From Aquabacterium sp. OR-4 (GTDB lineage: Bacteria; Pseudomonadota; Gammaproteobacteria; Burkholderiales; Burkholderiaceae_C): a stretch of 64,000 nucleotides of DNA. This document shows, in pieces, positions 1-64,000 of this stretch. Each line of letters starts with the position of its first letter. Within the stretch, counting starts at the first letter, position 1. The notes below the pieces were generated by a model. That model ran no database searches, was not told where the DNA came from, and was given only the letters and a program-made list of their open reading frames with translations. Where the stretch lies: contig NZ_JAOCQD020000001.1 in NCBI RefSeq assembly GCF_025290835.2, positions 1,860,001-1,924,000 of the forward strand. The letters run 5' to 3'. The position numbers and the translations under genes are program-made.

Positions 1-113
1 GTGACGAGGCTTTGCTCGGCGCGCACGGTGTCGCCCGGCTTGACCAGGATCTCGATCACCGCCACGTCCTTGAAGTCGCCGATGTCCGGCACGGTCACGT
101 CAATGAGGGCCAT
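1..113 (-). CDS. lpdA: Dihydrolipoyl dehydrogenase (E3), N-terminal lipoyl domain only, cut by window edge
   Basis: Only the first 37 codons are in the window. They read as the start of a lipoyl (biotinyl-like) domain, with the motif [14 protein letters not shown], which is nearly the same as the first lipoyl domain of the neighbouring AceF. E3 reoxidises dihydrolipoamide in the pyruvate dehydrogenase complex; in many betaproteobacteria E3 itself carries such an N-terminal lipoyl domain. The ATG lies 7 bases after the stop of the BPH gene, with GAAAGG in the last BPH codons as a likely ribosome binding site. The FAD/NAD part is outside the window, so the identification rests on the domain plus gene order. 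Confidence 0.8.
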   Translation of the reverse strand, partial: MALIDVTVPDIGDFKDVAVIEILVKPGDTVRAEQSLV

Positions 114-120
114 GGTGTTG

Positions 121-693
121 TCAGCCTTTCAGTTTCAGCGTGTGGGTCCGCACCGGACCCGCCGAGTTCTTGTCGAATTCACAGCCGGCGCGCACGCCGG
201 TCTCCACCAGTTCACGCGCCGAGCGCACCCGTTCGAAGCTGGCCTGCATGGCCCCCAGCGCAAACGCCCGGCCCGAGCCGATGGCCCAGAAGCGGTCGAA
301 CTCGAACACCTCGCGGTACGAGTAGACGCCGAAGATGCCGCGCGCATTGGCGATCAGGATCGTGAACTGGCTGCTCTCGTAGGGGTCGGCATCGTCTTCC
401 TTGGTGTTCAGGAAGAAGTGCTCCTTCAGCTTGGGGTGCAGCTTCAGGAAGGTGTCGAACACCTCGTCGCGCGAGTGCAGCTTGAGCTCGTCGGCCGGCA
501 GCGTGCCCAGCGCCCGCCGCAGCACGGGAAAGTGCGCGGTGGTGCCGGCCATGCCGATCCACGAGTCGCCGATGCGAAACAGCTTGTCGTTGGCCTCGTA
601 GCCATGGGCCAGGCGCGTGTCGCCAAAGGTGACCAGCGCGTCGGCCGCGATGGCCACCTGGCCGCCCTTGCGGGCCACACAGATGGTGGTCAT
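121..693 (-). CDS. BPH: betaproteobacterial proteasome homologue (HslV-like Ntn hydrolase)
   Basis: This 190-residue protein has the T1-peptidase fold signature. It starts Met-Thr-Thr-Ile like HslV, so Thr2 would become the N-terminal nucleophile after Met removal. Counting that Thr as 1, Asp17 falls in IAADALVTFGD and a Lys lies at 36, close to the catalytic Lys33 of the family. AIGSGRAFALGAM near residue 140 matches the HslV AIGSG segment holding the active-site Ser. This fits BPH, a bacterial proteasome relative described in betaproteobacteria as a double-ring peptidase of unknown physiological role. No HslU-type ATPase is nearby. It lies between aceF (12 bases upstream) and lpdA (7 bases downstream), so it is almost certainly co-transcribed with the pyruvate dehydrogenase genes. 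Confidence 0.82.
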   Translation of the reverse strand: MTTICVARKGGQVAIAADALVTFGDTRLAHGYEANDKLFRIGDSWIGMAGTTAHFPVLRRALGTLPADELKLHSRDEVFDTFLKLHPKLKEHFFLNTKEDDADPYESSQFTILIANARGIFGVYSYREVFEFDRFWAIGSGRAFALGAMQASFERVRSARELVETGVRAGCEFDKNSAGPVRTHTLKLKG

Positions 694-705
694 CTCGCGC
701 CGGCC

Positions 706-2421
706 TTACAGCGCGATGCGGCGGAAGTCGGCCAGCAGCGAGGCGAAGTAGACGTTGAAGCGCGCTGCCGCGGCACCGTCGATCACGCGGTGGTCCCAGC
801 TCAGGCTCAGCGGCAGCATCAGGCGCGGCGCGAACTGCTTGCCGTCCCACTTGGGCTCGATGGCGCTCTTGCACACGCCCATGATGGCCACCTCGGGCGC
901 ATTGATGATGGGCGTGAAGTAGCGCCCGCCAATGCCGCCCAGGCTGCTGATGCTGAAGCAGCCGCCGCTCATGTCGGCCGGGCCCAGCTTGCCGTCGCGC
1001 GCCTTCTTGGCCAGCTCGCCCATCTCGGTGCTGATCTGGAAGATGCCCTTCTTGTCGGCATCCTTGATCACCGGCACCACCAGGCCGTTGGGTGTGTCGG
1101 CGGCAAAGCCGATGTGGAAGTAGTTCTTCAGCACCAGGCTGCCGTCGCCGTCCAGGCTGGCATTGAACTCGGGGAACTTCTTCAGCGCGGCCACGGCGGC
1201 CTTGATCATGAAGGCCAGCATCGTGACCTTGACGCCGCTCTTCTCGTTCTCCTTGTTCAATTGAACGCGGAAGGCTTCGAGATCGGTGATGTCGGCATCG
1301 TCGTGGTTGGTGACATGCGGAATCACCACCCAGTTGCGGTGCAGGTTGGCGCCGCTGATCTTCTTGATGCGCGACAGGTCCTTGCGCTCGACCGGGCCGA
1401 ACTTGGCAAAGTCGACCTTGGGCCAGGGCAGCAGGCCCGGGAACGCGCCCTCGCCGCCGGCCGCAGCGGCGGGCGCCGGGGCCTTGGCCTTTTGCGCCGC
1501 GGTCATCACCGCGCCGGCCATCACGTTCTTGACGAAGCCCTGCACGTCGCCCTGCGTGATGCGGCCCTTGGGTCCGCTGCCGGCCACCTCGGCCAGCGGC
1601 ACACCCAGCTCACGTGCCAGCCGGCGGATCGTCGGCGAGGCATGCGGCAGCTGGCCGGTGGGGGCGCCGCCAGGCTGGTGCGCCGGCACAGCCGCCACCG
1701 CCGCAGCCGGGGCTGCCACGCTGGCCGGGGGTGCGGCGGCCGGGCTGGCCGCCGGAGCGGCCGCGGCCGCAGCCACCGGCGCCGCCGCGGCGGGGGTGGC
1801 GGGGGCGGCGGGGGCGGCGGCAACGCCGGCCACTTCCACCAGGGCCACCAGCGAGCCCTTGCGAACCTTGTCGCCCAGCGTCACGCGCAGCGCCTTCAGC
1901 ACGCCGGCGTGGCTGCTGGGGATCTCCATCGAGGCCTTGTCGGACTCGACCGTGATCAGGCTCTGCTCGAGCTTGATGGTGTCGCCCGGCTTGACCATCA
2001 CCTCGATCACCGCCACTTCGTCGAAGTCGCCGATGTCGGGCACCAGCACCTCGACCACGCCGCCCGATGCGGCGGGGGCGGCCGCGGCCGGCGCCGGCGC
2101 CGCAGCGGCGGCCACCGCCGCCACCGGGGCTGCCACGGCCGGGGCCGGGGCCGGTGCGGGTGCGGGCGCCGCAGCGGCGCCGCCGGCCGCCTCCAGCATC
2201 AGCAGCAACGTGCCCTGGTTCACGGTGTCGCCGATGGCCACCCTGAGCTCCTTCACCACGCCGGCATGGCTGGACGGAATCTCCATCGAGGCCTTGTCGC
2301 TCTCCACGGTGATCAGGCTCTGGTCCACCGCCACGGTGTCACCGGGCTTGACCAGCAGTTCGATCACCGCCACGTCCTTGAAGTCGCCGATGTCCGGGAC
2401 CTTGACTTCCACGATTGCCAT
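706..2421 (-). CDS. aceF: Pyruvate dehydrogenase E2, dihydrolipoyllysine acetyltransferase
   Basis: 571 residues. It transfers acetyl groups from E1-bound hydroxyethyl-TPP through lipoate to CoA. Two N-terminal lipoyl domains each contain [13 protein letters not shown], with the lipoylated lysines at about K43 and K162. They are joined by long Ala/Pro linkers. A peripheral-subunit-binding domain follows ([15 protein letters not shown], near residue 265), then a C-terminal catalytic domain ending with the active-site motif [16 protein letters not shown]. coli E2 has three lipoyl domains; two here plus one on LpdA is a common betaproteobacterial arrangement. The ATG at 2421 has GGAG upstream and lies 31 bases after aceE. 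Confidence 0.97.
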
Positions 2422-2452
2422 AGTGCTTGTCTCCGAGGTCTGGTGGCTGTGA

Positions 2453-5161
2453 TCAGGCGTACAGCGGGTTGATCTTGTCGGCCTTGATGCCGTACTTCTG
2501 GATCGCCTCGGCCACCTTGGCCAGCGGCAGCACGCCGTCGTCGGCCAGGGCCTTCAGCGCGGCCACCACGATGTAGTGGCGGTTGACCTCGAAGTGCTCG
2601 CGCAGCTTGCTGCGGAAGTCGCTGCGGCCGAAGCCGTCGGTGCCCAGCACCTTGAAGCCCGTGCCCTTGGGCAGGTAGGCGCGCACCTGCTCGGCATAGC
2701 TGCGCATGTAGTCGGTGCTGGCCACCACCGGGCCGGCGTGGCCGGCCAGTTGGCGGGCGATGAAGGGCAGGCGCGGCGCGTCGGTGGGGTGCAGCAGGTT
2801 GTGGCGCTCGGCATCGGCACCGTCGCGGGCCAGCTCGTTGAAGCTGGGGCAGCTCCACACCTTGGCGGCCACGCCCCAGTCGGTGGCCAGCAGCTGCTTG
2901 GCGGCCATGCTCTCGCGCAGGATGGTGCCCGAGCCCAGCAGGTTCACCGCCGGCTGGCCGGCCACGGTGGGCGCGTCCTGCAGCAGGTACATGCCCTTGA
3001 TGATCTGCTCCTCGGTGCCGGCCACCAGGCCGGGCATCGGGTAGTTCTCGTTGAGCAGCGTGAGGTAGTAGAAGACGTTCTCCTGCTTCTCCACCATGCG
3101 CTTGAGGCCGTGCTGCATGATCACCGCCACCTCGTGCGCGAAGGTCGGGTCGTAGCTCACGCAGTTGGGAATGGTGCCGGCCAGGATGTGGCTGTGGCCA
3201 TCTTCATGCTGCAGGCCTTCGCCGTTGAGCGTGGTGCGGCCGCTGGTGCCGCCCAGCAGGAAGCCGCGCGCCTGCATGTCGCCCGCCGCCCAGGCCAGGT
3301 CGCCGATGCGCTGGAAGCCGAACATCGAGTAGTACACGTAGAACGGCACCATGATGCGGTTGCTGGTGCTGTAGCTGGTGGCTGCGGCAATCCAGCTGGC
3401 CATGCCGCCGGCTTCGTTGATGCCTTCCTGCAGGATCTGGCCGGCCTTGTCCTCGCGGTAGTACATCACCTGGTCCTTGTCGACCGGGGTGTACTGCTGA
3501 CCTGCGGGGTTGTAGATGCCGACCTGGCGGAACAGGCCTTCCATGCCGAAGGTGCGCGCCTCGTCCACCAGGATGGGCACCACGCGCGGGCCCAGCGCCT
3601 GGTCACGCAGCAGCTGGGTGAGAAAGCGCACGTAGGCCTGGGTGGTGCTGATCTCGCGGCCTTCGGCGGTGGGCTCGAGCACGGCCTTGAAGGTTTCGAG
3701 CGAGGGCACGGTGAAGTGCTCTTCGGCCTTGGTGCGGCGGTGCGGCAGGTAACCGCCGAGCGCCTGGCGGCGCTCGTGCAGGTAGCGCATCTCGGGCGTG
3801 TCGTCGGCCGGCTTGTAGAACGGCAGCTTGGGCAGCTCGCTGTCGGGAATGGGGATGTTGAAGCGGTCGCGGAAGGCGCGGATGTCGTCGTCGGTGAGCT
3901 TCTTGGTCTGGTGCACGGTGTTCTTGCCCTCGCCCACCTTGCCCATGCCGAAGCCCTTGACGGTCTTGATCAGCAGCACCGTGGGCTGGCCCTGGTGCTT
4001 GACCGCGGCCGCATAGGCGGCGTACACCTTCTGCGGATCATGGCCGCCGCGGCGCAGCGCCCAGATGTCGGCGTCGCTCATCTTGGCCACCATCTCCAGC
4101 GTCTTGGGGTCGCGGCCGAAGAAGTGCTTGCGCACGAAGGCGCCATCATTGGCCTTGAAGGCCTGGTAGTCGCCGTCCAGCGTCTCCATCATCACCTTGC
4201 GCAGCGCACCGTCCTTGTCGCGCGCCAGCAGCGGGTCCCAGTCGCTGCCCCAGATCAGCTTCAGCACGTTCCAGCCCGCGCCGCGGAACTCGCTCTCCAG
4301 CTCCTGGATGATCTTGCCGTTGCCGCGCACCGGGCCGTCCAGGCGCTGCAGGTTGCAGTTGATGACGAACACCAGGTTGTCGAGCTTCTCGCGCGCCGCC
4401 AGGCCGATGGCACCCAGGCTCTCCACCTCGTCCATCTCGCCGTCGCCGCAGAACACCCAGACCTTGCGGTTGGCGGTGTCGGCAATGCCGCGCGCATGCA
4501 GGTACTTGAGAAAGCGCGCCTGGTAGATGGCCATCAGCGGGCCCAGGCCCATGCTCACCGTGGGGAACTGCCAGAACTCGGGCATCAGCTTGGGATGCGG
4601 GTAGCTCGACAGGCCCTTGCCGTCCACCTCTTGCCGGAAGTGCAGCAGCTGCTCCTCGGTCAGCCGGCCTTCCAGGTAGGCGCGGGCATACACGCCGGGC
4701 GCCACATGGCCCTGGATGTAGATGCAGTCGCCGCCGTGGTCCTTGCTCTCGGCATGCCAGAAGTGGTTGAAGCCGGCACCGAACATGTGCGCCAGCGACG
4801 CAAACGAGCCGATGTGGCCGCCCAGGTCGCCGCCATCGGGCGGGTTGTGGCGATTGGCCTTGACCACCATGGCCATGGCGTTCCAGCGCATGTAGGCGCG
4901 CAGGCGCTCCTCGATTTCGATGTTGCCGGGGCAACGCTCTTCCTGATCGGGCTCGATGGTGTTGACGTAGCCGGTGTTGGCCGAGAACGGCATGTCGGCG
5001 CCGTGCTGGCGCGCTTCTTCAAGCAGCTGCTCCAGCAGGTAGTGGGCGCGGTCAGGGCCTTCGGCATTGATCACCGCGGTCAGCGCGTCCAGCCACTCGC
5101 GGGTTTCCTGAGCGTCGGTGTCGAGGGCGGCGGCAGAGTTCTTGTCGGGCTGGGCGGACAT
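2453..5161 (-). CDS. aceE: Pyruvate dehydrogenase E1 component (homodimeric type)
   Basis: 902 residues from the chosen ATG (E. coli AceE is 887). It catalyses TPP-dependent decarboxylation of pyruvate and acetylation of E2 lipoate. The TPP/Mg motif runs from CGDGEMDE to NCNLQRLDG (about residues 235-265), and typical E1 segments such as [18 protein letters not shown] are present. The frame stays open upstream of 5161, but the ATG giving MSAQPDKNS has AGGAG eight bases before it, so the 24-residue extension was rejected. It is the first gene of the aceE-aceF-BPH-lpdA operon and is transcribed away from the two-component pair, with about 200 bases between them. Confidence 0.97.
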
Positions 5162-5360
5162 CGCTTGTCTCCTATTTGCGTGTGGTTCGGCGCGAACGGC
5201 GCGCAGTGTGGCACAACTTCGGTTGATTTCCAAATGGCGTGAATGCGTTTCGTATTATGCAATTCACCTGGAGAGCGGCACGGCCTGCCAGGCCCGTGCG
5301 CCGGCGCTGGCGGCCCCGGCACGCCCGGTGCCGCGGGCGGGCGCCGGGATAATCACCGCC

Positions 5361-7949
5361 ATGTCCGCCCCTTCCCAAGACTCCGGCGCCCATGGTCTGG
5401 GCACCCTGGCCCGCCGCCCGCTGGGCCGCTGGTGGCGCCGCCAATCACCGGCCCGGCAGGACCGCCTGGCCACGCTGGCGCCGCTGGCCTCGGTGCTGCT
5501 GTTCCTGGCGGCCATCATTTCGGCCTTCTGGTACCTGCGCAACGAGGAAATCGAGCGCGAGACCGAAACCGTCAAGCGCGATGCCGAGATCGCCCAGCAG
5601 CAGATCCGCCTGCGCCTGATCGAAGACCAGGAGCAGCTGGTGCGGCTGGCGCGCGAGTTCGCCACGCGCGAGCTCGACCCGGCCGAGTTCAGCCAGCAGG
5701 CCGGCAGCCTGAGCAGCGACCGGCCCGAGATCACCCGCCTGTCCTGGCTGGGCGCCGACCAGCGCCCGCGCGCACGCTTCGAGAGCGCCGGCGAGCGCGA
5801 CGACGGCGCGCCCCGCGCCGGCGCCCGCCCGCCCGGCGCCGAGCTGCGCGAGGCACTGCGCAGCGAGAGCGACTGGGCCTTCATCGCCGCGCGCGACCTG
5901 CGCCAGCCGATGTACTCGCGCCCCTTCAAGGATCGCAACGGCACCCTGGTGTTCCAGGTGCATGTGCCGATGCTGGCGCGCGGCCACTTTGCCGGCGCGC
6001 TGGTGGCCGACTACTCCATCGACGTGCTGATGCGCCACTTCGTGCCCAGCGAGGTGACGCGCCGGCACGCGGTGGCGGTGATCGACGAGCACCACGCCGT
6101 GCTGGCCAGCACCGTGACACCGATGCCCGGCCGCGCGCAGCAGCGCGCGTCCATCGTGCACGAGGTGCCGCTGGCGCCGGCCGCCAACGGCCTGCTGCTG
6201 CGCGCCACTGGCTACCGCACCTCGGTGGGCCTGATCGGCAACGCGCTGTTCTGGCTGGTGGTGGCGCTGTCCATCCTGACCGTGTGGATGCTGCTGGGCA
6301 CCTGGCGCCACATGCGCCGCCGCGGCCAGATCCAGGACGCGCTGGTGCAGGAAACCAACTTCCGCCGGGCGATGGAGAACTCCATGCTCACCGGCATGCG
6401 CGCCATCGACCGCGAAGGCCGCGTCACCTACGTCAACCCCGCCTTCTGCGCGATGACCGGCTTCACCGAGGCCGAGCTGATCGGCCGCCTGCCGCCCTAC
6501 CCCTACTGGCCGCACGACCGCGTGGACGAGAACCACCGCCTGCTGCAGCAGCAATTGCAGGGCCGCAGCCCGGCCGGCGGCATCGAGGTCAAGGTGGCGC
6601 GCAAGAACGGCTCGCTGTTCGACGCGCGCATGTACGTCTCGCCGCTGGTGGATGCCCGTGGCCACCAGACCGGCTGGATGACCAGCATGACCAACATCAC
6701 CGAAGCCAAGCGCATCCGCGACCAGCTCTCGGCCAGCCACGAACGCTTCACCACGGTGCTCGAAGGCCTGGAGGCGGCGGTGTCGGTGCTCAGCGTGCAG
6801 CAGGGCGAACTGCTGTTTGCCAACCGCAGCTACCGGCTGTGGTTTGGCGCCGATGCGCGTGGCCACGGCCTGCTGGCCAGCGGCTCGGCCAACCAGCCGC
6901 CGCAGGCCGAGCTGGAGGACGTGGACGGCTACAGCGGCCTGCCCGCGCAAGAGCTGGCCGGCCTGGGCACCGACCCGCGCGAGATCTACGCCCCGGCGCT
7001 GGACAAGTGGTTCGATGTGCGCAGCCGTTACCTGCAATGGACCGACGGCCGCCTGGCGCAGATGCTGATCGCCACCGACGTCACCGCGCGCCGCCGCGCC
7101 GAGGAGCTGGCCGCCCAGCAAGCCGAGAAGGCCCAGGTGTCGAGCCGCCTGATCACCATGGGCGAGATGGCCAGCAGCGTGGCCCACGAGCTGAACCAGC
7201 CGCTCACCGCGATCAACAACTACTGCAACGGCATGGTCTCGCGCGTGAAGTCCAGCTCGATCGACAACGAAGGCCTGATCGCCGCGCTGCAAAAGACCGC
7301 GCGCCAGGCCGAGCGCGCCGGCCAGATCATCCACCGCATCCGCGCCTTCGTGAAAAAGAGCGAGCCGCAGCGCGTGCCCGCCCATGCCAAGGACATCGTC
7401 GAGGACGCGGTCGAGCTGGCCTCGATCGAGATGCGCCGGCGCAACGTGCAGATCCACCACTACGTGGCGCAGCGCCTGCCGGTGCTCAAGTGCGACCCGA
7501 TCCTGATCGAGCAGGTGCTGCTGAACTTGCTGAAAAACGCCGCCGAGGCCATCGACAGCGCCAGCCTGCCTGCCGCGCGCCGCCACATCGAGCTGCGCGT
7601 GGTGCCGCGCCATACGCCCGACGAGGGCGGCGTGATCGAGTTTGCCGTCACCGACATGGGCCCCGGCCTGCCCGAGGAAGTGATCGCCCGGCTGTACGAG
7701 GCCTTCTTCTCGACCAAGGCCGAAGGCATGGGCATCGGCCTGAGCCTGTGCCGCTCGATCATCGAGTCGCACCGCGGCCGGATCAAGGCACAGAACCTCT
7801 ACAATGGGCCGAACGTCTCGGGGTGCCGGTTCGCCTTCACCCTGCCCGTCGAAACCACCGCGCGGATCGAGGAGACACCGCTGGCGCCATCCTCCGATGG
7901 CACGGCGCCCGACGCCGGTTCGAGCACTGCTGCCAAGACATCCTCATGA
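5361..7949 (+). CDS. Membrane-bound PAS sensor histidine kinase (FixL-like)
   Basis: 862 residues. Transmembrane helix at about 37-58, a periplasmic sensor region of roughly 230 residues, a second helix at about 290-312, then two PAS domains (about 330-450 and 460-585). The dimerisation/phosphoacceptor domain contains SSVAHELNQPLTAI with the phospho-His near residue 608, followed by a HATPase domain (about 710-830). The H-box is the FixL/DctB type. The stop overlaps the start of the response regulator (ATGA at 7946-7949), so the two are translationally coupled. The signal is not evident. Two transmembrane segments with a large periplasmic loop suggest an extracytoplasmic ligand. ATG at 5361 was chosen because the frame upstream lacks protein-like composition. 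Confidence 0.9.
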   Translation: MSAPSQDSGAHGLGTLARRPLGRWWRRQSPARQDRLATLAPLASVLLFLAAIISAFWYLRNEEIERETETVKRDAEIAQQQIRLRLIEDQEQLVRLAREFATRELDPAEFSQQAGSLSSDRPEITRLSWLGADQRPRARFESAGERDDGAPRAGARPPGAELREALRSESDWAFIAARDLRQPMYSRPFKDRNGTLVFQVHVPMLARGHFAGALVADYSIDVLMRHFVPSEVTRRHAVAVIDEHHAVLASTVTPMPGRAQQRASIVHEVPLAPAANGLLLRATGYRTSVGLIGNALFWLVVALSILTVWMLLGTWRHMRRRGQIQDALVQETNFRRAMENSMLTGMRAIDREGRVTYVNPAFCAMTGFTEAELIGRLPPYPYWPHDRVDENHRLLQQQLQGRSPAGGIEVKVARKNGSLFDARMYVSPLVDARGHQTGWMTSMTNITEAKRIRDQLSASHERFTTVLEGLEAAVSVLSVQQGELLFANRSYRLWFGADARGHGLLASGSANQPPQAELEDVDGYSGLPAQELAGLGTDPREIYAPALDKWFDVRSRYLQWTDGRLAQMLIATDVTARRRAEELAAQQAEKAQVSSRLITMGEMASSVAHELNQPLTAINNYCNGMVSRVKSSSIDNEGLIAALQKTARQAERAGQIIHRIRAFVKKSEPQRVPAHAKDIVEDAVELASIEMRRRNVQIHHYVAQRLPVLKCDPILIEQVLLNLLKNAAEAIDSASLPAARRHIELRVVPRHTPDEGGVIEFAVTDMGPGLPEEVIARLYEAFFSTKAEGMGIGLSLCRSIIESHRGRIKAQNLYNGPNVSGCRFAFTLPVETTARIEETPLAPSSDGTAPDAGSSTAAKTSS

Positions 7950-8581
7950 GCCTGATTCCCAAGAAGGGCACCGTCTATGTCGTCGATGATGACGAGGCCG
8001 TGCGCGACTCGCTGCAATGGTTGCTCGAGGGCAAGGACTACCGCGTCAAGTGCTTCGATTCGGCGGAGAGCTTCCTCTCGCGCTTCGACCCGCGTGAAGT
8101 GGCCTGCCTGATCGCCGACATCCGCATGGACGGCATGAGCGGCCTCGAGCTGCAGGATCGACTGCTCGAGCGCAAGAGCCCGCTGCCGGTGGTGTTCATC
8201 ACCGGCCATGGCGACGTGCCGATGGCCGTCACCACCATGAAGAAGGGCGCGATGGACTTCATCGAAAAGCCCTTCAAGGAAGACGACCTGCTCGGCCTGG
8301 TGGAGCGCATGCTCGACCAGGCGCGCAGCGCCTTCACCCACCACCAAGAGCAGGCCAGCCGCGACGCCCTGCTCAGCCGCCTGACCACGCGCGAGGCCCA
8401 GGTGCTCGAGCGCATCGTGGCCGGCCGCCTGAACAAGCAGATCGCCGACGACCTGGGCATCAGCATCAAGACGGTGGAGGCGCACCGCGCCAACATCATG
8501 GAAAAGCTCAACGCCAACACCGTGGCCGATCTGCTGAAGATCGCGCTCGGCGCCAACTCGGCGGCCGCCGCCAAGGCCTGA
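7946..8581 (+). CDS. FixJ/NarL-type response regulator
   Basis: 211 residues. The N-terminal receiver domain has acidic residues in [13 protein letters not shown], the phospho-acceptor Asp58 in [12 protein letters not shown], and the conserved Lys in DFIEKPF. The C-terminal LuxR-type helix-turn-helix has [20 protein letters not shown] and [15 protein letters not shown]. The start ATG overlaps the kinase stop. It is expected to be phosphorylated by the upstream kinase and to bind DNA. Its target is unknown; the divergent aceE operon is one candidate by position only. A strong terminator follows. Confidence 0.93.
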
Positions 8582-8613
8582 GCCCGGCACGCCCGTTCTC
8601 ACCTTTTTTCGAC

Positions 8614-8647
8614 AAGGCCGCTGCTCCCAGCGGCCTTGGTGCTTTTT
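8614..8647 (+). terminator. Rho-independent terminator after the response regulator
   Basis: Perfect 10-bp stem AAGGCCGCTG / CAGCGGCCTT (8614-8623 and 8628-8637) with a CTCC loop, followed by GGTGCTTTTT. It closes the two-component operon. Confidence 0.9.
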
Positions 8648-8659
8648 GGAGACCTCGCG

Positions 8660-8821
8660 ATGAATCCACTGCACTTAGACGCGAGCGGGCCGAGCGCCGG
8701 GCCGCTCCCAGGCCGGCCCGCCATCCCCACGGGGGCTGCGCCGGGCGAAGGGCTGGGCCACGAGGCCCGGCGCGGCCTGCAGGGCTGGCCGACGTACTCG
8801 TCGGACGAGGGGCTGTCATGA
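8660..8821 (+). other. Possible leader ORF or degenerate GC-rich repeat before folD
   Basis: A 53-codon frame starting MNPLHLDAS has GGAG ten bases upstream of its ATG, and its TGA overlaps the folD ATG (ATGA, 8818-8821). The encoded peptide (Gly/Pro/Ala-rich, no recognisable domain) covers a stretch of GC-rich inverted segments around 8688-8745 that resembles dispersed intergenic repeats of related genomes. It may be a translated leader coupled to folD or a chance frame over a repeat; the sequence cannot decide. Confidence 0.3.
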
Positions 8822-9681
8822 CCACCGCCCAACTGATCAGCGGCACCGCGCTGTCGCAACAAATCCGCGCCGAAGTGGCCGCCCGCGCCACCGCCCTCAC
8901 TGCCCGTGGCGTGAAGCCCGGCCTGGCCGTGATCCTGGTGGGTGAAGACCCGGCCTCGGCCGTGTACGTGCGCAACAAGGTCAAGGCCTGCGCCGAGAGC
9001 GGCCTGCACTCGGTGCTCGAGAAGTACGACGCCAGCCTGCCCGAAGCCGAGCTGCTGGCGCGCATCGAGGCGCTGAACGCCGACCCCGCCATCCACGGCA
9101 TCCTGGTGCAGATGCCGCTGCCCCGGCACATCAACCCGCAGCGCGTGATCGAGACCATCGCCGACGAGAAGGATGTCGACGGCTTCTCGATCCACTCCGC
9201 CGGCAGCCTGGCCAGCGGCCTGCCGGGCTTTCGCGCCTGCACGCCCTACGGCTGCATGAAGCTGATCGAAAGCACCGGCGTCGATCTGCGCGGCAAGCAT
9301 GCGGTGGTCATCGGCCGCAGCAACACGGTGGGCAAGCCGATGGCCCTGCTGCTGCTGCAGGCCAACGCCACGGTGACCGTCTGCCACAGCGCCACGCCCG
9401 ACCTGGCCGTGCACACCCGCCAGGCCGATGTGGTGGTGGCCGCGGTGGGCCGGCGCAACACGCTCACCGCCGAGATGGTGAAGCCCGGCGCCATCGTCAT
9501 CGACGTGGGCATGAACCGCAACGACGAAGGCAAGCTCTGCGGCGATGTCGACTTTGCCGGCGTCAGCCCGGTGGCCGGCTGGATCACGCCGGTGCCCGGC
9601 GGCGTGGGCCCGATGACCATCACCATGCTGCTGGTCAACACGCTCGAATCGGCCGAGCGCGTGGCCGCGGCGCAGGCCTGA
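8818..9681 (+). CDS. folD: Bifunctional methylenetetrahydrofolate dehydrogenase / methenyl-THF cyclohydrolase
   Basis: 287 residues, the normal FolD length. It interconverts 5,10-methylene-, 5,10-methenyl- and 10-formyl-tetrahydrofolate with NADP. Family signatures visible are [14 protein letters not shown] with the catalytic Lys, [12 protein letters not shown], and the Rossmann segment [18 protein letters not shown], plus [15 protein letters not shown] near the end. The ATG has GAGGGG upstream. Preceded by a terminator, so it probably has its own promoter within 8648-8817. Confidence 0.97.
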
Positions 9682-9848
9682 CACCGCCGCCAGCACCGGC
9701 TGCGCCCGGAACTTGCTGCACGGTGGGCCGATCCGCCCCATGATCGGCACGGGTTCAAGCCGCGTTTGGCACCTGTTTGGCGCCTGTTCGGCCCTTGACC
9801 CGCACGCCACCGGCCCCATCATCTTGCTGTTGCACTGAACCTGCTGCC

Positions 9849-11957
9849 ATGACCAATCCGCTGCTCAGCCCCGCCGACCTGCCCGCCTACACCGAGTTTC
9901 GACCCGAGCATGTGAGCCCGGCGCTCGACGAGCTGCTGCGCGACGCCGAGGCCGCGCTCGAGCGCGCCGTGGCCGCCGACGGCCCCACCGACTACGACCG
10001 CCTGTCGGCCTTGCTCGATGTGCCGCTCGAGCGCCTGTCGCGCGCCTGGGGCCTGGTGGGCCACCTCAACGCGGTGGCCAACACGCCCGAGCTGCGCGAG
10101 GCCTACAACGCCAACCTGGGGCGTGTGACCGAGTTCCACACCCGGCTGGGCGCTGATGAACGCCTGTACGCCCGCTACAAGGCCATTGCCAACGGCCCCG
10201 GCGCCGCAAGCCTGAGCCCGGCGCGCCGCCAGGCCCTGGCCCATGCGCTGCGCGACTTCGTGCTCTCGGGCGCCGAGCTGCAGGGCGAGGCCAAGGCGCG
10301 CTTCGCCGCCATCCAGGAGCGGCTGGCCGAGCTGGGCCAGGCCTTCTCCGAGCATGTGCTCGATGCCACCGACGGTTTCAGCCTGCTGGTGCCCACGGCC
10401 CGCCTGGCCGGCGTGCCGGCCGACGTGCAGCAGCAAACCGCTGAGGCCGCAGGCGAAGCCGGCGCCGGCCAGCACAAGCTCACGCTGCACATGCCGGTGT
10501 ATCTGCCGGTGATGCAGTACGCCGACGACCGCGCGCTGCGCGAGACGCTGTACCGCGCCTATGTCACCCGCGCCAGCGAGTTCGGCCCCGCCGAGCGCGA
10601 CAACGGGCCGGTGATGGACGAGCTGCTGCGCCTGCGCGCGGAAGAAGCGGCGCTGCTGGGCCAGCCCGACTACGCCTCGCTGTCGCTGGTGCCCAAGATG
10701 GCCGAGTCGCCGGCCCAGGTGCGCCAGTTTCTGCAAGACCTGGCCCGCCGTGCGCGCCCGCATGCCGAGCGCGACCTGGCCGAGCTGCGCGGCTTTGCCG
10801 CCGAGCAACTGGGACTGGCCGATCTGCAGCCCTGGGACCTGAGCTATGTGAGCGAGAAGCTCAAGGAAGCGCGCTACGCCTTCAGCGAGCAGGCGGTGAA
10901 GCAGTACTTCACCGAGCCCAAGGTGATGGAGGGCCTGTTCCACATCATCGAGACGCTGTTCGAGGTCCATATCCAGCCCGAGCCGGCGCCGGTGTGGCAC
11001 GAGGGCGTGCGCTTCTACCGCATCGAGCGCCGCAACCCAGCCGCCGGTGACAGCGCGCCGCAGCTGGTGGGCCGCTTCTACCTCGACCCGTACGCGCGCA
11101 CCGGCAAGCGCCCCGGTGCCTGGATGGACGGCGAGCGCAGCCGCTGGGCCCGCCCGGATGCAGCCGCCAGTGCAGCCGCCAGTGCACCCGCCGTTGCACC
11201 CGCCGGTGCAGGGGCCGGCGCCGCGGGCGCGGTGCAGACGCCGGTCGCTCACCTGGTGTGCAACTTCGGTGCGCCGATGGCCGACAAGCCGGCCACGCTG
11301 AGCCACGACGACGTGATCACGCTGTTCCACGAGTTCGGCCACGGCCTGCACCACCTGCTCACCCAGGTGGACGAGCTGTCGGTGGCCGGCATCTCCGGCG
11401 TCGAGTGGGATGCGGTCGAGCTGCCCAGCCAGTTCATGGAGAACTTCTGCTGGGAGTGGGAGGTGATCTCGCGCCTGACCGCCCATGCCGACACCGGCGA
11501 GCCGCTGCCGCGCGCGCTGTTCGACAAGATGCTGGCGGCCAAGAACTTCCAGAGTGGGCTGCAGACGCTGCGCCAGATCGAGTTCTCGCTGTTCGACATG
11601 CGCATCCACACCGAGGCCGACGCACCGGGCCGCGTGCAGGCCATCATGGACGAGGTGCGCGCCGAGGTGGCGGTGCTGCCGCCGCCGCCCTTCAACCGCT
11701 TCCAGCACAGCTTCAGCCACATCTTTGCCGGGGGCTACTCGGCCGGCTACTACAGCTACAAGTGGGCCGAGGTGCTGTCGGCCGACGCCTATGCCGCCTT
11801 CGAGGAGGCCGGCGTGTTCAACCCCGAGGTCGGCCGGCGCTTCCGCCGCGAGGTGCTCGAGGCCGGCGGCGCCCGCCCGGCGATGGCCAGCTTCAAGGCC
11901 TTCCGCGGCCGCGAGCCGAGCATCGACGCCCTGCTGCGCCACCAGGGCATGGCGTGA
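9849..11957 (+). CDS. prlC: Oligopeptidase A (M3 zinc metallopeptidase)
   Basis: 702 residues. It degrades peptides in the cytoplasm, including cleaved signal peptides. The zinc motif HEFGHGLHHLL lies near residue 497, followed by the downstream Glu region ISGVEWDAVELPSQF. The chosen ATG (MTNPLLSPADLP) matches OpdA N-termini; the longer frame upstream is not protein-like. Compared with the E. coli enzyme, an Ala-rich insertion of about 20 residues encoded by a 12-bp tandem repeat (11160-11207) sits just before the conserved TPVAHLVCNF segment. A weak TTGACC / CATCAT promoter candidate lies at 9795-9822. Confidence 0.95.
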   Translation: MTNPLLSPADLPAYTEFRPEHVSPALDELLRDAEAALERAVAADGPTDYDRLSALLDVPLERLSRAWGLVGHLNAVANTPELREAYNANLGRVTEFHTRLGADERLYARYKAIANGPGAASLSPARRQALAHALRDFVLSGAELQGEAKARFAAIQERLAELGQAFSEHVLDATDGFSLLVPTARLAGVPADVQQQTAEAAGEAGAGQHKLTLHMPVYLPVMQYADDRALRETLYRAYVTRASEFGPAERDNGPVMDELLRLRAEEAALLGQPDYASLSLVPKMAESPAQVRQFLQDLARRARPHAERDLAELRGFAAEQLGLADLQPWDLSYVSEKLKEARYAFSEQAVKQYFTEPKVMEGLFHIIETLFEVHIQPEPAPVWHEGVRFYRIERRNPAAGDSAPQLVGRFYLDPYARTGKRPGAWMDGERSRWARPDAAASAAASAPAVAPAGAGAGAAGAVQTPVAHLVCNFGAPMADKPATLSHDDVITLFHEFGHGLHHLLTQVDELSVAGISGVEWDAVELPSQFMENFCWEWEVISRLTAHADTGEPLPRALFDKMLAAKNFQSGLQTLRQIEFSLFDMRIHTEADAPGRVQAIMDEVRAEVAVLPPPPFNRFQHSFSHIFAGGYSAGYYSYKWAEVLSADAYAAFEEAGVFNPEVGRRFRREVLEAGGARPAMASFKAFRGREPSIDALLRHQGMA
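11160..11207 (+). repeat. 12-bp tandem repeat (4 units) inside prlC
   Basis: Four 12-bp units, two GCAGCCGCCAGT and then GCACCCGCCGTT and GCACCCGCCGGT, in frame. They encode an Ala-rich run in the oligopeptidase, upstream of the zinc motif. Confidence 0.9.
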
Positions 11958-11971
11958 CGCCGGGGCCGGCG

Positions 11972-12607
11972 ATGATGCACCGCCCAGCGCTGCGCGCCGC
12001 CCTGCTTGTGGCCCTGGCCGCCACGGCGGCCTGGCCAGCCCTGGCCCAGTACAAGGTGATCGGCCCCGATGGCCGCGTGACCTACACCGACCGGCCGCCC
12101 ACCGCCGCGGGCAACCGGGTGCTGAGCATCCGCCAAAGCGGCGCGGTCAGCGCGACCGATGGCGCGCCGGCCAATCTGGCCAGCCTGCCGCAGGCGCTGC
12201 GCCAGCCGGTGGCGCGTTTTCCGGTCACGCTGATCACCGCCGCCGACTGCGCGCCCTGCGACAGCGCGCGCCAGATGCTGCAGCGGCGCGGCGTGCCCTA
12301 CAGCGAGCGCAGCGTGGTCAGTGACGCCGACCAGCAGGCACTGCAGCAGCTCAGCGGCGCGCTCACCGTGCCCAGCGTGCGCATCGGCAGCCAGGTGCTG
12401 CGCGGCTGGCTCGAGAGCGACTGGCTGTCCACGCTCGACCTGGCCGGCTACCCGGCCAGCTCGGCGCTGCCGCCCAGCTGGCGCTGGGCCGCCGCCAGCC
12501 CGCTGGCACCGCGGGGGGCCGAGCCGGCAGCACCGGCCGCCGCGCCAACGCCACCGCCACCTCCGCCGGCCGAGAACCCCGGCCCGACGCCCAACATCCG
12601 CTTCTAG
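11972..12607 (+). CDS. Exported DUF4124-glutaredoxin fusion protein
   Basis: 211 residues. A cleavable signal peptide (MMHRPALRAALLVALAA...ALAQ) is followed by a DUF4124-like segment (YKVIGPDGRVTYTDRPP) and a glutaredoxin-like domain with a redox CxxC, CAPC, in LITAADCAPCDSARQML. The tail is Pro/Ala-rich. A periplasmic thiol-disulfide role is inferred from the CxxC plus signal; the substrate is unknown. It starts 14 bases after prlC and is probably co-transcribed. Its TAG overlaps the stop codon of the convergent MFS gene. An alternative ATG lies at 11975. Confidence 0.8.
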   Translation: MMHRPALRAALLVALAATAAWPALAQYKVIGPDGRVTYTDRPPTAAGNRVLSIRQSGAVSATDGAPANLASLPQALRQPVARFPVTLITAADCAPCDSARQMLQRRGVPYSERSVVSDADQQALQQLSGALTVPSVRIGSQVLRGWLESDWLSTLDLAGYPASSALPPSWRWAAASPLAPRGAEPAAPAAAPTPPPPPPAENPGPTPNIRF

Positions 12608-13971
12608 GGTTTGCCGGCAGCGCCTGGGCTGCCATCGCCGGGGTCGGGGTCGGGGCCGGCATCCGTCAAGCCGTGCTCGGCGGGCAGGCCCGCCGACAGG
12701 CGCTGCAGCGTTGGAAAGCTCAGCAGCAGCAAGGCGGCCATCAGCCACATCGGCGCTGCCGCCGCGGTGGCGCCGGCCAGCAGGCCAAAACCGGCCGGCA
12801 TGCTCAGCGTGGCCGCGTTGGTGCACAGCATGCGCACGCCCAGCGCCTCGCCATGGCGCTCACGCGGCGTCACCTGGTGCAGCAGGGCCAGGATGGTGGG
12901 CTGCACCGCGCCCAGCGCCAGGCCCAGCAGGGCCGAGCCGGTGGCCATGCCCGCTGCACCCGGCAGCCAGGCGTAGGCCGCCAGCACCGCGGTGGCCAGC
13001 ACCATGGCCGCGCGCAGCATCGCGCGCTCTTCCAGCCGCGCGCCAAAGGCCGAGATGGCCAGCCGCACCACCGTGGCCGCCGCGGCAAAGGCGCCCAGCA
13101 CCAAGCCGATGCCGCTGGCGCTGAGCCCGCGTGCGTGGCCCACCACCGGCACCGCAAACATGTGCGCGTCCCAGCAGGCGGCCAGCACCACGTTGAGCAG
13201 CAGCAGGCTGCGCAGCGCCGGCAGGCGCAGCAGGCCCCAGGCATCGGGCCGCCGGTCGCGGGCGGCCTGCCGCGCCGCCTCGGCATGGGCCGCGCTGCGC
13301 CGCGGCAGGCGCAGCGTGAGGGCCCAGGCCAGCGCCGGCATGGCCAGCGCAAAACCAAACGCAGCGCGGTAGCCCACGTGGTCGATCAGCAACCCGGCCA
13401 GCACCGGCGACAAGGCATTGCTCAAGGCCGGCCCCAGCGCCACCCAGGCGAACACGCGCTTGAGCTGGGCCGGCGCGTCGGCCAGCTGGCCGGCCTCGCG
13501 CTGGATGCCGACCGCGCCCACGCTGAGGGCGCCGCCGGTGAGCAGCGCGCCGAGCGCCAGCGCCGCCAGGTGCTGGCTGGCCAGCATCACGCCGGCGCCC
13601 AGCAGGGCCATCAGCACGGCCACGCCCATCGGCCGGTGCAGGCCATGGCGGTCGGCCAGGCGGCCGGCCCACAGGCTCAGGCCGATCGGTGCCACCGCGT
13701 ACAGGCTCAGCAACACGCCCACCATCCACTCGGGATGACCGTGCTGGAGCAGGTACAGGCTGGCCGCCACCCGGCCGGCGGCCATGCTGGCGTGCAGGCC
13801 GATCAGGGCCCCGATCAGCACCCAGAACGAGGGCATGCGCTCACCCGGCCGCTGGCCCGTTGCACGCGGCGTGGGCGGTGTGGCCGGCGTGGGCGGTGTG
13901 GCCGGTGTGGCCGGTGTGGCCGGTGTGGCCGGCGTGGGCGGCGTGGGCGGTGTTCGCGGCGTGGTGCTCAA
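12604..13971 (-). CDS. MFS transporter with repetitive Thr-Pro N-terminus
   Basis: 455 residues from a TTG start whose bases overlap the rmuC TGA (TTGA, 13968-13971), with GGGGAG seven bases upstream supporting it. The first 35 residues are Thr/Pro/Ala repeats encoded by a 9-bp tandem repeat, then MPSFWVLIGALIGLHASMAAG begins the membrane part with about 12 helices and the MFS loop LWAGRLADRHGLHRP. The substrate is not identifiable. If the TTG is not used, the first ATG in frame is residue 46, just after the repeat. The stop overlaps that of the convergent glutaredoxin gene. Confidence 0.85.
   Translation of the reverse strand: MSTTPRTPPTPPTPATPATPATPATPPTPATPPTPRATGQRPGERMPSFWVLIGALIGLHASMAAGRVAASLYLLQHGHPEWMVGVLLSLYAVAPIGLSLWAGRLADRHGLHRPMGVAVLMALLGAGVMLASQHLAALALGALLTGGALSVGAVGIQREAGQLADAPAQLKRVFAWVALGPALSNALSPVLAGLLIDHVGYRAAFGFALAMPALAWALTLRLPRRSAAHAEAARQAARDRRPDAWGLLRLPALRSLLLLNVVLAACWDAHMFAVPVVGHARGLSASGIGLVLGAFAAAATVVRLAISAFGARLEERAMLRAAMVLATAVLAAYAWLPGAAGMATGSALLGLALGAVQPTILALLHQVTPRERHGEALGVRMLCTNAATLSMPAGFGLLAGATAAAAPMWLMAALLLLSFPTLQRLSAGLPAEHGLTDAGPDPDPGDGSPGAAGKP
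13868..13957 (-). repeat. 9-bp minisatellite in the MFS N-terminus
   Basis: About ten 9-bp units, plus-strand GGTGTGGCC and GGCGTGGGC variants, in the reading frame of the MFS gene directly after its TTG start. They encode Thr-Pro-Pro / Thr-Pro-Ala. Unit-number change would alter length but not frame. Confidence 0.9.
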
Positions 13972-15458
13972 GCCGGCTCCCCGCGCGCGGCGGGTCGGGC
14001 CGCGCCGGCCTGGGCCAGGGCGCTGTCGGCCGCGCGGTCGTCCGCCGGTGGCGCGTCAGGCGCCGGGGAGGCTGCCGCTTCGGCCGCTTCGGTCGCTTCG
14101 GTCGCCAACAGGCGCTGGGCGTCGTGCTCGGGCAGGGCCTCCACGCGCTCGAGCTTGCGTGCCATGGCCCGGGTGCGCACGGCGGCGGCGTCGATGGTCT
14201 GGCTGGCCTCGTCGAGCTTCTTGCGGGTCTTGGCCAGCACCTCGCCGAACTTGCCGAACTCGGTCTTCACCGCGCCCAGCACCGCCCACACCTCGGCGCT
14301 GCGACGCTCGAGCGCCAGCGTGCGAAAGCCCATCTGCAGGCTGTTGAGCATGGCCAGCAGCGTGGTCGGCCCGGCCAGCGTGATGCGGTGCTCGCTCTGC
14401 AGCGCCTGCACCAGGCCCGGCCGGCGCAGGGCCTCGGCGTACAGGCCCTCGGTGGGCACGAAGAGGATGGCGAAGTCGGTGGTGTGCGGTGCGGCCACGT
14501 ACTTTTCGCGGATGCTGCGCGCCTCGAGCTTGAGCCGCGCCTCGATGGCGCGCGCCGCGGCCTCCACCGCCGGCGCGTCGGCGCGGTCCTGGGCGTCGAG
14601 CAGGCGCTCGTGGTCCTCGCGCGGAAACTTGGCATCGATAGGCAGCCACAGCGGCGCGCTGCCCTGCCCGTCGGCGCCACCGCGGCCCGGCAGGCGGATG
14701 GCGAACTCCACGCGTGCGCCGCTGCCCGGCACGGTCTCGACATTGGCCGCGTACTGCTCGGGCGTGAACACCTGCTCCAGCAGGCCGGCCAGCTGCACCT
14801 CGCCGACGATGCCGCGGGTCTTCACATTGCCCAGCACGCGGTTGAGCGAGCCCACATCGCGCGCCAGCGTGCGCATCTCGCCCAGGCCCTGGTGCACCTG
14901 CTCGAGCCGCTGGCTCACCTGCTGGAAGCTCTGGCCCAGGCGCAGCTCGAGGGTGGCGTGCAGCTTCTCGTCGACCGTGGCGCGCATCTGCTCGAGCTTG
15001 CGCTCGTTGCCCTCGTGCAGCGCGGCCAGGCGCTGGTCGACCGTGCCGCGCACCTCGGCCAGGTTGAGGCCGACGGTCTGGCGCACCTCGCTCAGCCGGC
15101 GCTCGTTGGCCTCGCCGAGTGCGCGCAGCTGCTCAGCCAGCGTGGCGCCAAAGGCCGCCAGCTGGCCGCGGAAGGCGTCGATCTGCTCGTTCTGGGTGCG
15201 CGCCACATCGCCGCTTTGGGCCAGCAGGGTCTGCTGCTGCAAGGCCAGCGTGGTGCCCAGTTCCTGGCGCAGCTGGCGGCTGTGGTCGGCCAGCTCGGTG
15301 CGCAGGGCCTGCTGCTGCGCGGGCTGCTGGTTCTGCCAGCTGTCCAGCCGCTGCAACTGCGCCTGCAGGCCGGCATCGGGGGGCTGGCGGCGCAGCAGCA
15401 ACAGCACCAGCAGCAGCAGGTTGAGCGCCAGCAGCGCCGGCACGGTCCATTCGGGCAT
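13968..15458 (-). CDS. rmuC: DNA recombination protein RmuC family
   Basis: 496 residues. An N-terminal membrane anchor (about residues 7-22, Leu-rich) is followed by a long coiled-coil (about 30-195) and the conserved RmuC nuclease-like core with GNVKTRGIVGEVQLAGLLEQ, LPIDAKFPREDHERL, FVPTEGLYAEAL and LAGPTTLLAMLNSLQMGF. The family limits inversions at repeats; biochemical activity is not settled. The Ala-rich C-terminal tail ends in ARGEPA, whose codons contain the ribosome binding site of the downstream MFS gene. Confidence 0.95.
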   Translation of the reverse strand: MPEWTVPALLALNLLLLVLLLLRRQPPDAGLQAQLQRLDSWQNQQPAQQQALRTELADHSRQLRQELGTTLALQQQTLLAQSGDVARTQNEQIDAFRGQLAAFGATLAEQLRALGEANERRLSEVRQTVGLNLAEVRGTVDQRLAALHEGNERKLEQMRATVDEKLHATLELRLGQSFQQVSQRLEQVHQGLGEMRTLARDVGSLNRVLGNVKTRGIVGEVQLAGLLEQVFTPEQYAANVETVPGSGARVEFAIRLPGRGGADGQGSAPLWLPIDAKFPREDHERLLDAQDRADAPAVEAAARAIEARLKLEARSIREKYVAAPHTTDFAILFVPTEGLYAEALRRPGLVQALQSEHRITLAGPTTLLAMLNSLQMGFRTLALERRSAEVWAVLGAVKTEFGKFGEVLAKTRKKLDEASQTIDAAAVRTRAMARKLERVEALPEHDAQRLLATEATEAAEAAASPAPDAPPADDRAADSALAQAGAARPAARGEPA

Positions 15459-15492
15459 GCGGCGATTGTGGCAGCGCAGGGCCCATGAAGAA

Positions 15493-15510
15493 GGCGCCCC
15501 GCGGGGCGCC
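15493..15510. repeat. Perfect 18-bp GC palindrome upstream of rmuC
   Basis: GGCGCCCCGCGGGGCGCC is a perfect inverted repeat without a T-tract, located between rmuC and the hydroxylase gene. It could form a stable hairpin in transcripts leaving 15602; it is not a canonical terminator. Confidence 0.5.
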
Positions 15511-15601
15511 GGTCAAGGCTGAAGCACGCGGCCCGGCCGAGCGCCCGCCCCTGCCGCCGGCTGCGCGGTCGGCCTCAGCCTCTCATTTCGGGGACACCCT
15601 C

Positions 15602-17761
15602 TCAGGCCTGCGCCAGGTACTGCGGCAGAAACGGCGTGCGCCGCACCCGCTTGCCGGTGAGCGCCGCGATGGCATTGGCCACCGATGGCGCCTGCAGCGC
15701 GGTGACCGGCTCGCCAATGCCGCCGGGCTTGGCCGGGCTGCTGAGCAGGGTGACGTCGATCTGCGGCGCCTCGTGGTTGCGCATCACGCGGAAGCTGTCG
15801 AAGTTGAACTGCTGCACGCGGCCCTTGTCGACCGTGATCTCGCCCCACAGCACGGCCGACAGGCCGAACACCACGCTCGACTGGATCTGCGCCAGCACCG
15901 TGTCGGGGTTGACCATCTGGCCCACGTCGGCCACCACGCTGACCTTGTGCACCCACGGCGCGCCGTCTTTCATCGAGATCTCGACGACCTGCGCCACATG
16001 GCTGTCGTAGCCCTCCATCACCGCCACGCCACGGGCACGGCCGGCCGGCGCCGGCTGGCCCCAGCCGCCCTTGGCGGCCGCGGCCTTGAGCACGGCCACC
16101 GCGCGCGGATGGGCCTCGAGCAGGGCCAGCCGGTAGGCCACCGGGTCCTGGCCGGCGGCGGCGGCCAGCTCGTCGATGAAGCTCTCGTTGGCGAAGGCGT
16201 TCATGTTGTGGCTGACCGCGCGCCAGTAGCCCACGCGCAGGCCGGCATCGTGCTTGACCACATCGTGCTGCACCGCCGGCACCTCGTACAGCGCCACCGC
16301 GGCCTCAGTCATCAGGGCGTCCGGGGCCTCAGGGGGCAGGCCGAACACGCGGCCGGTGATCGACTGCGAGGCCACGCGCCAGGTCTGCGCGGTGGGCTTG
16401 CCATCGGCGCCCACCGCGGCCGCCAGGCGGTGCACGGCCAGCGGGCGGTAGTAGTCGTGCTGCATGTCGTCCTCACGGCTCCACACCAGCTTGACCGGCC
16501 GGTTCACCGCCTTGCTGATCAGCGCGGCCTGCAGGATGTAGTCGATGTCGATGCGCCGGCCGAAGGCGCCGCCCAGGAAGGTGTTCTCCACCGCCACGTT
16601 CTCGGGCTTGATGCCCAGCACCTTGGCCACCGTGCCCTGGGCGTTGTCGGGCCATTGCGTGGGCCCGATCAGGCGGATGCGGTCGCCCTGGAAGTGCGCG
16701 GTGAAGTTCATCGGCTCCATCGGCGCATGCGCAACGTTGTGCGTCAGGTACTCGGCGCGCACCACCTTGGCGGCCGCGGCGATCACACCGGCCGCGTCGC
16801 CCACCTTCTTCAGCGGGATCGGTGTGCCGCTGTCCAGCGCGGCGCGGGTGCCGGCCACCATCGCCGCGGTGTCGAGCTGGGCGTTCGGGCCGTCGTCCCA
16901 GCTCAGCTGCAGCGTCTCGCGGGCCTTCACGGCGCGCCAGTAGCTGTCGGCCACCACGGCCACGCCATCAGGGATCTGCACCACGTCGATCACGCCGGGC
17001 AGGCGCCTGGCCTGGCTGGCATCAAAGCTCTTGAGCTTGCCGCCCTGCACGGGGCACTGGGCCAGCGTGGCGTACACCATGCCGGGCAGCTTGACGTCGA
17101 TGCCGAAGCGGGCGCTGCCACTGACCTTGGCCGGCGTGTCGAGCCGGGTGAGGGCTTTGCCGACCACGCGGAACTGGCTGGCGTCCTTGATGGCCACGTT
17201 CTCGGGCACCGGCAGGCGCGACGCCGCCTCGGCCAGCTGGCCGTAGCTGGCCTTGCGGCCCTTGGGCCCGAGCACCATGGCGTTCTCGGCCTTCAGCGTG
17301 GCCGCGTCAACGCCCCACTTCTGCGCCGCGGCGGCCACCAGCATCTCGCGCACCTGGGCGCCGGCCAGGCGCAGCTTCTGCCAGCCTTCGCGCACCGAGG
17401 TGCTGCCGCCGGTGAGCTGCAGGCCGAAGATCAGCGCATTGCCGTACACCTTGCCGGGCGGCGCAAAGGCCACCTTGACCTGGTGCACATCGACGTTCAG
17501 CTCCTCGGCGATCAGCATCGGCATCGAGGTGTAGACGCCCTGCCCCATCTCGGCGCGCGCCGACATCAGCGTGATGGTGTTGTCATCGGCGATGTGCACC
17601 CAGGCATTGGGCGTGTGCACCATGGCCGCGGCCTGCGCCGCGCCGCCCAGCATGGCGCCGGGCAGTGTGAAGCCCACCAGCATGCCGCCGCTCATGGCCG
17701 CCGAGCCCTGCACGAAGCCGCGGCGCGAGACCTTGGCCAAACCCTTGGTTGGTACGCTCAT
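15602..17761 (-). CDS. Molybdopterin-binding hydroxylase large subunit (IorB-like)
   Basis: 719 residues, xanthine-dehydrogenase family large subunit of the isoquinoline 1-oxidoreductase beta type. A twin-arginine signal is visible (KVSRRGFVQGSAAMSGG) with a hydrophobic stretch and AQAAA cleavage region, so the enzyme is probably exported folded. Molybdenum-cofactor segments include GAFGRRIDIDYILQAALIS and GGIGEPVTALQAPSVANAI near the C-terminus. It hydroxylates an N-heteroaromatic or aldehyde substrate that cannot be named. It follows the 2Fe-2S subunit by 27 bases. No cytochrome subunit or XdhC-like maturation gene is adjacent. Confidence 0.9.
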   Translation of the reverse strand: MSVPTKGLAKVSRRGFVQGSAAMSGGMLVGFTLPGAMLGGAAQAAAMVHTPNAWVHIADDNTITLMSARAEMGQGVYTSMPMLIAEELNVDVHQVKVAFAPPGKVYGNALIFGLQLTGGSTSVREGWQKLRLAGAQVREMLVAAAAQKWGVDAATLKAENAMVLGPKGRKASYGQLAEAASRLPVPENVAIKDASQFRVVGKALTRLDTPAKVSGSARFGIDVKLPGMVYATLAQCPVQGGKLKSFDASQARRLPGVIDVVQIPDGVAVVADSYWRAVKARETLQLSWDDGPNAQLDTAAMVAGTRAALDSGTPIPLKKVGDAAGVIAAAAKVVRAEYLTHNVAHAPMEPMNFTAHFQGDRIRLIGPTQWPDNAQGTVAKVLGIKPENVAVENTFLGGAFGRRIDIDYILQAALISKAVNRPVKLVWSREDDMQHDYYRPLAVHRLAAAVGADGKPTAQTWRVASQSITGRVFGLPPEAPDALMTEAAVALYEVPAVQHDVVKHDAGLRVGYWRAVSHNMNAFANESFIDELAAAAGQDPVAYRLALLEAHPRAVAVLKAAAAKGGWGQPAPAGRARGVAVMEGYDSHVAQVVEISMKDGAPWVHKVSVVADVGQMVNPDTVLAQIQSSVVFGLSAVLWGEITVDKGRVQQFNFDSFRVMRNHEAPQIDVTLLSSPAKPGGIGEPVTALQAPSVANAIAALTGKRVRRTPFLPQYLAQA

Positions 17762-17788
17762 CTTGTGCTCCAGAGTGGCAGGTGGCGA

Positions 17789-18259
17789 TCAGGCCTTGCG
17801 GCCGCGCATGTCGGCCGCGGCGGTCTTGATGGCCGCTCGCACGCGCACATAGGTGCCGCAACGGCAGACGTTGCCCTTCATGGCCTCGTCGATCTCGCCA
17901 TCGCTGGGGTTCTTGTTGCGCGCCAGCAGGGCCGCGGCGCTCATCAGCTGGCCGCTCTGGCAGTAGCCGCACTGCGGCACGTCGTGGCGGATCCAGGCCT
18001 TCTGCAGCGGATGGCTGTTGTTGCGCGACAGGCCCTCCACCGTGGCCACCGAGCGGTCGGCGCAGCGCGACAGCGGCGTCGAGCACGAGCGGATCGGCTC
18101 GCCATCGAGGAGCACGGTGCAGGCGCCGCACAGCTTGGCGCCGCAGCCGAACTTGGTGCCGGTGAGGCCGATCTCGTCGCGGATCACCCACAGCAGCGGG
18201 GTGTCGGACTCGGCCTGCACCTCGACGGCCCGGCCATTGATCTTCAGACGCGTGCTCAT
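17789..18259 (-). CDS. 2Fe-2S subunit of molybdenum hydroxylase (IorA-like)
   Basis: 156 residues. The plant-type 2Fe-2S cluster motif [16 protein letters not shown] lies near residue 45, and the second cluster motif has [10 protein letters not shown] and [10 protein letters not shown]. It passes electrons from the molybdenum subunit. The ATG at 18259 ([10 protein letters not shown]) has GGAGGAG nearby upstream; the open frame extending to 18358 is not protein-like. It lacks a signal peptide, as expected if it travels with the Tat-dependent large subunit. Confidence 0.93.
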
Positions 18260-18384
18260 GCGGGGTCTCCTCCAGGGTGCTGTCGATCGCCAGGCCTGTG
18301 GCAGGCCCGGGCTCGCATCGATGGTCACCCGCAGCCGCCGCCCACCGATTCGGGACATACCCGCTGCAGCCGCCGGGCAACGTT

Positions 18385-19305
18385 TCAGCGCGGCACACCC
18401 GGCCCCGTCAAGCGCGGGTTGGGCCGGAGGGCGGGCGTCACCTTGGCGTCATCCAGCAGCGCGATCAGCGCCGCCAGCGCCGGCGACGGCGTGCCCTGCC
18501 AGACCAGGTGCGTGCGGTTGCGGCGATAACGCGCCGGCAGCGCATGCTGCTGCACCAGCTCGCCGGCGCGCTGCGACTGCAGCACCGACACCGGCACCAC
18601 CGCGCAGCCGGTGCCCGCGGCCACGCAGGCGATGATGGCCGGGTAGCTGCTCATGTCCAGCGTGCGCGCCGGCAGCACCTGGCCGGCGCCCAGCCATTCC
18701 TGCAGGCGCTGGCGGTACGAGCAGCCATGGGCAAAGGCGATCAGCGTGAAGTCGCCCAGATCGGCCGGCCGCGCCACCGGCGCATGGCCCAGCGCGGTGA
18801 TCAGCACCAGCTCCTCGTCAAAAAACGGCCGCGCCTGGCAGCCCGCGGCGCTGAAGGGTTCGGAGACGAAGGCCGCCTCGACCTCCCAGGCCGCCAGGCG
18901 CTGCAGCAGCGCGCCGGTGGTGCCGGTCTGCAGATCGACCCGCACCTGCGGCTGGGCGCGGTGGTAGGCCGACAGCAGCGCCGGCAGGCGGCTGCCGGCC
19001 GCGCTCTCCAGCGAGCCCAGGCGCAGCGGGCCTTGCGCCGCGCCGTCGCGCATGGCCTGCTCGGCCTCGTCGGCCAGCTGCAGCAGGCGCTCGGCATGGC
19101 CGCGCAGGCGCTCGCCATCGGCGGTGAGCACCAGGCCGCGGCCCTGGCGGCGAAACAGCGCCACGCCCAGCCGCTCTTCCAGCTGCTTGAGCCGGGTGGT
19201 CACGTTGGACGGCACACGGTTGAGCGCCTGGGCCGCGCGCACCACACCCCCCTGCCGCACCACGCTGCGAAAGATCTCCAGCGTCTCCAGATCCAGAATT
19301 CTCAT
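18385..19305 (-). CDS. LysR-family transcriptional regulator
   Basis: 306 residues. The winged HTH covers about 5-63 ([40 protein letters not shown]), followed by a periplasmic-binding-like effector domain (about 90-290). It lies directly upstream of the hydroxylase genes and divergent from the MFS transporter at 19386, with 80 bases between; either could be its target. The effector is unknown. Confidence 0.92.
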
Positions 19306-19385
19306 GGAGAGAATGGTAGTTCTTGATTATTCATTTGTGCAACAAGGCGGTCTGCGGTTGAATCCAGGCCCATGGACAGCAGTGC

Positions 19386-20816
19386 ATGAGCCCCACGCGC
19401 CCCCCGGCCCCGGCACCCCGCCCGGCCACGCCCTGGGCCGCCCCATCGCCCGCCCCGTCGCCACGGGCCATTGCCTGGGTCGGCCTGCTGGCCCTGGCGG
19501 TGGCCATGGGCATCGGCCGCTTCGCCTTCACGCCGATGCTGCCGCTGATGATGCGCGATGGCCTGGCCGATGCCGCGCTGGCCGCCGAACTGGCCGCGGC
19601 CAACTACCTGGGCTACCTGCTGGGCGCGCTCAGCGCGGCGCCGCTGCAGGCCTGGCTGGCCCGCCAGCCGCGCTGGGCCGCACCCGCGCCGGCCGGTGGC
19701 CAGCCCCCGCCGCTGGTGCTGCTGAGCCTGCTGGGCGTGGTGCTGCTCAGTGCCGCGATGGCCCTGCCCCAGGTGCCGGCCGGCCTGTGGCACCTGCTGC
19801 GCCTGGCGGCCGGCATCACCAGCGCCTGGACCCTGGTGGCCACCACCGGCTGGGCGCTCACCGCGCTGGCGGCGCGCGGCGCTGCGCCAATGGGCGGCTG
19901 GGTGTTTGCCGGCGTGGGCGGCGGCATCAGCGCCAGCGGCCTGCTGATCTGGGCGCTGGGCCGCTGGCCGGCCGCGCCGCTGTGGCTGGTGCTGGCCGGC
20001 ATGGCGGCGCTGCTGGTGGCGGTGATGGCCTGGCTGCTGCGGCGCCGGCCGTGCGCGCCGGCCGCCCCGCCCGGGCCATCGGCGGCCGCCGAGCCGGCCA
20101 CAGCGCCTGCATCAGGCGTGGCGCCCGCGGCGTCCGCGGCGTCCGCGGCGTCCGCGGCGTCCACAACGTCCACAACGTCCACAGCCTCCGCCGTGTCCGC
20201 ACCACCCGCGGCGCCCACCCCACGCCCCAGCGGCTGGGGCCCGCTGGTGTTCTGCTACGGCAGTTTCGGCTTCGGCTACATCGTGCCGGCCACGTTCTTG
20301 CCGGCGATGGCGCGTGCACTGGTCGACGACCCGTTCTGGTTCGGCCTGGCCTGGCCGGTGTTCGGCCTGGCCGCTGCGCTGTCGATCGTGGCCTCGGCCC
20401 GCCTGGCCAGCCACTGGCCGCGCCAGGGCCTGTGGGCGCTGTGCCAGCTGGCCATGGCCGTGGGCGTGGCGCTGCCGCTGGCCAGCCGCTCGGGCGCGGC
20501 CATTGCCGCGGCGGCGCTGCTGGTGGGCGGCAGCTTCATGGTGGCCACCATGGCGGCCATGCAGCTGGCGCGCCAATGGCTGCCTGCCAACCCCACGCCG
20601 CTGCTGGGCCGCATGACCTCGGCCTTTGCGCTGGGCCAGATCCTCGGCCCGGTGCAGGTGCGCCTGCTGGACGGCGTGCAGTGGCAAGGCTGGGGCCCGC
20701 TCGAGATCACCAGCGCCACCGCCGCCCTGCTGCTGGCCGCCACGGCCGGCTGGCTGTGGCGCGGCCTGCCCGAACCTTCCGCCACCGAGACCCGCCATGC
20801 CCCATCTGCCCGCTGA
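19386..20816 (+). CDS. YbfB/YjiJ-family MFS transporter
   Basis: 476 residues with about 12 helices. The N-terminal motif MGIGRFAFTPMLPLMMRDG is typical of the YbfB/YjiJ group. The cytoplasmic loop between helices 6 and 7 carries an Ala/Ser/Thr-rich run encoded by a 9-bp tandem repeat (20121-20201). The short N-terminus is Pro/Ala-rich. Transported compound unknown. It diverges from a LysR gene and overlaps the next gene by 20 bases. Confidence 0.88.
   Translation: MSPTRPPAPAPRPATPWAAPSPAPSPRAIAWVGLLALAVAMGIGRFAFTPMLPLMMRDGLADAALAAELAAANYLGYLLGALSAAPLQAWLARQPRWAAPAPAGGQPPPLVLLSLLGVVLLSAAMALPQVPAGLWHLLRLAAGITSAWTLVATTGWALTALAARGAAPMGGWVFAGVGGGISASGLLIWALGRWPAAPLWLVLAGMAALLVAVMAWLLRRRPCAPAAPPGPSAAAEPATAPASGVAPAASAASAASAASTTSTTSTASAVSAPPAAPTPRPSGWGPLVFCYGSFGFGYIVPATFLPAMARALVDDPFWFGLAWPVFGLAAALSIVASARLASHWPRQGLWALCQLAMAVGVALPLASRSGAAIAAAALLVGGSFMVATMAAMQLARQWLPANPTPLLGRMTSAFALGQILGPVQVRLLDGVQWQGWGPLEITSATAALLLAATAGWLWRGLPEPSATETRHAPSAR
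20121..20201 (+). repeat. 9-bp minisatellite in the YbfB-type MFS loop
   Basis: Nine 9-bp units, mainly GCGTCCGCG and ACGTCCACA, in frame. They encode Ala-Ser-Ala and Thr-Ser-Thr triplets in the central loop of the transporter. Confidence 0.9.
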
Positions 20817-21417
20817 CTTGACCCAGGGCTTCGGCCCGCAGGCCACCGAGCGCCTGCCGCTGCCCGAGCCCGCCGCCTGGAGCGACGAGCAACGCCGCAT
20901 CGCCCAGGCGCTGATCGACGGCCCGCGCGCTGGCGTGTTCGGCCCCTTCGTGCCATTGCTGCATGCGCCGGCGCTGGCCGAGCCGGTGGGCGCGCTGGGC
21001 GAGGTACTGCGCTTTCGCGGCAGCCTGCCCGACCGGGTGCGCGAGCTGCTGATCTGCGCCGTGGCCCGCCACACGCACAACCAGTTCGAGTGGCAGCTGC
21101 ATGCCGCGCTGGCCCGCCGCGCCGGCGTGGCCGCCGCCGTGATCGACGCGCTGCGCGATGGCGCCCGCCCCGATGCCGCCCGCGATGGCCTGGCCGCCGA
21201 CGAAGCCGCGGCCCTCGACCTGGCCCACGAGCTGATGCGCCAGCATGGCGCCAGCGACGCCACCTATGCCCGTGCCGTGGCGCAGTTCGGCAGCGCCGGC
21301 ACGGTGGAGCTGGCCACGCTGGTGGGCTACTTCACGCTGGCCTGCTGGGTGATGAACCTGGCACGCACGCCGGCACGGCCGTCGGACGAGCCGGCGCTGC
21401 CGGGCCTGCCCGGCTGA
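20797..21417 (+). CDS. Carboxymuconolactone decarboxylase family protein
   Basis: 206 residues. The CMD/AhpD-like core has VLRFRGSLPDRVRELLICAVARHTHNQFEW-type sequence split around residues 70-95, with HAALARRAGV following. The Cys-x-x-Cys of AhpD is absent, so this is closer to decarboxylase-type members than to peroxidase-type ones. The ATG at 20797 overlaps the end of the MFS gene, implying co-expression and possibly metabolism of the transported compound. The exact reaction is not known. Confidence 0.8.
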   Translation: MPHLPADLTQGFGPQATERLPLPEPAAWSDEQRRIAQALIDGPRAGVFGPFVPLLHAPALAEPVGALGEVLRFRGSLPDRVRELLICAVARHTHNQFEWQLHAALARRAGVAAAVIDALRDGARPDAARDGLAADEAAALDLAHELMRQHGASDATYARAVAQFGSAGTVELATLVGYFTLACWVMNLARTPARPSDEPALPGLPG

Positions 21418-21429
21418 TCAGGCCGACAC

Positions 21430-21590
21430 CAGCGCGCCTGCTCAGCGCTGCGCCAGCAGCGCGCCTGCTCAGCGCTGCGCCACCAGCGCGCCCGCTCAGC
21501 GCTGCGCCACCAGCGCGCCCGCTCAGCGCTGCGCCACCAGCGCGCCGGTCAGCGCTGCGCCACCAGTGCGCCCGCTCAGCGCTGCGCCAG
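21430..21590. repeat. 27-bp tandem array overlapping the end of the hydroxyacid dehydrogenase gene
   Basis: Six tandem units, consensus CAGCGCGCCCGCTCAGCG plus CTGCGCCAC, at 21430, 21457, 21484, 21511, 21538 (26 bp) and 21564. On the minus strand each unit reads Val/Leu-Ala-Gln-Arg-stop-Ala-Gly-Ala. The first of these (21564-21590) is the real gene end with its stop at 21576-21578. The rest is non-coding copies of that gene end. There are no spacers. Confidence 0.95.
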
Positions 21591-22583
21591 CAGCTCGGGG
21601 TTCAGTGCGGTGGGCGGCCGGCCGGCCTCGTGGCCGATGCCGAACACCGCGCGCAGGTTGCGCAGGGCCAGATCGGCCATCGCGCGGCGGGTGGGCAGGC
21701 TGGCGCTGGCGATGTGCGGGGTGAGCACCACGTTGGGCACGCCCAGCAGATCGGGGTGCACCGCCGGCTCGCCCTCGAACACATCGAGCCCGGCCGCGGC
21801 GATGCGGCGCTCGCGCAGGGCCTGGGCCAGCGCGGCGTCGTCCACCACACCGCCGCGGGCGATGTTGGTCAGGGTGGCGCCGGGCCTCATCAGCGCCAGC
21901 TCGGCCGCGCCGATGGCGTGGTGGCTGATGGCGCTGTACGGCAGCACCAGCACCAGGTGGTCGGCCTGGCGCAGCAGGTCGTCCTTGCTGACCCAGCGCG
22001 CGCCCAGCGGCGCCTCGGCCTCGGGGGCCAGCCGGCTGCGGTTGTGATAGATCACCGGCATGCCAAAGCCCAGCGCGCCGCGCCGCGCGATGGCCTGGCC
22101 GATGCGACCCATGCCCAGGATGCCCAGCGTGGCGCCATGCACATCGCTGCCGGCAAACAGGTCGTAGCGCCACTGCGTCCACTGCCCGGCACGCAGGTAG
22201 TGCTCGCTCTCGGCGATGCGGCGCGCGGTGGCCATCATCAGCGCAAAGCCGAAGTCGGCGGTGGTCTCGGTGAGCACGTCGGGCGCATTGCTCACCAGCA
22301 CGCCGCGCGCGGTGCAGGCCGGCAGGTCGATGTTGTTGTAGCCCACGGCCATGCTGCACACGGCGCGCAGGCCCGGACAGGCGTCGAGCAGCGCGGCGTC
22401 GATGCGCGGCATGCCGGCCACCAGCAGCGCCTGGCAGCCATGGGCGCGGCGGGCCAGCTCGGCCGGGTCTTCGATCGGGTGCTCGCCGGCGGCATCGATC
22501 TCGAAGTGCTCGGCCAGCGCGGCCAGCACCTCGGCAAACATCGGAATGGCAACCAGCAGTCGCGGCTTGGCGGTGGGGCTCAT
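21576..22583 (-). CDS. D-isomer-specific 2-hydroxyacid dehydrogenase (glyoxylate/hydroxypyruvate reductase type)
   Basis: 335 residues. NAD(P)-binding motif GILGMGRIGQA (near residue 151), with catalytic Arg in NIARGGVVDD, Glu in DVFEGEP and His in LTPHIAS. It reduces 2-keto acids such as glyoxylate or hydroxypyruvate; the exact substrate is not certain. The C-terminus ends NPELLAQR, the last residues of which lie in the 27-bp array. It is downstream of the antiporter gene by 6 bases. Confidence 0.9.
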   Translation of the reverse strand: MSPTAKPRLLVAIPMFAEVLAALAEHFEIDAAGEHPIEDPAELARRAHGCQALLVAGMPRIDAALLDACPGLRAVCSMAVGYNNIDLPACTARGVLVSNAPDVLTETTADFGFALMMATARRIAESEHYLRAGQWTQWRYDLFAGSDVHGATLGILGMGRIGQAIARRGALGFGMPVIYHNRSRLAPEAEAPLGARWVSKDDLLRQADHLVLVLPYSAISHHAIGAAELALMRPGATLTNIARGGVVDDAALAQALRERRIAAAGLDVFEGEPAVHPDLLGVPNVVLTPHIASASLPTRRAMADLALRNLRAVFGIGHEAGRPPTALNPELLAQR

Positions 22584-22589
22584 GAAGTT

Positions 22590-24008
22590 TCAGCGCATCC
22601 AGATGAAGGTGACCACGACGAACAGCGGCACCAGGATGCCGAAGCTCCAGCCCATGTAGCCGAAGAAGCTGGGCATGCGCAGCCCGCGGTCCTCGACGAT
22701 GGCCTTGACCATGAAGTTGGGCGCGTTGCCGATGTAGCTGTTGGCACCCATGAACACCGAGCCGGCCGAGATGGCCGCCAGCGTGGCCGCCAGCGGCCCC
22801 ATCAGCTGCTGCACATCGCCGCCGGCCAGGTTGAAGAACACCAGGTAGGTGGGCGCGTTGTCCAGAAAGGACGACAGCAGGCCCGAGGCCCAGAAGTAGG
22901 CCCAGGGCAGCGGCTGGCCATCGGGCCCGGTGACCGCGCGCAGCACCGCGGCAAAAGCGCCGTCGTGGCCGGCGCGCAGCATGGCCAGCACCGGCAGCAT
23001 GGTGACGAAGATGCCGATGAACAGCTTGGCCACCTCCTGCATCGGGCCCCAGCCGAACTGGTTGGCCTCGCGCGCGGCACGTGGCGTGAGGGCGATCGAG
23101 GCCAGGGTCACGCCCACCAGGGCCGCATCGCGTAGCAGGTTCTGCAACGCCACATCGGCGCCGGGCAGCTGCAGCACGATGCCGGGCTTCCAGGTGCCGC
23201 TCAGCAGCACCAGGCCCACCACGCCGGCCAGCAGCAGCAGGTTGATGCCGCCATCCAGGCCGAAGCGGTGGTCGTCGGGCGTGGGGTCGCGCGGCAGCAC
23301 GCCTTCCTTGCCGTACCAGTGGCGGTCGATCAGCCAGAACAGCGCCAGCAGCACGGCCACGCAGAACAGGGTCTCGGGCAGCAGGGTCTTGAGCGTCCAG
23401 AAGAAGCTCACGCCCTGCAGAAAGCCCAGGAACAGCGGCGGATCACCCAGCGGCGTGAGCGAGCCGCCGATGTTGCTGACGATGAAGATGAAGAACACCC
23501 AGATGTGCACCGTGTGCCGGCGGTTGTCGTTGGCGCGGATCAGCGGGCGGATCAGCAGCATCGACGCACCGGTGGTGCCCATGATGCTGGCCAGCACCGC
23601 GCCGAGCGCCAGCAGGCCGGTGTTGAGCGCCGGGCTGCCATGCAGGTTGCCGCGCACATAGATGCCGCCCGACACCGTGAACAGCGCGGTCAGCAGCACG
23701 ATGAACGGGATGTACTCGGCCCACAGCATGTGCAGCAGCACGCCGCCGGTGGCGGCCGCGCCGTGGGCCAGCACGCTGGGCAGCGCGAAGGCCAGCGCCC
23801 AGCCCAGCGCCACCTTGCCGAAGTGGCGGTGCCAGAAGTGCGGCGCCAGCAGCGGCAGCAGCGCAATCGACAGCAGCATGCCGGCGAACGGCAGCGCCCA
23901 CCAGGCGCCGCCGGCGCTGCTGAGCGCACGACCATCCAGCTCGGCGGCCTGGGCCCAGGGCGCCAGCGCCGCCAGCGCCAGCGCGGCGCATCGTGCGGCG
24001 CGCTTCAA
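22590..24008 (-). CDS. nhaD: NhaD-type sodium/proton antiporter
   Basis: 472 residues from a TTG start that overlaps the thioesterase TGA (TTGA, 24005-24008). GGAG six bases upstream supports it, and the resulting N-terminus (MKRAARCAALALAALA...AQAAEL) looks like a signal peptide or first helix. A nearby GTG at 24020 is the alternative. About 11 further helices, with family segments SNIGGSLTPLGDPPLFLGF, SSFLDNAPTYLVFFNL and GANSYIGNAPNFMVK. It exchanges Na+ (or Li+) for H+ across the inner membrane. Confidence 0.9.
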   Translation of the reverse strand: MKRAARCAALALAALAPWAQAAELDGRALSSAGGAWWALPFAGMLLSIALLPLLAPHFWHRHFGKVALGWALAFALPSVLAHGAAATGGVLLHMLWAEYIPFIVLLTALFTVSGGIYVRGNLHGSPALNTGLLALGAVLASIMGTTGASMLLIRPLIRANDNRRHTVHIWVFFIFIVSNIGGSLTPLGDPPLFLGFLQGVSFFWTLKTLLPETLFCVAVLLALFWLIDRHWYGKEGVLPRDPTPDDHRFGLDGGINLLLLAGVVGLVLLSGTWKPGIVLQLPGADVALQNLLRDAALVGVTLASIALTPRAAREANQFGWGPMQEVAKLFIGIFVTMLPVLAMLRAGHDGAFAAVLRAVTGPDGQPLPWAYFWASGLLSSFLDNAPTYLVFFNLAGGDVQQLMGPLAATLAAISAGSVFMGANSYIGNAPNFMVKAIVEDRGLRMPSFFGYMGWSFGILVPLFVVVTFIWMR

Positions 24009-24451
24009 GCCGCGCTCCACTGCAGCGGCGCCAGCGCCTGCAGCAGGGCCGGCGGCAGCTTGACCGGCCGGCGCGTTGCGCGGTCGACATACACATGCAC
24101 GAAATGCCCTTGCGCGGCGGCCAGCGGCTCGCCGGGCGCAAACAGGCCCACCTCGTAGCGCACGCTCGACGAACCGACATGCGCCACCCGCAGCCCGGCC
24201 TGCACGTCCTGCGGAAAGGCCAGCGGCGCGAAGTAGTTGCAATGGGTCTCGACCACCAGGCCGATGGTGCTGCCCGCGTGGATGTCCAGCGCGCCAGCCT
24301 CGATCAGGTAGCGGTTCACCACCGTGTCGAAGAAGCTGTAGTACTGCACGTTGTTGACATGGCCGTACACATCGTTGTCCATCCACCGGGTGGTGATGGC
24401 CGACAGGTGCGGGTAGTGCTCGCGCAGGCCGGGTTGGGGTTTGGCGCTCAT
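24005..24451 (-). CDS. YbgC/FadM-type acyl-CoA thioesterase (hotdog fold)
   Basis: 148 residues with the 4HBT signature TTRWMDNDVYGHVNNVQYYSF; the Asp in this segment is the usual catalytic residue. It hydrolyses acyl- or hydroxybenzoyl-CoA esters. The ATG at 24451 was chosen because the homologous region begins soon after. It sits between the deacetylase-like gene and the antiporter on the same strand. Confidence 0.88.
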   Translation of the reverse strand: MSAKPQPGLREHYPHLSAITTRWMDNDVYGHVNNVQYYSFFDTVVNRYLIEAGALDIHAGSTIGLVVETHCNYFAPLAFPQDVQAGLRVAHVGSSSVRYEVGLFAPGEPLAAAQGHFVHVYVDRATRRPVKLPPALLQALAPLQWSAA

Positions 24452-24537
24452 CGGCGGGGCCTTGGAATCCACAGGGGGTGAGTTGGTATGACGATTGCAG
24501 CGGCCCGCATTGTCGCGTGCCCGCGCGCGCCGGGCTT

Positions 24538-25536
24538 TCACCCCGGCGACCCGCCTTGCAAGGACGGCGCCGATTGCGATGGCTGCAACGCCTGCCAGGC
24601 CTGCCACGCCGCCTGCGCCAGCTGCACGGTGCGCAGCTGCACCGCCACCGTGGTGGCGATGTCGCGGCCGTAGCCGCCGGCCATGGTCACGGCCACCGGC
24701 ACGCGGCGCGCGCGCAGAAAGTCGAACACCCGGCGGTCGCGCTCGGCCAGGCCGGCATCGCTGAGCTTGAGGCGGCCCAGGCGGTCGCCCTCGTGGGGGT
24801 CGGCACCGGCCAGGTAGAAGGCCAGGCCGGGCGTGCCGGCGGCGGCCAGCCGCGCCCAGGCCTGGTCGAGTGCGGTGTCCAGCGCGGCCAGGTACTCGGC
24901 GTCGGCGCAGCCATCGGGCAGATCCACATCCAGGTCGCCCGGCTCCTTGCGGAACGGAAAGTTCCTGGCGCCATGCAGCGACAGCGTGAACACGCTGGGG
25001 TCGTCGCGAAAGATCGCCGCCGTGCCATTGCCCTGGTGCACATCGAGGTCGATCACCCACACCCGCAGCGTGCGGTCGCGGTGGCGGCTGCGGCGAAAGA
25101 CCTCGGCCTGCATCAGCCGCGCGGCCACCGCCACATCATTGAACACGCAGTAGCCGCTGCCCTTGTCGGCATAGGCATGGTGGGTGCCACCGGCCAGATG
25201 GCAGGCCACGCCACCACCAGGCTGGGCCAGCGCGGCACGTGCCGCGGCCACCGTGGCGCCCACCGAGCGCCGGCTGCGCTCGACCATGCGCTCGCTCCAC
25301 GGAAAGCCGATCTCGCGCTGCGCCGCGGCCGGCAGCGTGCCCCGCACGACGGCCTCGATGTAGGCCGGCGTGTGCACCAGGGCCAGCTCGCCGTCGCTGG
25401 CCGGCCCGGCCTCGGTGATGGCCAGATCCGGGCAGACCGCCTGCACCGCGTTGCGCAGCAGCTCGTACTTGGGCATCGGAAAGCGGTGCCCCGGCGGCAG
25501 GCCGATCGCGAAACGGTGGTTGCTGAACACCTGCAT
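24538..25536 (-). CDS. Histone-deacetylase-superfamily protein (class II, AcuC-like)
   Basis: 332 residues from the ATG giving MQVFSNHRF; ATGs at 25548 and 25563 are alternatives and none has a strong ribosome binding site. Family motifs are [35 protein letters not shown], zinc site [11 protein letters not shown] and [14 protein letters not shown], with the C-terminal MAGGYGRD. These zinc amidohydrolases deacetylate small molecules, polyamines or acetyl-lysine. The gene is divergent from the phasin and may share the intergenic region 25537-25690 with it. Confidence 0.88.
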
Positions 25537-25577
25537 GGTCGAGCGCATTCTGCCGCTAGGCATCAACCCCTAGGTTT

Positions 25578-25596
25578 TTTGCTGCAGCGCAACATG
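25578..25596. promoter_or_regulatory. Upstream operator-like site, half of a paired inverted repeat at phaP
   Basis: TTTGCTGCAGCGCAACATG matches the reverse complement of 25637-25655 at 17 of 19 positions. The core TTGC-N6-GCAA is itself a near-palindrome. It lies just upstream of the phaP -35. The pattern resembles TGC/GCA palindromes bound by the PHB-responsive repressor PhaR; assignment is by inference. Confidence 0.6.
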
Positions 25597-25602
25597 AACC
25601 CC

Positions 25603-25630
25603 TTGAAATCCCCGATGCGGTGCATATACT
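25603..25630 (+). promoter_or_regulatory. phaP: Sigma-70-type promoter of phaP
   Basis: TTGAAA (25603-25608), 16-base spacer, TATACT (25625-25630). Transcription would start near 25637, inside the second operator-like site. Confidence 0.8.
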
Positions 25631-25636
25631 TCAGTC

Positions 25637-25655
25637 CATGTTGCAGTGCAGCAAA
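25637..25655. promoter_or_regulatory. Downstream operator-like site over the phaP transcription start
   Basis: CATGTTGCAGTGCAGCAAA, inverted partner of 25578-25596. Placed where a bound repressor would block initiation. Confidence 0.6.
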
Positions 25656-25690
25656 CCTGCAGATTCCTTCAACCACCCCCGGAGCACACC

Positions 25691-26251
25691 ATGTCCTATC
25701 TGACCCCCGAGCAAGTTGCCGCCGCCAGCAAGGCCAACCTCGAGACCCTGTTCGGTCTGACCAGCAAGGCCTTCGAAGGCGTGGAAAAGCTGGTTGAACT
25801 GAATCTGCAAGTGGCCAAGGCGACGCTGGCCGAAACGCAAGAAACCGCCAAGGCCGCGCTGAGCGCCAAGGACGCGCAAGAGCTGCTGGCCCTGCAAGCC
25901 AGCCTGCTGCAGCCCAGCGCCGAAAAGGCCGCCGCCTACAGCCGCCACCTGTACGACATCGCCGCCGCCACCAGCGCCGAAGTGAGCAAGACCGCCGAAG
26001 CCCAGTTTGCCGAGCTGCAGAAGAGCTTTGCCGGCGCCGTGGATGCCGCGATCAAGAACGCCCCCGCCGGCACCGAGAACGCCGCCACGCTGGTGAAGTC
26101 GGCCATGACCGCCGCCAACAACGCCTACGAAAGCGCCCAGAAGGCCGCCAAGCAGGCCGCCGACATCGTGGAAGCCAACTTCAACGCCGTGACCAGCACC
26201 GCGGTGAAGGCTTCGCAAGCCGCCGCCAAGACCGCCAAGCGCGCCGCCTGA
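25691..26251 (+). CDS. phaP: Phasin, polyhydroxyalkanoate granule-associated protein
   Basis: 186 residues, highly helical, Ala/Lys-rich, with the phasin-2 motif starting [20 protein letters not shown] and [19 protein letters not shown]. Phasins coat PHA granules and control their size and number. ATG at 25691 has GGAG seven bases upstream; an in-frame ATG at 25646 lies inside the operator and was rejected. Codon use is sharply biased (AAG, GCC, CTG), consistent with high expression. It has its own promoter and a strong terminator (26391-26420). Confidence 0.96.
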
Positions 26252-26266
26252 TCGCCAGCAGATCGC

Positions 26267-26302
26267 GCCAGGACGCGCGGAACTTTCCTGCCGCGTCCTG
26301 GC
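26267..26302 (+). other. Hairpin after phaP
   Basis: 11-bp perfect inverted repeat GCCAGGACGCG / CGCGTCCTGGC with a 14-base loop and no T-tract, 16 bases after the phaP stop. Possibly an mRNA 3'-stabilising structure. The stretch 26303-26390 also holds a GGTACC pair around 26357-26388. Confidence 0.5.
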
Positions 26303-26390
26303 TCACACCGGTGCCTGGGCTGCGAAGCCAGGGCATCCGTGGAAGGTTGTCTCCTCGGTACCTTTCGAAACCCGTTTTCTGGGTACCTTC

Positions 26391-26420
26391 AAGCCCGATG
26401 GTTCGCCATCGGGCTTTTTT
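26391..26420 (+). terminator. Rho-independent terminator of phaP
   Basis: Perfect stem AAGCCCGATGG / CCATCGGGCTT with a TTCG tetraloop, followed directly by T residues to 26420. Confidence 0.93.
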
Positions 26421-26453
26421 CTGGGCGCTGCAGGCTGCACGCCCGGCCCGTGG

Positions 26454-27971
26454 TCACAGATAGCGGCGCCACAGCTCGTTGCCCAGGCGCCCGGCCGGGT
26501 CGACGCTGCGCTTGACCCGCCGCAACGCCGCCACCTCGGGATAAGCCCGCTCGAACTGTGCGCGCGTGGCGTGCAACTGGTAGGGCAGATACCAGCGCCC
26601 GCCGTGGGCCAGCACCTGGTCCACCAGCTCGCGGGTCCAGCGCGCCACGGCCTCGATGGCCGCGGCATCGGTGCGCTGCTTGTAGTACAGCACCAGCGAG
26701 AACACCGCCTGCGGCGCCCAGGGCAGCAGCGACACCCGGTCGGCCGGCGAATGGCGGATCGAGATGTTGAGCGCCCGCACGCGGTGCCGGCGCAGCACGC
26801 CGGCCATGGCCCGCACAAAGGGCAGCCACTGCGCCGGCGGCACGAAGTACTCCTGCAGCACATAGGTGCTGTGCTCGCGCGAGGCCGGCTCGAGCTGGGC
26901 CACGTCGCGGCTGGCCTCGTGGTTGAGCCACTTCACGGCAGGCCCACGGGTCAGCAGCGGGTGCAGCACCTGGCGGTGCAGCGTCGCGCCGCCCGGCCAC
27001 TCGGTCACGGCGCGGACCACCTGCCGCTCCAGCCCGTAGGCCTGGCCCACCGGCACCAGGCGCGCGGCTTCGGTCAGCGGCATGTCGGCCGGCGCACGCC
27101 GCCACGTGATGGCCACCGGTTGCTCGAAATCGGGCGGCAGCAGGTCGGCGTTGTGCAGCACGGCGTCCGGATCGGCCAGCACCTCGCGGGCAAAAAACCC
27201 GGCGTAGTCGGCCAGCGCCAGCGTGCGCACCTCGCGCGTGATGCGCCGGTTCTCGGCCAGGTCAAGCTCGACCTCGGTGATCACGCCCACCGCGCCGTAG
27301 CCACCGATGGCGGCACGGAACAGCTCGGCGCGCTCGCCCGGCGAGGCCTCGACCACCTGGCCATCGGCCAGCACCAGCTGCAGCGCGCGCACCGAGTGGC
27401 CGATCGGCCCGTGGCCCACATAGCGGCCATGCACATTGACCGACACCGAGCCGCCCACGGTGAAGTTGCTGAAGCTCTGCATGGTCTTGACCGCCAGGCC
27501 CAGTGGGTCGAGGTGGTCTTGCAGCTCGCGCCAGCGCATGCCGGCCTGCACCCGCACGCTGCGCTGGTCAGGCCGCAGCCACACCAGGGCGTTCATGGCC
27601 CGCATGTCCAGGTGCAGCCCGCCGGCCGCGGCCACCTGCCCGCCCATGCTGTAGCGGCCGCCGCCCACGGCCACGGTACCAGGCCAGTCGGCCAGCGCCC
27701 GGGCCACCTGGTGGGCCGAGCGCGGCACCTGCACCCGGGCCACCATCACGCTGAACAGGCCGGTGACATTGCCCACCGGCACCAGGGCCTCGGCCGCCAG
27801 GCAGGTGGGCGGCAGCAGCGTGAGGCCACCAGCCTCGGCCAGTGCCAGGGCCAGCAGCGTGCGGCGGTTCAGCGGCCTGGCCGCGGCCGTTGCAGCCGGC
27901 GCAGCGGCGGCAGCCGTGGCCGGGCCGGCGCTGACGGCCGACACCCGGCGGTGCGGAGTGTTCGCCGGCAT
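26454..27971 (-). CDS. FAD-linked oxidase, D-arabinono-1,4-lactone oxidase-like
   Basis: 505 residues. A Tat-like N-terminus (LNRRTLLALALAEAGGLTLL, about residues 34-53) precedes a PCMH-type FAD domain with VAVGGGRYSMGGQ, GGSVSVNVHGRYVG and AAIGGYGAVGVITEVELDL. The C-terminal half resembles sugar-lactone oxidases, ending RLGNELWRRYL. It would oxidise an aldonolactone or alcohol in the periplasm; substrate not known. The ATG at 27971 lacks a good ribosome binding site, so an upstream start remains possible. It lies 26 bases after the patatin gene and is probably in its operon. Confidence 0.82.
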   Translation of the reverse strand: MPANTPHRRVSAVSAGPATAAAAAPAATAAARPLNRRTLLALALAEAGGLTLLPPTCLAAEALVPVGNVTGLFSVMVARVQVPRSAHQVARALADWPGTVAVGGGRYSMGGQVAAAGGLHLDMRAMNALVWLRPDQRSVRVQAGMRWRELQDHLDPLGLAVKTMQSFSNFTVGGSVSVNVHGRYVGHGPIGHSVRALQLVLADGQVVEASPGERAELFRAAIGGYGAVGVITEVELDLAENRRITREVRTLALADYAGFFAREVLADPDAVLHNADLLPPDFEQPVAITWRRAPADMPLTEAARLVPVGQAYGLERQVVRAVTEWPGGATLHRQVLHPLLTRGPAVKWLNHEASRDVAQLEPASREHSTYVLQEYFVPPAQWLPFVRAMAGVLRRHRVRALNISIRHSPADRVSLLPWAPQAVFSLVLYYKQRTDAAAIEAVARWTRELVDQVLAHGGRWYLPYQLHATRAQFERAYPEVAALRRVKRSVDPAGRLGNELWRRYL

Positions 27972-27997
27972 GCGCGTGGCCAGATCCAGTCTGCCGG

Positions 27998-28906
27998 TCA
28001 GCGGGTCAGCGCCACGATCTTCAGCCGCAGCGCTGGCAGCAGGGCCTGGGCGGCCGTGCGGCCGGCGTCGATGGCGCGCTTGCGGGCGCTGAAATCGGCG
28101 CTCGACACGCCGGCCAGCGCGGGCTTGAGCACCAGGTCGGCCTCGCGCAGCTCGTACTGGTTGATGCTGCGGCCCATGATCGCAAAGGTCTGCAGCAGCA
28201 GCTTGAACGCGTCGCCGGTGGCGGCGCCGTCGGGCGGGGTGGAGATGTCGACCGCCAGCACCAGCTGCGCGCCCATCTCGCGCGCAAAACGCACCGGCAC
28301 CGGCGACACCAGGCCGCCGTCCACGTACTCGCGCGTGCCGATCTTCACCGGCTGGAACACCGCCGGCACCGCGCTCGAGGCGCGCACCGCGGCGCCGGTG
28401 TCGCCGCGGCGAAACAGCACTGCGTCGCCCGAGTCGAGGTCGGTGGCCACGATGCCCAGCGGCAGCGGCAGCTGCTCGATCAGCCGGTTGCCGCATTGCT
28501 CGCGCACATAGCGCGCCAGCGCCTCGCCGCGAATCAGGCCGCGGCCCGGAAAGCTCCAGTCGGTGATGGCCGATTCGTCCATCGCCAGCGCCAGTCGCGC
28601 CAGTTCGGCGCCGCTCTTGCCCGAGGCGTACATCGCCGCCACCAGGCTGCCGGCCGAGGTGCCGGTGACCAGGTCGGGCTTGATGCCCGCCTCCTCCAGC
28701 ACCTGGATCACGCCGATGTGGGCAAAGCCGCGCGCCGCGCCGCCGCCCAGCGCCAGGCCGATGCGGGGCGGCTGCGGCACGCGCGGCGCCGACGCGGCGG
28801 GTCCGGACGGGCCGTTGGGCGGCATGGGGGCGGGGGTCTGGCAGGCCGCAAGCCCGGCGGCCGTGGCCACGCCCAGGCCCGCGCGCATGAAAAGTCGGCG
28901 GTGCAT
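27998..28906 (-). CDS. Patatin-like phospholipase lipoprotein (RssA-like)
   Basis: 302 residues. A lipoprotein signal ends in the lipobox LAAC (MHRRLFMRAGLGVATAAGLAAC). The patatin domain has the oxyanion motif GLALGGGAARGFAHIGV, nucleophile elbow GTSAGS and catalytic Asp in YVDGGLVSPVP, so the Ser-Asp dyad is intact. It probably acts as a lipid acyl hydrolase at a membrane face. ATG at 28906 was chosen because it starts the signal peptide; the frame extends to 28951. Confidence 0.92.
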   Translation of the reverse strand: MHRRLFMRAGLGVATAAGLAACQTPAPMPPNGPSGPAASAPRVPQPPRIGLALGGGAARGFAHIGVIQVLEEAGIKPDLVTGTSAGSLVAAMYASGKSGAELARLALAMDESAITDWSFPGRGLIRGEALARYVREQCGNRLIEQLPLPLGIVATDLDSGDAVLFRRGDTGAAVRASSAVPAVFQPVKIGTREYVDGGLVSPVPVRFAREMGAQLVLAVDISTPPDGAATGDAFKLLLQTFAIMGRSINQYELREADLVLKPALAGVSSADFSARKRAIDAGRTAAQALLPALRLKIVALTR

Positions 28907-28993
28907 GGGCGCTGATTCTAGGCAGCGGCCGGCCCTGCTTGCTGGCTGCATATGCTCATGCGGAATGTGGAGCTAACAAGAATGTCGTTTGGA

Positions 28994-29000
28994 TATATAT
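28994..29000 (+). promoter_or_regulatory. Possible -10 region for the sulfate operon
   Basis: TATATAT in an AT-rich island (about 28965-29010) within otherwise GC-rich DNA, 80 bases before the first gene. No good -35 is seen, as would fit activator-dependent (CysB-type) control; this is inference. Confidence 0.35.
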
Positions 29001-29079
29001 GAAGCCTGACTACAGTCGCGTCCTTCGCCAGACCTGATTTGACGCACTGCAGCATCCGCGGCCCGGTGGCCGCCGCCCC

Positions 29080-30057
29080 ATGAAGATTCGCGACATCGAC
29101 TACACCGACAACCAGGTCAACGCCGAGCACCGGGCGCTGGGCCTGCCACCGGTGGAGCACGAACTGGCCGAATCGGCCCGGCACCCGGTGCTGCGCATGG
29201 CGATGTGGTCGGTGGTGTTCCTGCTGATGGGCTGCATCGCGGCGCTGGCCACGCAGCTGTTCGGCCCGCATGCCAATGGCCAGACCGGCCTGCAGATGGT
29301 GATGCAGACGCTGGACAGCCCGAGCTTCTGGTGGGCGGTGGGCGTGGGCCTGCTGGCGCAGACGGTCGATGGCGCGCTGGGCATGGCCTACGGCATCACC
29401 AGCACCAGCTTTCTGCTGGCCACTGGCGCCTCGCCGGCGGTGGCCAGCGCCAGCGTGCACATTGCCGAGGTGTTCACCACCGGGGTGTCGGGTGTCTCGC
29501 ACATCCGGCTGGGCAATGTGAACCGCCAGCTGTTTCTGCGCCTGCTGGTGCCGGGCATGGTGGGCGCCATCAGCGGCGCCTGGGTGGTCTCCAGCGTGGA
29601 TGCGCGGGTGATCAAGCCCTTTGTCTCGGCCTACCTGCTGCTGATGGGCCTGTACGTGATCAGCAAGGTGTTCAAGCGCATCCGCCAGACCCACGAGGCG
29701 CCGCGCCACGTGGCCAAGCTGGGCCTGCTGGGCGGTTTTGTCGATGCCGTGGGCGGCGGCGGCTGGGGCCCGGTGGTCACCACCACGCTGGTGGGCACCG
29801 GCCACGATCCGCGCACCACCATCGGTTCGGTCAACCTGGCCGAGTTTTTTCTCACCTTCGTGTCGGCCGGCGTGTTTGCCATGCTGGTGGACGAGGCGCC
29901 GTGGCCCACCGTGGCCGGCCTGGTGGTGGGTGGCCTGTTTGCCGCGCCGCTGGCCGCCCTGCTCACCCGGCGCCTGAACACCCGTACCCTGCTGTTGCTG
30001 GTGGGCACGGTGATTTCGTGCATCAGCCTGTACAACCTGGCCCGCGCTCTCGCCTAA
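29080..30057 (+). CDS. TauE/SafE-family permease, first gene of the sulfate operon
   Basis: 325 residues, about 8 helices, with the paired TauE repeats (TVDGALGMAYGITSTSFLLA and GFVDAVGGGGWGPVVTTTLV). The family moves sulfite, sulfonates or related anions across the inner membrane. Heading the cys operon and with no CysTWA transporter nearby, it may export excess sulfite or import an oxidised sulfur anion. It has an N-terminal cytoplasmic segment of about 40 residues. Confidence 0.88.
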   Translation: MKIRDIDYTDNQVNAEHRALGLPPVEHELAESARHPVLRMAMWSVVFLLMGCIAALATQLFGPHANGQTGLQMVMQTLDSPSFWWAVGVGLLAQTVDGALGMAYGITSTSFLLATGASPAVASASVHIAEVFTTGVSGVSHIRLGNVNRQLFLRLLVPGMVGAISGAWVVSSVDARVIKPFVSAYLLLMGLYVISKVFKRIRQTHEAPRHVAKLGLLGGFVDAVGGGGWGPVVTTTLVGTGHDPRTTIGSVNLAEFFLTFVSAGVFAMLVDEAPWPTVAGLVVGGLFAAPLAALLTRRLNTRTLLLLVGTVISCISLYNLARALA

Positions 30058-30118
30058 AGTTCCGTCACGCCGCGCGCCCCCTTCGCAGCCCCGCCCCAGC
30101 CCCATTCGCCACCGCGCC

Positions 30119-31810
30119 ATGTACCAGTACACCGAATTCGACCGCCAGTTCGTGCGCGCCCGCGCCGCGCAGTTTCGCGACCAGCTCAGCCGCCATCTGG
30201 CCGGCCAGTTGCCCGACGACGACTTCAAGGCCCTGCGTCTGCAGAACGGCTGGTATGTGCAGCGCCATGCGCCGATGCTGCGCGTGGCCGTGCCCTATGG
30301 CGAGCTGAGCGCCGCCCAGCTGCGCCAGCTGGCGAAGATCGGCCGCGAGCTCGACCGCGGCTTCGGCCACTTCACCACGCGCCAGAACCTGCAGTTCAAC
30401 TGGATTCCGCTGACCCAGGCTGCCGACGCGATGGACCTGCTGGCCGCGGTGGACATGCACGGCATCCAGACCAGCGGCAACTGCATCCGCAACATCACCA
30501 GCGACGCGCTGGCCGGCGTGGCCGCCGACGAACTGGTTGACCCGCGCCCCTACTGCGAGCTGATGCGCCAGTGGAGCACGCTGCACCCCGAGTTCGCGTT
30601 CCTGCCGCGCAAGTTCAAGATCGCGGTGTCGGGCGCCGCCGAAGACCGCGCGGCCATCGCGTGGCACGACGTGGGCCTGCAGCTGAAGAAAAACGCCGCC
30701 GGCGAGGTGGGCTTCCAGGTGCTGGTGGGCGGCGGCATGGGCCGCACGCCGATCACCGGCACGGTGATCCGCGAGTTCCTGCCCTGGAACCAGATCCTGT
30801 GCTACCTCGAGGCCGTGGTGCGCGTCTACAACCGCTACGGCCGCCGCGACAACGCCTACAAGGCGCGCATCAAGATCCTGGTCAAGGCCGAGGGCCAGAA
30901 GTACTTCGATCAGGTGGACGCCGAGTTCGAGCGCATCCTGGCCGAAGACGTGGGCGGCAGCCTGCACCTGATTCCGCAGGCCGAGTTCGAGCGCGTGGCG
31001 GCCGGCTTTGCACGCCCCGCCGCCGTGCAGCCGCTGCCCGCGGTGGCGCTGGCCGCCGATGCGCCGCTGGCCGTGCAGCGCTGGCACCAGCGCAATGTGC
31101 ACGCCCACCAGGTGCCGGGCTGGAGCGCGGTGACGCTGTCGCTCAAGCGCGCCGGTCTGCCGCCGGGCGATGCCACCTCCGACCAGATGGACGCCGCCGC
31201 CGCGCTGGCCGAGGCCTTCAGCCTGGGCGAGCTGCGCGTCACGCACGACCAGAACCTGCTGCTGCCCTGGGTCAAGCAATCCGATCTGGCCGCGCTGTAC
31301 CTGCAGGCCAAGGCGCTGGGCTTTGCCACGCCCAACATCGGCCTGCTGACCGACATGATCAACTGCCCGGGCGGTGACTTCTGCGCGCTGGCCAATGCGC
31401 GCAGCATCCCGGTGGCCGCGGCCATCACCGAGCGCTTCGACGACCTCGACCGCGTGTTCGACATCGGCGACATCGATCTGCACATCAGCGGCTGCATCAA
31501 CAGCTGCGGCCACCACCACAGCGGCCACATCGGCATCCTCGGCGTCGACAAGGACGGCAAGGAGTGGTACCAGGTCTCGCTGGGCGGCTCGGACGGCAGC
31601 ACGATCAGCGGCACATCCGTGCCCGGCAAGGTGATCGGCCCCAGCTTTGCGGCCGACGAGGTGCCCGATGTGATCGAGGCCGTGATCGAGACCTACCTGG
31701 CCCAGCGCCAGGGCGCCGAGCGCTTTGTCGAGACGGTGCGCCGCATCGGCCTGCCCCCGTTCAAGACCGCGGCCGACGCCCAGCGCCAGGCCACCGCGGT
31801 CCAGGCCTGA
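30119..31810 (+). CDS. cysI: Assimilatory sulfite reductase, hemoprotein (nitrite/sulfite reductase family)
   Basis: 563 residues. It reduces sulfite to sulfide using siroheme and a 4Fe-4S cluster. The cluster/siroheme ligands are CPGGDFC (near residue 415) and CINSCGHHH (near 460), and the N-terminal half has the ferredoxin-like domain (FGHFTTRQNLQFNW). It is followed by DUF934, the usual partner in this type of cluster. The electron donor is not encoded next to it; FdxA and the reductase at 36392-37829 are candidates by position. Confidence 0.94.
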   Translation: MYQYTEFDRQFVRARAAQFRDQLSRHLAGQLPDDDFKALRLQNGWYVQRHAPMLRVAVPYGELSAAQLRQLAKIGRELDRGFGHFTTRQNLQFNWIPLTQAADAMDLLAAVDMHGIQTSGNCIRNITSDALAGVAADELVDPRPYCELMRQWSTLHPEFAFLPRKFKIAVSGAAEDRAAIAWHDVGLQLKKNAAGEVGFQVLVGGGMGRTPITGTVIREFLPWNQILCYLEAVVRVYNRYGRRDNAYKARIKILVKAEGQKYFDQVDAEFERILAEDVGGSLHLIPQAEFERVAAGFARPAAVQPLPAVALAADAPLAVQRWHQRNVHAHQVPGWSAVTLSLKRAGLPPGDATSDQMDAAAALAEAFSLGELRVTHDQNLLLPWVKQSDLAALYLQAKALGFATPNIGLLTDMINCPGGDFCALANARSIPVAAAITERFDDLDRVFDIGDIDLHISGCINSCGHHHSGHIGILGVDKDGKEWYQVSLGGSDGSTISGTSVPGKVIGPSFAADEVPDVIEAVIETYLAQRQGAERFVETVRRIGLPPFKTAADAQRQATAVQA

Positions 31811-31841
31811 CCCCAGGCCGCGCGCCCCCGGAGAACCCGCC

Positions 31842-32387
31842 ATGAAGTTCATCACCCCCGCCACCGACGCCTGGCATGCCGCACTCGGCGAAGACGGCCC
31901 GCAGCCCCACCCCGCCCCGGCCGCCCACCGCCTGCTCACACTGGAGCAGTGGCATGCCGTGCGCGACACCTGGCCGGCCGGCCTGCCCACCGGCGTGAGC
32001 CTGGTCAACACCGTCGACATCGAGACCCTGGTGCCCGACCTGCCGCGCCTGGCCCTGGTGGCGCTGCACTTTCCGAAGTGGGTCGATGGCCGTGCCTACA
32101 CCCAGGCCCGCCTGCTGCGCAGCCGCTACCGCTTTGCCGGCGAGGTGCGCGCCACCGGCGACGTGCTGGTCGACATGCTGCCGCTGCTGGCCCGCACCGG
32201 GTTTGACGCGGTGCAGATGCGCGCCGACCAGTCGCGCGACGCGGCCGAACGCGCGCTGGGCTTCTTTGCCGGCCACTACCAGGGCGATGTGCAGCAGCCC
32301 GCACCCGCCTTTGGACGCGATGTGGCGGCCGAACTGGCGCAACGCCAGGCCGACCAGGCCGCGCAATGTGCCGGCCAGGGCATCTGA
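31842..32387 (+). CDS. DUF934 protein of the sulfite reductase operon
   Basis: 181 residues. The conserved core has ALVALHFPKWVDGRAYTQAR, LLRSRYRFAGEVRATGDVL and GFDAVQMRADQS. The family is almost always next to cysI in proteobacteria, but its biochemical role is not established; an accessory role in sulfite reduction is inferred from context. ATG is 31 bases after cysI with GGAG upstream. Confidence 0.9.
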   Translation: MKFITPATDAWHAALGEDGPQPHPAPAAHRLLTLEQWHAVRDTWPAGLPTGVSLVNTVDIETLVPDLPRLALVALHFPKWVDGRAYTQARLLRSRYRFAGEVRATGDVLVDMLPLLARTGFDAVQMRADQSRDAAERALGFFAGHYQGDVQQPAPAFGRDVAAELAQRQADQAAQCAGQGI

Positions 32388-32402
32388 GGAAAGGGCCCCA
32401 CC

Positions 32403-33161
32403 ATGAGTGCCATCGCCCTGTACGCCCGCGCCACGGCGGGTTTTGACGAGCGCGTCGCCCACGCGCTGCAGGTGCTGACCGAGGCCGCCGCCACGCATGG
32501 CGCCGGCATCGTGCAGTCCACCAGCCTGGGTGTGGAGGACATGGTCGTCACCGACCTGATCGCCCGCCACCAGCTGCCCATTGCGCTGGCCACGCTGGAA
32601 ACCGGCGCGCTGCACGCCGAGACCGTGGCGCTGATCGGGCGCATCACTACCCACTACGGCCTGCCGGTGCAGGTGTTTGCGCCGCAGGCCGAGGCGGTGA
32701 TCCAGTTCGTCAAGAACCATGGCACCGACGCCATGTACCAGAGCCTGGATCTGCGCAAGGCCTGCTGCGGCGTGCGCAAGATGGAGCCGCTGGGCCGCAT
32801 GCTGGCCGGCCGCACGGCCTGGATCACCGGCCTGCGCCGCGAGCAGAGCAACGCCCGGGGCGAGGTGCCCTTCAGCGAGCCGGACGATGCCGGCCGCACC
32901 AAGCTCAACCCGCTGGCCGACTGGACCTGGGCCGATGTGTGGCACTACGTGAAGCTGCACCAGGTGCCCTACAACCCGCTGCACGACCAGTTCATGCCCA
33001 GCATCGGCTGTGCGCCCTGCACCCGCGCCATCGCGGTGGGTGAAGACTTCCGCTCCGGCCGCTGGTGGTGGGAGCAGGACGGCGCCAAAGAATGCGGCCT
33101 GCATGTGAAACACGATGACGCCGCACCCGCGGTATCCAGCCTGATCGGAGCGCGCCCATGA
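32403..33161 (+). CDS. cysH: Adenylylsulfate (APS) reductase, CysH family
   Basis: 252 residues. Two cysteine pairs (KACCGVRK and GCAPCTR) are the 4Fe-4S ligands that mark the APS-reducing type rather than the cluster-free PAPS reductase. The catalytic Cys lies in KECGLH near the C-terminus. It reduces APS to sulfite with thioredoxin. The absence of a cysC kinase in the operon agrees. The stop overlaps cysD (ATGA, 33158-33161). Confidence 0.94.
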   Translation: MSAIALYARATAGFDERVAHALQVLTEAAATHGAGIVQSTSLGVEDMVVTDLIARHQLPIALATLETGALHAETVALIGRITTHYGLPVQVFAPQAEAVIQFVKNHGTDAMYQSLDLRKACCGVRKMEPLGRMLAGRTAWITGLRREQSNARGEVPFSEPDDAGRTKLNPLADWTWADVWHYVKLHQVPYNPLHDQFMPSIGCAPCTRAIAVGEDFRSGRWWWEQDGAKECGLHVKHDDAAPAVSSLIGARP

Positions 33162-34129
33162 ATGCCGCCGTGAACCTCGACACCCTGCTGCCCGAACTCG
33201 ACCACCGCCACCTCGATTGGCTGGAGGAAGAGGCGATCTTCATCCTGCGCGAGGTGGCCGCCTCGTTCGAGCGCCCGGGCCTGCTGTTTTCCAGCGGCAA
33301 GGACAGCTGCGTGGTGCTGCACCTGGCCGAGAAGGCCTTCAAGCGCAAGATCAGCGCACCGGGCGAGCGGCCGCGCTTTGCCGGCAAACTGCCCTTTCCG
33401 CTGGTGCATGTGGACACCGGCCACAACTTCCCCGAAGTCACGGCCTTCCGCGACGCCCGCGTGGCCGAGCTGGGTGACCGCCTGGTGGTGGGCCACCTCG
33501 AAGACAGCATCAAGAAGGGCACCATCCGCCTGGCGCATCCGCTGGAATCGCGCAACGGCCACCAGACCGTGACCCTGCTCGAAACCATCGAAGAGAACCG
33601 CTTCGACTGCATGATCGGCGGGGCCCGGCGCGATGAAGAAAAGGCACGCGCGAAAGAGCGCATCTTCAGCCACCGCGACAGCTTCGGCCAATGGCAGCCC
33701 AAGGAGCAGCGGCCCGAGCTGTGGACGCTGTTCAACACCCGCCACCGCCCCGGCGAGCACTTCCGCAGCTTCCCGATCAGCAACTGGACCGAGCTGGACG
33801 TGTGGCTGTACATCGCCCGCGAGAACATCCCGCTGCCCGAGCTGTACTACGCCCACCAGCGCCAGGTGATCCGCCGCAAGGGCCTGCTGGTGCCGCTGAC
33901 CGACGTGACCCCGCCCGAGGCCGGCGAGACGGTGGAAACCGCCACCGTGCGCTTTCGCACCGTGGGCGACATGACCTGCACCTGCCCGGTGGAAAGCGGC
34001 GCGCAAACCGCCGCCGACATCGTGGCCGAAACCCTCACCGTGACGGTGAGCGAGCGCGGCGCCACGCGCATGGACGACCGCACCAGCGATGCCAGCATGG
34101 AACGCCGCAAGAAAGAGGGCTATTTCTGA
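33158..34129 (+). CDS. cysD: Sulfate adenylyltransferase subunit 2
   Basis: 323 residues. The PP-loop is FSSGKDSCVVLHL near residue 46, followed by LVHVDTGHNFPE and the family C-terminus ending MERRKKEGYF. With CysN it activates sulfate to APS at the cost of GTP hydrolysis. Translationally coupled to cysH. Confidence 0.97.
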   Translation: MNAAVNLDTLLPELDHRHLDWLEEEAIFILREVAASFERPGLLFSSGKDSCVVLHLAEKAFKRKISAPGERPRFAGKLPFPLVHVDTGHNFPEVTAFRDARVAELGDRLVVGHLEDSIKKGTIRLAHPLESRNGHQTVTLLETIEENRFDCMIGGARRDEEKARAKERIFSHRDSFGQWQPKEQRPELWTLFNTRHRPGEHFRSFPISNWTELDVWLYIARENIPLPELYYAHQRQVIRRKGLLVPLTDVTPPEAGETVETATVRFRTVGDMTCTCPVESGAQTAADIVAETLTVTVSERGATRMDDRTSDASMERRKKEGYF

Positions 34130-34131
34130 TC

Positions 34132-35475
34132 ATGAGCGACACCGCTGTGAATAACACCGACCACCGCGAGACCCTGAAGGGCGCGGATCACCGCGCCCTG
34201 CGCTTCCTCACCGCCGGCAGCGTGGATGACGGCAAGAGCACGCTGATCGGCCGCCTGCTGTTCGAGAGCCAGGCCATCCTGGCCGACCAGCTCGACACCC
34301 TGGCCAAGCGCGCCGCCGGCGAGCCCATCGACCTGAGCCTGCTCACCGACGGCCTGGAGGCCGAGCGCGAGCAGGGCATCACCATCGATGTGGCCTACCG
34401 CTACTTCGCCACCAAGACGCGCAAGTTCATCATTGCCGACGCGCCCGGCCATGAGCAGTACACCCGCAACATGGTCACCGCCGCCGCCGGCAGCGATGCC
34501 GCCGTGGTGCTGGTGGACATCACCAAGATCGACTGGCGTGCGTCGCCGGTGCCGCTGCTGCCGCAAACCCGTCGCCACACCCTGCTGGCCAACCTGCTGC
34601 GCGTGCCCAGCATCGTGTTCGCGGTGAACAAGCTCGACGCCGTGGGCGACGACGCCGCCGAGGCCTTTGCCGCGGTGAAGGGCTCGCTCGAGGCCTTTGC
34701 GGCCGAGGCCGGCATCACGGTGGCCGGCATCATTCCGGTGAGCGCGCTGCGCGGCGACAACGTCACGCTGCCGCTGGACGCGCCCTGGTACGCCGGCCCC
34801 AGCCTGCTGCAGCTGCTGGAAAGCCTGCCCACCACGCAGGAGACGCCGCAGGGCGCGCTGCTGCAGCCGGTGCAGTACGTGGCGCGCGACGACGCCGAAG
34901 AGGCCGATGCCGCCAAGGGCACCGGCCACCAGAGCCGCGTGTTCTGGGGCCGCATCGCCCATGGCAGCGTCAAGGCCGGTGATGCGGTGCAGGTGTTTCC
35001 CAGCGGCCAGGGCGCCGTGGTGGCCGAAGTGCGCCGCGCCGGCAGCTCGGTGGCCAGCGCGCAGGCCGGCGAATCGGCCGGCATCGTGCTGGACCGCCAG
35101 CTCGACATCTCGCGCGGCGACTGGATCGGCAGCCCGGCCGGCTTCCAGGCCACGCAGCGCTTCAGCGCCACGCTGTGCTGGCTGGACACCGAACCCGCCG
35201 TGCCCGGCCGCAAGTACTGGGTGCGCCACGGCAACCGCTGGTGCCAGGCACGCATCGCCCACATCGACCACCGTTTCGACATCCACAGCCTGACGCCCAC
35301 CGACGCGCACGAGCTCAACGTCAACGACATCGGCGAGGTCACCATCGAGCTGCAGCAGCCGCTGCCGGTGGAAAGCTACGCCAGCAACCGCGTGGGCGGC
35401 GCGCTGATCGTCGTCGACCCCACCAGCAACCGCACCAGCGGTGCCCTGCTGGTGAAGGCGGCGGTGCACGCCTGA
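34132..35475 (+). CDS. cysN: Sulfate adenylyltransferase subunit 1 (GTPase)
   Basis: 447 residues. GTPase motifs G1 GSVDDGKST, G3 DAPGHEQY and G4 NKLD are visible, then EF-Tu-like beta-barrel domains. No C-terminal APS-kinase (CysC) domain is fused, consistent with direct APS reduction by the adjacent CysH. ATG is 2 bases after the cysD stop. Confidence 0.97.
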   Translation: MSDTAVNNTDHRETLKGADHRALRFLTAGSVDDGKSTLIGRLLFESQAILADQLDTLAKRAAGEPIDLSLLTDGLEAEREQGITIDVAYRYFATKTRKFIIADAPGHEQYTRNMVTAAAGSDAAVVLVDITKIDWRASPVPLLPQTRRHTLLANLLRVPSIVFAVNKLDAVGDDAAEAFAAVKGSLEAFAAEAGITVAGIIPVSALRGDNVTLPLDAPWYAGPSLLQLLESLPTTQETPQGALLQPVQYVARDDAEEADAAKGTGHQSRVFWGRIAHGSVKAGDAVQVFPSGQGAVVAEVRRAGSSVASAQAGESAGIVLDRQLDISRGDWIGSPAGFQATQRFSATLCWLDTEPAVPGRKYWVRHGNRWCQARIAHIDHRFDIHSLTPTDAHELNVNDIGEVTIELQQPLPVESYASNRVGGALIVVDPTSNRTSGALLVKAAVHA

Positions 35476-35510
35476 GGCCGCGGCAGCACCCGCCCCATGG
35501 ACTGCCTGGC

Positions 35511-36293
35511 ATGACCCCCTCCACCCTTCCGGCCGTGGTGTTCATCGGTGCCGGCCCGGGCGCGGCCGACCTGATCACCGTGCGCGGCGCGCAGCGCCTG
35601 GCCGCCGCGCGCGTGGTGCTGTTCGATGCCCTGACCGACCCGGCGCTGCGCGACCTGGCGCCCGCGGCCGAGTGGATAGCCGTGGGCAAGCGCGGCTTCG
35701 ATTACGCCGAGCTGCAGGCCAACATCAATGCCCTGCTGCTGCGCCATGCGCCCGGCGGCGGCGTGGTGCGGCTCAAGGGCGGAGACCCCAGCATCTTCGG
35801 CCGGCTTGAAGAAGAGCTGCAGGCGCTGCAGGCCGCCGGCCATGCCTGCGAGGTGGTGCCCGGCGTGACCTCGGCGCTGGCCGCGGCGGCGCAGGCCGGC
35901 CGGCCCCTCACCCGCCGCGGCAGCGGCCGCAGCGTGAGCCTCACCACCGCCATGACCCACCTGGGCCGGCTGCAGGCCACACGCACCGCCGACACCGAGG
36001 TTTTCTACATGGCCGGGCGCCAGCTGGCCGAACTGTCGGCCCGGCTGCGCGAAGCCGGCTGGGCCGATGCCGAGCCGGTCAGCGTGATGTCGCGCGCCGG
36101 CTGGCCCGACGCCCTGCTCACCCAGCACACCGTGGCCACGCTGGCCGAGGCCGCAGCCACCCACGCCGGGCGTCCGGCGGTGGTGACCGTGGGCGCCGGC
36201 GCCGCACCGGTGCTGGCCGAGGCCGCAGCGCCAGCGGCCGACTTGCCAGGCCTTGCGCCCCCTCAAGACACGGCAGCCGACCCAGCCCCCTAA
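35511..36293 (+). CDS. cobA: Uroporphyrinogen-III C-methyltransferase
   Basis: 260 residues, SUMT family. SAM-binding [16 protein letters not shown] at the N-terminus and [14 protein letters not shown] near residue 83. It makes precorrin-2, the precursor of siroheme needed by CysI. It is the stand-alone methyltransferase, without the CysG dehydrogenase/ferrochelatase domain, which must be elsewhere. Last gene of the sulfate operon. Confidence 0.93.
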
Positions 36294-36391
36294 AATCCGC
36301 GTTTCGCCTCCGGGCGGGCAGCCAGCGATGGCCGCCGCGCAACCGCCGGCTCATCCAGCATCACCCCTCAGCCTTCAGAGCACTCCACACC

Positions 36392-36715
36392 ATGACCCAC
36401 GTCGTCACCGAAGCATGCATCCGTTGCAAGTACACCGACTGCGTCGATGTCTGCCCGGTGGACTGCTTCCGCGAAGGCCCGAACTTCCTCGTCATCGACC
36501 CGGACGAGTGCATTGACTGCGCCGTGTGCATTCCCGAGTGCCCGGTCAACGCTATCCTGCCCGAAGAGGACGTGCCGGGCGACCAGCAGCAGTACATCGC
36601 GCTGAACGCCGATCTGGCCAAGGGTTGGCCCAGCATCACCAAGCGCAAGGCCTCGCTGCCCGACGCCGATGAATGGAAAGACCGCAAGAACAAGCTGGGC
36701 GAGCTGATCAAGTAA
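36392..36715 (+). CDS. fdxA: FdxA-type 7Fe ferredoxin
   Basis: 107 residues, starting [17 protein letters not shown]. Cysteine patterns [14 protein letters not shown] and [12 protein letters not shown] fit a 3Fe-4S/4Fe-4S ferredoxin. Cytoplasmic electron carrier. A GC hairpin (36722-36738) follows the stop, and the reductase gene starts 49 bases downstream. Confidence 0.95.
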
Positions 36716-36764
36716 GCCCCGCGGCGCCCCGGGCGCCGGCCCCAGGCTTCAAGAGCGCGTTGAC

Positions 36765-37829
36765 ATGACCCAGCCCACCGCCCCGATCGAGACCGATGCC
36801 CTGGTCATCGGCGCCGGCCCGGTGGGCCTGTTCGCGGTGTTCGAGCTGGGTCTGCTCGAGCTGCGCGCCCAGCTGGTCGACACCCTGCCCCAGGTGGGCG
36901 GCCAGTGCACCGAGCTTTACGCCGACAAGCCGATCTACGACGTGCCGGGCATCCCGGTGACCACCGGGCGCGCCCTGGTGGATCAGCTGATGCGTCAGGC
37001 CGCGCCGTTTGCGCCCGGGCTGCACCTGGGCCAGCTGCTGGCCACGCTGCAGCGCGAGGCCGATGGCCGCTGGCGTGCCACCACCGACCACGGCACCAGC
37101 TTCCTGGCCCGCGTGGTGTTCATCGCCGCGGGCGCCGGGGCCTTCGTGCCGCGCAGCATCACGCTCGACGGGCTCGACCGGCACCTCGGCAGCCAGGCCG
37201 CCTATCAGCTGGACGACGCAGCCAGCGTGGCCGGCCGCCAGGTGGTGATCCTGGGCGACGAAGATGCCGCACTCGAGCAGGCCATTGCGCTGGCCGAGGC
37301 GGCCAGCCAGGGCCCGGCCCGCGTCACCCTGGTGCACCGGCGCGATGCCTTTCGCGCCGATGAAGCCACCGTGGCCCGCTTTCAGGCCTTGCGCGCGCAG
37401 GGCGCGCTGCATTTCGTGGCCGGCCAGCCCAGCGCGCTGCTGGAAGACGCGGCAGGCCGCCTGCTGGCGCTGGACCTGGCCACGCCCGAGGGCGGCAGCG
37501 TTCGGCTGCCGCTCGATGCCCTGCTGATCCGCATGGGCCTGAGCCCACGCCTGGGCCCGATCAGCCACTGGGGCCTGCAGCTCGAGCGCAAGCAGCTGGT
37601 GGTAGAAACCGCCGGCTTCCAGACCCAGGCGCCAGGCATCTTTGCGGTGGGCGACATCATCACCTACCCCGGCAAACGCAAGCTGCTGCTGTGCGGCTTT
37701 CACGAGGCCACGCTGGCGGCCTTTGCCGCGGCGGCCCATGTGCGCCCGGGCCAGCCGGTGCACCTGCAGTACACCACCACCAGCCCGCGCCTGCACCAGC
37801 TGCTGGGCGTGGCGTCGCCGCCACGCTGA
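36765..37829 (+). CDS. Ferredoxin-NADP(+) reductase, thioredoxin-reductase-like type
   Basis: 354 residues. FAD motif IGAGPVGLFAVFELGLL near residue 16, VGGQCTELYADKPIYDVPG, and the second nucleotide-binding stretch VVILGDEDAALEQA. The redox-active CxxC of thioredoxin reductase is lacking, as in the bacterial FNR2 group. It likely reduces the neighbouring ferredoxin from NADPH, possibly serving sulfite reduction. Confidence 0.9.
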   Translation: MTQPTAPIETDALVIGAGPVGLFAVFELGLLELRAQLVDTLPQVGGQCTELYADKPIYDVPGIPVTTGRALVDQLMRQAAPFAPGLHLGQLLATLQREADGRWRATTDHGTSFLARVVFIAAGAGAFVPRSITLDGLDRHLGSQAAYQLDDAASVAGRQVVILGDEDAALEQAIALAEAASQGPARVTLVHRRDAFRADEATVARFQALRAQGALHFVAGQPSALLEDAAGRLLALDLATPEGGSVRLPLDALLIRMGLSPRLGPISHWGLQLERKQLVVETAGFQTQAPGIFAVGDIITYPGKRKLLLCGFHEATLAAFAAAAHVRPGQPVHLQYTTTSPRLHQLLGVASPPR

Positions 37830-37929
37830 TGGCCACGCCGCAGGCGGCACCCGGCCGTCAGCGGCGCCGCGCTTCACGGCCGCGACATAATCCACGGCGC
37901 TGACCGGCCCGCGCGGCCGCCAGCGCATT

Positions 37930-38028
37930 CGCTAGGGGTGTTGCCCTGCCCGTTCTTCACCGGACGGACAGGGCGACTGAGAGAGTCCCTTTGAACCTGA
38001 TCGAGGTAATCCTCGCGTACGGGAAGCG
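37930..38028 (+). ncRNA. TPP riboswitch (THI element)
   Basis: Contains the conserved TPP aptamer segments in order: AGGGGTG (37934-37940), CTGAGAG (from 37977), CCCTTTGAACCTGAT (from 37987), and GTAATCCTCGCGTACGGGAAGCG to 38028 (longest conserved pieces GTAAT and CGGGAAGC). CGCT (37930-37933) pairs with AGCG (38025-38028) as P1. A possible expression-platform hairpin GCGCGCCC / GGGCGCGC follows at 38039-38077. It lies 92 bases before the TonB-dependent receptor and should lower its expression when thiamin pyrophosphate is abundant. Confidence 0.93.
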
Positions 38029-38120
38029 ACCTGCCGCAGCGCGCCCTGCTTCCTGTCGTCTCTCGCGTCGGGCGCGCCAGCCAGTGTTCGTGGTCCCGTG
38101 ATTGCTGCAAAGGCATCACG

Positions 38121-40313
38121 ATGGCATCCATCCAGTCTCCGCACCACCGCAAACGTGGTGCTCTTCATCCTCTTGCACTGGCCGCCGCCACGCTGTGCGC
38201 GCTGGCCAGCGGCGCTGGCCATGCGCAGGAGGAACCCGCCCGCATCACCATCAGCGGCCGCGCGAGCGCTGCCCAGGCGGTGGGCGTCTCGGGCTTTGGC
38301 GACGTGCCGCTGTGGCGCCTGCCGATCTCGGCCACGGTGATCCGCACCGATCAGCTGGCCGACGCCGCCATCACCGGCCTGGGTGACCTCACCCGGCTGG
38401 ACGCCGGCGCCACCGACGCCTACAACGCACCCGGCTACTGGAACCAGCTGGCCGTGCGCGGCTTCACGCTGGACAACCGCTTCAACTACCGCCGCGACGG
38501 CCTGCCGATCAACGCCGAAACGGTGATCGGCCTGGACAACAAGCAGGCGCTGGAGCTGCTCAAGGGCGCCAGCGGCCTGCAGGCCGGCACCAGCGCGCCG
38601 GGCGGCCTGCTCAACCTGACGGTCAAACGCCCCAAGGTCGCACAGCGCAGCGCCATGCTGGGCTGGCAGCAAGACGGCACGCTGGGCGCCGCCATCGACA
38701 TCGGCGACCGGGCCGGCGCCCAGGGCGAGCTGGGCTGGCGCATCAACGCCAGTGCCTCCCGGCTCGACCCCAGCACCCACAACGCCCAGGGCCACCGCTG
38801 GCTGTGGGCCGCCGCAGGTGATCTGCGCCTGAGCGGCGGCACGCTGATCGAGGCCGAGCTCGAGCTCAGCCGCCAGAGCCAGCCCAGCACGCCCGGCTTC
38901 AGCCTGCTGGGCGACCGCCTGCCCAGCGCCGACAGCATCGACCCGCGCCTGAACCTCAACCGCCAGCCCTGGAGCCTGCCGGTGGTGATGGACGGCCGCA
39001 TCGGCTCGGTCCGCATCAGCCAGCCGCTGAGCGCCGATGTGCAGCTGGTGGCCCACGGCATGCGCCAGCGCCTGGACAGCGACGACCGCATCGCGTTCCC
39101 CTTTGGCTGCAGCGCGGCCGAAGACTACAGCCGCTACTGCGCCGACGGCAGCTTCGATCTCTACGACTTTCGCAGCGAGAACGAACGCCGCACCAGCGAC
39201 GCCTTCGACCTCTCGCTGCAGGGCCGTGCCGCCACCGGCAGCCTGCAGCACCAGTTCAACCTGGGCCTGCTGTTCACACGCTACGCCACCCGCCTGGGAC
39301 GCCAGGCCTACAACTGGGTGGGCGTGGGCAGCATCTACCAAGACGAGGCTCTGGACCCCGACCCCAGCCTGACCGACGACAGCACCAACCGCCGCGAGCG
39401 CACGGTGGAACTGCACCTGCAGGACAGCCTGACCCTCAGCGATACGCTGACCGCCTGGGCCGGCCTGCGCCACAGCCGCCTGCACCGCGAAAGCCGCTAC
39501 ACCCACCCCGACGACCCGCGGCCCACCGCCTACGCGCAAAGCCTCAGCACGCCCTGGCTGGGCCTCAGCCGGCAGCTGGGCACGGGCAGCAGTGCCTACC
39601 TCAGCTGGGGCCAGGGCATGGAAAGCGAGGTGGTGCCCAACCGCGCCCGCTACGCCAATGCCGGACAGGCCCTGCCCGCACTGAAGAGCCGGCAGCTCGA
39701 GGCCGGCTACAAATCAAGCAGCCGCTCGCTCGACTGGCGCGTGGCGGCCTTCGACATCCGCCGCCCGGTGTGGAGCGACCTGCTGGCCGCCACCGGCGTG
39801 CCTGTTGACGGCTGCAGCAGCAGCGCGCCCTGCCGACGCGCCGCCGACGGTGCGGCACGCCACCAGGGCCTGGAAGCCGAGGCCGAGTGGCGCAGCGGCC
39901 CCTGGGCCCTGCGTGGCAGCGCCATGGCCTTGCACGCCCGGCGCGAAGGCTCGGCCGACAGCCAGGCCAACGGCAAGCAGCCGACCAATGTGCCGGCCCT
40001 CAGCCTGAAGGCCCAGGCCGCCTGGCAGGTACCCGCACTGCCCGCCCTGGCCCTGCTCGGCTTCATCACCCATGAAGGCCGGCGCCAGGTGCTGCCCAAG
40101 GAGCAGATCGCCACACCGGGCTGGACCCGCATCGACCTCGGCGCCCGCTACAGCCAGCGCCTGGGCGCGGGCACCAGCCTGGTCTGGCGCGCCGGCGTCG
40201 ACAACCTGGCCAACCGACGCGCCTGGAAGGAAGCCCCCTTCCAGTACGGCCACGCCTACCTCTACCCCCTGGCCCCGCGAACTTTTCATGCCAGTGCCCA
40301 CCTGAATTTTTGA
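38121..40313 (+). CDS. TonB-dependent outer-membrane receptor, candidate thiamin (precursor) transporter
   Basis: 730 residues. A signal peptide ends in GHAQ (about residue 35). A plug domain follows (AVRGFTLDNRFNYRRDGLPI, GASGLQAGTSAPGGLLNL), then a 22-strand-type beta-barrel ending in a C-terminal Phe (SAHLNF). By similarity it falls with TonB-dependent siderophore receptors, but the TPP riboswitch in its leader points to thiamin, a thiamin phosphate or a pyrimidine/thiazole precursor as ligand. AAGG lies upstream of the ATG. The stop codon overlaps the tRNA-Asn promoter. Confidence 0.9.
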   Translation: MASIQSPHHRKRGALHPLALAAATLCALASGAGHAQEEPARITISGRASAAQAVGVSGFGDVPLWRLPISATVIRTDQLADAAITGLGDLTRLDAGATDAYNAPGYWNQLAVRGFTLDNRFNYRRDGLPINAETVIGLDNKQALELLKGASGLQAGTSAPGGLLNLTVKRPKVAQRSAMLGWQQDGTLGAAIDIGDRAGAQGELGWRINASASRLDPSTHNAQGHRWLWAAAGDLRLSGGTLIEAELELSRQSQPSTPGFSLLGDRLPSADSIDPRLNLNRQPWSLPVVMDGRIGSVRISQPLSADVQLVAHGMRQRLDSDDRIAFPFGCSAAEDYSRYCADGSFDLYDFRSENERRTSDAFDLSLQGRAATGSLQHQFNLGLLFTRYATRLGRQAYNWVGVGSIYQDEALDPDPSLTDDSTNRRERTVELHLQDSLTLSDTLTAWAGLRHSRLHRESRYTHPDDPRPTAYAQSLSTPWLGLSRQLGTGSSAYLSWGQGMESEVVPNRARYANAGQALPALKSRQLEAGYKSSSRSLDWRVAAFDIRRPVWSDLLAATGVPVDGCSSSAPCRRAADGAARHQGLEAEAEWRSGPWALRGSAMALHARREGSADSQANGKQPTNVPALSLKAQAAWQVPALPALALLGFITHEGRRQVLPKEQIATPGWTRIDLGARYSQRLGAGTSLVWRAGVDNLANRRAWKEAPFQYGHAYLYPLAPRTFHASAHLNF

Positions 40314-40339
40314 CACAGCCTGAAAAAACTGGCTATACT
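40310..40339 (+). promoter_or_regulatory. Strong promoter of tRNA-Asn
   Basis: TTGACA (40310-40315), 18-base spacer, TATACT (40334-40339), 13 bases before the tRNA. The -35 overlaps the TGA of the receptor gene. Confidence 0.85.
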
Positions 40340-40351
40340 GCGAGGCTCAGT

Positions 40352-40427
40352 TCCCCGATAGCTCAGTCGGTAGAGCGCCGGACTGTTAATCCGTAGGTCC
40401 CTGGTTCGAGCCCAGGTCGGGGAGCCA
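40352..40427 (+). tRNA. tRNA-Asn (anticodon GTT)
   Basis: 76 bases. Acceptor stem TCCCCGA / TCGGGGA closes perfectly. D-loop AGCTCAGTCGGTAGAGC, anticodon loop CTGTTAA with GTT, T-arm GGTTCGAGCCC, and an encoded CCA end. Confidence 0.98.
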
Positions 40428-40445
40428 AAAAACCGAAGACGATCA

Positions 40446-40479
40446 AAGGCTTGCAGTGGCAACACTGCAAGCCTTTTTT
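40446..40479 (+). terminator. Rho-independent terminator after tRNA-Asn
   Basis: 11-bp stem GGCTTGCAGTG / CACTGCAAGCC, loop GCAA, followed by six T. The A run on the other side may give weaker termination for the convergent rng transcript. Confidence 0.92.
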
Positions 40480-40535
40480 CTTGGTTCCTTGCCGCCGCGG
40501 GGCATCGTCACTGCCGCCGCCGCCGCAGGCCCGGC

Positions 40536-42020
40536 CTACATCAACACGATGTCGTACTGCTCCGGGCTGAAGCTGGGTTCGGTGCTCAGCGACACCGGCT
40601 TGCCGATGAAGTCGCTCAGGCCGGCCAGGTGCTGGCTTTCTTCGTCGAGCAGCATCTCCACCACGGCCGCGCTGGCCACCACCCGAAACTCCTTCGGGTT
40701 GAACTGCCGCGCCTCGCGCAAGATCTCGCGCAGGATGTCGTAGCACACGCTGCGCGCGGTCTTGACCTGGCCGCGTCCTTCGCAGGTTGGGCAGGGCTGG
40801 CACAGCATGTGGGCCAGGCTTTCGCGGGTGCGCTTGCGCGTCATCTCCACCAGGCCCAGCTGGGTGAAGCCACTCACCGTGGTCTTGGTGCGGTCCTTGC
40901 CCAGCTGCTTGCGAAACTCGGCCAGCACGGCCTGCTGGTGCTCGTCGCGCACCATGTCGATGAAGTCGACAATGATGATGCCGCCCAGGTTGCGCAGCCG
41001 CAGCTGGCGCGCGATGGCACCGGCCGCCTCGAGGTTGGTCTTGAAGATGGTGTCGTCGAAGTTGCGCGCGCCGACAAAGCCGCCGGTGTTCACGTCCACC
41101 GTGGTCAGGGCCTCGGTCTGGTCGATGATCAGGTAGCCGCCACTCTTGAGATCCACGCGGCGGGCCAGCGCGCGGGCGATCTCCTCCTCGATGCCGAACA
41201 GGTCGAAGATCGGGCGCTCGCCCTTGTAGAGATCCAGCTTGGCGGTGCTGCCGGGCGTGAAGGTTTCGCCAAAGGCCTTGAGCGCATCAAACTGCAGCTT
41301 GCTGTCGATGCGCACCGATTGCGTGGCCTCGTTGGTCAGGTCGCGCAGCACGCGTTCGGCCAGGTTCAGGTCTTCGTGCAGCAGCGTGCCGGTGGGCTTG
41401 GACACGCCCAGCGCGCGGATCGCGTTCCAGGTCTTGCGCAGGTAGGCGATGTCGTCGGCCAGTTCGGCGTCCGAGGCGTCTTCGGCGTTGGTGCGCAGGA
41501 TGAAACCGCCGGTGCCCGTGCCATCGGTGGTGGCGGTGAGGCGCTGCATGCGGGTGCGCAGCTGCTCGCGCGTCTCGTGCGAGCCGATCTTCTGGCTGAT
41601 GCCGATGTGCGTGTCCTGCGGCAGAAACACCAGCATGCGCCCGGCAATGCTGATCTGCGTGGACAGGCGCGCTCCCTTGGTGCCGATCGGGTCCTTGATC
41701 ACCTGCACCATCAGGGTCTGGCCCTCGAACACCTGGCGCTCGATGGGCACCGGCACGGCCACGTCGCTGCGCGCCGGGTGGCCATGCTGGTGGCCGCCGC
41801 CGTGCAGATCGGCCACGTGCAGAAAGGCCGCGCGCTCGAGCCCCACTTCGATGAAGGCGCTCTGCATGCCGGGCAGCACCCGCGCCACCTTGCCAAGGTA
41901 GATGTTGCCGACCAGGCCACGCTCCAGCGTGCGCTCGATGTGCAGCTCTTGCACTGCGCCGTTCTCGACGACGGCGACGCGGGTCTCTTGCGGAGCCCAG
42001 TTGATCAGGATGTCGTGCAT
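40536..42020 (-). CDS. rng: Ribonuclease G
   Basis: 494 residues. N-terminal S1 RNA-binding region (NIYLGKVARVLPGMQSAFIEVGLERAAFLH), then the RNase E/G catalytic core with the metal-binding Asp in IIIVDFIDM, and the zinc-link cysteines CQPCPTC. It matures 16S rRNA 5' ends and degrades mRNA. It heads no long tail, so this is RNase G rather than E. It is the last gene of the housekeeping run and converges on the tRNA-Asn terminator. Confidence 0.96.
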   Translation of the reverse strand: MHDILINWAPQETRVAVVENGAVQELHIERTLERGLVGNIYLGKVARVLPGMQSAFIEVGLERAAFLHVADLHGGGHQHGHPARSDVAVPVPIERQVFEGQTLMVQVIKDPIGTKGARLSTQISIAGRMLVFLPQDTHIGISQKIGSHETREQLRTRMQRLTATTDGTGTGGFILRTNAEDASDAELADDIAYLRKTWNAIRALGVSKPTGTLLHEDLNLAERVLRDLTNEATQSVRIDSKLQFDALKAFGETFTPGSTAKLDLYKGERPIFDLFGIEEEIARALARRVDLKSGGYLIIDQTEALTTVDVNTGGFVGARNFDDTIFKTNLEAAGAIARQLRLRNLGGIIIVDFIDMVRDEHQQAVLAEFRKQLGKDRTKTTVSGFTQLGLVEMTRKRTRESLAHMLCQPCPTCEGRGQVKTARSVCYDILREILREARQFNPKEFRVVASAAVVEMLLDEESQHLAGLSDFIGKPVSLSTEPSFSPEQYDIVLM

Positions 42021-42079
42021 GGCGCTCGGTGTTCTGGTTCTGGGTCAGGCACCAGCGCGCGTCCCGGTCGAGCCGGCCC

Positions 42080-42697
42080 TCAGCACGCGATGCGCAGTTG
42101 TCTCAGCAACTCGGCCGTCTCGTACAGCGGCAAACCCATGATACCGGTGTAGCTGCCGCCGATGGCCTCGATGCGCCCGGCCCAGGCGCTCTGGATGGCA
42201 TAGGCGCCAGCCTTGCCGAAGGGCTCGCCGCTGGCCACATAGGCCGCGATGGCGGCCGCCGGCAAGGGTGCGAAACGCACGCTGCTGGATGACAGCGCGG
42301 CCAGCACCCGCCGCGCGCCGGGCGCCGGCGCCACGGCCACGGCGGTGTGCACCTTGTGCGTCCGGCCCGACAGCGCGGTGAGCATGGCGCTGGCTTCGGC
42401 CGCATCGGCCGGCTTGCCCAGGATGCGGCGGCCCAGCGCCACCGTGGTGTCGGCGCACAGGATGGGCGCCGGCGGCAGGCCGCGGCGCCGGGCGCGGGCC
42501 TGCGCCGCCTTCAGCTTCAAGGCGGTGACGCGCTGCACATAGGCCGCCGGCGCCTCGCCGGGCGACACGGCTTCCAGCGCCTCGGCGTCTTCGTCGGCAT
42601 CGGCCAGCAGCAGCTCGTGCCGCACGCCCAGTTGATCAAGCAGCTGGCGGCGGCGCGGGCTTTGCGATGCCAGGTAGATGAAATCGGGGGCGGGCAT
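42080..42697 (-). CDS. Maf-family nucleotide pyrophosphatase
   Basis: 205 residues. The signature [17 protein letters not shown] lies at the start, then [20 protein letters not shown] with the catalytic Asp, and [14 protein letters not shown]. Maf proteins hydrolyse non-canonical or canonical (deoxy)nucleoside triphosphates and can arrest division when overproduced. A GTG at 42709 that overlaps the rlmH stop (GTGA) would add four residues; the ATG gives the usual family length. Confidence 0.93.
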
Positions 42698-42705
42698 CGT
42701 GGCGC

Positions 42706-43176
42706 TCACTCGCGGTGATAGGGGTGGCCGGCGGTGACGCTCCAGGCGCGGTACAGCGCCTCGGCCAGCAGCACGCGCACCATGGCATGCGGCAGGGTGA
42801 GATCGGAGATGCGCAGCGTCTCGTCGGCGCTGGCCTTGAGGGCCGGGTCGAGCCCGTCGGGCCCGCCCACCAGCAGGGCCACATCGCGCCCCTCGCCCAG
42901 CCAGGCGCGCAGGCGCTCGGCCAGTTGAACGGTGGTCAGGCGTGCGCCGCGTTCATCGAGGATGACGCGGCGCGCGCCCTTGGGAATCGCCGCCTCCAGG
43001 CGCAGGGCTTCGGCGGCCATCATCTGCGGCGCGGTCTTGCCGCTGGTGCGCGGCTCGGCCTTCACCGCCTTGAGCTCCAGCCGCAGCTCGGGCGGAAAGC
43101 GCTTGGCGTAGTCCTCGTAGGCCGTCTCGGCCCAGGCCGGGGGCTTGTGGCCCACGGCGGCCAGCACCAGGCGCAT
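42706..43176 (-). CDS. rlmH: 23S rRNA (pseudouridine1915-N3)-methyltransferase
   Basis: 156 residues, matching RlmH length. SAM/knot region [14 protein letters not shown] and C-terminal [14 protein letters not shown] are diagnostic of the SPOUT-class enzyme, which modifies helix 69 of 23S rRNA. Next to rsfS, as in many proteobacteria. Confidence 0.96.
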
Positions 43177-43212
43177 GGCGGCGCGGCGTTCTGCGGGGGC
43201 CCCGGGGCGCTA

Positions 43213-43893
43213 TCAGCCGCGCGGCTTGGCAGCCTTGCGTGCCGGCGGCGCGGCGGGGCGGCTGGCCGTGGTCTTGGCGGCCACCTTCTTGGCGCCGGGG
43301 CGCTTGACCACCACGGTCTGCTCGGCCGGCGTGCGGTTGATGGCGCGCTGGGCGGCGGCCTTCTTGCTGGCCGGCGTGGCGCTGCCGGCCGCGGTCTTGC
43401 GGGCCGGCGCCTTCTTGGCCGGGGCAGCGGCCGGCCGGGCGGCAACCGCCTTCTTGGCCGCGGATTTCTTGGCGGGTGCGCGCTTGGTGGCGGGCGCCTC
43501 CTCGGGCTCGTCGTCGGGCTCGGAGGCCTTCACCAGGCCCTTGGCCGGGCCGCCGGTCTTCATCTTCACCGGCTTGCCGCCCCAGATCTCCTCGAGGCGG
43601 TAGTACTCGCGAATGGCCGGCTGCATCACGTGCACCACGGCGGCACCGCAGTCAACGATGATCCACTCGCCGTTGTCCTCGCCCTCGGTGGCGACGATGG
43701 GCATGCCGCCGGTCTTGACCGCGTCGCGCACGCTGGCCGCCAGGGCCTTGGTCTGCCGGTTGCTGGTGCCCGAGGCGATGATCACGCGCTCGAACAAGGG
43801 CGACAGGTGTTCGGTGTTGAACACCACGATGTCCTGCGCCTTGACGTCTTCGAGTCCGTCGAAGATGGCGCGTTGCAGCTTGCGAATGTCCAT
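43213..43893 (-). CDS. rsfS: Ribosomal silencing factor with long Lys/Ala-rich tail
   Basis: 226 residues. The first about 115 are the RsfS/Iojap domain (DIRKLQRAIFDGLEDVKAQD, GEDNGEWIIVDCGAAVVHVM, REYYRLEEIWGG), which binds ribosomal protein L14 and blocks subunit joining in starved cells. The remaining about 110 residues are a basic Ala/Lys/Pro-rich extension with repeated AKK and APAKK blocks, like histone H1-type tails; E. coli RsfS (105 residues) lacks it. The tail is probably disordered and RNA-binding, which is inference. Confidence 0.93.
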   Translation of the reverse strand: MDIRKLQRAIFDGLEDVKAQDIVVFNTEHLSPLFERVIIASGTSNRQTKALAASVRDAVKTGGMPIVATEGEDNGEWIIVDCGAAVVHVMQPAIREYYRLEEIWGGKPVKMKTGGPAKGLVKASEPDDEPEEAPATKRAPAKKSAAKKAVAARPAAAPAKKAPARKTAAGSATPASKKAAAQRAINRTPAEQTVVVKRPGAKKVAAKTTASRPAAPPARKAAKPRG

Positions 43894-43933
43894 TCAGTGC
43901 CTGTCTGGGCTTGTTGTGGCCGCGTCAGCGGCT

Positions 43934-44560
43934 TCAGCCCTGGTTTGTCGGCCCAGGATAGGGCCGTTGTTGGTCAATATAGCCTGCCACGCTTGCGCCC
44001 ACCAGATCGGCCACGGCCAAGCCGGCGGCCAGGCGGGCCCGCACCACGCTGGCCGAAATGGCCAGCGGTGGCAGATCGAGGCGGGTGCAGCGGTGCGGCA
44101 CGGCGGCCAGTGCGGCCGGTGCCTGGGGGGCCTGGCCGTTGCGGGCGGCCACAGCCAGGGTCAGGCGCTGCAGCAGTTCGGGCCAGTCGCGCCAGGTGTC
44201 GAAACGGGCGTACTGGTCTTGCCCCAGGATCAGGAACCACTCGGCGCCGGGGGTTTCGGCCTGCAGGGCGCGCACGGTGTCAATGGTGTAAGTGGGGCCG
44301 TCGCGCTGCAGCTCGCGCGCATCGATGCGGTTGAAACCGTCATCGGCGCCGTCTTCGGCCAGCAGCGCGGCCAGCATGGCAGCGCGGTGGGCCGGTGCGG
44401 CCAGCACCTGGCCGGCCTTCTGCCAGGGCGCTCCGGCGGGCAGCCAGCGCAGCTCGTCAAGCGCCAGCTGATCGCGCGCGGCCCGGCCCAGCGCGCGGTG
44501 GGCCAGATGCGGTGGGTCGAAACTGCCTCCCAGCAAGCCGATGCGGCGGGGCTGGCTCAA
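43934..44560 (-). CDS. nadD: Nicotinate-nucleotide adenylyltransferase
   Basis: 208 residues (E. coli 213). Nucleotidyltransferase motif [18 protein letters not shown] and the C-terminal [10 protein letters not shown], a variant of the ISSTxxR signature. It forms NaAD from NaMN and ATP. The start is TTG at 44560, whose bases overlap the hemF stop (TTGA); no ATG is available before the GGSFDPPH motif. GGGGT nine bases upstream is a modest ribosome binding site. Confidence 0.94.
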
Positions 44561-45507
44561 GCCGCGGGCACCCCGTTGGCGCCATGGCCGGCCCAGTCGC
44601 GCGGGCGCAGGAAATCGCTGAACAGCCGCGCCTCCGGCGTGCCCGGCACGGGCTGCCAGTCGTAGCGCCAGCGCACCACGGGCGGCATCGACATCAGGAT
44701 GCTCTCGGTGCGGCCGCCCGACTGCAGGCCGAACAGCGTGCCGCGGTCGAACACCAGGTTGAACTCGACATAGCGGCCGCGCCGCCAGGCCTGGAAGTCG
44801 CGCTGCGCCTCGCTGTAAGGCGTGTCGCGGCGGCGTTCGACGATGGGCACATAGGCGCCCAGGAAGGCATCGCCCACGGCGCGCAGCATCTCGAAGCTGC
44901 GCTCGAAACCGCCCTGCTCCACCGTGAAGCTGAAATCGTCGAAGAAGATGCCGCCGATGCCTCGCGGCTCGTTGCGGTGCTTCAGAAAGAAATACTCGTC
45001 GCACCAGGTCTTGAAGCGCGGGTACAGCTCGGCGCCAAAGGGCGCCAGCGCGTCGCGGCAGCTGCGGTGGAAGTGCGCCGCGTCGTCCTCGTGCCCGTAG
45101 TAGGGGGTGAGGTCCATGCCGCCGCCGAACCACACCACCGGCTCGCGGCCTTCGGGCAGGGCCGCAAACATGCGCACGTTCATGTGCACCGTGGGCACAT
45201 GCGGGTTGCGTGGATGGAACACCAGGCTCACGCCCATGGCCTCGAACGGCGCGCCGGCCAGTTCGGGCCGGTGCGCGGTGGCCGATGGCGGCAGCTGGCC
45301 GCCCCGCACATGACTGAAGTTGCAGCCGCCGCGCTCGAGCAGGCCGCCCTCTTCCACCAGCTGGGTCTTGCCGTCGCCCTGCAGGCGGCCGCCGGGCTCG
45401 CGCGTCCAGGCGTCGGTGATGAAGGCCTTGCCATCCAGCGCGGCCATCGTGCTGACGATGCGCTGCTGCAGGCCGAGCAGGTAGGCGCGAACGGCCGCGG
45501 TGTCCAT
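44557..45507 (-). CDS. hemF: Oxygen-dependent coproporphyrinogen-III oxidase
   Basis: 316 residues. Motifs [30 protein letters not shown] and [17 protein letters not shown], and [19 protein letters not shown]. It converts coproporphyrinogen III to protoporphyrinogen IX for heme. ATG at 45507 gives the usual N-terminus; a GTG two codons upstream is possible. Linked to nadD by stop/start overlap. Confidence 0.97.
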
Positions 45508-45520
45508 GCTCACGGCGGCG

Positions 45521-46804
45521 TCAGCGCTTGACGGCGCGGTGGCCGATGTCGCGGCGGTACTGCATGCCGTCAAAGGCAATGCCGGCCATCGCGTCATAGG
45601 CCGCCTGCTGTGCCAGCTTGGCCGATTCGCCCAGCGCGGTGACGCACAGCACGCGGCCGCCGGTGACGCGCACCGTGCCGTCGTCGTCGAGTGCGGTGCC
45701 GGCGTGGAACACCACCGCATCGGGCGTGTCGGCGCCCAGGCCGGTGATGGCGTCGCCCTTGCGCGGCTGCAGCGGGTAGCCGGCGGCGGCCATCACCACA
45801 CCCAGCGCGATGCGGCGGTCCCATTCGAGCGACACCTTGTCGAGCGTGCCGTCGGTGGCGTGCAGCAGCACCTCGACCAGATCGCTCTTCAGGCGCATCA
45901 GGATCGGCTGGGTCTCGGGGTCGCCCATGCGGGTGTTGAACTCCAGCGTCTTGGGATTGCCCTTGGCGTCGATCATCAGCCCGGCATACAGGAAGCCGGT
46001 GAACGGGATGCCGTCGCGCGCCATGCCGGCCACCGTGGGGCCGATGATCTCGTGCATGGCCTTGGCGTGCACATTGGGCGTGACCACCGGTGCCGGGCTG
46101 TAGGCGCCCATGCCGCCGGTGTTGGGGCCGGTGTCGCCGTCGCCCAGGCGCTTGTGGTCCTGGCTGCTGGCCAGGGCCAGCACATGCTTGCCGTCCACCA
46201 GCACGATGAAGCTGGCTTCCTCGCCCTCGAGGAACTCCTCGATCACCACGCGTGCGCCACCGTCGTTGTGCTGCACGCCCAGGCTGTTGTCCAGCAGCAT
46301 GAAGTCGATGGCCTCGTGCGCCTCCTGCAGCGTCATGGCCACCACCACGCCCTTGCCGGCGGCCAGACCGTCGGCCTTGACCACGATGGGCGCGCCCACC
46401 TGGTCGACATGGGCATGGGCCGCGGCCACATCGGTGAAGGTGGCGTAGTGGGCGGTGGGGATCTTGTGCCGCGCCATGAAGTCCTTGGCGAAGGCCTTGC
46501 TCGACTCCAGCTGCGCCGCGGCCTTGCTGGGGCCGAAGATGCGCAGGCCGCGGGCGCGGAAGATGTCGACCACGCCCTGCGACAAGGGCGCCTCGGGGCC
46601 CACCACGGTGAGGCCGATCTTCTCGGCCGCGGCAAAGTCGGCCAGCGCCTGCGGGTCGGTGATGGCCACGTTCTTGAGCTGCGCGTCGCGCGCCGTGCCG
46701 CCATTGCCGGGCGCCACGTACACCTGCTGCACCCGCGGGCTTTGCGCCAGCTTCCAGGCCAGCGCATGTTCACGGCCACCGCCGCCGATCACCAACACCT
46801 TCAT
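45521..46804 (-). CDS. purD: Phosphoribosylamine-glycine ligase
   Basis: 427 residues (E. coli 429). N-terminal [20 protein letters not shown], the ATP-grasp segments [17 protein letters not shown] and [13 protein letters not shown]. It makes GAR in purine synthesis. ATG at 46804 was preferred over the longer frame to 46867, which runs into the yebC gene; GAGCGCGAG precedes it. Confidence 0.97.
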
Positions 46805-46811
46805 CTCGCGC

Positions 46812-47537
46812 TCACTCTGCCAGTTCGGCGTTGTGGTAGACGTTTTGCACGTCGTCCAGGTCTTCAATCACGTCCAGCAGCTTCTGCATGCGCAGCGCGT
46901 CTTCACCCGCGATGGCGATGGTGTTCTCGGCGCGCATGGTCACCTCGGCCATGTCGGCCACCAGGCCGGCGGCCTCGAGCGCGTTTTTCACCGCCTCGAA
47001 ATCGGTGGGCGAGGTGATCACCTCGATGGCACCGTCGTCGTCGCTGACCACATCCTCGGCGCCCGATTCGAGCGCCACCTCCATCACCTTGTCTTCCGAG
47101 GTGCCGGGCGCAAACACCAGCTGGCCGCAGTGCTTGAACTGGAAGGCCACCGAGCCCTCGGTGCCCAGGTTGCCGCCGTACTTGCTGAAGGCATGGCGCA
47201 CCTCGGCCACGGTGCGCACGCGGTTGTCGGTCATGGTGTCGACGATGATCGCCGCGCCGCCGATGCCGTAGCCCTCGTAGCGGATTTCTTCGTAGTTCAC
47301 GCCTTCGAGGTTGCCCGAGGCCTTGTCGACGTTGTACTTGATGCGATCGGCCGGCATGTTGGCGGCCTTGGCCTTGTCGATGGCCAGGCGCAGGCGCGGA
47401 TTGGCGGTCACGTCAGCGCCGCCCTGGCGGGCTGCCACGGTGATTTCGCGAATGATGCGGGTCCAGACCTTGCCGCGCTTTTCGTCCTGGCGGCCTTTGC
47501 GGTGCTGGATGTTGGCCCATTTGGAATGGCCTGCCAT
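46812..47537 (-). CDS. YebC/TACO1-family protein
   Basis: 241 residues beginning [18 protein letters not shown], the diagnostic YebC N-terminus, with [20 protein letters not shown] in the middle domain. Members act as regulators and, as shown for TACO1 and some bacterial homologues, help translation of proline-rich stretches. That is of note here because many proteins in this window carry long Pro/Ala runs. First gene of the purD-hemF-nadD-rsfS run, 7 bases before purD. Confidence 0.95.
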
Positions 47538-47750
47538 GGGGTACTCGCTCCTGTTTGCGGCCGGCGCCGCGGAAGAAAACAGCGCATTTTAGGCGGTGGG
47601 CGTCGTCGGCAGGCCAAAGCCCGGGACGGCCGTCCCCCGCAGGCGGGTGCGGCCACGCCCGGCCGCCGGGCGGCAGGACCGATGTCCCTCTCACCCGGGC
47701 GCCCGGCGCCGGAACACTGAGCGCATCTCCACAGCACCCGGTGTTCCGCG

Positions 47751-50033
47751 ATGAAACCGCTCCGCCACCCGCCAGCGCTGCGCCTGAGCAGCGCCCGTTC
47801 CAGCGTTCATTCCCGCCCCAGCCCCAGGCTGCGCGGCATCTGCCAGGCCGCAGGTCCCGCCCTGGTCATGGCCCTGGCCCTGGGCGCCGCCGCCACGCCG
47901 GCCCGCGCCCAGATCAGCTTCACCGAGCAGCGCCTGGATGCGCTGGGCCCGGCCATCGGCACTGCCATCAATGCCCGCGGCGATGTCGTGGGCCGCCTGG
48001 CCTCGGGTGAGGCCTTCAGCTTCATCGACGGCACGCTGCGTGTGCTGCCGCGGCTGAACGGCGCCACCATGACGGCCGTCGACATCGACGACTTCGGCCA
48101 CGTGTTCGGCCGCACCGGCAATTCGCCGTCGATCTCGCCCAACCAGCAGGCCGTGCGCTGGCAGATCGGCGCCAACGGCCAGGCCGCGGCGCCGGTGGCG
48201 CTGGGCCCGGCGAAGGTGAGCTCGGTGGCCATGGGCGCCGATGGCGCCGCGGTGGGCGCCGGCGTGCAGGACAAGCAGCTGCGGCGCCTGGCCGAAGGCG
48301 GTGCCAGCACGGTGCTGGCCACCGCCAGCGGCAATCAGTTTTTCACCGTCGCCGATGCCAATTTCTCGCGCCAGGTGGTGGGCCAGCTGGGCGCGGTGCC
48401 CGGCAAGGGCGATGCCTTCGTGTTCGACGCCCAGGGCCTGCGCATCCTGCCGCGGCTGGGCGGCGCGGCGCAGCCGTCCATCGCCCAGGCCATCAACCAG
48501 CGCGGCGACATCGTCGGCAGCAGCCAGGGCCGGGCCGTGATGTGGCGCCAGGACGGCGCCCTGCTCGACCTGAGCGACGGCGCCGGTTTCGGCCTGCAGA
48601 GCGCGCAGGCGCTGGGGGTGAACGACATCGGCCTGGCCGTGGGCAGCTTCAGGCCGCTGGCCGCGCCGGCCGGCCAGCCCGTCGATGGGGCCTTCGTCTG
48701 GAGCGAGCGCGGCCGCATGCGCAGCCTGGGCGAAGGCCGCGCGGTGGCCATCAACCGCGACGGCCAGGTGCTGGTCAACCGCGCCACCGGCGCCTCGCTG
48801 CTCACGCCCAAGGGCACGCTGTATTTCGTCAACGCCGACGAGGGCTTCTTCAACCCGCGCGGCTGGATCGACAACGCCCCCGGCACCCGCGACGACAGCG
48901 AGCTGGACCTGGCGCCCAGCCGCCTGCTCGACACGGTGATCGTCACCGCCGGCCCGGGCGTGCCGGCCTCCACGCGCGCCAAGGTCGGCAGCGACGGCGT
49001 GGTGAAGTCGCTGCGCGTGGGCATGTTTGCCAACACCGCCAGCCGCGACGGCTCGGCCACGCTGGACCTGCGCTCGAGCGGCGGGCTGGAGCCGCACCGC
49101 GTGCGCCTGCAGGCGCTGGACGGCATCAGCGTGCGCGATGGCGGCCGCATCAGCGGCACCGGCACCCTGGTGGGCGCGGTGACGGTGTTCGGCACCGCAG
49201 GCAGCACGCCGGGCGGCAGCCTCCTGGTGAGCGATCTCGAGGTGCAGGGCGGCCCGCTGGTCAACCGCGGCCTGGTGGTGGCGGTGCAGGCGCAGTCGCG
49301 CCTGGCCGCCAGCCTGCACAACGAAGCCAGCGGCCAGCTCAGCACCCGGCCGGGCGCGCAGCTGCTGCTGGAAGGCCACCAGCAGCGCAATGCCGGCCAG
49401 GTGGACATCAGCGCGTCGGTGCTGCAGGTGCAGGGCAGCTTCGTCAACGCGGCCGGCGGCCAGGTGAACGTCACCGACGGTGGCCTGGCGGTGTTCGACG
49501 GCCCGGTGCGCAACGACGGCGGCTTCTTCGTCGACGGCAACTCGACGCTGCAGTTCAACGCGCGGGTCGACGGCAGCGGCAGCATCGTGCAGGGCAGCCG
49601 GCCGGGCCAGCTGCTGTTCGGCAATGGCTTCGGCCTGGGCGAGCAGGTGCTGCACACGCGCCTGGCCAACGCCCGCTTTGCCGGCGGCGAGCTGACGCTG
49701 AAGCTCAGCACGCAGGGCCACGACCAGCTGGCCTTCGACGGCGAGGTGCGCTTCAGCGGCGGCACGCGCCTGGTGCTGGCCATGGCCGAGGGCCTGCAGG
49801 TGCAGGCCGGCGACCGCTTTGACCTGTTCGACTGGGGCGGCGCGGTGCAGGGCACGCTGGACCTGAACCACCTGCCGGTATTGGCCGCCGGCCTGCGCTG
49901 GGACCGCAGCGAGGTATTCAGCCAGGGCGTGCTGTCGGTCAGCGCGGTGCCCGAGCCCGCGCACTGGCTGCTGATGAGCGGCGGCCTGGCCTGGCTGGCC
50001 CTGCTGCGCGCGCCCTCGCGCCGCCGCGGCTGA
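47751..50033 (+). CDS. Secreted PEP-CTERM protein with HAF-like repeats
   Basis: 760 residues. A long N-terminus with a signal segment (VMALALGAAATPARAQ, ends near residue 55) is followed by HAF-type repeats (AINARGDVVGRL, AINQRGDIVGSS, GVNDIGLAVGSF, AINRDGQVL), then Gly/Asn-rich beta-helix-like sequence. The C-terminus is a PEP-CTERM sorting signal: VPEPAHWLLMSGGLAWLALL then a basic tail. It should be exported and processed by exosortase EpsH/XrtA-type machinery, none of which is in the window. Ligand or role unknown. Confidence 0.85.
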   Translation: MKPLRHPPALRLSSARSSVHSRPSPRLRGICQAAGPALVMALALGAAATPARAQISFTEQRLDALGPAIGTAINARGDVVGRLASGEAFSFIDGTLRVLPRLNGATMTAVDIDDFGHVFGRTGNSPSISPNQQAVRWQIGANGQAAAPVALGPAKVSSVAMGADGAAVGAGVQDKQLRRLAEGGASTVLATASGNQFFTVADANFSRQVVGQLGAVPGKGDAFVFDAQGLRILPRLGGAAQPSIAQAINQRGDIVGSSQGRAVMWRQDGALLDLSDGAGFGLQSAQALGVNDIGLAVGSFRPLAAPAGQPVDGAFVWSERGRMRSLGEGRAVAINRDGQVLVNRATGASLLTPKGTLYFVNADEGFFNPRGWIDNAPGTRDDSELDLAPSRLLDTVIVTAGPGVPASTRAKVGSDGVVKSLRVGMFANTASRDGSATLDLRSSGGLEPHRVRLQALDGISVRDGGRISGTGTLVGAVTVFGTAGSTPGGSLLVSDLEVQGGPLVNRGLVVAVQAQSRLAASLHNEASGQLSTRPGAQLLLEGHQQRNAGQVDISASVLQVQGSFVNAAGGQVNVTDGGLAVFDGPVRNDGGFFVDGNSTLQFNARVDGSGSIVQGSRPGQLLFGNGFGLGEQVLHTRLANARFAGGELTLKLSTQGHDQLAFDGEVRFSGGTRLVLAMAEGLQVQAGDRFDLFDWGGAVQGTLDLNHLPVLAAGLRWDRSEVFSQGVLSVSAVPEPAHWLLMSGGLAWLALLRAPSRRRG

Positions 50034-50064
50034 CACCCTCAACCCATCCCCTGGAGACAAGCCC

Positions 50065-50976
50065 GTGAACGCCCAGACCCTGCACCCGTCCAGCCCGTCC
50101 AGCTCGGCCAGCTCGGCCGGGCCCGCCGCCGTCGCCGCCGCCGCCGAGCACAGCTCGACCATCGACGCCGAGTTCGGCTTCATCCGCGACCCGGCGCGCC
50201 GGCAGCTGGCGCCGCTGGCCTTCGGCCTGCGTGCCGACAGCCCGCCGGCGGTGGCCTGGCGCGCCGCACAGCAGCGCGAGCGCCTGAGCTTCTGGGACTT
50301 TCCCAGCTCGCCCTTCTGCGTCAAGGTGCGCGCCATGCTGCGCCACAAGGGCCTGGTGTTCGAGGCGGTCGATCCGCTGGCGCCGGCGCACTGGTGGACG
50401 CTGCAGCGCCGCGGCCTGGGCAAGGTGCCGGCGCTGCAGATCGATGCCCGCTTCGTCACCGATTCCACCGACATCGCGCTGGCCCTGGAGGCGCTGTACC
50501 CCGAGCCCGCGCTGGTGCCCGCCGATGCGCGCCTGGCGGCGCTGAACCATGCGCTGGAAGAGTGGGCCGACGAGGCGCTGTACTTTCTGGGCCTGCACTT
50601 CCTGTGGCTCGATCCGGCCACCGCCGGCCTGGTGCCGCAGCTGTTCGGCCGCGGCCCGCTGGGCCGGCTGGGCTACCAGATCTACCGCCGGCGCATTGCC
50701 GCCCAGGTGCGGGGCCAGGGCACCGGCCGCAAGCCGCCTGAGCGCCTGCTGGGCGAACTGCAGCGCCAGCTCGACCATGCCGCCGCGCTGCTGCAGCCCG
50801 GCCCCTGGCTGATCGACGAGCAGCCGCGCCTGGCCGACTTTGCGCTGTTCGGCCAGCTCAGCTTTCTGCTGCGCGCGGTGACCAGCGGCCCGCTGGTGCG
50901 CGAGCGGCCGCCGCTGATGGCCTTCGTCAAGCGCCTGCGCGCCGTGGGCCGCGACGCCAGCGCCACGCCGCGCTGA
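50065..50976 (+). CDS. Glutathione S-transferase-like protein
   Basis: 303 residues from a GTG with TGGAG upstream. Residues about 75-150 form a thioredoxin-fold GST N-domain (LSFWDFPSSPFCVKVRAML, GLGKVPALQIDARFVTDST), then an all-helical C-domain with PWLIDEQPRLADFALFGQL. The first 40 residues are Ser/Pro/Ala-rich and probably disordered. Substrate unknown. Confidence 0.85.
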   Translation: MNAQTLHPSSPSSSASSAGPAAVAAAAEHSSTIDAEFGFIRDPARRQLAPLAFGLRADSPPAVAWRAAQQRERLSFWDFPSSPFCVKVRAMLRHKGLVFEAVDPLAPAHWWTLQRRGLGKVPALQIDARFVTDSTDIALALEALYPEPALVPADARLAALNHALEEWADEALYFLGLHFLWLDPATAGLVPQLFGRGPLGRLGYQIYRRRIAAQVRGQGTGRKPPERLLGELQRQLDHAAALLQPGPWLIDEQPRLADFALFGQLSFLLRAVTSGPLVRERPPLMAFVKRLRAVGRDASATPR

Positions 50977-51024
50977 GCCCCCCCGCCGCCACCACGGCCC
51001 TGTACCTCACGAGGTGATCCCGAC

Positions 51025-52770
51025 ATGACCCACCTGACCCAACCCAAGGCCCCGCTGGCCGATACCAGCCCCGACACCGTGCTGGAGGCCGACTACGTGA
51101 TCCTGGGCGGCGGCTCGGCCGGCTGCGTGCTGGCCGCGCGCCTGAGCGAAGACCCATCGTGCCGCGTGCTGCTGGTCGAGGCCGGCGGCGACGGCCGCGG
51201 TCTGCTGATCGACACCCCCGCCGCGCTGGTGGCCATGCTGCCCACGCAGATCAACAACTGGGGCTTCGAGACCGTGCCGCAGGCCGGGCTGGACGGCCGC
51301 CGCGGCTACCAGCCGCGCGGGCGCGCGCTGGGCGGCAGCTCGGCCATCAATGCCATGGTCTACATGCGCGGCCACCCGAGCGACTACGACGGCTGGGCCG
51401 CCCGCGGCAACCCCGGCTGGGGCTGGGCCGAGGTGCTGCCCTACTTTCGGCGCGCCGAGGGCAATGCCCGCCACGGTGCGCCCTGGCATGGCCAGGACGG
51501 GCCGCTCAGCGTGTCGGACCTGCGCACCGACAACCCCTTTCTGGCGCGCTGGCTGCTGGCCGCCCGCCAGGCGGGTTATCGCCTGAACCACGACTTCAAC
51601 GGCGCCGAGCAGGAAGGCTTCGGCACGGTGCAGGTGACGCAGCGCAACGGCCAGCGCTGCAGCAGCTTCCGCGCCTACCTCGAGCCGGTGATGAAGCGCC
51701 CCAACCTGCAGGTGCTCACCGGCACGCAGGCCACGCGGCTGCTGCTGGACGGACGGCGCTGCATCGGCGCGCTGCTGCAGCAGGGGCCGCGCCGCGGCGG
51801 CCGCGCGCTGGCCTGCCGGGCGACGGCCGAGGTCATCGTCAGCGCCGGCGCGCTGCAGTCGCCGCAGCTGCTGCTGTGCTCGGGCATTGGCGCACCCGAG
51901 GCGCTGGCGCCCTGGGGGGTGACGCTGCAGCACGCGCTGCCGGGCGTGGGCCGCAACCTGCAGGACCATGTTGACTACATCTTCGGCTACCGCGCGCCCA
52001 CCACCGATCTGGCCGGCGTCTCGCCCGCCGGCGGCGCCCGGCTGCTGCGCGAGATCGGCCGCTACCGGCGCGAGCGCCGCGGCATGCTGACCAGCAACTT
52101 TGCCGAGGGCGCGGGCTTCATCCGCAAGCACCCGCAATCGGTGGCGCCGGATTTCCAGCTGCTGTTCGTCACCGCCATCGTCGAGGACCACGCGCGCAAG
52201 CTCAACCTGCACCACGGCTTCTCGTGCCATGTGTCGCTGCTGCGCCCGCGCAGCCGCGGCCGCGTGGCGCTGCAATCGCCCAGCGCGCTGGACGCGCCGC
52301 TGATCGACGCGGGCTTCTACACCGACCCGCGCGACCTGGACGACATGGTGCTCGGCTGGCAGCTCACCCGGCGCCTGATGGCCCAGCCGGCGCTGGCCAG
52401 CGAGGTGACACGCGCGCTGCCCAGCACCCTGGCCGAGGGCGACCCCGCCATCCGCGCACTGCTGCGCGCACGCAGCGACACCGTCTACCACCCGGTGGGC
52501 AGCTGCGCGATGGGCCCGCTGGCGCAAGAGCCGATGGCGGTGGTGGATGCCGCGCTGCGCGTGCACGGCCTGCACGGCCTGCGGGTGGTGGATGCCTCGG
52601 TGATGCCGGCCATTCCCGGCGGCAACACCAACGCGCCCACGGTGATGCTGGCCGAGCGCGCGGCTGACCTGATCCGTGGCCGCCGGCCCTTGCCCGCCGC
52701 CGCCCTCCCCGACGCCGAGGCGCCCGCCGCAACCCGCCGGGACCGGCTTGGCGAACTGGCGCAGCCTTGA
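51025..52770 (+). CDS. GMC-family FAD oxidoreductase (choline/alcohol dehydrogenase-like)
   Basis: 581 residues. FAD motif YVILGGGSAGCVLAARLSED near residue 30, GMC signature 1 GRALGGSSAINAMVYMRG, signature 2 region VSAGALQSPQLLLCSG, the catalytic His segment YHPVGSCAMG, and C-terminal VVDASVMPAIPGGNTNAP. It oxidises an alcohol; choline is only one possibility and no betaine genes are adjacent. It begins 48 bases after the GST gene. Confidence 0.93.
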   Translation: MTHLTQPKAPLADTSPDTVLEADYVILGGGSAGCVLAARLSEDPSCRVLLVEAGGDGRGLLIDTPAALVAMLPTQINNWGFETVPQAGLDGRRGYQPRGRALGGSSAINAMVYMRGHPSDYDGWAARGNPGWGWAEVLPYFRRAEGNARHGAPWHGQDGPLSVSDLRTDNPFLARWLLAARQAGYRLNHDFNGAEQEGFGTVQVTQRNGQRCSSFRAYLEPVMKRPNLQVLTGTQATRLLLDGRRCIGALLQQGPRRGGRALACRATAEVIVSAGALQSPQLLLCSGIGAPEALAPWGVTLQHALPGVGRNLQDHVDYIFGYRAPTTDLAGVSPAGGARLLREIGRYRRERRGMLTSNFAEGAGFIRKHPQSVAPDFQLLFVTAIVEDHARKLNLHHGFSCHVSLLRPRSRGRVALQSPSALDAPLIDAGFYTDPRDLDDMVLGWQLTRRLMAQPALASEVTRALPSTLAEGDPAIRALLRARSDTVYHPVGSCAMGPLAQEPMAVVDAALRVHGLHGLRVVDASVMPAIPGGNTNAPTVMLAERAADLIRGRRPLPAAALPDAEAPAATRRDRLGELAQP

Positions 52771-52842
52771 GCCGTGCGAGCCAAAGCGCACACGCCATGC
52801 TTGAACCGTCGCGAGCGGGCTCAGGGCGGTGCGAGCAACGCA

Positions 52843-52860
52843 GCCGTACACCCGTACGGC
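52843..52860. other. Hairpin between convergent genes
   Basis: GCCGTAC / GTACGGC stem of 7 bp with a 4-base loop in the 139-base gap between the GMC gene and the convergent LysR gene. No T-tract, so not a canonical terminator. Nothing else is seen in this gap. Confidence 0.4.
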
Positions 52861-52909
52861 GAGTTGCGCAGGGCCGCCATGTGCCCGCACAGCGGGTTCA
52901 TGCCCGGCT

Positions 52910-53902
52910 TCAAGCCGGCTCGCCCCAGCACGCGGCCGGCCGCTCGGCATAGTCGGCCAGCGCGTCCATCACGCACTTCACCCGGCCCGACAAGCGCGTG
53001 GCCGGCGGCGCCACGGCCCACAGCGTGATGCCCGGCAGCGTGATCTGCGGCAGCACCGCCACCAGCCGGCCATCGGCCAGCGCCTGGCGGCCCTGGAACG
53101 GCGGCAGCGGCGCGATGCCGCTGCCCGCCAGGGCCAGCGCATACAGCATGTCAAAGCTGTTGGCGCGCACGCGCTGGCGCGGTGCCACGTCCTGGCCCAG
53201 ATCCCACAGGCCGCGCGGGCCCAGCTCGCTGTGGGTGAGCGCCACATGGCGGGCCAGATCGGCCACCTGGTGCGGTGTGCCGTGCTGCGCCAGATAGGCC
53301 GGGCTGGCCACCAGGCTGCCACGCACCACGGTGAGCCGGCGCGCGATGTGCTGGGATTCGGGCAGCGGCCCGGCGCGCAAGGCCAGGTCCACCGCGCCGC
53401 CCACCAGATCGATGCGGCGGTCGTCGAGCAGCACGTCCACGTCCAGCCCCGGGTGCTCGCGCATCAGCCGGGCCAGCACCGGCGCCAGGATGGCCGCGCC
53501 GAGCGACTGTGGCGCGGTGATGCGCACCTGGCCGCTGACCTCGTCATCGGGGCCGCGCAGCTCGTCGCAGGCCAGCTCCAGGCCCTGCAGCAGCTCGCGG
53601 CAGCGCTGCACAAAACGCTCGCCAGCCAGGGTCAGCGACATGCCGCGGGTGCTGCGGTGCATCAGCGTGACCTGCAACCCGGCCTCCAGCGCCGCCACGC
53701 GCCGGCTGGCCATCGAGGCCGAGATGCCCAGACGCCGCGCGGCCTCGGTGAAGCCGCCGCTGTCGATCACCGCCACCAGGGTTTGCAGCGTCGCCAGATC
53801 GGGCCGGGTGCGGCCGGTGGCGCCGTCGGCGCGCAGGGCGGGCGCGCGCTGCCGCGGCGGTGCGGCGGCCTCGGGCAGGCGCCGGTTGCTGCGGCCGGGC
53901 AT
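52910..53902 (-). CDS. LysR-family transcriptional regulator
   Basis: 330 residues. A 35-residue basic/Ala extension precedes the HTH (TLVAVIDSGGFTEAARRLGI, ASMASRRVAALEAGLQV), then the effector domain (about 125-320) with AGSGIAPLPPFQGRQAL. It follows the hydrolase-LuxR gene by 9 bases on the same strand, so the two regulators are probably co-transcribed. Target unknown. Confidence 0.9.
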   Translation of the reverse strand: MPGRSNRRLPEAAAPPRQRAPALRADGATGRTRPDLATLQTLVAVIDSGGFTEAARRLGISASMASRRVAALEAGLQVTLMHRSTRGMSLTLAGERFVQRCRELLQGLELACDELRGPDDEVSGQVRITAPQSLGAAILAPVLARLMREHPGLDVDVLLDDRRIDLVGGAVDLALRAGPLPESQHIARRLTVVRGSLVASPAYLAQHGTPHQVADLARHVALTHSELGPRGLWDLGQDVAPRQRVRANSFDMLYALALAGSGIAPLPPFQGRQALADGRLVAVLPQITLPGITLWAVAPPATRLSGRVKCVMDALADYAERPAACWGEPA

Positions 53903-53911
53903 CGCGCGCCC

Positions 53912-54991
53912 TCAGGCGCGCGCCAGGCCGAAGCCGTGGTTGCGGGCGGTGACGATGGCCATCGCCCGATTCTCCACCTGCAGCCGGTCGAACAGCACCG
54001 ACACCTGGTTGCGAACCGTCTTCTCCGACAGGCCCAGCGAGGCGGCGATCTGCGCGTTGTCGCGGCCCTGGGCCAGCAGCTCCAGCAGCTCGCGCAGGCG
54101 CGGCGTGAGCGCGCCGATCGGGCCGTCCACCGGCGCGCGGCCCAGGCCGGGCAGGAAGGCGTCGATCTCCTCCAGCGCGCGGGCCCAGCCCGGCTCGTCG
54201 GCCAGCAGCAGGTGGTTGCGGCTGTCGATGGTGAGCAGCGAGGCGCCCGGAATCTGCGTGGCCAGCAGCCGGCCTTCATCAAAGGGCACGCGCAGGTCGT
54301 GGCGGCTGTGCAGCACCAGCGTGGGGCAGCGCACCCGCGGCAGCAGGGCCGTGACATCGATGGTGTTGAAGGCCCGCATGAAGCGCGCCGCATTGGCCGG
54401 CGAGGTGGACAGGCGCTCAAGCTCGTTGAACCAGGCATGCTGCTCGGGCAGGCCGTCGGGGATGAACTGGGTGGTGAAGAACTGGCGGAACGACGGATCG
54501 GCACGGCCCCAGCCCAGCTCGGCCAGGCGGCACATCATCTCGGCCTCTTCAGCCTGCTCACGCGTGTGGCTGCGCACCAGCCGGCCGCGCGCGTAGCCGC
54601 CCTGCAGGATCAGGTGGGTCACCCGCTCGGGATGGCGCACCGCGTAGGCGATGGCGATCGACGCCCCCTGCGAGATGCCCAGCAGCGCAAAACGCTCGGC
54701 GCCCGACTGGTCGGCCACCGCCTCCAGATCGCTGACCCAGTGCTCGAAGCCCAGATCGGCCACCTGCCAGTCCGACAGGCCGCAGCCGCGCTCGTCATAA
54801 CGCAGCAGGCGGTAACGCTCGGACAGTGCATGCAGCACATGGCGCCACACCGGGCTGTCCCAGTCGTGCTCGAGGTGCGACAGCCAGGTGGCGGCCTTGA
54901 TCACCGTGGGGCCCTGACCGCTGCTGGCATACGCCAGCCGCGTGCCGTCGTGGCTGCGCAGGAAGCGGATCTTCTGGCTGAGAGCGGACAT
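53912..54991 (-). CDS. Alpha/beta hydrolase fused to a LuxR-type DNA-binding domain
   Basis: 359 residues. The N-terminal about 270 form an alpha/beta hydrolase with nucleophile elbow LLGISQGASI (Ser), an acid in SRHDLRVPFDEGR and a His in SRNHLLLADEPGW. The C-terminal about 65 residues are a LuxR/NarL HTH (LTPRLRELLELLAQGRDNAQ, GLSEKTVRNQVSVLFDRL). It may be a regulator that senses or turns over a small ester or lactone. ATG at 54991 is where similarity begins; the long upstream frame is a shadow of the divergent gene. Confidence 0.9.
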   Translation of the reverse strand: MSALSQKIRFLRSHDGTRLAYASSGQGPTVIKAATWLSHLEHDWDSPVWRHVLHALSERYRLLRYDERGCGLSDWQVADLGFEHWVSDLEAVADQSGAERFALLGISQGASIAIAYAVRHPERVTHLILQGGYARGRLVRSHTREQAEEAEMMCRLAELGWGRADPSFRQFFTTQFIPDGLPEQHAWFNELERLSTSPANAARFMRAFNTIDVTALLPRVRCPTLVLHSRHDLRVPFDEGRLLATQIPGASLLTIDSRNHLLLADEPGWARALEEIDAFLPGLGRAPVDGPIGALTPRLRELLELLAQGRDNAQIAASLGLSEKTVRNQVSVLFDRLQVENRAMAIVTARNHGFGLARA

Positions 54992-55209
54992 CGGTTCGCG
55001 CCTGGGGTGCCGTGGCAGCGGCGTTGGCCCAAATTCTGACAGCCAAAGCACGCGTACAAATCCCAGCAATACAGTCTTGCATCCAGTGCAAAGATGCTGT
55101 GGCGGACGGGACCGGCGTCCCGCGCGCCCACCCGGTGCGGCACCCCCGGGCCTGCCGGCCGGGGCCCGCGTCACGCGACGGCCGCCACCCTGCCCGGCAC
55201 AGTGGCGCC

Positions 55210-56181
55210 ATGCACCCGATGCCCCCGCCTGGCGGACGCCTGGACACCGACCCCGGCTGGCCCCACCGCCTGCACTTTGCGCTGCTGGGCGCCTTGCTGC
55301 TGGCCGGCGGCCTGCTGGCCCTGGGCTGGCCGGCGCTGGCGGCCCAGGCCCTGCCCTGGCCACTGCCGCCGCTGCACGCGCGCTGCCTGGGCGCCATGCA
55401 GCTGGCGCTGGCCTACACCTGGCTGCGCGCCGCCACCGAGCACGACCGCGCGGCGCTGCGCATCCCCTTGCTGATGTCGGCGGCCGCCGCGCTGGTGCTG
55501 CTGGGCGGCTGGCCGGTCTGGTGCGCGCAGCTGGCGGCCCTGCCGCTGGCCGCAACGGGTGATGCCGCAGCCGCAACGTCGGCCGCAACGTCAGCGGCAC
55601 CCGCACCCGCACCCGCACCCGCACCCGCACCCGCAACCGCAACCGCAGCCGCAACCGCAACCGCAGCCACAGCCGCAACCGCAGCCGCAGCCGGCCTGGC
55701 CAAAGCCAGTGCGGCCGGGCCGGGCAGGCTCTGGCTGCTGCCGGCGGCCGGCCTGCTGATCGTGGCCCATGCCGGCGCACTGCTGTGGCGCGACCGCATG
55801 CTGCAGGCGCCGGCCGAGCGGCCACACCGCGGCCTGCTGGCGCTGGCCGCGCTGGCGCTGGCGCTGGTGCTGCTGCTTGGCGCGGCACCCGGCCTGGCGG
55901 CCGCCGGCTGGCCGTGGAAGCTGCCCGCCACCACCGCCCTGCCCTATGCGGTGCTGCTGGCGCCTTGGGGCGCCGCGGCGGCGCTGCTGGCGCACGAGCG
56001 CCGCCGCCGCACCCGTCGCCACGGCCTGCAGGGCCTGCTGCTGCTGGGCCTGCTGGTGCCGGCGGTCTCGCTGCTGCACCTGCCGGCATTTCATGGCCCG
56101 GGCGCGGCGCTGGCCTGGTGTTCGGCCTTCGCGCTCACCGCCGTGCTGGCGGGCCGTGCCCTGGGCCAGAGCTGGCATTGA
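55210..56181 (+). CDS. Uncharacterised membrane protein with Ala-Pro/Ala-Thr repeat loop
   Basis: 323 residues, not recognised. About seven to eight hydrophobic segments (for example LHFALLGALLLAGGLLALGW and GLLALAALALALVLLLGAAP) with a hydrophilic repeat loop at about residues 130-161 encoded by a 6-bp tandem repeat, preceded by more Ala-rich sequence. A basic patch HERRRRTRRHG lies near residue 260. Start taken at the ATG after the GC-rich leader; no clear ribosome binding site. It is 52 bases upstream of the HerA-like gene. Confidence 0.7.
   Translation: MHPMPPPGGRLDTDPGWPHRLHFALLGALLLAGGLLALGWPALAAQALPWPLPPLHARCLGAMQLALAYTWLRAATEHDRAALRIPLLMSAAAALVLLGGWPVWCAQLAALPLAATGDAAAATSAATSAAPAPAPAPAPAPATATAAATATAATAATAAAAGLAKASAAGPGRLWLLPAAGLLIVAHAGALLWRDRMLQAPAERPHRGLLALAALALALVLLLGAAPGLAAAGWPWKLPATTALPYAVLLAPWGAAAALLAHERRRRTRRHGLQGLLLLGLLVPAVSLLHLPAFHGPGAALAWCSAFALTAVLAGRALGQSWH
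55597..55692 (+). repeat. 6-bp microsatellite, 16 units, in the membrane protein gene
   Basis: Six perfect GCACCC units, then GCAACC and GCAGCC variants (one starts ACA), 96 bases in total, in frame. It encodes Ala-Pro six times followed by Ala-Thr / Ala-Ala pairs. Confidence 0.95.
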
Positions 56182-56233
56182 ATGCCCCTAAACTGCCAGG
56201 CGACCCCCCCTGTTTTCGCCCGGAGTGCCATCC

Positions 56234-57901
56234 ATGTCAGAGCCGATCCTCGTCGCCCAGCACGGCGTTGCCGAGTGCCACCTGCTGCCCGCGCTGGCCA
56301 ACCGCCACGGCCTGATCACCGGCGCCACCGGCACCGGCAAGACCATCACGCTGCAAACCCTGGCCGAGAACTTCAGCAAGATCGGCGTGCCGGTGTTCAT
56401 GGCCGATGTGAAGGGCGATCTCACCGGCATCAGCCAGGCCGGCAGCGTGAGCCCCAAACTGGCGCAGATCCTCGCCGAGCGCGGCCTGGCCACGCCCACC
56501 CCGCTGGCCTGCCCCACCACGCTGTGGGACGTGTTCGGCGAGCAGGGCCACCCGGTGCGCGCCACCATCAGCGACTTCGGGCCGCTGCTGCTGGCGCGCA
56601 TGCTCAACCTCAACGACACCCAGGCCGGCGTGTTGAACATGGTGTTCAAGATCGCCGACGACCAGGGCCTGCTGCTGCTGGACCTGAAGGATCTGCGCGC
56701 CATGCTGCAGCATGTGGGCGACAACGCCAGCCAGTTCACCACCGAGTACGGCAATGTCTCGGCGGCCAGCATCGGCGCCATCCAGCGCGGCCTGCTGCAG
56801 ATCGAGCAGCAGGGCGGCGACAAGTTCTTCGGCGAACCCATGCTCGACATCGCCGACTTCATGCAAACGGTGACACCGGCCCCCACGTCGCCTGCGGCTC
56901 CTGCCCCCCAAGGGGGCGCGTCGGCGCCTTGGGGCGGCCCGGCGGCACCGACCTCCGGCCAGGGCGTCATCAACATCCTCTCGGCCGACAAGCTGATGAA
57001 CGCGCCGCGGCTGTACGCCACCTTCTTGCTGTGGCTGCTGAGCGAGCTGTTCGAAACCCTGCCCGAGGTGGGCGACCTCGAGAAGCCCAAGCTGGTGTTC
57101 TTCTTTGATGAAGCGCACCTGCTGTTCAAGGACGCGCCGGCCGCGCTGGTGGAACGCATCGAGCTGGTGGTGCGCCTGGTGCGCAGCAAGGGCGTGGGGG
57201 TGTACTTCGTCACCCAGAACCCGCTGGACATCCCCGACACCGTGCTGGGCCAGCTGGGCAACCGCGTGCAGCATGCGCTGCGCGCCTTCACCCCGCGCGA
57301 CCAGAAGGCGGTGAAGAGCGCCGCCGAAACCATGCGCGCCAACCCTGGCCTGGACATCGCCACCGCGATCACCGAGCTGGGCGTGGGCGAGGCCCTGGTG
57401 AGCCTGCTCGACGCCAAGGGCCGGCCCAGCGTGACCGAGCGCGTGTATGTGCTGCCGCCGGGCAGCCAGATCGGCCCGATCACGCCAGCGCAGCGCCAGG
57501 CGCTGCTGCAGGGCTCGCTGGTGGCCGGCGTGTACGAGAAGCTGGTGGACCGCGAATCGGCCTACGAGAAGCTCAAGGGCCGCGCAGTGAGCAGCGCGGA
57601 TACCGCCGCTGCCGCCACCGGCGGGCGCAGCATGGCCGATGAGGCCGCAGCCGCGATGCGCGGCGGTGCGGCCGACGCCGCCCGCGGCGCGGCGCAGGAG
57701 GCGGCCGGCGCCGCCGGTGGCGGGCTGATGGACGGGCTGAAGGATGTGCTCTTTGGCAGCACCGGCCCGCGCGGCGGCCGCCGCCCCGGCCTGGCCGAGG
57801 CCGCCGCCGGCTCGGCCATGCGCAGCATCGGCTCGGCCGTGGGCCGCGAGATCGTGCGCGGCGTGCTGGGCTCGCTGCTGGGCGGCGGGCGGCGGCGCTG
57901 A
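56234..57901 (+). CDS. HerA-like ATPase of the DUF853/YjgR family
   Basis: 555 residues. Walker [17 protein letters not shown] near residue 36, Walker [16 protein letters not shown] near 286, and the downstream sensor segment [14 protein letters not shown]. Homologous to E. coli YjgR, a soluble HerA/FtsK-superfamily NTPase of unknown role. An in-frame segment at about residues 216-240 ([20 protein letters not shown]) is encoded by a GC-rich repeat (56896-56945). The C-terminal 60 residues are Ala/Gly-rich with a glycine-arginine end. ATG at 56234 has GGAG eight bases upstream. Confidence 0.92.
56896..56945 (+). repeat. Dispersed-type GC repeat embedded in the HerA-like gene
   Basis: GCCCCCCAAGGGGGC (56903-56917) followed by GCGCCTTGGGGCGG (56924-56937): two nested CCCCAAGG-type inverted motifs of the kind found between genes in related Burkholderiales. 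Here it is translated in frame. Confidence 0.55.
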
Positions 57902-57940
57902 GGCGGCACTCGACGGCCAGCGGCACCCGCGCGCGCCGGG

Positions 57941-58987
57941 TCAGTATTTGGCGGTCAGCTTGACCGCGGTTCTGGCCACATCGGCTTCCTCGCCGTCACG
58001 GAAGTTGCGGCCCACCACCCGCTCAAGCTTGATGCCCTGCTGCCCGTTATGGCTGCGGTGGATGACCCATGAGGTCGACAGGCTGTGCTTCGTGCTGCGC
58101 GGCTGCGCACCGTTGAATTGCCTCACATGCTCGGACTGCCACTGCAACAGGTGCGGGCGCAAGCGGTTCAGCACCTGCATCGATTCCGGCAGCTCGGGCA
58201 CCAAGGCCGCCAGGCCCAGACGCACATCCAGCCCGTGCACCGACGCCGGCTGGCCGGGCGCCCGCCGTGAGCTGTGATCGACATAGGGCGCGAGGCTGCC
58301 AAACACCCACCGGTCGCGCAGGCGGATGCGCAGGGCTTCGTTGGCCACAAGCCAGTGGTAGTTCATGTCGACCGGCACCTCGATGGACGCGGTGCGCGTG
58401 TCCGTGACATCGTTGTTCTGCAGCCGCAAGGCCAGTTCATAGGCCAGGGCACCGCCGGTCTGCAGCTTCTGCCTTGCCTTGAGCACCGATCGGCCACCCA
58501 GCCGGAACGTCTGGGTGGCCACCTGGTCGACCCGCGCCATCTGGGTGGAGTCGCTCTCGAAGCCCAGCGCCAGGTAGGGCTTCATGCCCTTGACCTCTTC
58601 GGTGTCGAGCACGCCCAGCTTGCCGTAGGGCACCCAGAGAATGGCCGCCTTGGCCGTGCCGGTGGTGCGGCCTGCGCTACGCCCCAGGGCGACCTCGGCC
58701 GGATCGCCGTTGTCGGCCGAGATGGTGGTGCTTGAGCGGACGAACAGGACCTGCTCAGCCGCCGCACTGCCGCTCTTGCGGCGTTTGTGGAACTCGGCCT
58801 GGATGTCGGCATCGCGCAAGGGCTGCGCCACCGTGCCGGCCTCGAAGCCCAGGGCGCGGTCGTAGCAGCCCAGCCGCTCCTGAGCGTCGACCACGCGCTT
58901 GCAGGCCTCGAGTTCGGTCTGCGCCACGGCCGTGGCCGCCAGGCCGGCCAGGCCCCATGCCATCGAACAACGCCCGAACTTGTGCAT
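57941..58987 (-). CDS. Exported protein of unknown function, possibly an outer-membrane beta-barrel
   Basis: 348 residues, not recognised. AGGAG seven bases before the ATG at 58987 fixes the start, and a signal peptide follows (GLAGLAATAVAQ). The mature N-terminus has CKRVVDAQERLGCYDRAL, a short Cys-x-Tyr-Asp motif seen in several periplasmic proteins. The rest alternates polar and aromatic residues (for example SIEVPVDMNYHWLVANEALR) and ends in Tyr, which is suggestive of an outer-membrane barrel. The frame upstream of 58987 is not protein-like. Confidence 0.65.
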   Translation of the reverse strand: MHKFGRCSMAWGLAGLAATAVAQTELEACKRVVDAQERLGCYDRALGFEAGTVAQPLRDADIQAEFHKRRKSGSAAAEQVLFVRSSTTISADNGDPAEVALGRSAGRTTGTAKAAILWVPYGKLGVLDTEEVKGMKPYLALGFESDSTQMARVDQVATQTFRLGGRSVLKARQKLQTGGALAYELALRLQNNDVTDTRTASIEVPVDMNYHWLVANEALRIRLRDRWVFGSLAPYVDHSSRRAPGQPASVHGLDVRLGLAALVPELPESMQVLNRLRPHLLQWQSEHVRQFNGAQPRSTKHSLSTSWVIHRSHNGQQGIKLERVVGRNFRDGEEADVARTAVKLTAKY

Positions 58988-59170
58988 GTGCCGTCTCCTG
59001 TCTGCTTCATCGCGGGAGGCGCCAGCATGAAGCAGCGGCTGCCTGCCTGGCATCGTCGACTCTGAGGAAACGCCAGCGTGCGTGCACCTGGGGCGGTTGA
59101 ACGCGCTGCATGGCCCCAGGCAACGCCCGTCCGCCCGTCCGCCAGCCCGTCTACCCATCCCGCTGCGCCG

Positions 59171-60094
59171 TCAAGCCGCAGCGTCAGGCAGCCCCGCCGC
59201 CGTCGGCAACTGACGCAGCGCACTGAGCACCTGCGCCACCAGGCCGTCGCCATCGTCGTCGGCCCGCCAGGCCAGGCCCAGCGGGCGCCACAGCGCTGGC
59301 TGCAGGGCACGCAGTTGCAGGCGCGGATCAGCCGGCGCATTGCCCGGCGGCGCGCCGCCATCGGCCGGCAGCAGCGAAGCGCCATAGCCCGCCGCCACCA
59401 GGCTGCGGATGGCGTCGTTGTAGTTCAGCGCAATGCGCGGCTGCGGCCGCTGGCCGGCTTGCGCAAACCATTCGGTGCACAGGCGCGAGAGGTGGGTGCT
59501 GCCGTCATTGAGCACCAGCGGCTGCGCGGCCAGCCAGCCGGGCGTGACCGGATCGGGCGCATCCCAGGCGGCGGGCAACACGGCCAGCACCGGGTCTTGC
59601 CGCCAGGGCTCGATCTGCAGGCCGGCGCCGGGCGGCTGCGGCAGCGCCACGATGCCCAGGTCCAGCCCGCCGCTGGCCAGGCGTGCCAGGGTTTCGGCCG
59701 AGGTCAGCACCTGCACCTGCACGTCGATGCCCGGGTGCGTGGCGGCCAGGGCCTGCAGCGCCTGCGGCAGCAGCTGGGCGATGGCGCCGGTGCTGGCGCC
59801 CAGGCGCACGCGGCCGGCGTGGCCGGCAATGTGGCGGCGCACGGCATCCAGCGCGGCATCGGCGCTGTCCAGCAGGCGGCGGGCATGCTCGATCAGCAGC
59901 GCGCCGGCGCCGGTGGGCGTTACCGACGGCCGGCCGCGGCGCAGCAGCGGCGCGCCCAGGCGGCCCTCCAGCTCGGCCACATGCAGCGTGACGGTGGGTG
60001 GCGCCAGGTGCAGGGCCTGGGCGGCGGCGGCAAAGCTGCCCAGTTCGGCCACCGTCACCAGGGTGCGCAGGCGGTCGAGGTTGAATTCGCGCAT
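59171..60094 (-). CDS. LysR-family transcriptional regulator divergent from argC
   Basis: 307 residues. HTH at about 3-61 (RLRTLVTVAELGSFAAAAQAL, APPTVTLHVAELEGRLGAPL) and effector domain at about 88-295 (RVRLGASTGAIAQLLPQAL, GLDLGIVALPQPPG). Start ATG at 60094. The 107-base region shared with argC holds a LysR-type box (60102-60120). Confidence 0.91.
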   Translation of the reverse strand: MREFNLDRLRTLVTVAELGSFAAAAQALHLAPPTVTLHVAELEGRLGAPLLRRGRPSVTPTGAGALLIEHARRLLDSADAALDAVRRHIAGHAGRVRLGASTGAIAQLLPQALQALAATHPGIDVQVQVLTSAETLARLASGGLDLGIVALPQPPGAGLQIEPWRQDPVLAVLPAAWDAPDPVTPGWLAAQPLVLNDGSTHLSRLCTEWFAQAGQRPQPRIALNYNDAIRSLVAAGYGASLLPADGGAPPGNAPADPRLQLRALQPALWRPLGLAWRADDDGDGLVAQVLSALRQLPTAAGLPDAAA

Positions 60095-60101
60095 GGCTGT
60101 T

Positions 60102-60120
60102 GATTCATGAAGTCTGAATC
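60102..60120. promoter_or_regulatory. LysR-type binding box between LysR gene and argC
   Basis: GATTCA-N7-TGAATC is a perfect dyad containing the T-N11-A pattern of LysR operators. A second short palindrome, CAAG-ATTCAA-CTTG, lies at 60130-60143. Position suggests autoregulation and/or control of argC. Confidence 0.55.
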
Positions 60121-60201
60121 TCGAGTTTGCAAGATTCAACTTGTCTGATGCAAGCGGGCTCGCGAGCATGGCGGCTTCTGCCATTCAAGCCACTCCACCC
60201 C

Positions 60202-61134
60202 ATGCCGCCTCTTGTGTTCATCGACGGTGACCAGGGCACCACCGGTCTGCAGATCCGCGCCCGCCTGGCCGGCAGGCGTGACCTGCGCCTGCTGAGCCTG
60301 CCCGAGGCCGAGCGCAAGCAGCCCGAACGGCGCGCCCAGGCCCTGAACGACTGCGACATCGCCATCCTGTGCCTGCCCGACGACGCCGCGCGCGAGGCCG
60401 CCGCCTGGGTGCGCCGGCCCGGTGTGCGCCTGATCGACGCCAGCTCGGCGCACCGCACCGACCCCGGCTGGACCTACGGCCTGCCCGAGCTGTGCCCCGG
60501 CCAGGCCGCGCGCATTGCCGCCTCGCCGCGCATCAGCAACCCCGGCTGCTACCCCACCGGCGCGCTGGCCCTGCTGCGGCCGCTGGTGGATGCCGGGCTG
60601 CTGCCGGCCGACCACCCGGTGAGCATCCATGCCGTGTCGGGCTACTCGGGCCGCGGCCGGGCGGGCATCGAGGCGCATGAGGCGCCGGCGGCCGGTGAGC
60701 CCGCGCCGCCGCCGTTCCAGCTGTACGGCCTGGCCTTGGCGCACAAGCATGTGGCCGAGATCCAGCAGCATGCCGGCCTGCGCGAGCGGCCGTTTTTCGT
60801 GCCGGCCTATGGCGCCTTTCGCCAGGGCATCGTGCTGACCGTGCCGCTGCACCTGCGCCTGCTGCCCGCCGGCACCACGGTGGCCGCGCTGCACGCGGCC
60901 TTGCAGGCCCGCTACGCGGCCACGCCGCGGGTGCAGGTGCTGCCGCCGGCCGAAGCCGCGGCGCTGGCGCATCTCGACCCCACGGCGCTGAACGGCAGCG
61001 ACGACCTGCGCCTGGCCGTGCTGGCCAACCCGGCCCACGGCCAGGTGCTGCTGGCGGCGGTGTTCGACAACCTGGGCAAGGGCGCGGCCGGCGCGGCGGT
61101 GCAGAACCTCGATCTGCTGCTGCACGGCGCCTGA
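60202..61134 (+). CDS. argC: N-acetyl-gamma-glutamyl-phosphate reductase, short type
   Basis: 310 residues, matching the shorter ArgC2 group. NADP motif [18 protein letters not shown], catalytic Cys in [14 protein letters not shown] (near residue 117) and the His region [13 protein letters not shown]. It reduces N-acetylglutamyl phosphate in arginine synthesis. A LysR gene is divergent. ATG chosen at the start of the Rossmann fold; no strong ribosome binding site. Confidence 0.95.
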
Positions 61135-61150
61135 GGCGCGCGCCGGTGCC

Positions 61151-61190
61151 TGGCCGGCCGCACCCGGCCGCATCCGGCCTCACCCGGCCG
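61151..61190. repeat. 10-bp GC-rich tandem repeat after argC
   Basis: Four imperfect 10-bp units around CACCCGGCCG in the 209-base gap between argC and the next gene. Function unknown; the rest of the gap shows nothing further apart from GC-rich sequence. Confidence 0.6.
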
Positions 61191-61343
61191 CCTCGGCTCG
61201 GATTGCCCCGCCCCGCCCCGCACCGCTCCCCGCCCCCCGGCAACGCTTCGCGACGCGCAGCGGCTTTTCGTCGCAGCCCGGCTGCGCCGGCCTGCCGGGG
61301 CCGACACCATGCCGGCATGTCATCCAACCCCAGGGAGCCGAAC

Positions 61344-62102
61344 ATGCCGACCAACCGCAGCAGCAGCAACACCGATTCAAGCCCGCGCCGCGCCTTGCTG
61401 AGCCTTGCCGCCACCTCGCTGGTGGCGCTGGCCTCGGGCGCGGTACTGATCAGCGCCACGGTCTGCGTCCAGGCGCAGCAGACGGCCGGCACCACAGGCG
61501 CGACCACCGCCGCGGCCACCACACCCACACCCGCAGACAGCGACGGCGGCTTTGCCGCGGCCTTTGCCCGCTTCAGCGCCGCCAAGCCCGGTGACGAGGC
61601 GGCGATCGAGGCCGCCACCGCGCAGTTCAACAAGCTGCTGGCGGCCGCCCCCACCGACCCGGTGCTGCGCGCCTATGCCGGCGCCAGCACCTCGATGCGC
61701 GCCACCACCACCTTGCTGCCGTGGAAGAAGATGGGCCATGCCGAGGACGGCCTGGCGCTGGTCGACAAGGCGCTGGCCCAGCTCGGCCCGGCGCACGATG
61801 CGCCCAGCCACCTGGGCGTGCCGGCGGTGCTGCTGGTCAAGTTCACCGCGGCCAACACCTTTCTGGCGATGCCGGGCATGTTCAACCGCGGCGAGCGCGG
61901 CCACAAGCTGCTGGACGATGTGCTCAAGAGCCCGCTGTTCGAACCCTCGCCGGCGCCGTTCAAGGCCACCGTGTGGCTGCGTGCCGGCCAGCAGGCCGCC
62001 ACCGACCAGCAGCCCGCCCTGGCCCGCCAGTGGTACGAGAAGGCCGCCGCCAGCAGCACGCCGCAGGCCGCCGTGGCACGCAGCCGGCTGCAGGCGCTGT
62101 GA
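61344..62102 (+). CDS. Exported protein, possibly helical-repeat, leading an ABC transporter operon
   Basis: 252 residues, not firmly recognised. A signal peptide (RRALLSLAATSLVALASGAVL...VQAQ) is followed by a Thr/Ala linker and a helical region (FARFSAAKPGDEAAIEAATA, ALARQWYEKAAASSTPQAAVA) that resembles TPR-type repeats. GGGAG upstream of the ATG supports the start. It lies 46 bases before the ABC ATPase gene, so it may be a periplasmic partner of that transporter. Confidence 0.7.
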   Translation: MPTNRSSSNTDSSPRRALLSLAATSLVALASGAVLISATVCVQAQQTAGTTGATTAAATTPTPADSDGGFAAAFARFSAAKPGDEAAIEAATAQFNKLLAAAPTDPVLRAYAGASTSMRATTTLLPWKKMGHAEDGLALVDKALAQLGPAHDAPSHLGVPAVLLVKFTAANTFLAMPGMFNRGERGHKLLDDVLKSPLFEPSPAPFKATVWLRAGQQAATDQQPALARQWYEKAAASSTPQAAVARSRLQAL

Positions 62103-62148
62103 TGCGCCGGGCCCCACACGCCGCGCGCCCGTGCCACCGGGAGCAGGC

Positions 62149-62910
62149 ATGAGCCGCGCCGCGCCACCCCCAGGCGCCAATCCCGCAGCGCAAAGCGCGC
62201 AGGCTCGCCCGGCAGGCACCGTGCTGTGCCTGCGCGGCGTGCACAAGACCTACCGCCTGGGCGCCCATGTGGTGCCGGCGCTGCAGGGCGTGGATCTGGA
62301 CGTGGCGCCGGGCGAGATGCTGGCGCTCACCGGCCCCTCGGGCAGCGGCAAGAGCACCATCCTGAACCTGGCCGGGCTGGTGGACCGCGCCGATGCCGGC
62401 ACGGTGACCCTGCATGGCCCGCAGGGTGCGGTGGACGCCGGATCGCTGGACGAGACCGCCGCCACGCTGCTGCGCCGCGACGCCATCGGCTTCGTCTTCC
62501 AGAGCTTCAACCTGGTGCCGGTGATGACCGTGGCCGAGAACGTCGACTACCCGCTGTTCATCGCCGGCCTGCCGGCGCCCGAGCGCCGCCAGCGCGTGGC
62601 CGAGATGCTCGAGGCCGTGGGCCTGCACGCGCATGGGCACCACCGGCCCGATGCGCTCTCGGGCGGCCAGCGCCAGCGGGTGGCGATTGCCCGTGCCCTG
62701 GTCAAGCGCCCGGCGCTGGTGATTGCCGACGAGCCCACCGCCAACCTCGATTCACGCACTGCCGACCAGGTGCTCGACCTGATGCGCGAGCAGGGCCACC
62801 GCCACCGGGCCGCGTTTCTGATCGCCACCCACGACGAGCGCCTGCTGGCGCGCTGCGACCGCCGCATCCGCCTGCTGGATGGCCGCATCCTGGAAGGGGA
62901 AGCCGCATGA
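62149..62910 (+). CDS. ABC transporter ATP-binding protein, LolD/MacB type
   Basis: 253 residues. Walker A GPSGSGKSTILNLAG near residue 63, Q-loop FVFQSFNLVPVMTVAENV, signature LSGGQRQRVAIARAL, and Walker B ALVIADEPTANLD. The FNLVPVMTVAENVDYPL sequence places it with LolD/MacB/FtsE ATPases that pair with FtsX-like permeases. It powers release or extrusion driven from the inner membrane. The stop overlaps the permease start (ATGA, 62907-62910). Confidence 0.95.
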   Translation: MSRAAPPPGANPAAQSAQARPAGTVLCLRGVHKTYRLGAHVVPALQGVDLDVAPGEMLALTGPSGSGKSTILNLAGLVDRADAGTVTLHGPQGAVDAGSLDETAATLLRRDAIGFVFQSFNLVPVMTVAENVDYPLFIAGLPAPERRQRVAEMLEAVGLHAHGHHRPDALSGGQRQRVAIARALVKRPALVIADEPTANLDSRTADQVLDLMREQGHRHRAAFLIATHDERLLARCDRRIRLLDGRILEGEAA

Positions 62911-64000
62911 AATGGTTGAAGTTCGCGTGGCACAACACGCTGCGCAACCCGCGGCGATCGGCCGTGACGGTCAGCATCGCGGCACTCGGCACGGCGGCCA
63001 TCTTGCTGGCCGGCGGCTTTGCGCTGTTCACCTACCGCGGCCTGGCCGAGATGTCGGCGCGCGCCACCGGCCACCTGATCGTGGCCCGCGCCGAGCAGTT
63101 CAGCCGCGATGAAGACACGCCGCTGCAGCACGGCCTGGACGGCGCCGAGGCGCTCAAGCAGCAGCTGCTGGTCGACGACGCGGTGCGCCAGGTCTTGCCG
63201 CGCGTCGAGTTCTCGGGCCTGATCAGCAATGGCGACAAGAGCACGGTGATGATGGCCACCGGCATCGACCCCGATGCCGAGTTCGCGATTAAGGGGCCGT
63301 TCCTCCAGGTCAAGGCCGGCAAGGTGCTCAGCTCCGACCAGCGCCTGCACGTGATGCTGGGCGAGGCGCTGGCACGCAGCCTCAAGGCCACGCCGGGCAG
63401 CAGCCTCACGCTGCTGGCCAGCACCACCGAGGGGGCGCTCAATGCGCTGGATGTCACCGTCACCGGCGTGGTGTCCACCGGCATCCCCGAGATGGACAAG
63501 CGCCTGGTCTACACCGATGTGGCCACCGCCCAGAAGCTGCTGGTGACCCAGCGCGTGTCGAGCCTGGGCGTGTTTCTCAACCGGATGGACGCCACCGATG
63601 CCACCCAGGCCCGGCTGCGTGCCCGGCTGCCGCAGCTGGCGGTGCAGACCTGGGTCGACCAGGCCACCTTCTACCGCAGCGTGAAAGACCTCTACAACCG
63701 CATCTTCGGTGCGCTGGGTCTGATCATCGGCGTGATCGTGGTCTTCGTGGTCACCAATGCCATGGCCATGGCGGTGATCGAGCGCACGCGCGAGATCGGC
63801 ACCCTGCGGGCGCTGGGCACCCTGCCCGGCCAGCTGGTGCGCAGCTTTGCGCTGGAAGGCCTGCTGCTGGGCGGCATGGGCGCCCTGGCCGGCGTGCTGG
63901 TCTCGCTGGGCATCACCGTGGCGCTGCTGGTGTTTCCGGTGCAGATGCCGCCACCGCCCGGCCGCAGCAGCGGCTACCCGCTGCAGATCGCCTTCGACGG
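62907..64000 (+). CDS. ABC transporter permease, FtsX/MacB type, cut by window edge
   Basis: 364 codons are visible, with no stop before the edge. An N-terminal helix (about residues 20-45, VSIAALGTAAILLAGGFALF) is followed by a large periplasmic MacB-PCD-like domain (about 50-260), then helices starting at about 268 (IFGALGLIIGVIVVFVVTNAM) with the FtsX motif ERTREIGTLRALG. It works with the ATPase upstream, probably on a lipid, lipoprotein or peptide substrate. Confidence 0.92.
   Translation, partial: MKWLKFAWHNTLRNPRRSAVTVSIAALGTAAILLAGGFALFTYRGLAEMSARATGHLIVARAEQFSRDEDTPLQHGLDGAEALKQQLLVDDAVRQVLPRVEFSGLISNGDKSTVMMATGIDPDAEFAIKGPFLQVKAGKVLSSDQRLHVMLGEALARSLKATPGSSLTLLASTTEGALNALDVTVTGVVSTGIPEMDKRLVYTDVATAQKLLVTQRVSSLGVFLNRMDATDATQARLRARLPQLAVQTWVDQATFYRSVKDLYNRIFGALGLIIGVIVVFVVTNAMAMAVIERTREIGTLRALGTLPGQLVRSFALEGLLLGGMGALAGVLVSLGITVALLVFPVQMPPPPGRSSGYPLQIAFD

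Follow-up and report, generated by a model that had tools for sequence, protein, structure and literature searches.

The window, by which we mean the whole stretch of 64,000 nucleotides of the Aquabacterium sp. OR-4 genome that was analysed, contains a TonB-dependent receptor gene which, together with the TPP riboswitch in front of it, very likely constitutes a one-gene, riboswitch-controlled uptake unit for vitamin B1. Because this gene stands behind a TPP switch in an organism that, judged from its gene content, seems unable to make the vitamin, the receptor is most likely its host's B1 importer. TPP-controlled thiamin receptors are already known in kind (OMthi of Bacteroides, omr1, and the receptor of the Variovorax thi operon); what is new is the breadth of the betaproteobacterial receptor family, its platform, and the leads that it provides on the later steps of uptake. 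The window receptor is a new member of this broad family with a stand-alone switch, and a predicted transporter. TonB-dependent receptors are often called iron receptors from homology alone, and a TPP switch or thi genes before a whole receptor family are a reason to rename its members B1 importers. Such a family explains how pathway-less environmental Burkholderiales could scavenge dilute vitamin B1, and the combination of a single gene, a single switch and an apparent auxotroph offers a clean test system. The features of the locus are these:

36392-36715: ferredoxin, 5' of the oxidoreductase (Pfam)
36765..37829, + strand: NAD(P)/FAD oxidoreductase, a neighbour outside the system (Pfam)
37924..38041, + strand: aptamer of the TPP riboswitch, matched by RF00059, with its paired core at 37929-38029
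37929-37933/38025-38029, + strand: P1 helix TCGCT/AGCGA, which closes the aptamer
38018..38024, + strand: aptamer 3' strand TACGGGA, proposed antisequestor (covariation with the start-hairpin arm)
38094..38100, + strand: TCCCGTG, putative pairing partner of 38018-38024, which overlaps the start hairpin at its 5' arm
38097..38120, + strand: start-region hairpin CGTGAT..ATCACG, directly before the ATG (position matches that of the relatives' GCCAT..ATGGC hairpin)
38109-38113, + strand: Shine-Dalgarno-like AAAGG, in and beside the start-hairpin loop
38121..40313, + strand: TonB-dependent receptor of 730 aa, putative importer of thiamin or its phosphates (Plug and TonB barrel by Pfam)
39081..39167, + strand: clade-typical loop, codons 321-349, probably extracellular (motif and strand order)
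40352..40424, + strand: tRNA gene, the downstream boundary of the unit (RF00005, 68.6 bits)

The THI segments AGGGGTG (37934-37940), CTGAGAG, CCCTTTGAACCTGAT (from 37987) and CGGGAAGC (38020-38027) occur in this order and are enclosed by the P1 helix, all as the original prediction had described. That prediction had also placed the element a short distance before the receptor with no thiamin gene in the interval, and both points stand, although 91 bases, and not the 92 claimed, separate the last base of P1 (38029) from the ATG (38121). The Rfam search that had been proposed as a check, run as a sensitive cmscan of 37800-38200, gave a significant RF00059 match at 37924-38041 (53.6 bits, E 7e-10), 0.7 bits lower than the curated cut-off of 54.3 bits, which is a library threshold and no biological trait. 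A cmscan of the whole window at gathering thresholds reported one tRNA only and no riboswitch. In the whole 6.63 Mb genome the window element (E 2.8e-9) is one of the two RF00059 matches listed; with such E values it lies far beyond chance, though just below the curated Rfam cut-off. A further covariance model, R1, was derived from 21 aptamers, 20 of them from the 23 receptor-bearing genomes considered below and one from another genome (G052). The THI core columns are invariant in these 21 aptamers, and R1 gives 92.3 bits to the same element in L005, itself one of the training sequences. The element is predicted to bind TPP and to affect expression.

The pairing of riboswitch and receptor is conserved. 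Both were searched in the same 60 related genomes, with stricter filters for RF00059 that lose weak matches; 23 genomes have a receptor orthologue of at least 47% identity (those of G007, G011 and G026 are partial or split), and 22 of these 23 carry an RF00059 match directly upstream on the same strand. Seventeen of the 22 upstream elements are at or over the Rfam cut-off; the five under it include that of the window, and the weakest is that of G032, with 39.3 bits. The remaining genome, G015, has no Rfam match at E 0.001, but R1 gives 60.1 bits (E 1.6e-13) to its element, which may be decaying. The search for riboswitches at orthologues, suggested with the original prediction, succeeded in 22 of the 23 cases by Rfam and in the 23rd by R1. 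Among 80 named loci (from Rubrivivax, Aquabacterium, Roseateles, Paucibacter, Rhizobacter, Variovorax, Ramlibacter and others), which overlap in part with the relative genomes (e.g., L006/L071) so that the counts are not independent, R1 detects the element at 59. The 21 loci without it are L141, whose upstream sequence comprises only 56 bases, and 20 Variovorax loci in which the receptor lies directly behind thiG-thiE (checked by Pfam for L105 and L108). At another Variovorax locus (L107) the TPP element and thi genes are both present. The Variovorax orthologues are 47-50% identical to the window receptor. A riboswitch link conserved across the Burkholderiales and an orthologue that sits among thi genes both sustain the earlier reading, in which this receptor brings in thiamin, a thiamin phosphate or a precursor.

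More distant receptors also have the element. In family f18, according to R1, it lies directly before a receptor of about 30% identity in 8 of the 8 genomes with a match (11 genomes of the genus were searched, 3 of them without a match), and in G085 (family f26) it directly precedes a receptor of about the same identity; Rfam at E 0.001 or better confirms the seven f18 loci submitted as well as G085. A further nine receptor stretches retrieved from the same genomes lack the TPP element. A tree was built of 50 receptors, L111 and L123 being excluded for want of a usable ORF; in it the f1 clade (27 rows) is fully supported, and its sister group consists of the f18 and f26 receptors together with L028 and L165, the last two without the element. 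The union of these 37 receptors has support of 93/95 and includes several long branches, that of L165 among them.

Homology had been expected to label the protein a siderophore receptor, and this label is indeed seen in the names of its relatives: among the 120 homologues listed, every protein with a source name goes under iron complex outermembrane receptor, TonB-dependent (siderophore) receptor or hypothetical protein. Of the NCBIfam models, the siderophore receptor TIGR01783 fits best, yet its score of 211.9 bits falls below the cut-off of 223.5. An AlphaFold2 model (pLDDT 87.6) has FemA (9ex3, 20% identity) as its best Foldseek match, and the nearest folds, FemA, BauA, FoxA and FhuA, share only 17-21% identity with the receptor, so the fold indicates a transporter and gives no ligand. 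The siderophore-receptor name was dropped as a function and retained as a fold. The loop at codons 321-349 has the motif DD...G(C)...G.(F/Y)..(Y/W)D, with two cysteines in the window protein; the pattern, composed after viewing the alignment, occurs in 32 of the 37 clade rows and in none of the 13 other receptors; it recurs in 107 of the 120 listed homologues (the window protein counted). Its predicted side of the membrane is derived from the strand order of the model, with residues 375-391 and 395-404 taken as one strand. The loop precedes the best-scoring stretches of the window receptor that align with FemA (351-725) and BauA (362-725). A relative of the upstream oxidoreductase is found before the receptor, on the same strand, at 47 of the 80 named loci.

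Comparison of the leaders suggests how the element would act. The control is probably translational, the riboswitch serving as an off-switch, a reading that follows from a conserved start hairpin, its covariation with the aptamer and the absence of a detectable terminator. Start codons were placed at 79 of 82 TPP-linked loci (none at L107, L110 or L111) by choosing, within 260 bases, the earliest ATG with a long open frame behind it, a rule whose outcome is doubtful at, for example, L027, L095, L118 and L122. At 54 of these 79 loci the leader has a GCCAT..ATGGC hairpin, the pairing of which buries the start codon. Another six loci, including that of the window, place GTGAT..ATCAC immediately ahead of the ATG, and their Shine-Dalgarno-like bases lie at the loop; three Paucibacter loci have GTCAT..ATGAC, a compensated pair. 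The start stem is matched by at most 5% of shuffles at 49 of the 79 loci, versus 5 of 34 start candidates in the element-less Variovorax loci; the window's own stem is unexceptional, being reached by 20% of shuffles.

The aptamer strand and the hairpin arm change together, CAGGG occurring with CCTGCC or CCCTGTC, ATGGG with CCTGTG, and the window's ACGGG with CCCGT. The pairing analysis used 65 of the 82 loci, selected because their hairpin was recognisable, and after removal of L018, where no arm was found, the remaining 64 gave an antisequestor covariation score of 872 compared with 852 +- 4.3 after permutation, a value reached by 0 of 2000 permutations and inflated by the relatedness of the loci; L015, L081 and L086, in which no aptamer strand was found, contribute zero to the score. 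The window's strand pairs best with its own arm (0 of 63 foreign arms are as good), and 5 of 63 foreign strands pair with the window's arm at least equally well. Neither an intrinsic terminator nor a sigma-70 promoter was found in 37780-38200, so attenuation by an intrinsic terminator is unsupported. The argument for the switch is a comparative one, and RNAfold of the window leader alone does not display it: the free fold (-90.8 kcal/mol) holds a helix, ACGGGAAGCG/TGCTTCCTGT, which breaks the aptamer, and when the aptamer is enforced (-80.5) the accessibility of the start shifts little and in no single direction. The helix ACGGGAAGCG/TGCTTCCTGT is reached by 1% of shuffles in the window and a similar one exists in L018 (4%); it was rejected as a common switch, having no counterpart in the other 18 of the 20 loci tested.

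With little TPP in the cell, the aptamer's 3' strand would be available for pairing with the start hairpin's 5' arm, the hairpin would be opened, and the receptor would be translated and delivered to the outer membrane. There it would use TonB energy to take up preformed thiamin (or thiamin monophosphate or pyrophosphate), and ThiL would convert thiamin monophosphate to TPP in this host, which seems unable to make thiamin. When TPP is plentiful, the aptamer would be bound, the start hairpin would form and translation would stop.

In the host genome, which is 99.99% complete, thiC, thiE and ThiG are all without a match and thiL is present (283.5 bits), which implies that the bacterium would need preformed thiamin or thiamin phosphate. 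Altogether 17 of the 23 receptor carriers, the host included, lack thiC, thiE and ThiG; 11 of the 17 reach 90% completeness or more with contamination of no more than 5%, and the poorly complete ones are G001 (61%) and G011 (70%). Several of these 17 show short ThiG rows (about 20-21 bits), and G020 shows a thiE row of 20.9 bits; these were taken for chance or fragments, as was the ThiG row of G004, which reaches 27.3 bits with its frame neighbours and exceeds Pfam's low cut-off. The pathway is retained in six carriers (G003, G015, G027, G028, G031 and G032), the thiC of G028 being a contig-end piece. Within f1, 22 genomes lack all three genes and 17 of these have the receptor; G002, G006, G012, G014 and G019 (82-94% complete) are pathway-less and have neither orthologue nor element, G019 holding a contig-end fragment of the receptor. 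The association of the receptor with thiC loss inside f1 is not significant (17 of 23 carriers versus 6 of 13 non-carriers, Fisher p 0.15) and is not counted as support. The three thiC-less genomes that keep thiE and ThiG (G021, G044 and G045) have no orthologue, and the receptor thus appears to track the need for the whole vitamin more than that for its pyrimidine half.

Thiamin pyrophosphokinase scores over its cut-off in none of the 60 genomes; ThiL must therefore receive thiamin monophosphate that is either imported or made by a yet-unrecognised kinase. An E. coli ThiK query, which had no positive control, gave no match in the host, a blank result that proves nothing by itself. ThiB exceeds its cut-off in 1 of 40 genomes, the host not being that one. 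The lack of an established inner-membrane thiamin transporter in the host counts against B1 uptake, as do the Rfam score just under the cut-off, the non-significant tie to thiC loss, the five pathway-less genomes without the receptor, the RNAfold result for the window leader, the resemblance of the fold to siderophore receptors, and the unchanged RNA levels in Bacteroides thetaiotaomicron described below.

As for the cargo, thiamin or its phosphates stand from the range originally proposed, and the precursor does not fare as well: in a host without thiC, thiE and ThiG precursors would be of little use, which leaves intact thiamin or a thiamin phosphate. We therefore regard import of a precursor or degradation product of thiamin (HMP, thiazole, aminopyrimidines) in place of the intact vitamin as very unlikely. 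It is true that precursor transporters too are found under TPP riboswitches (PMC3766115), and that the six carriers and 20 Variovorax thiG-thiE loci that keep thi genes could use precursors; but the 17 pathway-less carriers have nothing known to join the thiamin halves, and the orthologue is missing from the three thiC-less genomes in which thiE and ThiG persist. An ordinary siderophore receptor, joined to the riboswitch fortuitously or because thiamin has some minor part in iron metabolism, seems to us extremely improbable. TIGR01783 as the best named family, the database names and the closest folds (FemA, BauA and FoxA, at about 20% identity) all point that way. However, the cut-off of that family is missed, 79 of the 80 named loci pair the receptor with either the element or thiG-thiE, and several sister receptors adjoin PnuC-family transporters and kinases. 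The best upstream match to a Fur box (10/19) is moreover reached by 29% of shuffles, and so is no better than these.

If, as we prefer, the receptor takes up vitamin B1, its natural substrate could in particular be mainly thiamin monophosphate or pyrophosphate rather than free thiamin, a sub-case that we consider rather unlikely. In its favour are the presence of ThiL, the lack of a thiamin pyrophosphokinase over the cut-off in the 60 relatives and the unmatched ThiK; use of free thiamin would call for a kinase apparently missing from the host. Nonetheless, ThiK-like kinases may be too varied for a single query to find, and the host does have a candidate kinase, a NadR-kinase-like frame beside a PnuC-family gene.

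The omr1 gene, for which Rodionov 2002 is a further reference, is in SAR86 and Flavobacteriales a putative B1 receptor of the TonB-dependent type with a nearby TPP riboswitch and predicted B1 transport, used as a marker (PMC10881298); the window receptor shares this arrangement in another lineage. OMthi (BT2390) of Bacteroides thetaiotaomicron is a TonB-dependent receptor under a TPP riboswitch (PMC5613172; PMC7366714), and its deletion combined with that of the biosynthesis operon raised the thiamin requirement about tenfold (PMC5613172). The riboswitch-linked receptor and pnuT operons of this species showed no significant RNA-level change with thiamin (PMC5613172). OMthi and the window receptor are alike as TonB-dependent outer-membrane receptors with a TPP riboswitch; unlike the window gene, which stands alone, the Bacteroidota gene usually belongs to the same operon as pnuT and tnr3, an operon that is split in B. 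thetaiotaomicron. With its TPP riboswitch and its orthologues among thi genes, the window receptor would be placed in the OMthi/omr1 functional class. Putative thiamin receptors also appear in PMC2771747, and TPP-controlled transporters are attributed in PMC3766115 to almost all studied lineages except Burkholderia, Ralstonia and three others.

For Variovorax, a TPP-riboswitch thi operon is described with a TonB-dependent receptor called a predicted thiamine active transporter (PMC10409787). This receptor very probably belongs to the window receptor's family, because orthologues of 47-50% identity lie directly behind thiG-thiE at the 20 loci described above. The two differ in setting: the Variovorax receptor is at the tail of a row of biosynthesis genes, whereas the window receptor is alone, under its own riboswitch, in a pathway-less genome. 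Beyond the Variovorax report, we found in the open-licence literature no TPP-controlled receptor for this group, and nothing on the thiamin need of Rubrivivax.

The neighbours of several sister receptors suggest proteins that could perform the inner-membrane and kinase steps still missing after the receptor. Of the 8 f18 loci, 7 have a NadR-kinase-like gene without an adenylyltransferase part ahead of the TPP element and receptor, and 6 have, before that kinase-like gene, one of the PnuC family, the other stretches ending at or near a contig end. The order in G042 is receptor, APH-type kinase, PnuC-family gene. Two Acinetobacter plasmids have a sister receptor flanked by a phosphotransferase before it and pnuC after it, without a TPP element, their kinase, receptor and transporter being 35, 43 and 45% identical to those of G042, and Burkholderia stagnalis has the order receptor, PnuC-like, APH-like (ORFs judged by eye). 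A second receptor in G005 follows PnuC and a full NadR. Two receptors depart from this pattern: that of G085 (f26) has no PnuC-like hit or frame within the 8.5 kb fetched, and neither pnuC nor a kinase is annotated beside the receptor of a Pseudomonas plasmid. E. coli ThiK and the APH-type kinase of G042 give no meaningful BLASTP alignment.

PnuC-family and kinase neighbours favour vitamin-type ligands for the clade and suggest that certain branches may take nicotinamide riboside instead. A wider proposal, possible but as a whole doubtful, is that the clade of receptors with the loop motif (mostly with two cysteines) would be the outer-membrane half of Pnu-type vitamin uptake. Its thiamin branches would be those with a TPP riboswitch or thi genes, and others, with PnuC-NadR or with PnuC and an APH-type kinase, would serve nicotinamide riboside or related cationic ring compounds; in the thiamin branches the NadR-kinase-like or APH-type protein next to the Pnu transporter would then be the missing thiamin kinase of ThiL-bearing bacteria without TPK or a recognised ThiK. 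The host itself encodes a PF04973 protein (170 bits) which passes the TIGR01528 PnuC cut-off and may carry thiamin or nicotinamide riboside; its gene is followed by the NadR-kinase-like frame, at a site away from the receptor.

The only TPP element of the host besides that of the window, among the matches listed, lies at G000:C3:672685-672792 on the minus strand (L003:12686-12793). The gene that follows it encodes a small protein with a PF01910 (Thiamine_BP) domain and an N-terminus that, judged by eye, is signal-like; the same arrangement, a TPP element before a PF01910 Thiamine_BP protein, is found in the relative G008 (L172). An exported PF01910 protein under the control of a TPP riboswitch could be a periplasmic carrier of thiamin. 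A thiamin ABC binding protein (TIGR01254) scored over the cut-off in just one of 40 genomes searched, G048 (L178/L175), and a TPP element is located directly upstream of its gene.

Receptors of the same clade as that of the window, or of a sister clade, occur in several other gene neighborhoods. In four loci of family f18 (L191, L192, L193 and L194), genes for a PnuC-family transporter and a NadR-kinase-like protein (AAA_28, lacking the adenylyltransferase part) lie upstream of the TPP element and the receptor, and this NadR-kinase-like protein is a candidate thiamin kinase. The second receptor of the clade in genome G005 has no TPP element and forms a cluster with PnuC and a full-length NadR (L183, G005:C48:33000-39700); it is a candidate outer-membrane importer of nicotinamide riboside. 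Elsewhere, a sister-clade receptor is grouped with a PnuC-family transporter and an APH-type phosphotransferase, a trio also present on mobilizable plasmids, whose annotation names its receptor a siderophore receptor.

Loci with the receptor, PnuC-family and APH-type trio
L196:3092-7102, Acinetobacter plasmid
L197:3159-7177, Acinetobacter plasmid
L184:576-4672, genome G042
L198:4336-8466, read by eye

In G028 (L023), two divergent TPP elements stand back to back (732-834, minus strand; 883-995, plus strand), one facing a contig-end piece of thiC and the other the receptor. TPP-like elements upstream of the receptor at L015:1204-1304 and L081:3114-3214 scored 60.1 bits with R1, our model built from 21 aptamers; the former had no Rfam match at E 0.001. 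Its genome, G015, has thiC with its own TPP element, and the L015 element is possibly a riboswitch decaying in a thiamin producer.

Finally, Rfam-identified TPP elements precede LuxE-like (PF04443) and LuxC-like (PF05893) genes, then an ABC ATPase and permease, in G033 (L174:393-4667, minus strand; genes assigned by Pfam), and the same gene set, assigned by similar frames, in G022 (L173:1074-5387, plus strand). This is odd content for a TPP regulon.
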